DNA of 41,099 nucleotides, taken from positions 1 to 41,099 of the forward strand of contig PXQH01000063.1 in NCBI GenBank assembly GCA_003022125.1. Direction: 5' to 3'. This document shows, piece after piece, positions 1 to 41,099 of this stretch. This DNA is from Cyanobacteria bacterium QS_8_64_29. Its GTDB lineage: Bacteria; Cyanobacteriota; Cyanobacteriia; Cyanobacteriales; Rubidibacteraceae. The notes beneath the pieces are model-generated. The model saw only the letters and a list, made by a program, of their open reading frames with translations. It was not told where the DNA came from and made no database searches. The translations under genes were made by a program, and so were the position numbers. Position 1 is the first letter of the stretch, and the number at the start of each line of letters is the position of its first letter.

Positions 1-127
1 TGAGCGGCGTGCTGATATGCACCAAGCCTTTCTCAAGCTGGGCTGCGCGCTCATCCTGTTCAACCACCTGCAGAAGTTCTGTTAGGCGTTCTAAGTTACG
101 GTTAAATGCTTTTAAAGTTAAGGCCAA
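1..127 (-). CDS. Possible 5' end of a leftward gene (partial)
   Basis: A frame on the minus strand stays open from a candidate TTG codon at 127 to the left window edge. It reads like protein: it begins MALTLKAFNRNLERLT and later contains LQVVEQDERAAQLEKG, which suggests a charged helix. Two stops lie just upstream of the TTG in the same frame. There is no ATG and no clear ribosome site, and about 42 residues are visible, so I cannot name a family. It could also be a fragment of a decayed gene. It would be transcribed divergently from the small gene at 232. Confidence 0.25.
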   Translation of the reverse strand, partial: MALTLKAFNRNLERLTELLQVVEQDERAAQLEKGLVHISTPL

Positions 128-231
128 GGTTTATCAAGATGCGGAACTTATTGGGTGGATGACATTGCGATTGCAGAGAAAAACGGCTATAAGTACAGGT
201 AATCGTATTTCCAAGCTGGCAAGCAGCAACC

Positions 232-522
232 GTGCAACTCTGCATCGATTTAGTCGGCACCGAACCCAGTGACCCGCCGGCACTCGCCCAAGACTTAAAG
301 GCTGCTTTCCAGCAAGCGGGCCGAACGCCTGCCGAAGGCGACCTCAAGGTTCTCTCCACTGATAGCGGCGGAGCTCTGAGCGCCTTTATCACCGCTCCAT
401 CGGGCTGGTCCTGGCAGCTCCTAGCAGCCCTCCGGTCGGCGGTCGTGCAGTACCTAAAAAACCGCTCTGCCCGGCAAATTGAGCTGACCGGCGGGAACCC
501 CACATGGGCTATAGCGCCATGA
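232..522 (+). CDS. Small protein, possibly effector-associated (EACC1-like)
   Basis: This 96-residue protein starts at GTG. It opens with a short beta strand (MQLCIDLVG), continues with an acidic helix (residues about 14-30), and has a hydrophobic helix around residues 58-75 followed by KNRSARQIELTG. That pattern, with a strand-helix start, a central hydrophobic helix and a closing R-x-IEL strand, resembles small 'effector-associated constant component' proteins found beside caspase-like or TIR effectors. This is a resemblance in shape only. No effector gene is adjacent on the right, and the left side is cut by the window edge. It ends 40 bases before the response-regulator pseudogene. Confidence 0.45.
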   Translation: MQLCIDLVGTEPSDPPALAQDLKAAFQQAGRTPAEGDLKVLSTDSGGALSAFITAPSGWSWQLLAALRSAVVQYLKNRSARQIELTGGNPTWAIAP

Positions 523-562
523 CTGCCGCAATCGAAAGGAGGCCGCCAGCAGCGGCACTACC

Positions 563-2217
563 GTGACATCCCCCCAAAACCCAAACCAGATCCTGATTGT
601 CGAAGACGAACTCATCCTCGCCAAGCGAGTAGCGCGCCAGCTCGAGCAGCAAGGCTACGGCATTGCCGACATTTGTACCACCGGTCAGGCGGCCTTGGAG
701 CACTTCGAGCGCTGCCAGCCCAATTTGGTCTTGATGGATATTGCCCTTCCGGGCGAGTGGGACGGCATTGAGGCAGCCGCCCGCATTCGCGAGCGCGCTG
801 ACATTCCGCTGATCTATCTAACGGCCTATGCCGATGATGCTACCTTGGCCCGGGCCGAAGCCACCGGCGGTGCTTGCGGCTACCTGACCAAGCCCTATCG
901 AGAGTGCGAGCTGCGCACCACGGTCAAAATGGCCTTGACCCAGCACCAGGTGCGGCAACGCGAGCGCACCCAGGCTCAGCAGGCCCATCAAGCTCAACTT
1001 GAGGAACTGACCCACGGCGATGGCATCACGGGGCTGCCCAACCAATTGGCGCTGCACGAGCAGTTCGCGCGCTTGCTAGCCGATCGCGGTGAGGGCACAA
1101 CATTGCCAGTCTTATGCCTGCACCTGGATCGGGGTCGCGCTCTAGAAGCCACTTTTGGCACCGGGACCCAAAACACGCTCACCCAGAACGCTGCCCAACG
1201 GTTGCAGGCGCAAGTGAGCGAGCGCGACCTGTTAGCCAGCCTAGGTGAGGGGCAGTTTGCCGTGGTAGTGGGAGATGGCCGGGCCGGCCCAGAGCGCGCC
1301 CAGCACCTGCTGGCTTGCCTCAATCGACTAACGGCCCTCGCCGGGCAAGAAGTAGCCCTCACCGCTAGCGCCGGGCTCGCCCACTACCCCGACAACGGCA
1401 CCCAACTGGACGGGCTGCTCGCCCAAGCCAGCCAAGCCGCCGAGCGCGCCGCCGCCGGCGGCAACCAGTACCGCCACGCCCAGCCCCAGCAAGCCGCCGC
1501 CAGCCGCGATCGCCTCGCCCTCGAGACCGCCCTGCGCTACGCCCTCGACCGTCAGCAGTTCCAGCTCCACTACCAACCGCGCATCGCCCTCGCCACCGGC
1601 CAAACCGTAGGCGCCGAAGCCCTGCTGCGCTGGCTCCACCCCGAATGGGGCAACATCCCGCCCGGGCGCTTTATCCCCATTGCCGAAGAAACCGGCACCA
1701 TCCTCGAGATTGGCGAGTGGGTGGCCCGCACCGCCTCCCGGCAGCTGCAAGCCTGGAACCAGCGTCTGCGTCACCCGCTGGCGCTCGCCGTCAACCTCTC
1801 GGGGCGCCAGTTCGAGAGCGAGCAGCTAGTCCAGCAGCTCGCCGCGCTGGGCCAGCCGCCGCTGTGCAGCAGCTGGTGGGCGCGGGCTTGCGCATTGCCA
1901 TTGACGATTTCGGCACGGGCTACTCCTCGCTGAGCTACTTAAAGCAATTCCCGTTTCAAATCCTCAAAATCGACCGCGCCTTCGTCCGGCATGTCGACAG
2001 CGACGAGCGCAACGCGGCGATCGTCACCGCCGTTTTGCAGATGGCGCAGCAGTTGCAGCTGCGGGTAGTGGCCGAGGGCGTCGAGACCGAGGCCGAGCGG
2101 GCGTTTTTGGCGCACCACGGTTGCCCCGAGGCTCAGGGCTAGTTGTTTGCCCCGGCGCTGTCGGCGGCTGCCTTCGAGCAGCGGTTGGTTGACGAGAACT
2201 ATAGCAAAGCCAAATGA
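563..2217 (+). pseudogene. REC-GGDEF-EAL response regulator, disrupted
   Basis: The frame from 563 encodes a receiver domain (residues about 8-125; LVLMDIALPG holds the phospho-acceptor Asp, LTAYADD and YLTKPY the switch Thr and Lys). A degenerate GGDEF domain follows, with GEGQF in place of the motif, so cyclase activity is not expected. The EAL domain starts around residue 340, and EALLRW is intact. After LAALGQPP (near 1860) the frame is lost. The matching frame resumes at AVQQLVGAG and carries IAIDDFGTGYSSL. The segment normally holding the metal-binding Glu of the ELTES motif is absent, so this is an internal deletion whose length is not a multiple of three. In the second frame a TAG at 2140-2142 replaces the Tyr codon usual after the QG, and the tail runs on to TGA at 2215. 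The gene probably once degraded cyclic di-GMP. Confidence 0.85.
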
Positions 2218-2540
2218 ATCGTGAACGGATAAGTGCGCCTGCATCTAAGAAGCTTAATCCCCAGTTCGAGGGGATCCTAAGGTTTTGCTCGACAGGCTGG
2301 CTCCGTTCATGTGCACTCTACGATTGCTATAGATAAGGTCTGCTCCGAACCAGCAGGGCAATTCGAGCGGTTGCCATGGCCCCCGTGCTGCCCCTACCGG
2401 CATCCGGCCGTTCGACCAGTGGTGAACTTGCTTGCAGCTAGCGTTGCGCGGAACAGCCGGTCGGCTCGCGGGAACCCCATCGGGTGCGATTGCGTCCTTG
2501 GGGGCGGTCCGAGTCGTTCAAAGCCATCTGCTTGCGTGTG
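2218..2540. other. Intergenic stretch without a convincing gene
   Basis: This region separates the EAL pseudogene from the SLH gene. It holds a small inverted repeat (ATCCCC/GGGGAT around 2255-2275, 7-base loop) without a T tract, which is at best a weak terminator. A 76-codon open frame here has a composition unlike its neighbours and no recognisable motif, so I do not call it. Confidence 0.5.
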
Positions 2541-3776
2541 ATGTCTCTACCTTCTAGCTACGCTGCGGGATCGGTAGCTGCCGCGTTGGGGACGGTGGCG
2601 GGGGCAGCTGCTCCCCTGGTTGCGCCAGCGCCTGCTGCCGCCCAGCCCAATTTCCCCGATGTCTCGAGCAATTACTGGGCTCAGCCCTACATTCGGGCCA
2701 TGGCGGAGCGCGACATTGTTGGCGGCTTCCCGGATGGAACGTTCCGCCCCGACGAGCCAGTAACGCGAGCGCAGTTCGCCGCCATGCTGGAGCAAACTTT
2801 CTCCAAAGCCGCCAGTCGCGATCCCGCTCAGTTTCAAGACGTTCCCCAGGACCACTGGGCGCGTCAGGCCATCCGGCAGGCATACGCCACCGGCTTTTTA
2901 AGCGGCTACCCCAACAACCGCTTCCGGCCGGGCCAAAGCATTCCCCGCGTTCAGGCCCTGGCCTCCTTAGCCGGCGGCCTCGGCTATGACACGAGCGGTT
3001 CTGTCAGCTCAACGCTCGACTACTATACCGATGCCGTTGCCATTCCCGACTGGGCGCGCAACAGCATTGCGGCTGCAACGCAAAATCAGCTCGTTGTCAA
3101 CCATCCCGATGTCCGCCAACTGCAGCCCAACCAAGCTGCAACGCGCGCCGAGGTAGCAGCCTTTATTTATCAAGCGCTCGTCAGTGCCGGCAAAGCCGAA
3201 CCGATCAACTCGCGTTACGTGGCGCAGCGCCAAGGCAAAGCCAAAGTCGTTCCGGCGGGGACGACGCTGGCAACGCGGTACGAGCAGGCCGAAACTATTT
3301 ATCTGGCGCCTCAGGAGCCCAAGCCCGTCCCGGTAACGTTAACCGTGTCGCAAGCCGTCACGAATGATCGCGGCCAAATCCTGATTCCGAGCGGCGCTTC
3401 TGTGAAAGGTGAGCTCCGCACCGTCAAGGCCAATGGCCAGCAAGGCGCGCGCTTTGTAGCGCGGCAGCTCGTTTGGGCCAACGGACGGACCGTTTCGCTA
3501 GATGCCAGCTCCAACCTCATTACTAGCAAAGAGACAGTCCAACGCGGGGCTAGTGCGGGCGACATCTTGAAGGGGGGAGCTGTCGGTGCCGGAGCAGCCG
3601 CTGCCATTACGGCCGTGACGGGCGATAAAGCGATCGCTACCGAAGAGGTCCTAGGCGGTGCCGCCGCCGGTGCGCTAGGTGGCGTTTTTGTCGGTCGGGA
3701 GCAGGTCGAGCTAATCGCCATCCAGCCCGATCGGGACTTGGCGCTAACCCTCAAGTCCCCACTGACGGTGCAGTGA
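2541..3776 (+). CDS. S-layer homology (SLH) domain envelope protein
   Basis: This is an exported protein of 411 residues. ATG 2541 gives a short hydrophobic, Ala-rich signal segment ending at PAAAQP; an in-frame start at 2484 would put extra charged residues ahead of the signal. Three SLH-type units follow: about 36-90 (FPDVSSNYWAQPYI, GGFPDGTFRPDEPVTRAQF), about 95-150 (FQDVPQDHWA, GYPNNRFRPGQ) and a weaker one about 165-220 (PNQAATRAEVAAFIYQAL). SLH units bind cell-wall polymers. The C-terminal half has a beta-rich region (LIPSGASVKGELRTV) and a Gly/Ala-rich helix pair (GGAVGAGAAAAI, GGAAAGALGGVFVG) that looks like a glycine zipper. I infer a role in anchoring or organising the outer envelope. 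The gene reads without interruption. Confidence 0.85.
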   Translation: MSLPSSYAAGSVAAALGTVAGAAAPLVAPAPAAAQPNFPDVSSNYWAQPYIRAMAERDIVGGFPDGTFRPDEPVTRAQFAAMLEQTFSKAASRDPAQFQDVPQDHWARQAIRQAYATGFLSGYPNNRFRPGQSIPRVQALASLAGGLGYDTSGSVSSTLDYYTDAVAIPDWARNSIAAATQNQLVVNHPDVRQLQPNQAATRAEVAAFIYQALVSAGKAEPINSRYVAQRQGKAKVVPAGTTLATRYEQAETIYLAPQEPKPVPVTLTVSQAVTNDRGQILIPSGASVKGELRTVKANGQQGARFVARQLVWANGRTVSLDASSNLITSKETVQRGASAGDILKGGAVGAGAAAAITAVTGDKAIATEEVLGGAAAGALGGVFVGREQVELIAIQPDRDLALTLKSPLTVQ

Positions 3777-3837
3777 GATGGGCTGCGCCGCATCCGCCGA
3801 ATGACAGCTGCAAGCGAGGTTGCTTTAGGAGGTTTTT

Positions 3838-4218
3838 GTGCTCGCGCGGTTTGCGATCGCATTGGGTATTGCAACCAGTACTGCCCTTGCCATCCCCCAG
3901 GCGGCCAACGCGCAAATCCAGCCCCAACCTTGGATCTCAGTGGGGCGCAAAAATGCTGAGACTAGCTTCTCAGTGGGCGCGCGCTTTTTCAACTTTGGCG
4001 CCGAGCTGGGCACGATCGACGGTTCCACTGGTGTCGATTTGATGCGCTTTATCAGTACGCCTGTGGTATCCCCGTACCTCGGATTGGGCTTGTACTCAGA
4101 TAATGAAAGCGTGGCTTTTTCGGGTGGCGTCCAGATCCGGCCGCACGGCAATTTCTTTTTAGGCGTGGGGTATCACTCCGTTCGCGGGGCCAACGGTCAA
4201 GTTGGCATTAAGTTTTGA
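3838..4218 (+). CDS. Small exported protein, possibly outer-membrane
   Basis: This 126-residue protein has an N-terminal signal peptide (MLARFAIALGIATSTALAI, cleavage probably after ANAQ at about residue 24). The rest alternates polar and hydrophobic residues in short stretches with Gly turns (SVGARFFNFGAELG, YLGLGLYSD, FFLGVGYHSV) and ends in a terminal Phe (VGIKF), which suggests a small beta-structured outer-membrane or periplasmic protein. The GTG start is supported by a strong ribosome site, AGGAGG at about 3828-3833, five bases upstream. It follows the SLH gene by 61 bases on the same strand, so the two may share a transcript and an envelope role. I do not recognise the family. Confidence 0.7.
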   Translation: MLARFAIALGIATSTALAIPQAANAQIQPQPWISVGRKNAETSFSVGARFFNFGAELGTIDGSTGVDLMRFISTPVVSPYLGLGLYSDNESVAFSGGVQIRPHGNFFLGVGYHSVRGANGQVGIKF

Positions 4219-4258
4219 GCAGACAGGATTGCAGCGTTCGGCAAGCAGCCGCCGGATG

Positions 4259-4362
4259 ATACCAATTCTCGTGGCTTGTGCACTAGATTGCGATCTTCAA
4301 AACTCCTTCAATATGGGAGTTATGTCCTTTGGTTAGCGTGCATCCGCTGCTCAAATTGGTAT
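4259..4362. repeat. MITE-like element with 9-bp terminal inverted repeats
   Basis: ATACCAATT (4259-4267) and AATTGGTAT (4354-4362) are exact reverse complements bounding about 104 bases. If the outer TA on each side is taken as a target duplication, the ends are CCAATT/AATTGG, as in non-autonomous IS630/Tc1-type elements. The interior is less GC-rich than its surroundings and holds a second inverted repeat (AACTCC/GGAGTT, about 4299-4320). The right end overlaps the ATG of the decayed methyltransferase gene. No transposase is present, so calling it a transposon derivative is inference. Confidence 0.45.
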
Positions 4363-5200
4363 GAGCCGTACGCAAACTGCTTACTTCGACGACCTCCCGC
4401 GCCGCCTGCGCTTCGCGATAGCCTTGGCGCAGGCGGCGTTTGGGCGCCACGTCCATTGGGGGTATTGATGGGTCGCTGGCCGACTTTCGGCAAGCCACCG
4501 AGGCCCTGACGCAGCGCGTTTGCGAGACTGCCGGCATCCGCGATGGTATGCGCGTTCTCGATGCCGGCTGCGGCCTGGGCGGGATGATCGCCTTTTTGAA
4601 CGAGCGCCACCGGGACATGGCCCTAACGGGCATTAATGTTGATGCCGAGCAACTCGCTTGGGCGCGCGAGTCGCTGGTTGGGGTGAATGGCAACCGCATC
4701 AGTCTGGAGTGGGCCGATGCCTGCAAAGCGAGCTCCCGCATGCCGATGGCAGCTTCGACGCCGTGCTTGCCCTGGAGTGCGCCTTTGCTTTCCCTAGCCG
4801 GGCGCGTTTTTTCCAGCAAGCCCGCCGGGTCTTGCGACCGGGGGGAACGCTGGCACTGTGCGATTTTGTGCTTGCGCGCGGTTTTGCTGCGCTCTGGAAG
4901 CAGGTGGAGGAGCGCATGCAGCCGGCGATCGCGCGCAGCTACGGGCAGCTCCCGGCCCGGTTCTGCTCGTTGGCCGATTACTGCGAACTGGCTCGCCAAG
5001 CGGGGTTTGAGCTTCACCACACCGAAGACATTACGCGCAACACGTTGCCGACGTACTCGGCCATCAACCCACTGCTGCGCCGCAATGGCGATAGTACGAC
5101 CTATCGCGCCTCGCGGGGACTGGCAGCCATCACTCGGCTGCGGCTGTTGCGCTATGCCATTTTGAGCTGGCAATGGGCTGGCCCGGAAAAGCCAGTCTAG
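4361..5200 (+). pseudogene. Class I SAM-dependent methyltransferase, two frameshifts
   Basis: Three frames combine into one methyltransferase. From ATG 4361 the sequence reads MSRTQTAYFDDL...GRHVHWGY and then meets TGA near 4464. Continuing in another frame gives DGSLADFRQATEAL and the SAM-binding motif VLDAGCGLGGMIAFL. Near 4730 the first frame is resumed with ELPHADGSFDAVLALE, RRVLRPGGTLALCDF and a complete C-terminus. A two-base loss at TATTGATGGG (where TATTGG-GATGGG would restore HWGYWDGSLADF) would explain the first break. The two shifts compensate, leaving a scrambled middle that contains motif I. The product resembles small-molecule C/O-methyltransferases of the Methyltransf_11/25 type. 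It lies directly upstream of two flavin monooxygenase genes, suggesting a lost three-gene tailoring pathway. Confidence 0.8.
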
Positions 5201-5282
5201 CGACGGCCAACGGCGACAAATTTGACGCCGGCAGCGCTCGGCCGCCATCACTGGGGGAAGCCAACGATCCGTAGGAGCGGCC

Positions 5283-6660
5283 ATGTACGACGTTGCCATC
5301 ATTGGCGCTGGCCCAGTTGGCCTTGCAACGGCCATTGGCTTGTACGAGCGCGGCGTTACCAACCTCGTTGTTCTCGAGCAGGCGCGGGAGCTGCGCGCTG
5401 TCGGCCAGCAAATCGCTCTGCTGCCCAATGGCCTGTGGGCGCTGCACTACCTGAGCCCATCCGCCTTGGAAGCTGTCAGGGCAAATCGCTCGAGCCGCGC
5501 GCAGCGGTGGCTGCAAAAAACACCCGACGGCCGCGAGTTCGATTCGTTTTCGCTGCGCGACGAAGATTGGGAGGCGGCCTACGGCATCGGGCGAGTGCCC
5601 ATGCGTTGGTACGTCCTCCAGCAAACGCTTAAGGACCAGTTGCCCCAAGGAACCCTTTGCTTGGATCGCCGCTGTGTTAGTGTCGCGGAAGCCCCCGACA
5701 GCGGTTACGTTCGGGTTAACTGTTGCTCGCGCTCGGAGTAGGCGAGCAATCCCTACGGGCACTGGGATTTTAGCCGCAGCCCCGGATCTGCTGAGGGAGA
5801 CGGCAGCGGCGAGCCCGTTCCCCCCATCCACACTCAGATCGTACTGGCCACAGATGGAATTGGCTCGCGCGTTCGCCACTCGCTCTACTCCCATTCAGAA
5901 TACGCCTCCTACGCGCGCCCGGCGTATTCGGGATTTGGGGCGGTGGCTTGCCTGGATTTTGGCGTGCCCGACGAGGTTCTGTCAGTGCTGGATGCGACTT
6001 ACACGGCTGAGGAGAACGTTGTCGGGATAGCTAACCCCGACAAGATAGCCAACGCTCCCATGCGCGAGAACGCCCGCATGCTGCTATTCCGCCGCTCGGA
6101 CGGCCGCGCCGGCTACTTGGTCCATGCCCCCATGCCGCTCGCATCGCTACAGGCTAGCGACGGCGCAGGAGCCACGGCGCTGGCTGCCGAGGCTCTAGCC
6201 CGGGCGCAATATCCGAGCGTGCTGCAAGCAGGTGGTGCGATCGGCCCCGTCCGAGGGGGTGGTCTCGCGCCCCTACTACATCTATCGAGTTGCAGAGGAG
6301 GCTAGTGAGGCCGATCCGCCTTGGGCGTGGCGCCGGGTCGCGCTCGTGGGCGACGCTGCTCACGGCATGCCCCCCTTTCTGGGGCAAGGTGGCAATCAGG
6401 GCCTGGAGGATGCAGCGGCTGTGGTGGCAGCGATCGCGCCGCTACTCGCGCGGGGCGACGGCTGTGATAGCAATACAGTGGAAGCAGCCCTGAGGCGTTA
6501 CGAGCGCTATCGCAAGCACTGGGTGGCGTGGGTGCAGCAGCCCATTGCCCAAAATGCAGTTTTCTGCGCGCCCGAGGCGCGCGAAAGATTCAACCGCAAA
6601 CTATTCGATTGGGATCTGGCATCAGAATTGGAGGCCGAAGTATTGCAGCCGCGACCGTGA
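5283..6660 (+). pseudogene. Class A FAD monooxygenase, copy 1, disrupted
   Basis: The gene starts at ATG 5283 with GGAG a few bases upstream. The Rossmann motif VAIIGAGPVGLATAIGL is intact. A TAG at 5739-5741 interrupts the frame, but the same frame continues with NPYGHWDF, the DG motif ATDGIGSRVRHSL and GRAGYLVH. Near 6228 there is a shift of one base (or loss of two). The next frame holds the GD motif LVGDAAHGMPPFLGQG and LEDAAAVV, ending at 6660. The three motifs, in this order, define flavoprotein hydroxylases of the PHBH/UbiH fold that use NAD(P)H and oxygen. About 459 codons would be full length. One stop plus one frameshift make a functional product unlikely. Confidence 0.85.
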
Positions 6661-6887
6661 AAGGAGCGGAGCTGCGCAGACCGTGCCGGAGGCTTGCTAC
6701 CGACTGAGTCCTGCGTCACCCGCTGCCAGCGTGCTCGGCCATCAATTCGCGGCTGCGCTAGCTCGGGAGCCATGCCGCCGTGCATCGCTCGTTGAGCTCA
6801 CCTGGAAAAGAACGACAGCGACAACCTTGACGCGAGTAGCACTCGGCCGCCATGACTGGGGGGGCCAACAACCCGCAGGGGCGGCCA

Positions 6888-8249
6888 TGTACGACTATTG
6901 GCGCCGGTCCAGTCGGCCTTGCAGCGGCTACTGGACTGTATGAGCGCGGCATCACTAACCTAATCGTGCTGGAGCAAGCGCGAGCCTTCCGTCAGGCCGG
7001 GCAAAATGTTGACCTTCTCCCCAACGGCCTCCAGGCCTTGCGCTACCTGAGCCGGCAAGCCTACGACAGCGTGAAAGCTGCCGATCTGAGCGATTCGGGG
7101 GCCCAGCAAATGCTCAACAAGGATGTCGCCGGTCGAGAACTCTACCGGCTTTCGCTGGCCAATCGGGACTGGGCGGAGGCTTACGGTGAGGGACGTGCCC
7201 CCGTCCGCTGGTACGAGCTGCAGCAGGCCCTGCGGGCGTGCCTGCCCGAGGAAGCCGTTCGGCTCGACTTCCGCTGTACTAACCTTGCTGAGGCGCCCAC
7301 TGGATGCGTCCGCATTGAGGGCATATCGCGCCTAGGGGAAGGCGCGAACCCTTACGCCCATTGGCAGAGCAACGAGGAATCAGACAAGGCGGCTGACGAG
7401 CAGGGCGTTTTCACCTCGCCGGTTCGCGCCCGAGTCGCGATCGCGGCTGATGGCATCAACTCTGCAGTCCGGCAGGTTTTGTACGCCGGCACGCCCCACC
7501 AAGACTGCGCGCAACCGGCTTACGCTGGCTATGGTGCCGTCGGGTGCCTGGATATCGGCCAGCTATCGGATGAGCTGCTGGCCCAGCTAGACGAGCACTA
7601 CACGCACGACGCCAGGCTGCTAACCGTCTTCAACCCCGAGCATGAGGACGGCGCGCGCGATGCTAGTGCGCCGCCCGGACGGTCGCGCCGGGTTCTACAT
7701 CCACCTTCCTTTGCTGTTTGACGCGCTCCAGAGCCCGGCAGAAGCGCTCGAGCGTACCGCACAGGGACTAGCCGAAGCAGAGTTCCCCGGGCCATTGCAG
7801 CAGCTGGTGCGGCAAGCGCCTGCGGACAGTCTCATCAAGCGGCGCTACTACGTTCATTGGGCGACAGCCCCGGAAACGGGAGTGCAGCCACCCTGGCACT
7901 TAGGGCGCAAGATGCTGATTGGCGATGCCGCCCACGGTATGCCGCCATTTCTCGCCCAGGGGACCAATCAAGGGTTTGAGGATGCTGCCACCATCGCGAC
8001 GGCCCTTGCCGCTCTCGAACGCTGGGACGATGGCGCGATGGGGCGATCGCTCAAGCCTTCCGCCAGGTGGAGCAGTTTCGCCGCCCTTGGGTTGACTGGA
8101 TCCAGCGGATGGCACTTCGGCACGTTGCCTTCCGCTCGGCGACCGAACGCGAGCGGTACTGCCAAACGGTTTTTGGCCGAGACCTTGCCAGCGAGTTGGC
8201 CGACGCAATCGACGCTCGAATCCCTGCACGATCGGAAACAAGGCGCTAA
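6888..8249 (+). pseudogene. Class A FAD monooxygenase, copy 2, disrupted
   Basis: This is a tandem relative of the preceding gene, sharing also the roughly 60 bases ahead of the start (both contain CGGCCGCCAT and end in GCGGCCATGTACGAC). After ATGTACGAC about eight bases are missing compared with copy 1, which shifts the frame and removes the first strand before IGAGPVGLAAATGL. The frame then runs through the DG motif AADGINSAVRQVL, shifts near 7643 into the frame with RRPDGRAGFYIH and LIGDAAHGMPPFLAQGTNQG, and shifts again near 8045 to finish FRQVEQFRRPWVDWIQRM and stop at 8249. An open frame from ATG 6852 bypasses the first defect but would give a foreign N-terminus lacking the first strand. 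Three lesions indicate long-standing loss of function. Confidence 0.85.
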
Positions 8250-8354
8250 AAAACGGCAAGAAAATTCGCTTGGGATTGCCTTACAGCTCGCCGGTTGTTG
8301 CAAGGCTTAACTGCGCGCTTGGATGGGGTGGGCGATTCCTGCAAGAACTCCCAA

Positions 8355-8516
8355 CTAGTTGGTTTGGCAAGTCAAAGGGATGGTAAAGACATCGCTTTCG
8401 TAAGAGGCGATTGGGGACTCTAGAGCTTCTTTGCCATTAGTGACTGTTTCTTCGTGCTGCCCCCGATTGAACGACTTGCCCTGCCTAGCATTGCTGGCGT
8501 CTAGCGGGATCGCGCA
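8355..8516 (-). pseudogene. Possible remnant of a protein C-terminus
   Basis: On the minus strand, downstream of the 44-codon gene and in its frame, about 50 codons read like protein: IPLDASNARQGKSFNRG, then EETVTNGKEALESP and SYESDVFTIPLTCQTN, ending at TAG 8355-8357. There is no start codon or ribosome site, and the preceding codons are unconvincing. The codon choice is less GC-rich than that of neighbouring genes. I read it as the truncated end of a gene whose front has been lost; I do not recognise the family. Confidence 0.35.
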
Positions 8517-8546
8517 GCAAGTCGCTCGCTTGCCCGGCCACTGGCA

Positions 8547-8681
8547 CTATTGCCGATCGCGGCGGCGGCGGCGCCGATCGCGCCACTCGGCAGCGGTGAG
8601 GTAGAGCACGCCGCCGCTGACCACAATTAGCAGGCCCAGCGCCAGCAGAAACAGCAGGTTGAGAAACGAGGTGCCCAGCAC
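8547..8681 (-). CDS. 44-residue single-pass membrane protein downstream of petN
   Basis: Starting at GTG 8681, three bases after the petN stop, this frame encodes a hydrophobic helix (LGTSFLNLLFLLALGLLIVV, residues 2-21, continuing to about 28) followed by LYLTAAEWRDRRRRRR and a stop at 8547. The cluster of arginines after the helix predicts a cytoplasmic (stromal-side) C-terminus. The tight spacing suggests co-transcription and perhaps coupled translation with petN. I cannot assign a function. The frame has the size and layout of the many small thylakoid membrane proteins, and a link with the b6f complex is inference from position only. Confidence 0.6.
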   Translation of the reverse strand: MLGTSFLNLLFLLALGLLIVVSGGVLYLTAAEWRDRRRRRRDRQ

Positions 8682-8684
8682 GGT

Positions 8685-8774
8685 TCAGAAGCTACTGCGT
8701 CCCCAAACCACGGCTGCAATCGACCAGGTAAAAAAGGCGATGACCGAGACCCAACCCAGCGTCAGAATGTCCAT
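8685..8774 (-). CDS. petN: Cytochrome b6f complex subunit PetN (subunit VIII)
   Basis: This 29-residue frame begins [19 protein letters not shown] and ends with VVWGRSSF, matching the very conserved PetN sequence in length and nearly all positions (family form roughly [10 protein letters not shown]...FTWSIAMVVWGRNGF). PetN is a single transmembrane helix at the periphery of the cytochrome b6f dimer in the thylakoid membrane, needed for assembly and stability of the complex. Small changes (Ala for Met in the SIA-VV segment, SSF for NGF at the end) look like ordinary divergence. The gene is too short for usual ORF cut-offs and is easily missed. It heads a leftward pair with the 44-codon gene. 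Confidence 0.93.
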
Positions 8775-8826
8775 AGCGGCTTGCCACTAAACCCACTTCG
8801 GGCCTCTATCGTACCAACCCCGCCTC

Positions 8827-9504
8827 TCAGAGGGGGAGGACCTCAAAGTTGGGATCGCCGTAGGCCGTATCGCGATCGATCACGGCCAGCACCCGGTTGC
8901 GGGTGAGGTCCGCATTCCAGCCGCGGCAGACCAGGCGCGCCACGTCGGCGCGGGTGATGCTGCCGGCAACGGCAGCGCTCTCGGTGAGGATGCCGCGATC
9001 GGTGGCAGGCTCCGAGCTCAGGCCGCCCGGCCGGATGATGGTGTAGGGCAGGCCGCTGGCAATCAGGTGGCGCTCGGCCTGCTCTTTATCGGCCAGTACC
9101 GGTCCCAGTGCCTCCAGCGCGCGCTGCGGCAGTGCCTGCTGGCTCTCACCGCTGCCAATGGAGGAGATGAGAATGAAGCGCTCGGCCCCGGCTTGCACGG
9201 CTGCATCGATGAGGTTGCGGTTGCCGGCGCGATCGGGCCGCTGCTCGTCCTGCGGGCTGCCGCCAATCGTGGAGATGACGGCGCGAACGGGCCCGCTTGC
9301 CGTTAAGGCTTGCATCACGGCTTGGCGATCAAGGGCATCGCCCACGGTCACGCTCAGCCCCATGACCTCGAGCTCGGGCTGCGCTTGCTGTGATCGCAGC
9401 AGGGCATAGACCGGCTGACCTTGCGCCCGCAAGCAGCGAGCGATTTCGTAACCCACGCCGCGGCTGGCCCCAGCCAGCCAGATTGCTCCGTCCGCCTCGG
9501 CCAT
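8827..9504 (-). CDS. NAD(P)-binding atypical SDR (NmrA/SDR_a5-like)
   Basis: This is a 225-residue Rossmann-fold protein. The nucleotide-binding turn is IWLAGASRGVGYEIARCL near the N-terminus. The sequence then reads VTVGDALDRQAVMQAL (residues about 52-67), AVISTIGG, RFILISSIGS, where the catalytic Tyr-x3-Lys of classical SDRs would be preceded, and YTIIRPGGLSSEP around residue 155. RADVARLVCRGW near 190 is typical of atypical SDRs. No YxxxK pair is apparent, as in NmrA-like members that act as redox sensors or reductases on unknown substrates. Cyanobacteria carry several such proteins, some (Ycf39-like) assisting photosystem II assembly; this one is shorter and I do not assign that role. Confidence 0.85.
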   Translation of the reverse strand: MAEADGAIWLAGASRGVGYEIARCLRAQGQPVYALLRSQQAQPELEVMGLSVTVGDALDRQAVMQALTASGPVRAVISTIGGSPQDEQRPDRAGNRNLIDAAVQAGAERFILISSIGSGESQQALPQRALEALGPVLADKEQAERHLIASGLPYTIIRPGGLSSEPATDRGILTESAAVAGSITRADVARLVCRGWNADLTRNRVLAVIDRDTAYGDPNFEVLPL

Positions 9505-9513
9505 TGTTGGGTG

Positions 9514-10281
9514 CTACCCGCGCTCCTGCGCTGCCATTGTCGCATTGGCAGCACTTGCGGCTGGGGGGCTGGCCGCGTTCGCCTGCGCCCGCCAAAACTC
9601 CAGAATGCGCGCGCCCACGCGCTGCGGGTAGGCATAGTGAAACAGGTGAGCGCCGCCCGGACACTGCCAGAGGCGATCGCCGGGTTTGAGCCAAGGCTGC
9701 CAGCGCTGCAAGGCCGAGGGATCGGCGATGGCATCATCCTGGCTGCCGCAAGCGAGCAACGGAACCGCAACCCCACCCCGGGGCAAGCTCGCCCGCTGCA
9801 GCAGCGAATGCGGCGAAGGAGAGGCAATAGCATCGCGCTGCAGGCACTGCACCAATCCGGCCAGCTCGCGCCGGCTGCGGTTGCCCACGAGCGCGCGCGC
9901 CATTTGGGTCAGGGCCATTTGGCGCGAGCAAGGCACTTGCCGGTAGTAGGCGTAGTAGTGCGCCTGCCAGTTAACGGCCGGCTCGGCGCCCACTCCCAGC
10001 AGCGTTAGCGAGCGAACGCGCTCGGGCTGCTTGCGTGCGTAGCACCAGCCCAGTAGCCCGCTGGTGCCATGCCCCACCAGGTGGACCGGATGCGGTGCGG
10101 CTTTGAGAAAGTCATGTAGCAGCGCGATCGCGGCATCGAGCGAGCTGGCTGCGTCCGGGTCTTGCCGGTACTGCCACTGCCGGATGGCAGCCCGACCGCT
10201 AAAGTAGCGCAGCAGCGGGCGGTCGAAGTGTTGCAGGGCGGGACTGACATTGAGCCAGATGGCATTGGGCCAAAGGGACAT
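9514..10281 (-). CDS. Alpha/beta hydrolase lacking the usual serine
   Basis: The product is 255 residues from ATG 10281, which has GGAGGA nine bases upstream; the longer frame from 10344 has no such site. The fold is clear from HPVHLVGHGTSGLLGW (nucleophile elbow), RVRSLTLLGVG, VPLLACGSQDDAIADP (acid turn) and GDRLWQCPGGAHLFHY (His loop). The elbow reads GHGTSG, where the family norm is G-x-S-x-G, so Gly occupies the nucleophile position. This may be a non-hydrolytic member or use a neighbouring Thr/Ser. It ends nine bases before the SDR gene on the same strand, so the two are probably co-transcribed. The substrate is unknown. Confidence 0.8.
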   Translation of the reverse strand: MSLWPNAIWLNVSPALQHFDRPLLRYFSGRAAIRQWQYRQDPDAASSLDAAIALLHDFLKAAPHPVHLVGHGTSGLLGWCYARKQPERVRSLTLLGVGAEPAVNWQAHYYAYYRQVPCSRQMALTQMARALVGNRSRRELAGLVQCLQRDAIASPSPHSLLQRASLPRGGVAVPLLACGSQDDAIADPSALQRWQPWLKPGDRLWQCPGGAHLFHYAYPQRVGARILEFWRAQANAASPPAASAANATMAAQERG

Positions 10282-10413
10282 GGGGGGCGTTCCTCCCGGT
10301 CGTTTTGGAGCAATTGCGGTTGCTGTATTGAAAATACATATCAATAATGCCAGCTAACTGCCGCGCGGTCGCGCCTCGTTTACACTTAGTAAAGACGCGC
10401 GGCCGCCTCGCCC

Positions 10414-11009
10414 ATGCTTACCACCACCGAGTTGCGCTGGTTCCTGAGCGGTCTGCTGCCGGCAGCCATCCGCCAGTGGTTCCGGCAGCAGGCCCCGGGC
10501 GAGCTGGTGCAAGCGGACGCCGAGCGCACGGACTGGTACCTGGCCCCCGCCCCGCCCTGCCCGGCGCTCAACCTCAAACAGCGTCAAGGGGCCTGGGAGC
10601 TGAAGTGGCGCCAAGCGCAACTGGGTGCCTTACCTGCCGGCACGCCCTGGCAGGGCGAGCTAGAGCAGTGGGTCAAATGGCGCTGCGAGGCCGAGCGCCC
10701 CGAGGCAATTGCGCTGACCCCAGCCATGCAGGCCCGCGGTCCCTGGGTGGCCGTGCGCAAATCGCGATCGCTGCGCCGCCTGTCGCTGGCGAGCGGAACT
10801 AGCTGCGAGCTGGAGCTAACGCAGTTGCAGGCGGGCGATCGCTGGGGCTGGACGCTGGCGCTGGAAGCGTCGGGAGCGGCCGCACAACTGCAGGCGCCGC
10901 TGCAGGCAGCCGCCGCTAAGCTGGCCCGAAGCTACCCTGAACTAGCGCTCGAGGCCCGGCAGTCCTACGCCTATCCCAGCTGGCTGGCCGCCATCCCGCC
11001 CAGCGGCGT

Positions 11010-11013
<4 letters not shown>
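10414..11013 (+). CDS. Conserved hypothetical protein, possibly CYTH-like
   Basis: This 199-residue soluble protein is rich in Trp, Gln and Ala. It contains paired basic/acidic strands: [17 protein letters not shown] (residues about 51-67), [15 protein letters not shown] and [20 protein letters not shown] (about 133-152). The recurring E-x-K / L-K-x-R strands resemble the beta tunnel of CYTH/triphosphate tunnel proteins, but the canonical ExExK start is not evident, so this is only a structural guess. It is divergent from the hydrolase and converges with gyrB; its TAG overlaps the gyrB stop in a shared CTAG (11010-11013). Confidence 0.6.
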
Positions 11014-12941
<1,928 letters not shown>

Positions 12942-13086
12942 GAAATCGCTCGCAAATAAAGGCGGCTAGAAAGCGAATCATTTGGCGCGACGGCAAAACA
13001 GACCCCAAAAGCCCCAAAAACGCTTTCTGGCTCATTTTAGCACCCTTGAAGCGGCCGCTCGGGCCATAGGTGAACCCCGCCACGCG

Positions 13087-14076
13087 ATGGACGATGGCAT
13101 GGACGCCAGCGCCCCCCTGCCCGGCGCGATCGCCCTCTGCGGCGCCACGGCCACCGGCAAATCGGGGCTGGCGCTGGCCCTGGCGCGCCAGCTCAACACC
13201 GCCATCCTCAGCCTGGACTCGCGCCAGGTCTATCGCGAGCTGAATATCGGCACGGCCAAACCCACCCCAGCCGAGCGCGCGGCCGTGCCCCACTACCTGA
13301 TCGACATCTGCGATCCGCGCAAGCAGCTCACGCTGGCGCAGTACCAGGACCGCGCTTGGGCCGTCCTGGCACAGTTCGAGCAACTGCCACCGCCCGATCC
13401 CAGCCGGCCCAAGGGCGAGCTGCCGCTACTGGTGGGCGGTACCGGCCTGTACTTCCAGGCCATCGCGCGCGGGCTCAAAATCCCGCGCGTTCCGCCGCAA
13501 CCGGCGCTGCGATCGCAGCTCCAGCACCTGGGCCAACCGCAGTGCCACGCCCTGCTGGCGCGCGCCGACCCCGATGCCGCCGCCAAAATCCACCCCAACG
13601 ATCACGTCCGCACGCGGCGCGCGCTGGAGGTGCTCTATACCACCGGCGTCCCCATCTCGCAGCAGCAGGGGGAAGCCCCACCGGCTTACCCCATCCTGGC
13701 CCTGGGCCTCGATGCCCCGCCCGAGGCGCTTGCGCGCCGCATCGAGCGCCGCACGCGCCAGATGCTGGCCGCCGGGCTGGCCGAGGAGGTTGCGGCCCTG
13801 GGCGAGCGCTACGGCTGGGACCTGCCGCTGCTGGAGACGTTGGGCTATCGCGAGATGCGGGCGCACCTGCGCGGGGAGCTGGGGCTGGAGGCCGCGCGCG
13901 ATGCTATCGTGCTGCGCACGCGCCAGTTCGCCAAGCGCCAGCGCACGTGGTTCCAAGCCTATCCCGAGATCGAGTGGTTTCATGCGGAGGCGCCGGATCT
14001 GCTGGATCGCCTCGAGGCGCGGATCCGGCAGTTTCGGGCAGCGATCGCTCCATCGCAGCTGCCTGCAAGGCCCTAG
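13087..14076 (+). CDS. miaA: tRNA dimethylallyltransferase MiaA
   Basis: MiaA transfers a dimethylallyl group to N6 of A37 in tRNAs reading UNN codons. The P-loop is ALCGATATGKSGLALALA. It is followed by LSLDSRQVYRELNIGTAKP (substrate-binding Asp-Ser), PHYLIDICDP and LLVGGTGLYFQAI, then the insert domain, and HVRTRRALEVL and LETLGYREM near the C-terminus, where RQFAKRQRTWF contacts tRNA. The start is uncertain: ATG 13087 (MDDGMDAS) or 13099 fits the family. The frame is open back to 12982, but those residues are basic and unlike MiaA N-termini. The length is 329 residues from 13087, close to normal. Confidence 0.95.
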   Translation: MDDGMDASAPLPGAIALCGATATGKSGLALALARQLNTAILSLDSRQVYRELNIGTAKPTPAERAAVPHYLIDICDPRKQLTLAQYQDRAWAVLAQFEQLPPPDPSRPKGELPLLVGGTGLYFQAIARGLKIPRVPPQPALRSQLQHLGQPQCHALLARADPDAAAKIHPNDHVRTRRALEVLYTTGVPISQQQGEAPPAYPILALGLDAPPEALARRIERRTRQMLAAGLAEEVAALGERYGWDLPLLETLGYREMRAHLRGELGLEAARDAIVLRTRQFAKRQRTWFQAYPEIEWFHAEAPDLLDRLEARIRQFRAAIAPSQLPARP

Positions 14077-14119
14077 CTGGCTTGCCAAAATATAGGGCCA
14101 AGCGCTCCCGGCAGTTCCC

Positions 14120-15601
14120 ATGCAACTCAAAAATCCCTTTGCGCTCCGGCAGAGTCCCTGGCAGCAGTTCTGCAAGCAGCTCGAGCGAACTGTAGGCCAA
14201 GACGGCCTCATCCGGCAGCAAGAAGAGCTGCTGACCTACGAAAGCGACGGCCTCCCCTGCTACCGCGAGCGGCCGGCGCTGGCGGTCTTGCCGCGCACCA
14301 CCGAGCAGGTAGCGCAAGCGATCCGCCTCTGCAATGACTATGGCATCACCTGGGTCGCCCGCGGGGCGGGGACGGGCCTCTCGGGTGGGGCCCTGCCCAT
14401 CCGGGAAGGGGTACTGATCGTCACCTCGCGCATGAACCGCATCCTGGAGGCGGACACCGACAACCAACGCGTGGTGGTGCAGCCGGGCGCGATCAACAAC
14501 TGGGTGACGCAAGCAGTCAGCGAGGCCGGGTTTTACTACGCCCCCGATCCCTCCAGCCAGTCGGTCTGCACCATCGGCGGCAACATTGCCGAGAACTCCG
14601 GCGGCGTTCACTGCCTCAAGTACGGGGTAACCATCAACCACGTGCTGGGGCTCAAGGCGGTCACCGCGCAGGGCGAGATCGTCGAGTTGGGCGGCGAGGT
14701 CCCCGAGATGCCCGGCTACGACCTCACCGGGTTGTTCGTGGGCTCGGAAGGCACCCTGGGCCTGGCCACCGAGATTACGCTCAGCATCCTCAAAACCCCC
14801 GAATCGGCCTGCGTGCTGCTGGCGGATTTCGCCAGCATGGAGGCCGCCGGGCAGGCCGTGACCGACATTGTGGGGGCCGGCATCATCCCTGCCGGGATGG
14901 AGATGATGGACAACCTCAGCATCAACGCGGTGGAGGATGTCGTCGGCAGCGGCTGCTACCCGCGCGATGCCGCGGCCGTGCTGCTGGTGGAGCTGGACGG
15001 CCTGAGCGAGGAAGTCGAGGCCGATGTAGCCCGCGTGGCCGATCGGTGCGAGCGCGCCGGCGCGCGCAGCACCCAAACCGCCTGGGATGCAGCCACGCAG
15101 CAAAAATTCTGGAAGGGGCGCAAAGCCGCCTTTGCCGCGGCCGGCAACCTCAGCCCGGACTACTTCATTCAGGATGGGGTTATCCCGCGCACGCAGCTGA
15201 GCTGGGTGCTGGGCGAGATTGAAGCCCTGAGCCAGCGCTTTGGCTACCGCATCGCCAACGTCTTTCACGCCGGCGATGGCAACTTGCACCCGCTGATCCT
15301 CTACGACAATTCGGTCGAGGGCCAGCTCGCGGAGGTCGAGACCCTAGGGCGCGAGATCCTCAAGCGCTGCGTCCAGGCTGGCGGCAGCATCTCGGGCGAG
15401 CACGGCATTGGCGCGGACAAAAACTGCTTCATGCCGGATATGTTCAGTGCCGCGGACCTCGAGACCATGCGGCGCGTGCGCCTGGCCTTCGATCCCAACC
15501 AGCTGGCCAACTCGGAAAAACTCTTCCCCACCCCGCGCACCTGCGGCGAAGCAGCCCACGCGCACCAGTGGGTCGAGACCCAAGGCGCCCAGCTGTACTG
15601 A
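14120..15601 (+). CDS. glcD: Glycolate oxidase/dehydrogenase FAD subunit
   Basis: GlcD oxidises glycolate to glyoxylate and in cyanobacteria feeds the photorespiratory salvage of 2-phosphoglycolate. The 493-residue protein belongs to the PCMH/vanillyl-alcohol oxidase class of FAD enzymes. The FAD-binding part has VARGAGTGLSGGALP and YAPDPSSQSVCTIGGN, followed by ENSGGVHCLKYGVT and VGSEGTLGLATEITL (residues about 210-224). The C-terminal cap carries NVFHAGDGNLHPLILYD and GGSISGEHGIGADK. The start MQLKNPFALRQSPW gives a standard length. No GlcE or GlcF lies beside it, as is common where the dehydrogenase is a GlcD1-type protein. A minus-strand frame overlaps its last 258 bases. Confidence 0.93.
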   Translation: MQLKNPFALRQSPWQQFCKQLERTVGQDGLIRQQEELLTYESDGLPCYRERPALAVLPRTTEQVAQAIRLCNDYGITWVARGAGTGLSGGALPIREGVLIVTSRMNRILEADTDNQRVVVQPGAINNWVTQAVSEAGFYYAPDPSSQSVCTIGGNIAENSGGVHCLKYGVTINHVLGLKAVTAQGEIVELGGEVPEMPGYDLTGLFVGSEGTLGLATEITLSILKTPESACVLLADFASMEAAGQAVTDIVGAGIIPAGMEMMDNLSINAVEDVVGSGCYPRDAAAVLLVELDGLSEEVEADVARVADRCERAGARSTQTAWDAATQQKFWKGRKAAFAAAGNLSPDYFIQDGVIPRTQLSWVLGEIEALSQRFGYRIANVFHAGDGNLHPLILYDNSVEGQLAEVETLGREILKRCVQAGGSISGEHGIGADKNCFMPDMFSAADLETMRRVRLAFDPNQLANSEKLFPTPRTCGEAAHAHQWVETQGAQLY

Positions 15602-16186
15602 TAGGCCTGCGGCGGCGCTCTCCTCGCGGGCGCGCTGGGCGAGCGGCGCTACATCGGTTACTTGCAGGCCGCGCTCGCTGGTGGCGCGATCGGCGACGAG
15701 ATCGAGATCCTTGGCCTTGGGCAGCTGCATGGGATAGATGGCACGGACGGTCACTTGCCGCTCAAGGGGGATGATCGCATCGCTGCCAAAGGCCAGCTGG
15801 GCCTCAAATGGGACTTGCCAGGTGCCGGCTTTGACCTTGTGGGGCTCGCCGATGCGCTGGATTTGGAGCTCGGGGGGCCGATCCGCTGGCGCCCCGGCCG
15901 GCGCTAGCTGGTGCAGATCCTGCAGCAGGGGCGCGCGCAGGGCTTGGGCGAACGGCAGCTCGCCCGCTTGCGGCTCGCCGCCAAAGGCAGCGCTCACCCC
16001 CTGCGCCATTGATCGCTCGACAAAGGTTTGGATGGCCGCCGGCGATCGCCGGCTGGGGTTCTGCACGTCCTCACGCACGGGCGCATCGTCGCGCAGGGCC
16101 ATTCCCACAGCGCTAAAGACCGCATAGAGCCCGAGGATGGCCAGAAAAACAGCGAGGCTGGTGCGACCGAACGGCAGCTGGGACAT
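15344..16186 (-). CDS. Membrane-anchored hypothetical protein with antisense tail
   Basis: From ATG 16186 the product begins MSQLPFGRTS, followed by one transmembrane helix (LAVFLAILGLYAVFSAVG, residues 11-28). A periplasmic domain of about 165 residues then has a beta pattern: PELQIQRIGEPHKVKAG, WQVPFEAQLAFG and RQVTVRAIYPMQ. I do not recognise the family. The protein-like part ends around ESAAAGLSVQ (about 15600), but no stop occurs there: the frame continues 258 bases antisense through glcD and stops at 15344. The last 85 residues are therefore probably accidental, caused by a lost stop or a shift. The true gene is likely about 195 residues and convergent with glcD. Confidence 0.55.
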   Translation of the reverse strand: MSQLPFGRTSLAVFLAILGLYAVFSAVGMALRDDAPVREDVQNPSRRSPAAIQTFVERSMAQGVSAAFGGEPQAGELPFAQALRAPLLQDLHQLAPAGAPADRPPELQIQRIGEPHKVKAGTWQVPFEAQLAFGSDAIIPLERQVTVRAIYPMQLPKAKDLDLVADRATSERGLQVTDVAPLAQRAREESAAAGLSVQLGALGLDPLVRVGCFAAGARGGEEFFRVGQLVGIEGQAHAPHGLEVRGTEHIRHEAVFVRANAVLARDAAASLDAALEDLAP

Positions 16187-16317
16187 AAGGCAAGTTGCGC
16201 GGGGCTGCTTTCAGCCTAGCGCCTGCTGGGGGCCTTGGGGGGTACCAGCAGCCCGCCCGGCTCGATCCCAGCTGGGGTGGCGTGCAGCATGGAGGTGGCT
16301 CGCACAGTGGAGGGGCT

Positions 16318-19300
16318 ATGCATCGTGATCGCGGCGAAATCCGCTGCGCGCCCACAGACCTGCTGCGCTTTCTGGGCTGCCGCCACGCGAGCTACCTCGA
16401 CTGGCACGCGCTCGATGGGGGGTTGCGTCCGGACGATCCCGATCCGCAATCGGCCTTCATCCAGCAGCAGGGGCGCGATCACGAGTGGGCCTACTTGGAC
16501 AAGGTGCGGGTCCAATACAGCTTGGTGGAGATTGCTGCCTCAGGGGGGGTTGCCGAGCGAGCGGCCCGCACGCAGCAAGCCATGCGCGCCGGCACGCCGG
16601 CCATTGCCCAGGCCGTGCTGGAGCGGGGCCCGTGGCAGGGTATGCCGGATCTGCTCTGGCGCATCGAGCAGCCCTCGGCGTTGGGCGCCCACGCCTACGA
16701 GCCCGGCGATATCAAACTGGCGAGCCACCCCCAGCCCGAGCACCTGCTGCAGCTGGCGGCCTATGCCGATCTGCTGGCGAGCGAGCAGGGCACCCTCCCC
16801 CAGCGCCTGCACCTGGTTCTGGGCGACGAGCGCCATCTGGTCTATCGCTGCGCCGAGTTCTGGAACTTCTACACCCGCGTGCGGGACCGCTTCGAGGCCT
16901 TTCTGGCCCAGCTGCCCCAGGCTGCCCAGCCCTCTCAGCCCGAGCCCTGCCCCATGTGCGATCAGTGCGACTGGCACAGCCACTGCGAGGCCGTTTGGGA
17001 GCAGCAAGACCACCTCACCCACGTCGCCGACATCCGCCAGAGCCAGATCGCCAAATTGCGCGCCGCTGGCGTTACGACCGTGGCCCAGCTCGCCGCCCTC
17101 CCCGAAGAGGCAACAGTCCGGGGAATGAGCGCCGGCACGCTGGCGCGCCTGCGCCGCCAAGCCGCGCTGCAGTGCCACCAGCGCAAAACCGGCCAAGATA
17201 CCTACCAACTGCTCGAGGTGGCGCCCGGCCAAGGCCTGGAGCGGCTGCCGCCGCCGGACCCGGGCGATCTGTTTTTTGATATTGAGGGCGATCCCTTCTA
17301 CCCGGGCGGGCTGGAGTACCTGTTTGGTGTTTACCAAACGCTCGAGCCGCCCGAGTTCCGCTGCTTCTGGGCCCACGATCGCGACCAGGAACGCCAGGCC
17401 CTGGAGCAGACGATTGACTGCCTGGTCGCGCGCCTGCAGCAGCGCCCCCATGCCCACATCTACCACTACGCCCACTACGAGTTCTCGGCGCTCAAGCGCC
17501 TGAGCTCAGCCCACGGCACCCGCGAAGCGGAACTGGACCAGCTGCTGCGCGAGCGCAAGTTTGTCGATCTCTACCGGGTGGTGCGCGAGGGGCTGGCGGT
17601 CTCGCGGCCCAGCTACTCCCTCAAAGAGCTGGAGGCGTTCTATACTGACAAGCGCAGCGATGCCGTGGAAACGGCGGTTGACAGCATCCTCTGGTACGAG
17701 CACTGGCGCCAAAGCAGGGACGATACCAAGCTCCGGGACATTGCCGACTACAACCAGGTCGACTGCCGCTCCACGGGCCAGCTGCGCGACTGGCTGCTGA
17801 GCTTGCGCCCCGAGCCGCCCCCAGCCCAGGCAGCAGAGGCCCAGGAGCCGCCAGCGGTGATCGCGGCGGTCCCCACCGAGAGCGACACCCTGGCCCAGGC
17901 CGTCAGCACCGGCGCCACGCACCTGCCCGAGCGCGCGCGCACCCTCATCGGCCACCTGCTCGAGTTCCACCGCCGCGAGGAAAAGCCCCAGTGGTGGGCC
18001 CTGTTCGAGCGGGCCAACAGCCTGGAAGAGGATCTCATTGACGATCCCGAGTGCCTGGCGGGCTTGGTCTGGGATGCCGACTGCCCGCTGGCGGCACACC
18101 AGCGCTCGGTGCTGGTGACCTATCGCTACCCCGCCCAGGAAACCAAGCTGGCTCCCGGCGATCGCCCCGCCATCGCCGCCAACCTGAACGCCACGCACGC
18201 GATCGCGGCGCTCAATGAAACCGAGCGGCGCGTGCAGCTCAAGCGCGGCAAAACCAGCGACCCGCTCCCCGAGCGCCTGTCGCTGATTCCCGGCCGCCCC
18301 ATCCAAACTCAGACGCTCAAGGCGGCAGTAGGCCGCTTGGCGCAATCGGCGGCGGCTCGGGCGGGGCGCTACGCCGCCGTGGAGGCCTTTCTGGCCCGCG
18401 CGGCGCCGCGCATCGCAGGCTGCGACCCGCAACAGCCGCTGGTGGCCCCCGGCTCGGATCCGGTAGCGGCGGTTCGGGACCTGGCCCTGGGCCTGCAGGC
18501 GAGCTACCTGGTCGTCCAGGGGCCGCCCGGCACGGGCAAAACCCATACGGCCGCTCGCGCCATTGTGGCGCTGCTCCAGCGGGGCGATCGCGTGGGGGTC
18601 ATGGCCGCCACGCACAAGGCCATTAACAACCTGCTGGCCAAGGTGGAGGCGGCTGCCCGGGCTGAGGGCCTGAGCTTCTGCGGCGCCCAAAAAGCCAGCA
18701 GCGACCGGCAGGCCTTGAACAGGGAGCAGATTGCTACGGTCCGCGAGCCCAAAAAGATCGGCACCGAGCACCAGCTGATCGCCGGAACCGCCTGGCTCTT
18801 TGCCCGGCCCGAGTTCGATCTGAGCTGCGATGCGCTGTTTGTCGATGAAGCCGGGCAGGTCTCGCTGGGCAATCTGGTCGCGGCCGGCACGGCCGGGCGC
18901 AATTTGGTGCTGGTGGGCGATCGCATGCAGCTAGGCCAGCCCATTCAGGGCACCCACCCCGGCGAGGCGGGGCAATCCAGCTTGGACTACCTGCTGGGCG
19001 AGCGCGCCACCATCCCGCCCGAGCGGGGGGTATTTTTGGACACGACGCGGCGCCTGCCCCCCGAGATCTGCTGCTTTGTCTCCTCGGCCATTTACGAGGG
19101 GCGGCTGCAAGCGCACCCCGATACCGCAACGCGCCACCTGGTGCTGCCTCCGGATGCCCCAGCGGCCCTGGCGCCGCGCGGCCTGCGCTTTGTGGACGCC
19201 CATCACAGTGGCTGCCAGCAAAAAAGCGAGGCCGAAGCCGACATCATTAAGGGGCTCATCGATTGCCTGCTGACCGCCCGCGTTTGCCATGCCGATGGCA

Positions 19301-19656
19301 GCCAACGCCCGCTGACGCTCAACGACATCCTGGTCACCGCACCCTACAACCTCCAGGTCTCGCATCTGGAGCGAGTCCTGCCTGATGGCGCGCAGGTGGG
19401 AACGGTGGATCGCTTCCAGGGCCAGGAAGCCGAGGTGGTGCTGGTCTCCATGACCACTTCCTCGCCGCAGGAGCTGCCGCGGCAGGTGGAGTTCCTCTAC
19501 AGCCGCAACCGGCTCAACGTGGCCATCTCGCGCGCCCGCTGCCTGGCGGTCACCATTGCCAACCCGGCCCTGCTGGATCTGCCCTGCACCACCGTGGAAC
19601 AGATCCGCCCGGTCAATACCTTGTGCTGGCTGCGCGACTACGCCAGGGCGCATTGA
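16318..19656 (+). CDS. TM0106-type RecB-like nuclease fused to SF1 helicase
   Basis: This 1112-residue DNA repair-type enzyme starts at ATG 16318, just after GGAGGGG; an earlier in-frame start at 16195 lacks such a site. The N-terminal PD-(D/E)XK nuclease has GMPDLLWRIE, EPGDIKLAS and the QLAAYADLL motif, and a Cys set (CPMCDQCDWHSHC, residues about 211-223, plus FLGCRH near the start) suggests an Fe-S cluster as in Cas4/AddB. A DEDD/RNase H-like exonuclease follows (LFFDIEGDPFYPGG about 319-332, CRSTGQLRDWLL). The C-terminal DNA2/Upf1-like helicase has [13 protein letters not shown] (about 735), ALFVDEAGQVS (about 840), VDRFQGQEAEVVLVSM (about 1030) and NVAISRARC. The substrate is unproven; processing of DNA ends or flaps is a reasonable inference. 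Confidence 0.9.
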   Translation: MHRDRGEIRCAPTDLLRFLGCRHASYLDWHALDGGLRPDDPDPQSAFIQQQGRDHEWAYLDKVRVQYSLVEIAASGGVAERAARTQQAMRAGTPAIAQAVLERGPWQGMPDLLWRIEQPSALGAHAYEPGDIKLASHPQPEHLLQLAAYADLLASEQGTLPQRLHLVLGDERHLVYRCAEFWNFYTRVRDRFEAFLAQLPQAAQPSQPEPCPMCDQCDWHSHCEAVWEQQDHLTHVADIRQSQIAKLRAAGVTTVAQLAALPEEATVRGMSAGTLARLRRQAALQCHQRKTGQDTYQLLEVAPGQGLERLPPPDPGDLFFDIEGDPFYPGGLEYLFGVYQTLEPPEFRCFWAHDRDQERQALEQTIDCLVARLQQRPHAHIYHYAHYEFSALKRLSSAHGTREAELDQLLRERKFVDLYRVVREGLAVSRPSYSLKELEAFYTDKRSDAVETAVDSILWYEHWRQSRDDTKLRDIADYNQVDCRSTGQLRDWLLSLRPEPPPAQAAEAQEPPAVIAAVPTESDTLAQAVSTGATHLPERARTLIGHLLEFHRREEKPQWWALFERANSLEEDLIDDPECLAGLVWDADCPLAAHQRSVLVTYRYPAQETKLAPGDRPAIAANLNATHAIAALNETERRVQLKRGKTSDPLPERLSLIPGRPIQTQTLKAAVGRLAQSAAARAGRYAAVEAFLARAAPRIAGCDPQQPLVAPGSDPVAAVRDLALGLQASYLVVQGPPGTGKTHTAARAIVALLQRGDRVGVMAATHKAINNLLAKVEAAARAEGLSFCGAQKASSDRQALNREQIATVREPKKIGTEHQLIAGTAWLFARPEFDLSCDALFVDEAGQVSLGNLVAAGTAGRNLVLVGDRMQLGQPIQGTHPGEAGQSSLDYLLGERATIPPERGVFLDTTRRLPPEICCFVSSAIYEGRLQAHPDTATRHLVLPPDAPAALAPRGLRFVDAHHSGCQQKSEAEADIIKGLIDCLLTARVCHADGSQRPLTLNDILVTAPYNLQVSHLERVLPDGAQVGTVDRFQGQEAEVVLVSMTTSSPQELPRQVEFLYSRNRLNVAISRARCLAVTIANPALLDLPCTTVEQIRPVNTLCWLRDYARAH

Positions 19657-19703
19657 GCCCCGTGAGCCGGCGCTAGGATCGCGGTAGTTGCCGGTCCGAG
19701 CCC

Positions 19704-20162
19704 ATGCAAAACGCGCAAAGCCCCAACCTAGCCCAGCTCTACGAAACAGACTATGCTCGCTGGCTAGATGAAACCATCGAGCAGCTTAAAGCGCGCGAGT
19801 TCGACGCGCTGGATCTATCCAACCTGATCGAGGAGCTGGCCGATATGGGGTGCAGCCAAAAGCAGGCTCTTGCTAGCAACCTAGAGCTGCTCCTGCGGCA
19901 CTTGCTCAAGTGGAAGTACCAACCCACCCAGCAAACCCCTAGCTGGCGGCTTACCATTCGAGAACGCCGCAAGCAGATTCGCCGCCTGCTGCGCGACAGT
20001 TCCAGCCTCAAGCCCGAACTAGAGCGGCGACTGCCCGAAGAGTATGCGAATGCACGCGAGCTAGCCGCTGATGAAACGGGGCTATCCTTAGATTGGTTCC
20101 CAACCCAGCCACCATTCGGTATTGAGCAGGCCCTTGATGATCGCTTCTGGCCCCAGTCTTAA
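19704..20162 (+). CDS. DUF29 family protein
   Basis: This 152-residue protein shows the DUF29 pattern common in cyanobacteria: LYETDYARWLDETIEQLKA, ALDLSNLIEELADMGCSQKQ and LLLRHLLKWKYQP, then WRLTIRERRKQIRRLL, LPEEYANARELA and a final FGIEQALDDRFWP. It is helical and soluble with no known catalytic motif; the function is unknown. Such genes often occur in multiple copies near mobile or defence regions, and this one sits immediately left of the CRISPR locus. It follows the helicase gene by 47 bases on the same strand. Confidence 0.9.
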   Translation: MQNAQSPNLAQLYETDYARWLDETIEQLKAREFDALDLSNLIEELADMGCSQKQALASNLELLLRHLLKWKYQPTQQTPSWRLTIRERRKQIRRLLRDSSSLKPELERRLPEEYANARELAADETGLSLDWFPTQPPFGIEQALDDRFWPQS

Positions 20163-20236
20163 CCGCTGGCCGCGATCACGACTGGTGGCAACCGCGGACA
20201 GTCGAGCGCTCCCAACGACTGCTTGGTTCTTGTGTT

Positions 20237-20418
20237 CGATAAATGGGGCCGCTCCTAGTAAGAGCGGTGGAACCTTTGGCCTGAGCCGGATCGCTGGGAT
20301 CGGTGGGATCGCTTCAATGTGGCTGCTCCTAGTAAGAGCGGTGGAACATCGATTTGGGCATCGCTCAGGCCGCGATTGCGTGCTTCAATGGGGCCGCTCC
20401 TAATCGGAGCGGTGGAAC
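20237..20418 (-). CRISPR. CRISPR mini-array 1, three 37-bp repeats, two spacers
   Basis: Repeats occupy 20382-20418, 20311-20347 and 20237-20273, with spacers of 34 (20348-20381) and 37 bases (20274-20310). Read on the minus strand the repeat starts GTTCCACCGCTC and ends CCCATTGAAGC, the ATTGAAgC type of 3' end usual for cyanobacterial repeats. The central stem is CCGCTCC/GGAGCGG in the right-hand repeat and one or two pairs weaker in the others. The left-hand repeat is degenerate in its last bases (ATTTATCG), as expected for the leader-distal repeat, so the leader should be on the right, towards csb2. The array lies on the same strand as, and downstream of, the cas operon and could also be reached by read-through. 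Confidence 0.85.
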
Positions 20419-20680
20419 GGCGGAGAGCCAAACCACCCACGATAGGGAATTTTCAAGGTCCAGTTGCGCGAACCCAAGCGGGCAGGCACCCAAACGGGCG
20501 CAAGCGCAGTTGCCGCAATCGTAGCAAAGCGGCTGCAAGCCGCTCGCCGTGCGGCCTCCATCGTTTGCGCGAACCCCTCCAACCAGCCTATTAGCCTAAC
20601 TTCGCCGCAGCTGGGCAATCCGAGCCCATCAGCCATCCCATGCCGTGTGACAGCCACCCCATCGCGCCAGCTTGCCCCGC
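20419..20680 (-). promoter_or_regulatory. Presumed leader of array 1 / end of cas operon
   Basis: These 262 bases separate csb2 from the first repeat of array 1. The repeat-proximal 45 bases are locally AT-richer (GATAGGGAATTTTCAAG on the plus strand), compatible with a short leader. Further right is a 7-bp hairpin with a 3-base loop (AGCGGCT/AGCCGCT, 20528-20544) without a T tract, and two copies of TTGCGCGAACCC (about 20464 and 20571). No open frame here looks like a gene. The assignment as leader rests on repeat polarity alone. Confidence 0.4.
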
Positions 20681-25291
<4,611 letters not shown>

Positions 25292-25292
<1 letters not shown>

Positions 25293-27412
25293 CAGTTCTC
25301 CACCTGTGGGGTGCAGCCGCCCTGGGCCGAGCCGTGCCAGTCAGCGACGCGGACCAAGGTTTCCAAAAATGCCAGCCGGAATGGCCCGTACCCCGCCGGC
25401 GAAAACAGCTTGCCAGCCTGTGCCGCCCACGAAGGACCCATCTCGCTCTCGCCCAGCTCCATGCAAGCGAGCGAGAGCGCTTGCGGCGGCACGCGCAGGC
25501 CGTCGCCCAGATCCAGCACCGGGAACGGTTTGCCCAGCACCCAGTCACCTTCGTGAATGCCCAGGGCATACCGCTCGGCTGTCTCGTCTGGGGGCGGCTC
25601 CTCAATACCTCGATCTTTGGGGTTCAAAGCATACTGTCGGAGAGTGTGCAATCGGGCAGCTTTGCTTGGCGGCGGCCGTTCGTTGGGGCGCGGCTGGATG
25701 GCCGTGCGGACCTTGCCGTGGTGGCAGGCCACCAGGTAGGCCACTAGGAAGTCACCATCCTGCTGGAGTGCCAGCAGCGCGCTGGCGAGCTCGTGGCGGA
25801 ACCCGCGGCGGTCGGAGGGCATGGCGTACTGGTTCTCGCCCCGCTGGTGGTCCGATTTGGCCCAAAAGTCGGTCCAATTGCGATCGGGGCGCTGGTGGGT
25901 CAGCATTGCCTGGAAGTGGGGATGGGCCTTGCCGGCATCGTGCCAGCGGGCAGCGCGCGTTACGGCCTGCTCGGGCAGATCGAGGGCGGCCAACGCATCG
26001 CACAAGCGTTGGGCCTGCTCGCAGACATCCTGCGCGTGCTGCCGGAGCGTGACGAACTGCTTGGCGCCCTGGCTGGGCGCATCGCCGCTGTCGCGATCGG
26101 CGGTTAGGAGCGTCTCGAGCGAGACGGGCTCGGGTTTCTCCTTGCCGCCCGTAAAGCCCAACTCTGAGGAATAGCCCCCTGACGAGCAAGCCATCAGCAG
26201 TGACAGACCGGGGTAGAGATCGGCCGGGTTGGCGCGCTGCCACTCGCCCTGCATGGCATTCCAGCGCCAAGCAGAGCGTTTTTTGACCAACTCGCGCGCT
26301 TGGCCAATGGGAACGCGGCAGAGCTCTGCCGACTGCAGGGCTTCCCTGTTGTCGGCGCGGGTGGGATCGCTAGGCGGGGGCTTGCCTTCGTCCTCCCAGT
26401 TGCGCCAGGCAATGGCAACGTCGCTGTCCTCGGTGTTGCGCACGAACGGCGAGATGTCGATGTCGTGACCGGCCAGGTCCGTTGCCGTCTCGAATAGCTG
26501 CAGCAAGTCGTGCTGGCGCGGAATGAGCCCTTCCACCGCACTCTGCAGCGGCTCGAGGGCTGTCTTGGCCTGCCCCAAGCTTTCAGGACCGGCATCGCCA
26601 AATTGCTCGGTCAGCTGCTGTAGCAATCGGCGCCCCTCCGCCAGTTCCTGGGCGTTGTAGGGGGCTGAAGCTTTGTCCTCAACATCAATCCAGTAAACGG
26701 CGGCCGTCTCGTTCTGAGTGCCCTGGCGGTTGCAACGCCCCACCCGCTGCACGAACGATGACCAGGGCGGCAGCTCGGTAAACAAGCGATCGGCCGAGAT
26801 ATCCACGCCGGCCTCAACCGCCTGGGTCGCCACCCAGACCCCCGTGGGAGCGGGGCTCTCCTCCCCTAGCAATTGCTCATTGAGCGCCTGGCGCTCCGCC
26901 GCCCGAAAGCGCGAGTGCAGTAGGTGCAGCTCGGCGGGACTGACGGCATCCTGCTTTTGCAGGGCCTGATACACCTGCTGCGCCCGGCCCACGCGGTTGC
27001 AAACCACCAGCGCTAGCGACCCTGGCACGTGAACTTGAGCTACCTCTGCTGCCAGATCGCGGGTGTACCGGCGTTGGGCGTTGGCCTGGACCGGGCAAGT
27101 GACCTGGGCTTGGGCAAGCGGTTTGCGAGCGCTAACGAGGGCGCCGAGCCGCTCGTTCTGCAGGTCATCAGCATTGAGCGACTCGGCTGGCCCCAGATCG
27201 GTATCGCAATCTACCGTCTGCAGCCGTTCGGGCTCCAGCGTTGCGCTCATCCACAGCGAATGCGTGGGGCCGTAAGTTTGGAAGCTGTGGCGGAACCACT
27301 GCAGCTGGGCGGTGGTGAGCAACCCAATCCCCATAAGCTGGGTTTCATCCATAACCCAGAGGCAGTCATTGTTGAGCAGGGCAAAATGCACCGGCCAGCG
27401 GTAGCGGCTCAT
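25292..27412 (-). CDS. cas3: Cas3, C-terminal part: helicase motifs II-VI and HD nuclease
   Basis: This 706-residue frame begins MSRYRWPVHFALLNNDCLWV, which in intact type I-G Cas3 lies inside the helicase core. It holds motif II as VMDETQLMG, LWMSATLEPER (motif III), ATQAVEAGVDISADRLF and QRVGRCNRQG (motif VI). The HD nuclease is C-terminal, as in type I-G: RAARWHDAGKAHPHFQAML (HD around residue 491), FRHELASALLAL and YLVACHHGKVR. Motif I is missing because it is encoded by the preceding frame. The ATG at 27412-27410 overlaps the TAA of that frame (TAATG), so coupled translation could yield two halves of one helicase. On its own the product lacks the ATP-binding loop. Confidence 0.9.
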
Positions 27413-27442
27413 TAGCCGCGGTTGAGGGCGCGGCTAATGAGC
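27407..27442. repeat. Perfect 14-bp palindrome at the cas3 break
   Basis: Arms at 27407-27420 (GCTCATTAGCCGCG) and 27429-27442 (CGCGGCTAATGAGC) are exact reverse complements around an 8-base loop. The first arm, in gene sense, spells the overlapping stop/start TAATG of the two cas3 frames. The second spells codons for LISR in the upstream frame. In the cas3 mRNA the hairpin would enclose the end of frame 1 and the start codon of frame 2. Confidence 0.9.
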
Positions 27443-27825
27443 TGGTCCTGAGTGCCAATGAGGATGCTGTCGCGCTCGGGCTCGAGATCCCAGTGGTTGG
27501 CGACAGAGTCACCCATCAGCAGATACAAGCCCACCTCGTCGCGCAGCCCGGCAGCCTTTAACCACCGCTCAGCCGCCCGATAAGTCTGCTCGACCAGCGT
27601 GCGCATGGGCAGGCAGTAGACCAGCCGCCGGGGCGTTCGCGCGCGAGTTTCAGGCGCGGCATAGCGGCGGCGCCAGAGCCAAGCCAGGATGGCAGCTGCC
27701 GTCTTGCCAGCACCGGTGGGGACATCCAGCAGGTAAGGCAGCGCTGGTGCCGTGGCCAGCCGGTGCTGGTAAGGGAAGCGCTCGTTGCCTGTTATGCGGC
27801 GAAACCAGCTATCAAAGTCGCTCAT
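27412..27825 (-). CDS. cas3: Cas3, N-terminal part: Walker A half of helicase
   Basis: From ATG 27825 (MSDFDSWFRRITG) this 137-residue frame encodes the start of Cas3: FPYQHRLATAPALPYLLDVP runs into the Walker A loop PTGAGKTAA. It continues with RLVYCLPMRTLVEQTY (motif Ia) and SILIGTQDQLISRALNRG, then TAA at 27414-27412. In intact relatives the sequence continues through a short Tyr-containing link straight into MSRYRWP, so about four bases appear to be missing here. The start codon lies inside the last codons of the 85-residue ORF (14-base overlap). Together the two cas3 frames account for a normal-length protein. Activity requires association of the halves; otherwise cas3 is dead. Confidence 0.88.
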   Translation of the reverse strand: MSDFDSWFRRITGNERFPYQHRLATAPALPYLLDVPTGAGKTAAAILAWLWRRRYAAPETRARTPRRLVYCLPMRTLVEQTYRAAERWLKAAGLRDEVGLYLLMGDSVANHWDLEPERDSILIGTQDQLISRALNRG

Positions 27826-28069
27826 TAGAGCGCTCCCACGAATTGCAAAGCGCGTCCCCATCCGCAGAAAGCGGATCGGCAGCCGCCTGGCACGCGCGCA
27901 GCTTTTCCCAGCAATTGCTGAGGCGATCCTCGAGGCACTGGCGTGCTTCGCGCTCGCCGGCTAGTTCCGCTTTGAACGCTTGCAACTCCTCAGAGGGCGG
28001 GGCCTGGTAATGCAGCTGCAGCTCGAGCTCCGCCCCCTCACTAGGGGTAGCCTTGAGGTACAATTCCAT
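27812..28069 (-). CDS. Uncharacterised 85-residue protein leading the cas operon
   Basis: ATG 28069 is preceded by GGAG with a five-base spacer, and the frame ends 14 bases inside cas3, so translation is probably coupled. The N-terminal third is a strand pair rich in Glu and Leu (MELYLKATPSEG, ELELQLHYQAPPSEE). Residues about 29-60 form a charged helix with heptad character (LQAFKAELAGEREARQCLED, then RLSNCWEKLRACQ). Three Cys are present. The charge is strongly acidic. I do not recognise it among known type I-G components (Cas3, Csb1-3, Csx17, Cas4-Cas1, Cas2). It might be a small subunit, a regulator or an unrelated passenger; position and coupling are the only evidence. Confidence 0.65.
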   Translation of the reverse strand: MELYLKATPSEGAELELQLHYQAPPSEELQAFKAELAGEREARQCLEDRLSNCWEKLRACQAAADPLSADGDALCNSWERSNERL

Positions 28070-28088
28070 ATCGACTCCATCGAGTTCG

Positions 28089-28116
28089 ACGGCTTTGGGC
28101 TGCCTCCCAAAGCCGT
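28089..28116 (-). promoter_or_regulatory. 11-bp hairpin in the 5' leader of the cas operon
   Basis: ACGGCTTTGGG (28089-28099) and CCCAAAGCCGT (28106-28116) form a perfect 11-bp inverted repeat with a 6-base loop, ending 20 bases before the ATG at 28069 and about 10 bases before its GGAG ribosome site. No T tract follows on the minus strand, so it is not a standard terminator. It could be an operator for a dimeric repressor or an RNA structure that limits ribosome access. Part of its sequence (GACGGCTTT) recurs at 28217. Confidence 0.6.
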
Positions 28117-28272
28117 TACTAACCTATTTTGCTGCAGTTTGGCCGTCAACCTGTAGCTTTAGCGTCCCTAAATATGATTTGACGACTCTAAATGCAGAGA
28201 GCCTAGCGACGATTTGACGGCTTTAAGGGATAGCTGAAAAGCTAGATAAAACTCTATCTGCCTAAGTCAGAG
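28117..28272. promoter_or_regulatory. AT-rich divergent region: cas promoter and array 2 leader
   Basis: This is one of the few AT-rich stretches in the window. It lies between the leftward cas operon and rightward array 2, so it should hold the operon promoter on one strand and the array leader on the other. Two direct repeats, GATTTGACGACTCTAAA (28176-28192) and GATTTGACGGCTTTAAG (28211-28227), start 35 bases apart; TTTGACG could serve as a -35 box or regulator site. A third, partial match is GTTCGACGGCTTTGGG at 28084. No gene is visible here. Confidence 0.5.
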
Positions 28273-28457
28273 TCGATTCCGCTCCGTATAGCAGCGGCCC
28301 TATTGAAGCAAATCTTAGCTGGGGACGCTTCCGGCTACACCAGTCAAGCGCCTCCACGCCTAGCTATGGGCGTGGCCCCTTTGAAGCACTCACGGTCACT
28401 TTCCTCTTTGCCTTACTCGAGTTTCACCGCACCCTCCGGGTGCGGCCCCTTTGAGGT
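28273..28457 (+). CRISPR. CRISPR mini-array 2, three divergent 37-bp repeats
   Basis: Units of 37 bases at 28273-28309, 28351-28387 and 28421-28457 share the 3' block GGCCC(C/T)(T/A)TTGA and, in the first two, the end TTGAAGC seen in array 1. Intervals are 41 (28310-28350) and 33 bases (28388-28420). Each repeat keeps a central hairpin with different bases: CCGCT/AGCGG, CCACGCC/GGCGTGG and CCGCACCC/GGGTGCGG. The last repeat is altered at its 3' end (TTGAGGT), as expected for a leader-distal repeat, which places the leader to the left beside the cas promoter. The array is therefore opposite in orientation to array 1. It stops 19 bases before the stop codon of the S4-domain gene. Confidence 0.7.
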
Positions 28458-28476
28458 AGCTCAGTCACTCGATTCA

Positions 28477-29256
28477 TCATCGGTAGCGCGTTAGGGCAAT
28501 GCGGTAGCGGCCCTTTTTAGTCGTAGAGACCTCGCCCACCACAACTCGACCCTTACCCTGCAGCGCGATCGCATCGCCCGGGCTGACTGCCTGGCTGGGC
28601 TGGGTGACCTCGCGCCAGTTGAGGCGGACCTCGCCCCGCTCGATCGCGGCGGCGGTTTTGCGGCGCGAGAGGCCAAACCCGGCCGATGCTACCGCATCCA
28701 GGCGTAGCGAGGGCTCCACCGCCGTCAGTTCCTTGGTTTGGAGCGGGCGCACCTTGAGCTCATCTAGTCCAATGGGGCGCACCTTGACCGGCACTGATCG
28801 CACGTAGCCCAGCTCGGCCTCCAAAACCGGCACCCCCTCGGGCGCCAGCACCACCTGGGCGCCACCCTCGCCCAGCACCAGAATGTCGCCCACTTGCTCG
28901 CGCGCGACGCCGGCCCCCAGAATGGCCTCTAAAAAGTCGCGGTGGGTGGCGGTATCGAACAGGAAGTTGCCCCCCAGATCCAGCGCCGCCAGCGGCACCT
29001 GGGCCGCATCCAGCGGAACTTGGGCGCGGGCGATGCCCAACCGCTGCCGCTCGGCTTGGGCAAAGCCGCCGCGCGCCAGGGTCTGAATGTCGCTGAGGCG
29101 CTCCAACCGCTGCTGGATCTCGGCGCACGCCGGCGGCGAGAGAAAGTCCGTGACGCTGACCTCCCAGATCTTGAGCGCCCGCTCGGCCCCATCCAGCGCC
29201 TGCGCCAACGAATCGGGCCACTGGGACCCGTGCAGCAGTTCCTCGCGTGGTAGCAT
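28477..29256 (-). CDS. Photosystem II S4-domain protein
   Basis: This 259-residue RNA-binding-type protein is conserved in cyanobacteria and plastids (TIGR03069 family), related to YlmH. ATG 29256 gives MLPREELLHGSQWPDSLAQA, the usual family start; a GTG at 29268 in GTGA overlap with the upstream gene is possible. Landmarks are KIWEVSVTDFLSPPACAEI, LDLGGNFLFDTATHRDFLEA (residues about 92-111), VGDILVLGEGGAQVVLAPE and, at the C-terminus, the S4 domain AGFGLSRRKTAAAIERGEVR with LNWREVTQPSQAVSPGDAIA. Its role is not settled; the family is linked to photosystem II or to ribosome quality control by homology. Its 3' end abuts CRISPR array 2. Confidence 0.9.
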   Translation of the reverse strand: MLPREELLHGSQWPDSLAQALDGAERALKIWEVSVTDFLSPPACAEIQQRLERLSDIQTLARGGFAQAERQRLGIARAQVPLDAAQVPLAALDLGGNFLFDTATHRDFLEAILGAGVAREQVGDILVLGEGGAQVVLAPEGVPVLEAELGYVRSVPVKVRPIGLDELKVRPLQTKELTAVEPSLRLDAVASAGFGLSRRKTAAAIERGEVRLNWREVTQPSQAVSPGDAIALQGKGRVVVGEVSTTKKGRYRIALTRYR

Positions 29257-29264
29257 ACCGGCCG

Positions 29265-29777
29265 TCACGAGGCGGGTTCGGTATAGCCTTGCAAGTTCTC
29301 CGGCTCCAGCGGTTGCAGCACGCGCCGGGCCTGCTCGCTGGCCGCCTGCGAGCCGCGCACCACCACCAGGTACTTGCCTTCGTTGAGGCGGTTGCGGTAG
29401 GGCAGGGCATCGCCACCGCCGATGAGGAGGCCGGCGCCGCCACCGGCGACAAACGCCCCCATGGCGCCCGCGATCACGCCCAACATCCCGCCCAGCACCC
29501 GGTTACCCAGCGCGCCCGCTTGCGCCCAAATCGTAATCTCGGTGAGGGCGTTGAAGGTGGCCCCCGCCACAAACCCAAACGGCACCAGCCACAGCGCCAT
29601 CAGCCGGATTTGGCGCTTGGCGGGCTCGTTGGGGTCAATCAGGCCGAACTCGTCGGCACTCTGATAGCCCTGGCCCACAATGGCGAGCTGCTCGGTGGGG
29701 AGGCCGGCTTTTTCCAGGGCAACGTAGGCTTCCTCGGCTTTGACCCGGCTGGGTAGAACGGCAATCAGGTAGCTCAT
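29265..29777 (-). CDS. Conserved cyanobacterial membrane protein with glycine-rich helices
   Basis: From ATG 29777 (MSYLIAVLPSRVKAEEAYVA) this 170-residue protein has an N-terminal ferredoxin-like strand-helix unit of the 'general stress protein 17M' type (residues 1-40). Two hydrophobic segments follow: LMALWLVPFGFVAGATF (about 60-76) and a Gly/Ala-rich stretch LGGMLGVIAGAMGAFVAGGG (about 95-114). A C-terminal strand unit follows (KYLVVVRGSQAASEQARRVL). The layout suggests a membrane-associated sensor or stress protein of unknown function. An in-frame start at 29810 is less likely. The stop overlaps a GTG of the next gene, so the pair is an operon. Confidence 0.75.
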   Translation of the reverse strand: MSYLIAVLPSRVKAEEAYVALEKAGLPTEQLAIVGQGYQSADEFGLIDPNEPAKRQIRLMALWLVPFGFVAGATFNALTEITIWAQAGALGNRVLGGMLGVIAGAMGAFVAGGGAGLLIGGGDALPYRNRLNEGKYLVVVRGSQAASEQARRVLQPLEPENLQGYTEPAS

Positions 29778-29958
29778 GGGCGCGCTGGCAGCGCTTCGCA
29801 TGGGGCGCAATAATTGTTAGCGTAGCAATTCGCGCGCCCGCGCAGCCGCCGCCGGCCGTTCTGCCAGCATCCGCCCAAGGTGGGAGAATGGCGCAGTGCC
29901 CGTCACGAACGGGGTCGCCCGCGCCGCCCGCGCAAGCCGATTTCAATGTTTGATGCCC

Positions 29959-31539
29959 ATGTCCAAGGTGCTCGTTTCCGATAGCGTCGACCAGTCCGGG
30001 CTTGATGTCCTGTCGCAGGTGGCGCAAGTCGATTGCAAAACCGGCCTGTCCGAAGACGAGCTCGTCCAGCTCATCCCCGACTACGACGCCCTCATGGTGC
30101 GCTCCGGCACCCAGGTCACCGCAGCCATCCTCGATGCCGGTACCCAGCTCAAAATCGTGGGCCGCGCTGGCGTGGGCGTGGACAACATTGACGTTGAGGC
30201 TGCCACGCGCCGCGGCGTCATGGTGGTCAACTCCCCCGAGGGCAACACGGTGGCGGCGGCCGAGCACACCCTGGCCATGATGATGGCGCTCTCGCGCCAC
30301 ATCCCCGAGGCCCACCAGTCCGTCATGGCGCACGAATGGGAGCGCAAGCGCTTTGTGGGCTCCGAGATCTACAAAAAGACCCTGGGCGTGGTGGGCCTGG
30401 GCAAAATTGGGGCCCACGTTGCCCACGTGGCGCGGGCCATGGGGATGCGGCTGCTGGGCTACGACCCCTTCATCTCTGCCGAGCGCGCCGAGCAGCTGGG
30501 GTGCCGCCTGGTGGATCTGGAGTTTTTGTTCGCCGAGTCGGACTACATCACCCTGCATGTCCCCAAAACCGACGAAACCGCCAACCTCATCGATGCCCAG
30601 ACCCTGGGCAAGATGAAAGACCACGCCCGCATCATCAACTGCTCGCGCGGCGGCATCGTCAACGAGGCCGATTTGGCCGAGGCCCTGCGCAACGATCGCA
30701 TCGCGGGGGCGGCGCTGGATGTCTTCGATAGCGAGCCGCTGGCGGATTCGCCGCTGCGGGATTTGGCAGGCAAAGTGGTGCTCACCCCGCACCTGGGGGC
30801 CTCCACCGAGGAAGCCCAGACCAACGTGGCCGTTGATGTGGCTGAGCAGATCCGCGACGTGCTGCTGGGGCTGCCGGCGCGCTCGGCGGTCAACATCCCC
30901 GGGCTCAGCCCCGATGTCATCGAAAAAATCAAGCCCTACATGGACCTGGCCGAGACCCTGGGCAAGCTGGTGGGCCAGCGGGCCGGCGGCCGCCTGGATC
31001 TGCTCAACGTGCGCATGGAGGGCGAGATTGCCGAGGACCGCAGCCAGCCCATCGTCACGGCCGCGCTCAAGGGGCTGCTCACCCCGGCGCTGCAAGAGCG
31101 GGTCAACTACGTCAACGCCAACATTGAGGCCAAAGAGCGCGGCATTCGCGTGGTCGAGACTAAGGACGAATCCTCCCACGACTACGCCGGCTCGCTGCGG
31201 CTGGAGGCGCGGGGCGCGCAGGGCGATCACTCGGTCACCGGCGCGCTGCTCAGCGATCGCGAGGTCCGCATTACCAACATTGACGGCTTCCCCGTGAGCG
31301 TGCCGCCCAGCAACTACATGCTGTTTACGGTCCATCGGGACATGCCCGGCATCATCGGCCAGATCGGCTCGCTGTTGGGCAGCTTCAACGTCAACATCGC
31401 CAGCATGCAGGTGGGGCGCAAGATCGTGCGCGGCGATGCGGTTATGGTGCTGAGCATCGACGACCCGCTGCCGGAAGGCCTGCTGGATGAGATCACCAAG
31501 GTCTCGGGGGTCAGCGACGCCTACACGGTCAAGCTCTAG
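29959..31539 (+). CDS. serA: D-3-phosphoglycerate dehydrogenase
   Basis: SerA oxidises 3-phosphoglycerate with NAD as the first step of serine synthesis. ATG 29959 (MSKVLVSDSVDQSGLDVL) gives 526 residues, the normal length of the long form; ATG 29953 is equally placed. The NAD-binding loop is LGVVGLGKIGAHVAHVA. The catalytic residues are the Arg in NCSRGGIVNEADL, the Glu in FDSEPLADSPL and the His in LTPHLGASTEEAQTN. An intervening ASB domain (residues about 310-440) precedes the C-terminal ACT domain (FTVHRDMPGIIGQIGSLLG), which usually mediates serine feedback. prmA follows eight bases later, an arrangement common in cyanobacteria. Confidence 0.97.
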   Translation: MSKVLVSDSVDQSGLDVLSQVAQVDCKTGLSEDELVQLIPDYDALMVRSGTQVTAAILDAGTQLKIVGRAGVGVDNIDVEAATRRGVMVVNSPEGNTVAAAEHTLAMMMALSRHIPEAHQSVMAHEWERKRFVGSEIYKKTLGVVGLGKIGAHVAHVARAMGMRLLGYDPFISAERAEQLGCRLVDLEFLFAESDYITLHVPKTDETANLIDAQTLGKMKDHARIINCSRGGIVNEADLAEALRNDRIAGAALDVFDSEPLADSPLRDLAGKVVLTPHLGASTEEAQTNVAVDVAEQIRDVLLGLPARSAVNIPGLSPDVIEKIKPYMDLAETLGKLVGQRAGGRLDLLNVRMEGEIAEDRSQPIVTAALKGLLTPALQERVNYVNANIEAKERGIRVVETKDESSHDYAGSLRLEARGAQGDHSVTGALLSDREVRITNIDGFPVSVPPSNYMLFTVHRDMPGIIGQIGSLLGSFNVNIASMQVGRKIVRGDAVMVLSIDDPLPEGLLDEITKVSGVSDAYTVKL

Positions 31540-31547
31540 GCGCGGCC

Positions 31548-32423
31548 ATGGCCTGGTGGGAGATCCGGCTGCGCGGCGATCCGGCGTTTGAAGAAAGCGC
31601 GTTCTGGCGGCTGACGGCCTGGGGCTGCAGCGGCACGGCCACCGAGGCCGAGGGGCAGCGGCAGTGCGTGCGCGCCTACCTGCCCCAAGCGGACGCCAGC
31701 GAGGGCGATTTGGTGGCCCTGACCCACCAGCTGCAGCAGGATGCCGCCGCGCTGGATCTGGCGCCGCCGGAGCTGAGCTGGCAGCCGCTGGCCGAGGCGG
31801 ACTGGGCCAGCGACTGGAAGCAGTACTGGGCGCCGCAAGCCGTGGGCGAGCGCTTGCTAGTTTGCCCCGCGTGGCAGGATCCCCCCCCCACCGAGCGCAT
31901 TGTGCTGCGGCTGGATCCGGGGGTAGCTTTTGGCACGGGCATTCATCCCACCACGCAGCTGGCGCTGGAGCTGCTGGAGCAGCAGGACCTGCGCGGCCGC
32001 ACCCTTGCCGATGTGGGCTGCGGCTCGGGGATCCTGGCCATTGCGGCCCTGCTGCTGGGGGCCGAGTCCGCCTGCGCGGTGGATACCGACGCGATTGCGG
32101 CCAATGCCACCCAGGCCAATCGCGATGCCAACGGCCTTGCCCCCGAGCGCCTGCGCGTGGCCCAGGGCAGCGTGGCGCAGCTGCGCTCGCTCATAGCCGC
32201 GCCGGCCGACGGCATTGCCTGCAACATCCTGGCCCCCACCATCATCGAGCTGCTGCCAGAGCTGGATGCGATCGCCCACGCCGGCACCTGGGGCGCGCTC
32301 AGCGGCATCCTGGGCGAGCAAGTGCCGCGGGTGCGCGACGCGCTGGCCCAGCACGGGTGGCGCATCCGGCACCGCCGGGACTGGCTGAACTGGAGCGGGC
32401 TGACGGTGGCGCGCACCGGCTAG
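31548..32423 (+). CDS. prmA: Ribosomal protein L11 methyltransferase
   Basis: PrmA methylates the N-terminus and lysines of ribosomal protein L11. The 291-residue protein has the N-terminal L11-recognition domain (MAWWEIRLRGDPAFEESAFW) and the PrmA-specific motif DPGVAFGTGIHPTTQLALEL. The SAM-binding core follows: LADVGCGSGILAIAALLLG (motif I), ACAVDTDAIAANATQAN, and the substrate-side NILAPTIIELLPEL in place of the NPPY motif. The ATG lies 8 bases after serA, so the genes share a transcript. Its TAG overlaps the stop of the convergent HD gene in a shared CTAG. Confidence 0.96.
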   Translation: MAWWEIRLRGDPAFEESAFWRLTAWGCSGTATEAEGQRQCVRAYLPQADASEGDLVALTHQLQQDAAALDLAPPELSWQPLAEADWASDWKQYWAPQAVGERLLVCPAWQDPPPTERIVLRLDPGVAFGTGIHPTTQLALELLEQQDLRGRTLADVGCGSGILAIAALLLGAESACAVDTDAIAANATQANRDANGLAPERLRVAQGSVAQLRSLIAAPADGIACNILAPTIIELLPELDAIAHAGTWGALSGILGEQVPRVRDALAQHGWRIRHRRDWLNWSGLTVARTG

Positions 32424-33004
32424 GCGCTGGCTTGCTCCAGCGCCGACACGGTGGCCTCCAGCTCCGCCTGCAGCGGCGCCGGAATGGCCCCCGCGCGGGC
32501 ATAAGGCATCGGTCAGGGCGCGGTAGTACCACAGCGTCCCCGTCTTGCGCTCGCGGAAGCGGTCCCAGAGCGCCTCCCCCTGCTGCCGGTAGTCGCGCAG
32601 CAGCGAGCCGGCGTTGTGGAGCTTGTCGCAGGCGCTCACCAGCTGGGCCGAGGCCGGCTCGTGGGGGATGCGGGCGACAAAGGCCTGCTTGCGCTGCTGC
32701 CAGTCCCGGGCCGGGTCGCCGCCGGTGGCGAGCGAGTCGGTGCAGGCGGCGACGGTGGCGGCTACCCCCTCGCCAAAGCGCTCGCGAATGGCGGTCAGGG
32801 TGGGCTCGCCGCCCTGGTCCTCGACGGCATCGTGCAGCAGCGCCGGGATCGCGTCGTCCTCGCTGGCGCCGTACTCCAGCGCCAGGCTGGCGACCGCCAT
32901 CAGGTGGGCGATGTAGGGAATGTCGCTCCCCTTGCGCCGCTGGTCGCGGTGGAGTGGTGGGCGTAGGCAAACGCCGCGCTCAAGTGATCGCTCCAGGCGC
33001 TCAT
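32420..33004 (-). pseudogene. HD-domain (RelA/SpoT hydrolase-like) protein, two frameshifts
   Basis: ATG 33004 starts MSAWSDHLSAAFAYAHH. Near 32950 one base seems lost, after which another frame continues LHRDQRRKGSDIPYIAHLMA, LEYGASEDDAIPALLHDAVE (the HD pair), then TLTAIRERFGEGVAATV and ACDKLHNAGSLLRDY (the second metal-binding Asp). Near 32505 one extra T shifts to the frame YARAGAIPAPLQAELEATVS, which ends at TAG 32420. Reassembled, it is a normal 194-residue metal-dependent phosphohydrolase of the small SpoT-like type, possibly acting on (p)ppGpp. The two single-base lesions could be real or sequencing errors. It follows ilvD by 11 bases. Confidence 0.75.
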
Positions 33005-33015
33005 GGCTGCCTCGC

Positions 33016-34692
33016 TCACACCTCGGTGATGGCCCCCTGGCTGCTGGAGCTGGCCAGCCGGGCGTATTTGGCCAGCACGCCGCCCACGCCGTCCTGTTGC
33101 GGCGGCTGCCACTGGGCGCGGCGGCGCTCCAGCTCCGCATCCGAGACCTGCAGCTGCAGGGTTTGGGTGTCGGCATCGATGGCGATGCGATCGCCGGGCT
33201 CCACCAGGCCGATGGGGCCGCCTACCGCCGCCTCGGGGGCGACGTGGCCCACCACCATGCCGTAGGTGCCGCCGGAGAAGCGCCCGTCGGTGATCAGGCC
33301 CACGGCATCGCCCAGCCCGGCCCCGATGATGGCCGAGGTGGGGGCCAGCATCTCGCGCATGCCCGGGCCGCCCTTGGGCCCTTCGTAGCGGATGACGACA
33401 ATATCGCCGGCCTGGATGTCGCCGGCCAGGATGGCCTCCAGGCAAGCTTCCTCCGAATCGAACGGGCGCGCCGGGCCCGCAATCTGGCGCTGCTTGATGC
33501 CGCTGACTTTGGCCACCGCGCCCTCGGGGGCCAGGTTGCCTTTGAGCACAGCCAGATGTCCCTGCGGGTAGAGGCACTGCGACCAGGGACGGATGATGGC
33601 CTGGTCCGCCGGCGGCGCCTCGGGAACATCGGCCAGGACCTGGTCCATGGTCTCGCCGGTGATGGTGAGCGCATCGCCGTGGAACAGCCCGCGCGCCAGC
33701 AGCATTTTCATCACCTGCGGCGCGCCACCCACCTGGTGCAGCTCGGTGATGACGTAGCGCCCCGAGGGCTTGAGGTCGCACAGCACCGGGACTTGCCGGC
33801 GGATGGTCTCGAAGTCGTCGATGGTGAGCTCGACCCCGGCGGTCCGCGCAATCGCCAGCAGGTGCAGCACGGCGTTGGTGGAGCCGCCCACCGCCATCAC
33901 CAGCGCGATGGCGTTCTCAAAGGCCTTGCGCGTCAGCAGCTGGCTGGGCAGGATTTGCTGCTCGATGGCGTGGCAGAGGGTGCGGGCGGCGCGCTCGGCG
34001 CTGTCGGCTTTCTCGGCATCCTCGGCCGCCATGGTGGAGGAGTAGGGCAGGCTCAGCCCCATGGCCTCAATGGCCGAGGACATGGTGTTGGCGGTAAACA
34101 TGCCGCCGCAGGCCCCGGCGCCGGGGCAGGCGTTGCGCTCGATGGCCGCTAGCTCCTCGCCATCGATGCGGCCGGCGCTGTGCTTGCCCACTGCCTCAAA
34201 AGCGCTGACGATGGTCAGGTCCTCGCCGTTGTAGTGCCCGGGCTTGATGGTGCCGCCGTAGACAAAAATGGCCGGGATGTTGAGGCGCGCGATGGCCAGC
34301 ATGGCCCCGGGCATGTTTTTGTCGCAGGCCCCAATGGCGAGCACGCCATCCATGCTCTGGGCGCGGCAGACGGTCTCGATGGAGTCGGCAATGACCTCGC
34401 GCGAGACCAGCGAGTACTTCATGCCGGGGGTCCCCATGGAGATGCCGTCGCTGACGGTGATGGTGCCGAAGGTCTGGGGCATACCGTTGGCAGCGGCAAT
34501 GCCGGCTTGCGCCCGCTCGGCCAGGGCGTTGAGCCCCATGTTGCAGGGGGTGACGGTGCTGTGGCCGTTGGCCACCCCCACAATGGGCTTGTCAAAGTCG
34601 CGATCACCAAAGCCCGTGGCGCGCAGCATGGCCCGGTTGGGCGTGCGCTGCATCCCCTGGGTGACGGTTTGGCTCCTGCGGTTGTCTGCCAT
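33016..34692 (-). CDS. ilvD: Dihydroxy-acid dehydratase
   Basis: IlvD dehydrates 2,3-dihydroxy acids to 2-oxo acids in isoleucine and valine synthesis. ATG 34692 ([20 protein letters not shown]) gives 558 residues, the family norm; the frame is open upstream, but those codons do not resemble IlvD. The Fe-S cluster Cys residues are in [23 protein letters not shown] and [20 protein letters not shown]. The C-terminal half has [20 protein letters not shown], with the catalytic Ser segment. It is divergent from the mechanosensitive channel gene and upstream of the HD gene. Confidence 0.97.
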
Positions 34693-34818
34693 CGGCGCTA
34701 TTCTTGCCCGGCCATCGTGGCTCCCATTATGCGACGTTGCGGCGCCGCCGGGAGCGCCAGCTGGCCCGATTTGGTAGCATCGCCGGCGGTAACCGCACGG
34801 GCCGCTTGAGAGGTCGCC

Positions 34819-35904
34819 ATGCTCCCTGAGGCACTGCAAGCCCAAGTCCTGGGCAACCGCATTGCCGATTACCTGCTGGTGCTGGCGGTTGCGGTCGTTG
34901 GCCTCCTGGCGCTCAATTGGCTGGTGCGCGGCCCGGTGCTGGGCGGGCTGAGCCGGTGGGCGGCGCGAGCGGGTTTGCCCTTCGAGCAGGCCTTGCGGCG
35001 CCCGCTGCGGCGCGCACTGCTGCCGCTGGGCTATGTGGGCGTGCTGTATTTGGCGGTCCGCAGCCTGGCGCTGCACCCGGCGCTGGCGCGGGCGATCGAT
35101 GTTATTGCGCTAGTGGCGGTGACCTTTTGGGGCATCGACGCTATCGTCAGCCTGCTGGATGGCTTGCTGCGCACCTACTGGGCCACCGGCGAGACCGATG
35201 CCGGCCGGCAGCAGCTGCTGGATACGGCCGTTCCGGTCTTGCGCGGGCTGCTGTGGGTGGTGGGCGCCATCTTTTTGCTGGCCAATTTGGGCCTCAATGT
35301 CTCGGCGCTGGTCGCCGGGTTGGGCGTGGGGGGCCTGGCGATCGCGCTGGCGGCCCAGGGCGTGCTGCAGGACCTGTTTGCCTACGTCTCCATCCTGCTG
35401 GATCGCCCGTTTCAGCTGGGCGATTTCATTATTGTGGGCGAGGCGATCGGCACGGTAGAGCGCATTGGCATCAAGACCACGCGCTTGCGCAGCTTGGGCG
35501 GCGAAGAGCTGGTCATGGCCAATACCGATTTGCTCAGCTCGCGCATCCAGAACTACCGGCGCATGGAGGAGCGCTGCATTGCCTTTAGCATCGGCGTTAC
35601 CTACGAAACGCCGCTGGAGCGCCTGCGCGAGATCCCTGAGCTCATGCAGCAGATCCTGGCGCAAACCGACAACGTCCGCTTCGAGCGCTGCCACTTCAAA
35701 GCCTACGGCGACTTCAGCCTGACGTTCGAGACGGTCTACTACCTCACCAGCAGCGACTACGGCGCCTACATGGACGCCCAGCAGCAGATCAACCTCGCGC
35801 TCAAGCAGGCTTTCGACGCGCGCGGCATCGAATTTGCCTACCCCACCCAGGTGCTCTACCTCAACGGCAGCGCCCCGCAGCCGATCGCCTCGTCGGCTCA
35901 GTAA
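34819..35904 (+). CDS. MscS-family small-conductance mechanosensitive channel
   Basis: This 361-residue membrane protein has transmembrane helices near residues 15-33 ([19 protein letters not shown]), 70-85 and 90-110. The channel-lining region is [20 protein letters not shown], followed by the diagnostic [19 protein letters not shown] and [20 protein letters not shown] of the MscS beta domain. The C-terminal alpha/beta domain contains [20 protein letters not shown]. Such channels open under membrane tension to release solutes during osmotic downshift. The start [12 protein letters not shown] follows a GAGAGG site. The frame is intact. Confidence 0.93.
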
Positions 35905-35984
35905 GCCGGTGCTAGGAGTGCCAGTCGCAATGGCGCGAAGCGCCGCCCTTTAGTACCGACCGAGTGCTGGACGAGGCTATTTTG

Positions 35985-36252
35985 CTCCGATTCGACCGGA
36001 CCTATGTTTGGCACATCGGCGAACTCGGCCAGTAGGTCGATATCGCGCGCATCAGCGTCGGCCTGGCGCTCGGCTGCAGAACCGAAGACTTGCAGCCGAG
36101 CGATGCGATATCGCTGGCACAACTCGGCCAGTTGCTCGCGATGGCGTTCGAGCAGCGCGATCGCGGGTTTACCTCCGCATCAGCATCGTGCCCGAGGCTG
36201 GCCAGGTTGGACCGGATTTTCTGCTCTAGCCGCTGCGATTCGGCGAAGGAAC
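35985..36252. repeat. Left copy of the MNT-region duplication
   Basis: These bases match 36790-37056 in the same orientation across most of their length, with scattered substitutions and no large gaps. The copied block covers the 5' half of mntA and the 3' end of the gene before it. hepT lies between the copies. The divergence suggests an old event or an import of a related operon. Confidence 0.75.
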
Positions 36253-36316
36253 CACTGTCCTCTCCTTGGCGAATAACACAGGGGATGGGCTTGGCTGTGT
36301 GTCGAGCGCGAATCAT
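36002..36316 (-). pseudogene. Chimeric remnant: upstream-gene tail plus truncated mntA copy
   Basis: An open frame starts at ATG 36316, overlapping the hepT stop (ATGA). It begins MIRARHTAKPIPCVIRQGED, which is unlike the right-hand copy. It then matches the end of the 36964-37239 gene (EQKIRSNLASLGHDADAEVN) but passes the place of its stop (TGA replaced by CGA) and continues out of frame through the mntA copy. In the mntA frame the same DNA encodes ARLQVFGSAAERQADADARD and DLLAEFADVPNIGP, a recognisable nucleotidyltransferase core, with the GTG start changed to GCG and the C-terminal half missing. The HIP1 octamer at 36157-36164 covers the lost stop/start. I regard it as non-functional. Confidence 0.7.
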
Positions 36317-36669
36317 TGGCTGTCAGCCTCCACCTCCTGCAGCAGTTGCTCGGCCTGGGCTAGCAGCGTGGGCAGATAGTCGGTGATGACTTGCCAGACG
36401 ATGGCATTGTCTAGCGCGTCGTAGCCGTGGACAATGATGTTGCGAAAAGCAACGATCTTCTGGTGGCCTTCGATGCGCTGGAGCCTATCGGGGTCGAGCC
36501 GATCGAGGCGATTCATGGCCTCGCCGACAATCTCGAACTGGCGCTCGACGGCAGAGCGGAGCATCAGATCGTCGCGATAATCGGCCAGGGTGCGATCGGC
36601 GACGAACTGGCGGCTAGCCCGGCCGGCGTCGAGGATGTCCTGCAAAAGCTTGGCAGAGCTATGCGGCAT
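36313..36669 (-). CDS. hepT: HepT-like HEPN ribonuclease toxin (DUF86)
   Basis: This 118-residue all-helical protein carries the HEPN RNase motif R-x4-H-x-Y as RNIIVHGYD near residue 76, preceded by AVERQFEIVGEAMNRL, the standard DUF86 helix. HepT-type toxins cleave RNA and are neutralised when the partner MntA adds AMP to the Tyr of that motif. The start ATG 36669 lies inside the end of mntA (11-base overlap). All key residues are present, so toxin and antitoxin may both be active. Its stop overlaps the start of the remnant frame to the left. Confidence 0.9.
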   Translation of the reverse strand: MPHSSAKLLQDILDAGRASRQFVADRTLADYRDDLMLRSAVERQFEIVGEAMNRLDRLDPDRLQRIEGHQKIVAFRNIIVHGYDALDNAIVWQVITDYLPTLLAQAEQLLQEVEADSQ

Positions 36670-36967
36670 AGAGCGGGCTCCGGCTGCGGTTAACCTCGCG
36701 GATGAAGTAGGGGTTCCGCATAGCGTCGGCGCAGACGAGGTCGACGGGCCGGTTCAGTAGGGTTTGCAATTCGGCCAGCAAGCCAAAGTACCGATCGGCC
36801 GGGCCCATATTGGGCGCATCGGCGAACTCGACCAGCAGGTCGATATCGCGCGCATCAGCGTCGGCCTCGCCCTCAGCGGCGGAGCCGAAGACTTCCAGCT
36901 GGGCGACGTGGTATCGCCGGCACAACTCAGCCAGTTGCTCTCGATGGCGTTCGAGAAGCGGAATCAC
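36659..36967 (-). CDS. mntA: MntA-like minimal nucleotidyltransferase antitoxin
   Basis: This 102-residue protein has the MNT signature VFGSAAEGEADADARDIDLL (G-S at residues about 29-30, the D-x-D metal pair near 43), then VEFADAPNMGP and a C-terminal RPVDLVCADAMRNPYF. It should transfer AMP to the HepT toxin. The start is GTG at 36967, within a GTGA overlap with the upstream gene; the product begins MIPLLERHREQLAELCRRYH. It is intact, unlike the copy at 36002-36316. Confidence 0.9.
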   Translation of the reverse strand: MIPLLERHREQLAELCRRYHVAQLEVFGSAAEGEADADARDIDLLVEFADAPNMGPADRYFGLLAELQTLLNRPVDLVCADAMRNPYFIREVNRSRSPLYAA

Positions 36968-37056
36968 GGGTTCACCTCCGCATCAGCATCGTATCCGAGG
37001 CTGGCCAGGTTGGACCGGATCTTCTGCTCCGGGCACTGCGAATCGGCGAACTGCTC
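36790..37056. repeat. Right copy of the MNT-region duplication
   Basis: This block matches 35985-36252. It spans the 5' half of the intact mntA and the last about 30 codons of the preceding frame. The left limit is gradual; similarity on the right fades after the segment encoding EQKIRSNLASLGYDADAEVN. Confidence 0.75.
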
Positions 37057-37239
37057 ATTCAATTGCGCGACCGGGCGCGGCATCTCCCTCGCCCATCCCA
37101 GCGCTTGCAAGGCTTGCAGGAATTGCTCGCGATCGGCCCGATTTGCCATGGCGGCTTGCCAGTTGCTTGGCGTCCACGCGCCGAAGGTTAGTGCGGTGTA
37201 GGGCCCATCCCCCAAGGATCCCGTTCCATCTGCCCGCAC
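36964..37239 (-). CDS. Small hypothetical protein upstream of mntA
   Basis: The open frame is 91 residues from ATG 37239, but the first about 30 residues read poorly; MANRADREQFLQALQALGWA at 37149 is a plausible start. The end, PEQKIRSNLASLGYDADAEV, resembles the C-terminal tail of type I restriction M subunits, a setting in which MNT-HEPN pairs are often found. That identification is a guess from about 20 residues. It overlaps mntA by GTGA, which argues for a three-gene operon. The 5' half of the gene may have been lost when the neighbouring gene was acquired. Confidence 0.45.
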   Translation of the reverse strand: MRADGTGSLGDGPYTALTFGAWTPSNWQAAMANRADREQFLQALQALGWAREMPRPVAQLNEQFADSQCPEQKIRSNLASLGYDADAEVNP

Positions 37240-37285
37240 CGGCCTTGCTAGGATGCTGGCAGCAACGCGCTCTCGCGCTGGCGAA

Positions 37286-37924
37286 ATGGCAGGTTCCCCC
37301 GAGCAAGTCGTCCAGCTTTATATCGCCCTGGTCGAGCTGGAACCGGCCATCTGGCGCCGGGTGCAGGTCCCGAGCGACTTGACGCTGCACCGCCTGCACG
37401 GCGTCATTCAGGCTATTTTCGACTGGCAAGATTGCCACCTGTACCAGTTTGAGGTTGACGGCTGCCGCTACGCCCCGCCCGAGGAAGCCGGCGAGACTTT
37501 GGGCGGCGATCGCCTCTACAGCAGCGCCAACCTCCGCCTGAACCAGCTACTCCAGCGCGGCGTCGAGCAATTTGCCTACGTTTACGACTTGGGCGACGAG
37601 TGGGTGCACGGGCTCGCCATTGAGCAAGCCCTAACGCCCGAGGCCGGCACCGAGTACCCCGTTTTGGTCGATGGCGCCCGGCGGGCACCCCCGGAAGACA
37701 TTGGCGGCCCCCCGGGATTCGAGGCTTTTCTGGAAGCCGTGAGCGATCCCAACCACCCCGATCGGGACGAGTTTCTGGAGTGGTACGGCGGCAACGAGTT
37801 CCAGCCCGAGGTCATGGATGCCGACGCCATCGAGGCGAAGTTGCAGCGCATCCGGAGGCAGCTGCGCAAGGGCCCCCAAAAGCAGCGCTCGAGTTCGTCT
37901 CGCTCGGCGCGACAGTGGCGCTAG
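37286..37924 (+). CDS. Plasmid pRiA4b ORF-3-like protein (IS1096 TnpR-like)
   Basis: This 212-residue protein begins MAGSPEQVVQLYIALVELEP; an upstream in-frame start at 37253 is possible. The family hallmark is PAIWRRVQVPSDLTLHRLHG, then AIFDWQDCHLYQFEV, FAYVYDLGDEWVHGLAIE and PPEDIGGPPGFEAFLEAV with FLEWYGGNEFQPEVMD. Members occur on plasmids and as passengers of IS1096-type elements, but no transposase is visible here. The function is unknown. The end is basic (KGPQKQRSSSSRSARQ). Its location beside the toxin-antitoxin operon and duplicated DNA suggests an accessory insertion site. Confidence 0.88.
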   Translation: MAGSPEQVVQLYIALVELEPAIWRRVQVPSDLTLHRLHGVIQAIFDWQDCHLYQFEVDGCRYAPPEEAGETLGGDRLYSSANLRLNQLLQRGVEQFAYVYDLGDEWVHGLAIEQALTPEAGTEYPVLVDGARRAPPEDIGGPPGFEAFLEAVSDPNHPDRDEFLEWYGGNEFQPEVMDADAIEAKLQRIRRQLRKGPQKQRSSSSRSARQWR

Positions 37925-37999
37925 CCCGCCGCCGCTAAACTGGGAGCGTCCCAGCAGATCGCGCGCCTCGGCGAAGGCGTTCTTAGGGCGATACGGCGA

Positions 38000-38722
38000 T
38001 TGCGACGGCTACGGCGCCCGAAGTTGTTTGCGCTCCGGCGGCGGTTCCCCGCGCGGCTGGGGTACCGGGCTTGGATCGGATTCGCGCTGCTGGCAGCGCT
38101 GACGGCAATCTCGCTCGGCCCGCTGCGGGCAGCGCTCGAGCCCGAGTTCGTCGTCGCGCAGCTGCAGCAGTACGGCGCCCTATCCGGTCCTGCTATTCCG
38201 CTGGCCTACGCCGTCCTGACCGTGGCCGGAGTGCCCGGCATCGCGCTCACCATCGGCAGCGGGGTGATGTACGGCCCGGTGGGGGGAACGCTGCTTTCGC
38301 TGCTGGGCGTGACCTCAGGCGCACTGGCCGCTTTCGGACTCGCCCGCTACGTGCTGCCCGAGCGGGCGCTGCAACGCGCGAGGCGCGATGCGGCCATGGC
38401 CCGCTTCGAGCGAGCGGTACGGCACATGCCCCTGCGGTTTACCATCGGCATACGCTTTCTGCCGCTGGTTCCGTTCAACCTCGCCAACTACCTATTCGGG
38501 CTCACTCCCATCCACTGGATTACCTATACGCTGGGCACGGTTCTGGGCATTCTGCCCGGAACGATCGCGGGCAGTTGGCTGGGTGCCACCGGCGAGCGGG
38601 CCCTGCAGGGCGGTAAGCTGTGGCCGTTTGGGCTTGCACTGAGCCTGCTTGCCGCGATCGCGCTCTTGCCCGTGTTGCTCCCAATGCGCCAAGGGACCCA
38701 CCGCGGCTCCCATCGCCGCTAG
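38000..38722 (+). CDS. TVP38/TMEM64 (DedA-like) membrane protein
   Basis: This protein of about 240 residues starts at TTG 38000 (no in-frame ATG is available nearby; the start is uncertain). A basic N-terminus (RRLRRPKLFALRRRF) precedes a first helix (AWIGFALLAALTAIS). The family core is GVPGIALTIGSGVMYGPVGG, LGVTSGALAAFGLARYVL, FTIGIRFLPLVPFNLANYLF and LGTVLGILPGTIAGSWLGA, i.e. re-entrant loops with an RFLPxxPF motif. Relatives act in lipid scrambling or transport at membranes. Its TAG abuts the stop of the convergent methyltransferase with no gap (TAG|CTA, 38720-38725). Confidence 0.88.
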   Translation: MRRLRRPKLFALRRRFPARLGYRAWIGFALLAALTAISLGPLRAALEPEFVVAQLQQYGALSGPAIPLAYAVLTVAGVPGIALTIGSGVMYGPVGGTLLSLLGVTSGALAAFGLARYVLPERALQRARRDAAMARFERAVRHMPLRFTIGIRFLPLVPFNLANYLFGLTPIHWITYTLGTVLGILPGTIAGSWLGATGERALQGGKLWPFGLALSLLAAIALLPVLLPMRQGTHRGSHRR

Positions 38723-39796
38723 CTATGGGCGATCGCGGCGCTCCAGCACGAACAGCATCGGGTGGACATCGTTGGTCTCGATGGCGCGGGCATGGCGGAC
38801 CTCAAACAGGCCCAACTGGTCCAACAGGCGGTTGAAGGCCGCGCGCTTGCGCCCCACCAGCAGCGTCAGCCGCCCGCCCGGCACCAAAACCGTCCAGGCC
38901 CCGGTCAGCAACTTGCGGTAGAACCCCACCAGATCGATCTTGCGCCCCAGGCGGATGCCCCAGGGCGGGTTGGTGACGATGGCCTCGAAGCCCTGCGGCG
39001 GGAAGTGGCGCGCCAAATCCCGCGCATCCAGCTGCTGCAGGGGGCAGCGCTCGGCCACCCCAGCCGCTTCCAGGTTCTGGCGCGCGCCGGCCACGCAGCG
39101 GGCATCGCGATCACTGCCGTAGCAGCGCCACGCCGGCATCAGCTGGGCGGCTTCCAGCAGCAGGGTCCCCGAGCCGCAGCAGGGATCCAGCAGCCGCCCT
39201 TGCGGCGCCGCCAGCCCGCTCAAGCGCAGCATGGCGTGCGCCACCACGGTTTTGAGCGCCACCCGCGGGGCGTACAGCTGGGGATGGCGCCGATCCAGCG
39301 GCGAGCGCGTCAGTTGCACGCTCACCAGGCAGACGCGATCAAAGGCATCCACGCGGATTTCGGTGTCGTAGTGCTCCAAATCCACGGTCTTGCCGTAGCG
39401 CTCCACCAGGGCTGCGCCCGCCTCGCGCTGCACGTCCATGCTGCTAAAGGCGTGATCGCCGCTGCGCTGGGTGGTGATGCGAAAGCGCTCGGCCGCCTGC
39501 ATCTCGGGGATGGTCAGCTGCAGCAGCTGCTGCCGGATGGCCGCCAGCGGCTCGGTGGCGGGCAGCTCAAACTGGTGGCAGTGCCGCATGACGTGGTAGA
39601 TGGTGCGCATCTGCCCCGCCAGGGCAGCCAGGGGGCGGGTGGGGGCTTCGCTGGCGATCGCCACTTGCCCGTCAATGCCCAGCGGCCGGCACTCGGGGGT
39701 CGCGGGCGGGCAGCCCGCTGCCTGGGCTCGCTCGCGCCACTCTGCCGCAACGACGCTCTCGAGGCCCGGGTTGGTGGTCAAGCATAGGGCAGTCAT
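38723..39796 (-). CDS. THUMP-domain RNA guanine-N2 methyltransferase (RlmL/Trm14-like)
   Basis: This 357-residue protein begins MTALCLTTNPGLESVVAAEW, the THUMP-side start. Residues about 70-150 form the THUMP domain (FRITTQRSGDHAFSSMDVQR). The UPF0020 methyltransferase domain follows: PRVALKTVVAHAMLRLSGL, the SAM loop LLDPCCGSGTLLLEAAQL (about 202-219), GSDRDARCVAGARQNLEAAG and the catalytic IVTNPPWGIRLGRK. This architecture modifies guanine N2 in rRNA or tRNA. Without the second domain of full RlmL, the substrate cannot be decided from sequence alone. It lies next to the KptA remnant, another tRNA-related gene. Confidence 0.88.
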   Translation of the reverse strand: MTALCLTTNPGLESVVAAEWRERAQAAGCPPATPECRPLGIDGQVAIASEAPTRPLAALAGQMRTIYHVMRHCHQFELPATEPLAAIRQQLLQLTIPEMQAAERFRITTQRSGDHAFSSMDVQREAGAALVERYGKTVDLEHYDTEIRVDAFDRVCLVSVQLTRSPLDRRHPQLYAPRVALKTVVAHAMLRLSGLAAPQGRLLDPCCGSGTLLLEAAQLMPAWRCYGSDRDARCVAGARQNLEAAGVAERCPLQQLDARDLARHFPPQGFEAIVTNPPWGIRLGRKIDLVGFYRKLLTGAWTVLVPGGRLTLLVGRKRAAFNRLLDQLGLFEVRHARAIETNDVHPMLFVLERRDRP

Positions 39797-39800
39797 AGGC

Positions 39801-39988
39801 AGAGGCTAGCTCGAGCTGCCCGCGCCGGGCGCCGACGCGCTGGGCCGCGGCCTGCTCGGCGCTGAGGTGGACGTAGTTGCGGCCCATGGGGGGCAAGCCT
39901 GCCTCGCGAATGCGCGCTTCCAGGCACCGGAGCGCTCGGGGCGGTGCCGCAGGTGCTTGCTGAGCTTAACGCGCCGAGCGGCATCCAT
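39801..39988 (-). pseudogene. kptA: RNA 2'-phosphotransferase KptA remnant (large internal deletion)
   Basis: ATG 39988 begins MDAARRVKLSKHLRHRPERS, the conserved N-terminus of KptA/Tpt1. Within a few codons, in a different frame, the sequence becomes LEARIREAGLPPMGRNYVHL followed by SAEQAAAQRVGARRGQLEL, which is the family's NAD-site region near the end of the protein. About 100 residues between them, and the last strands, are missing. A KptA protein removes the 2'-phosphate from spliced tRNA in eukaryotes; its bacterial role is unclear. The deletion and frame change make this a relic. Confidence 0.8.
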
Positions 39989-40004
39989 GGCAGCTCGGGT
40001 GCGG

Positions 40005-40310
40005 TTAGGCCGTTGGCGTGGGCACCTTATCGAGCAGGGCGCCGGCGATTTGCTCCCACTCTTGCTCCAGGCTGGCTTGGCTCATGGACCGGCCGCTGCG
40101 GCCGTACCAGAAGCGAGCGTTGCCCAGATCCCCTTCCTCGCGGTGCAGGTGGGCGTGCACCCAGGCGTTATCGGCCCCAGGAGCGTTCTGGACGATTTGA
40201 TGGGCCGTGTCCCAGTCGCCTTGCCGGTCGTACCAGAGCGCCTGCAGCGGCTTGGGCAGCGAGCTCGGGCACTCGGTGAGCTGCTTGAACGCCGCTAGCG
40301 TCATGGCCAT
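40005..40310 (-). CDS. Conserved hypothetical protein, TPR-like helical
   Basis: This 101-residue protein starts MAMTLAAFKQLTECPSSLPK. The middle, PLQALWYDRQGDWDTAHQIV then WVHAHLHREEGDLGNARFWY, is a pair of helical repeats with a Trp-x-His-x-His pattern widely conserved in bacteria as a short uncharacterised family. Partners and activity are unknown. The last residues (LDKVPTPTA) appear untemplated. It lies just upstream of the KptA remnant on the same strand. Confidence 0.75.
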   Translation of the reverse strand: MAMTLAAFKQLTECPSSLPKPLQALWYDRQGDWDTAHQIVQNAPGADNAWVHAHLHREEGDLGNARFWYGRSGRSMSQASLEQEWEQIAGALLDKVPTPTA

Positions 40311-40415
40311 GGTGACCCCTAGAACTCGGCACGCCTTTGCTTGCTATCGTACCGCGCGATCGCGGCGGCTCCGCTGTTGTTAGCGTAAGGGCACTTCGCG
40401 CAGGACCCTAAGCGC

Positions 40416-40898
40416 ATGCGGCGAGCGGCGACCTGGGACGCCAGCGGGGCGTACCGCTACTGGTTGGAGCGCGCCTGGGACGAGAGGCAGCCGCGCCTGC
40501 ACGTGATCATGCTTAACCCCAGCACCGCCAATGCCGAGCGCGACAACCCCACCATCCGGCGCTGCCTGCAGTTTGCCCGGGATTGGGGCTACGGCGCGCT
40601 CGAGGTCACCAACCTGTTTGCCTACAGCAGCCCCCACCCCGAGCGGTTGCACTGGGTGCGCTCGCCGGTAGGGCCAAATAACGATGCTTACCTGGCAGCC
40701 AGCCACCGCCGCGCCGCCCCCACTGTCGTTGCTTGGGGCAACCGCGGGGACCTCAACGGCCGCGACCGGCAGGTAACGGCGCTGCTGCAGGCGGCCGGGC
40801 CGCTTAGCTGTCTGGGCCTGACACAGCGCGGCTGCCCGCGCCACTCACTCTACCTGCCGCGGCAGACGCAGCCTAGGGCGCTAGCCGAAGCGCCATGA
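40416..40898 (+). CDS. DUF1643 protein
   Basis: This 160-residue protein has the DUF1643 core: [40 protein letters not shown] (residues about 31-50), [29 protein letters not shown] and TVVAWGNRG. It ends with [14 protein letters not shown]. The domain is found in bacteria and phages and has no established activity; the conserved Asn/Asp/Arg residues suggest nucleotide or nucleic acid handling. Its stop overlaps the start of rarA (ATGA), so the two are co-translated. Confidence 0.88.
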
Positions 40899-41099
40899 GT
40901 GCCCGATCCGAGCCCCTAGCGGCGCGCCTGCGCCCCCAGACGCTGGAGGAGTTTGCCGGGCAGCAGCACATCATCGGTCCGGGGCGGCTGCTGCGGCGGG
41001 CCATCGAGGCCGATCGACTGACCTCACTGATTTTCTACGGCCCGCCCGGAACGGGCAAAACCACCCTCGCCGAGGTCATTGCCCGCACCACGCAGGCGC
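40895..41099 (+). CDS. rarA: Replication-associated recombination ATPase RarA (partial)
   Basis: The first 68 residues are visible before the window ends. They begin [20 protein letters not shown], followed by [20 protein letters not shown] and the Walker A segment [20 protein letters not shown]. The [17 protein letters not shown] opening separates RarA/MgsA/WRNIP1 from DnaX and RuvB. RarA acts at stalled replication forks, interacting with SSB and polymerase in well-studied bacteria. The ATG at 40895 lies in an ATGA overlap with the DUF1643 gene. Confidence 0.9.

Follow-up and report, generated by a model that had tools for sequence, protein, structure and literature searches.

Regulation of cas genes by crRNA-like RNAs has been described for types I-B, I-E and V-A, where the RNA is known as CreR (accessible parts of the reviews PMC13131331, PMC12737573 and PMC12948488). 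CreA repeats are divergent and degenerate (as described in parts of PMC8501985 and PMC9458426), the first repeat keeping the 5' handle and the second losing it (same part of PMC9458426), and the positions that CreA needs are 1-5 and 7-11, whereas 6 and 12 are free (PMC8501985). CreP typically has a KilA-N domain, according to the accessible part of PMC12737573. Among the type I subtypes, I-G has been described as the least well understood; the accessible part of the same report describes a Cascade that flips every sixth base, a TTN PAM and, for another I-G system, a Csb2 cleavage geometry of stem, 4-nt gap and 8-nt handle (PMC9638904). In the accessible part of a structured-RNA survey of CRISPR operons, I-G comes up in connection with a direct repeat and with a palindrome next to the array (PMC9067536). 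A Cre RNA was joined with type I-G in none of the matches listed in our literature search, the scope of which excluded the primary CreR paper (Liu 2023).

We report on a type I-G locus of Cyanobacteria bacterium QS_8_64_29, analysed in a stretch of 41,099 nucleotides (the window; contig PXQH01000063.1), in which diverged repeats beside the cas operon probably encode a CreR-like guide by which the I-G Cascade would repress its own operon. A Cre-type guide in type I-G may be new, without a claim to priority.

The type I-G locus and its diverged repeats

The cas operon lies on the minus strand and comprises a split cas3 (N-terminal piece 27412..27861, C-terminal piece 25292..27412), cas8g (csx17; 23148..25292), cas7 (csb1; 22204..23148) and csb2, encoding a Cas5-Cas6 fusion (20681..22414; profile match from residue 71). 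A genuine small CRISPR array (20237..20418, minus strand as taken from the handle) with three near-identical repeats of 37 nt and two spacers adjoins the far end of the operon, opposite the cas3 end. Cas1 was not found in the window genome (G000; 0/1) by a search that was positive in 9 of 14 control genomes. Despite the missing Cas1 and the split cas3, the reading frames of csb2, cas7 and cas8g are intact, and the C-terminal His of Csb2, common to 12/12 aligned sequences, is a candidate catalytic residue. The cas3 gene is one frame in 10/10 aligned relatives; in the window it is split at 27407-27442, at a perfect 14-bp inverted repeat with an 8-nt loop located at the conserved NRG-MSR point. 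The split resembles a frameshift templated by a quasi-palindrome, or else an error of assembly, and is followed by a TAATG restart. Beside the genuine array we also observed a gene for a DUF29 protein (19704-20162; PF01724, E 3.9e-50), and a 1153-aa ORF at 16195-19656 has PADLOC matches to MkoA and DpdJ and a weak Cas4 match. An Rfam search over 19000-30000 returned only two snoRNA matches, which were below the gathering scores and were taken as chance.

Three repeat-like units occupy the interval that separates the cas3 end of the operon from an S4-domain gene (28477-29268). On the plus strand these are psiR1 (28272..28309; 38 nt) and psiR2 (28348..28387; 40 nt), with the intact handles TATTGAAGC and CTTTGAAGC, respectively, and psiR3 (28421..28457; 37 nt), with the partly degenerate handle CTTTGAGGT. 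The first-pass annotation had placed here a mini-array of three 37-bp units with a common 3' block and unlike stems. Its coordinates hold, the units spanning 28272-28457, as do the number of units and the stems (CCGCT/AGCGG, CCACGCC/GGCGTGG and CCGCACCC/GGGTGCGG), but the unit length varies between 37 and 40 nt. The common block, GGCCC(C/T)(A/T)TTGA(A/G)G, is indeed present and matches the 3' terminus of the repeat in the genuine array (20237-20418), GGCCCC(A/T)TTGAAGC and variants. The units are therefore read on the plus strand, divergent from cas; a minus-strand reading of the mini-array was dropped because the conserved block turned out to be the 3' handle. In all three units the 8-nt handle sits 4 nt 3' of the stem end. 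When a 14-mer of the conserved block was searched in the whole genome with at most two mismatches, 38 matches were obtained vs 11 for the reversed control, and only three had 0-1 mismatch (two inside the window, one on another contig). The degenerate 14-mer has nine matches in the window vs a shuffle mean of 3.79, and nine was reached in 2/100 shuffles.

If the units were chance hairpins or unrelated intergenic repeats, modest folding would be expected, and some of the values are of this kind: compared with shuffles of each unit, the stem score gave p 0.268 for unit 1, the stem of which is not significant on its own, p 0.0065 for unit 2 and p 0.002 for unit 3; the single-unit fold energies have z-scores of -0.84, -0.78 and -3.0; and the whole 186 nt has z -1.49, with 16/200 shuffles equally stable. 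However, the two arms of the stems covary. Re-dealing the three 3' arms among the window units always lowers the pairing, from 15/15 cells as found to 11-13, and across 15 units from seven loci 72/75 stem-base cells are paired, vs a mean of 54.9 and a maximum of 68 in 20,000 permutations, a count for which the 5' arms were picked by a stem finder that favours pairing. Together with the handle common with the nearby array, the CRISPR-like spacing and the leader complementarity described below, this makes chance highly improbable. The earlier proposal of selection for structure, as a Csb2-type site, gains support from the covariation and from the layout of the units, in which a stem, a gap of 4 nt and a handle of 8 nt follow one another as described for a different I-G system, and such selection appears likely. 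A different yet paired stem, CCGTTCCC/GGGAACGG, is seen in the outermost repeat of the ESFC-1 array (L042:5152) and constitutes another compensated change.

Functional adaptive arrays combine near-identical repeats with adaptation genes, whereas here the units are divergent and the genome is without Cas1. Judged from their sequences, the three units appear to be diverged type I-G CRISPR repeats, for which a mini-CRISPR giving rise to crRNA-like guides is the best interpretation.

Pseudo-spacer matches in the cas leader

The units delimit two pseudo-spacers on the plus strand, psiS1 (28310..28347) and psiS2 (28388..28420). As in a Cre guide RNA, degenerate repeats of the co-located system flank a spacer-like segment, and psiS1 has seed complementarity (positions 1-5 and 7-11) to the presumed promoter region nearby. 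Two minus-strand sites in the cas leader are matched: site A (28198..28218; GTC followed by the protospacer from 28215), with mismatches at positions 6, 8, 12, 15, 16 and 18 of the first 18, and site B (28163..28183; GTC followed by the protospacer from 28180), with mismatches at 6, 9, 10 and 12. Seed pairing is 9/10 for site A and 8/10 for site B, neither reaching the full 10. Of all window positions on both strands these sites rank first and second (scores 12.3 and 9.5; next 7.8), and 0/3000 shuffles of psiS1 reached the observed score in the window leader, be it with any PAM or with a GTY filter. Both sites overlap a direct repeat (28167-28191/28202-28226).

For psiS2 the best match in the window (score 10.1) is 12.6 kb away with no GTY beside it and was not accepted as a target; no GTY-adjacent seed match with at most two mismatches was found in the genome except psiS2 itself, and no phage match was found.

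The target lies in the cas leader, where a consensus scan recognised no promoter; by eye, a tentative cas promoter (TTGACG-17-TAGGTT; 28121..28149, minus strand) was noted, which is below the scan threshold. A 36-nt protospacer at site B would extend to its TTGACG. In the presumed 5' leader a strong 10-bp hairpin (28090..28115, minus strand) was noted by eye, directly downstream of the target; strong hairpins are similarly placed in two other cyanobacterial loci introduced below (L083:13731-13761 and L092:14180-14203), and by eye similar ones are present in L097, L099 and L100, with a weaker one in L082.

Recurrence and mismatch spacing in other type I-G loci

Type I-G loci were gathered by Cas8g similarity, yielding 41 loci from titled records and further loci from genomes drawn from the relatives, the phylum and the order of the window genome, in which Cas8g matches were obtained for 7/40, 7/386 and 9/388 genomes, respectively. 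Because they duplicate the records L090 and L099, L041 and L042 were not counted; the ESFC-1 pair has an identical 120-aa ORF in common. Sequence of 300 nt or more upstream of cas3 was available for 42 of the 53 loci under study, which were assessable, while 11 were not. The cas3 ORFs at 42/42 assessable loci match both cas3 pieces of the window; at L052, L077 and L080 the cas3 homology starts well inside the ORF taken as cas3, and their modules are therefore upstream of cas3 proper. Within the cas8g of L083 there is a short near-tandem direct repeat (L083:10021-10123), where the Cas8g match is in two pieces.

Upstream handles with a seed match of at least 9/10 numbered 16/44. Three were rejected: L055 (a self-overlapping repeat), L081 (without a matching hairpin and with a different PAM) and an opposite-strand match of L099 (part of psiR1). 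The 13 that were kept give a module in 13/42 assessable loci, i.e. the window and 12 others. With the arrays masked, a local seed match accompanied 7/12 exact handles and 16/51 handles with at most one mismatch, compared with 12/113 for six shuffled handles together; these 16 matches represent 12 accepted modules and four non-modules (L048, L050, L073 and the opposite strand of L099), and L054, whose handle has two mismatches, brings the modules to 13. A control on handles in other parts of the locus (150/431) had picked up repeats of the genuine arrays in reverse orientation and was redone with masked arrays. Handle scans allowing up to three mismatches were discarded as noise (105/1739 vs 129/1242, 65/1437 and 82/1258 in controls).

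Seven of the 12 assessable cyanobacterial loci carry the module (the window, L082, L083, L092, L097, L099, i.e. ESFC-1, and L100), and by the same criteria none was found in L040, L071, L081, L090 and L098. The other six modules belong to records that do not carry a cyanobacterial name: two of Chloroflexi (L052 and L057), one of Dehalococcoidia (L054), one of Gemmataceae (L053) and a pair of "bacterium" bins from a single project (L077 and L080). A second decayed repeat was seen by eye in L052, L053, L054 and L057; it was also looked for in L077 and L080, and none was found. The six other cyanobacterial copies have two repeats, the first of which keeps the handle (with one change in L082) while the second, by eye, has lost it. 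The window differs from these in that the handle of its third and last repeat is only partly degenerate. The array is oriented with cas in the six other cyanobacterial copies and against cas in the window, L052, L053, L054 and L057.

In 7/7 cyanobacterial module loci psiS1 matches the cas3 leader after GTC or GTT, a rule that was formed by eye on four loci (the window, ESFC-1, L082 and L083) and that held in three more (L092, L097 and L100). Within the entire locus (14-41 kb) this leader match ranks first in six cases and second in L092. With any PAM, the number of psiS1 shuffles (of 3000) reaching the score in the own leader was 0 for L082, L083, L097 and L100, 9 for L099 and 59 for L092; with the GTY filter it was 0/3000 in six loci and 1/3000 in L099. 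Own-leader scores range between 7.5 and 15.3, vs a maximum of 8.0, or 5 with the GTY filter, when each psiS1 was compared with the other six leaders (n=42). L092 is weak, given the 59/3000 shuffles without the PAM filter and one cross-locus pair (8.0) that exceeds its own 7.5.

The mismatches at 15 target sites (16 rows minus the pseudo-spacer of L054 matching itself) are unevenly distributed: 1/75 at positions 1-5, 13/15 at position 6, 8/75 at positions 7-11, 12/15 at position 12, 16/75 at positions 13-17 and 11/15 at position 18. Pairing at positions 6, 12 and 18 counted little or not at all in the scoring, so that about 75% mismatch is expected there by chance, and the informative part is hence the contrast with the other positions, in particular 13-17, which are outside the seed criterion of the masked-array handle test. 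Mismatches at 6, 12 and 18 are as expected for, and would fit, a system flipping out every sixth base, and we infer from them that positions 6 and 12 are dispensable for targeting.

The motif preceding the target is GTC or GTT at 9/9 cyanobacterial sites and TTG, TTC or TTT at six others, and these latter, at the six non-cyanobacterial loci, fit the TTN PAM reported in the accessible part of the I-G study cited above. As regards a PAM from real spacers, seven arrays were searched (L040, L081, L082, L083, L090, L098 and L100; those of L091, L092, L097 and L099 were left out). One usable protospacer was obtained, a weak match of the L090:4204-4238 spacer to Aphanizomenon phage vB_AphaS-CL131 (32/35, E 9e-3), which is preceded by GTG; the other array spacers gave no match, unrelated phages at E 0.06-0.3 or a plasmid match outside the array. 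The invader targets of these seven arrays did not confirm the GTY motif, the sole usable one having GTG. The spacers of the window's genuine array gave one match only (E 0.3).

These data bear on whether the units are an ordinary array remnant that is drifting, its stems held only by past Csb2 processing and the leader match being accidental or a self-targeting spacer. The window genome by itself could be read in this way, having no Cas1, a split cas3, only two genuine spacers and a psiS2 without an accepted target. But the same arrangement, in the same place and with leader-matching spacers, is present in 12 other I-G loci, and drift would not maintain seed pairing with six-spaced mismatches. 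Moreover, five of the six other cyanobacterial carrier genomes have Cas1 genes, and three carriers (L082, L083 and L100) have arrays of about 40 repeats; the exception is G062, where Cas1 was not found and the I-G Cas8g and the guide module are kept. Since Cas1 is present in five of these six carriers, the module is not a by-product of lost adaptation. We consider mere decay very unlikely. The earlier suggestion of selection for structure "after adaptation ceased" fits the window genome but does not give the cause, given the carriers with Cas1 and long arrays.

The predicted guide and its relation to known Cre systems

Repression of the cas operon by its own Cascade through a CreR-like guide is the reading that we favour. 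The mini-array of three pseudo-repeats and two pseudo-spacers would be transcribed on the plus strand, and the preserved stem, 4-nt gap and handle suggest that Csb2 would cut within each pseudo-repeat to give crRNA-like guides; in a cultured carrier such as the filamentous cyanobacterium ESFC-1, the mature RNAs would have the 8-nt handle ATTGAAGC and then the pseudo-spacer. Guide 1 would be loaded into the adjacent type I-G Cascade and lead it to the two GTC-flanked sites just upstream of the presumed cas operon promoter. Complementarity is concentrated in the seed, plus a 13-20 stretch at one site, and we infer that Cascade would therefore bind and block transcription rather than recruit Cas3. 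The predicted transcription, processing, binding and repression would amount to negative feedback on cas expression, as in CreR. Points that speak against this reading are the negative promoter scan of the window leader, the lack of an accepted psiS2 target, the weak L092 match, the seed matches at shuffled handles, the five assessable cyanobacterial loci where no module was found, the GTY motif in view of the TTN PAM published for I-G, and the divergent orientation of the window array, in which it departs from the other six cyanobacterial copies. The first reading of these units, as guide-like RNAs under cas control, was thus probably right about their guide-like nature; the direction is most likely the reverse, with the guide controlling the cas operon.

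Between the leader and cas3 the window has a small ORF of 85 aa (27812..28069, minus strand) that overlaps the start of cas3 and is without a family match. The guide might, as in CreTA or CrePA, silence a small gene or RNA in this slot, which separates the targeted promoter from cas3, and the silenced gene or RNA would do harm once Cascade fails. Cascade would then be kept by addiction or as an anti-Acr alarm, and cas repression would be secondary. The CreR-like and the CreTA/CrePA-like readings share the same guide and target. Picked by eye among mechanical ORFs, a slot ORF is present in 6/7 cyanobacterial loci (among the relatives at L092:13784-14101, L097:6127-6327, L099:6372-6734 and L100:13138-13386), though not in L082. 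Those of L092 and L097 are related (39% over 72 aa, E 1e-9) and those of L099 and L100 perhaps related (30% over 53 aa, E 0.001-0.003), although the latter likeness is weak and the same table has a presumably chance match at E 0.006. A terminator-like hairpin separates the slot ORF from cas3 in L100, similar hairpins in L083 and L097 being seen by eye only and absent from the scan output, and Cascade is retained without Cas1 in G000 and G062 and with a split cas3 in the window. On the other side, the window slot ORF overlaps cas3 and a terminator was looked for there and not found, so the targeted leader is the cas operon's own; in addition, searches of Pfam, NCBIfam, PHROGs and PADLOC assigned none of the six slot ORFs to a family, a PIN_6 match of the L097 ORF, the sole one, being far below the cut-off (E 0.22). 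We regard a CreTA/CrePA-like role, the main rival of the CreR-like one, as rather unlikely. A homologue of the L092 slot ORF was found in 1/244 genomes, its own only, and of the L100 slot ORF in 0/292 genomes by a search without a positive control. The L099 slot ORF has a possible internal repeat, and in the Gemmataceae record the slot upstream of cas3 encodes a sigma-70-like protein (L053:2919-3548; PF08281, E 1.9e-6).

In its widest form, which is unlikely and a shade more doubtful still, the proposal would be that I-G systems of several phyla possess a Cre guide which has kept its hairpins and silences a slot upstream of cas3, often with small proteins of no recognised family, and that in genomes that have lost Cas1 (here also with a split cas3) guide and cargo keep Cascade alive, the pair being a new kind of CRISPR addiction or anti-Acr module that is based on protein.

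If the favoured CreR-like reading is true, RNA-guided self-regulation of cas genes reaches type I-G, with a range covering cyanobacteria and records named Chloroflexi, Dehalococcoidia and Gemmataceae. It would also offer a possible reason for the persistence of Cascade in a genome without Cas1, and it suggests that odd repeats beside cas operons are not to be written off as decay. A lone handle near cas3 together with a local seed match spaced 5+1 provides a search rule for more modules.

As far as the known systems are described in the accessible parts of the sources cited above, the window module has, by its sequence features, what appears to be the Cre-RNA architecture of CreA and CreR. Like the ordinary type I-G repeat, its units show a stem, a 4-nt gap and an 8-nt handle; unlike ordinary I-G repeats, they vary among themselves and also depart from the genuine array of the locus. 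The likeness to CrePA is that the gene of a small protein next to cas would come under repression by a crRNA-like RNA, but the slot ORFs are without a KilA-N match. The six two-repeat cyanobacterial copies resemble CreA of CreTA in having two degenerate repeats with the handle kept in the first and lost in the second, and the seed at 1-5 and 7-11 with positions 6 and 12 apparently free is as in CreA (PMC8501985); in contrast to CreTA, no RNA toxin was identified in the I-G module, and the window repeats keep a hairpin whereas haloarchaeal CreA repeats are without a conserved one. With CreR the window shares a mini-CRISPR beside the cas genes, a spacer-like segment partly complementary to the presumed promoter region of cas, and intact Cascade genes, while it differs in being of type I-G, in its hairpin repeats with covarying stems, in having three repeats and two spacers, in the GTY-flanked targets of the cyanobacterial copies and in the small ORF that often lies between the target and cas3.
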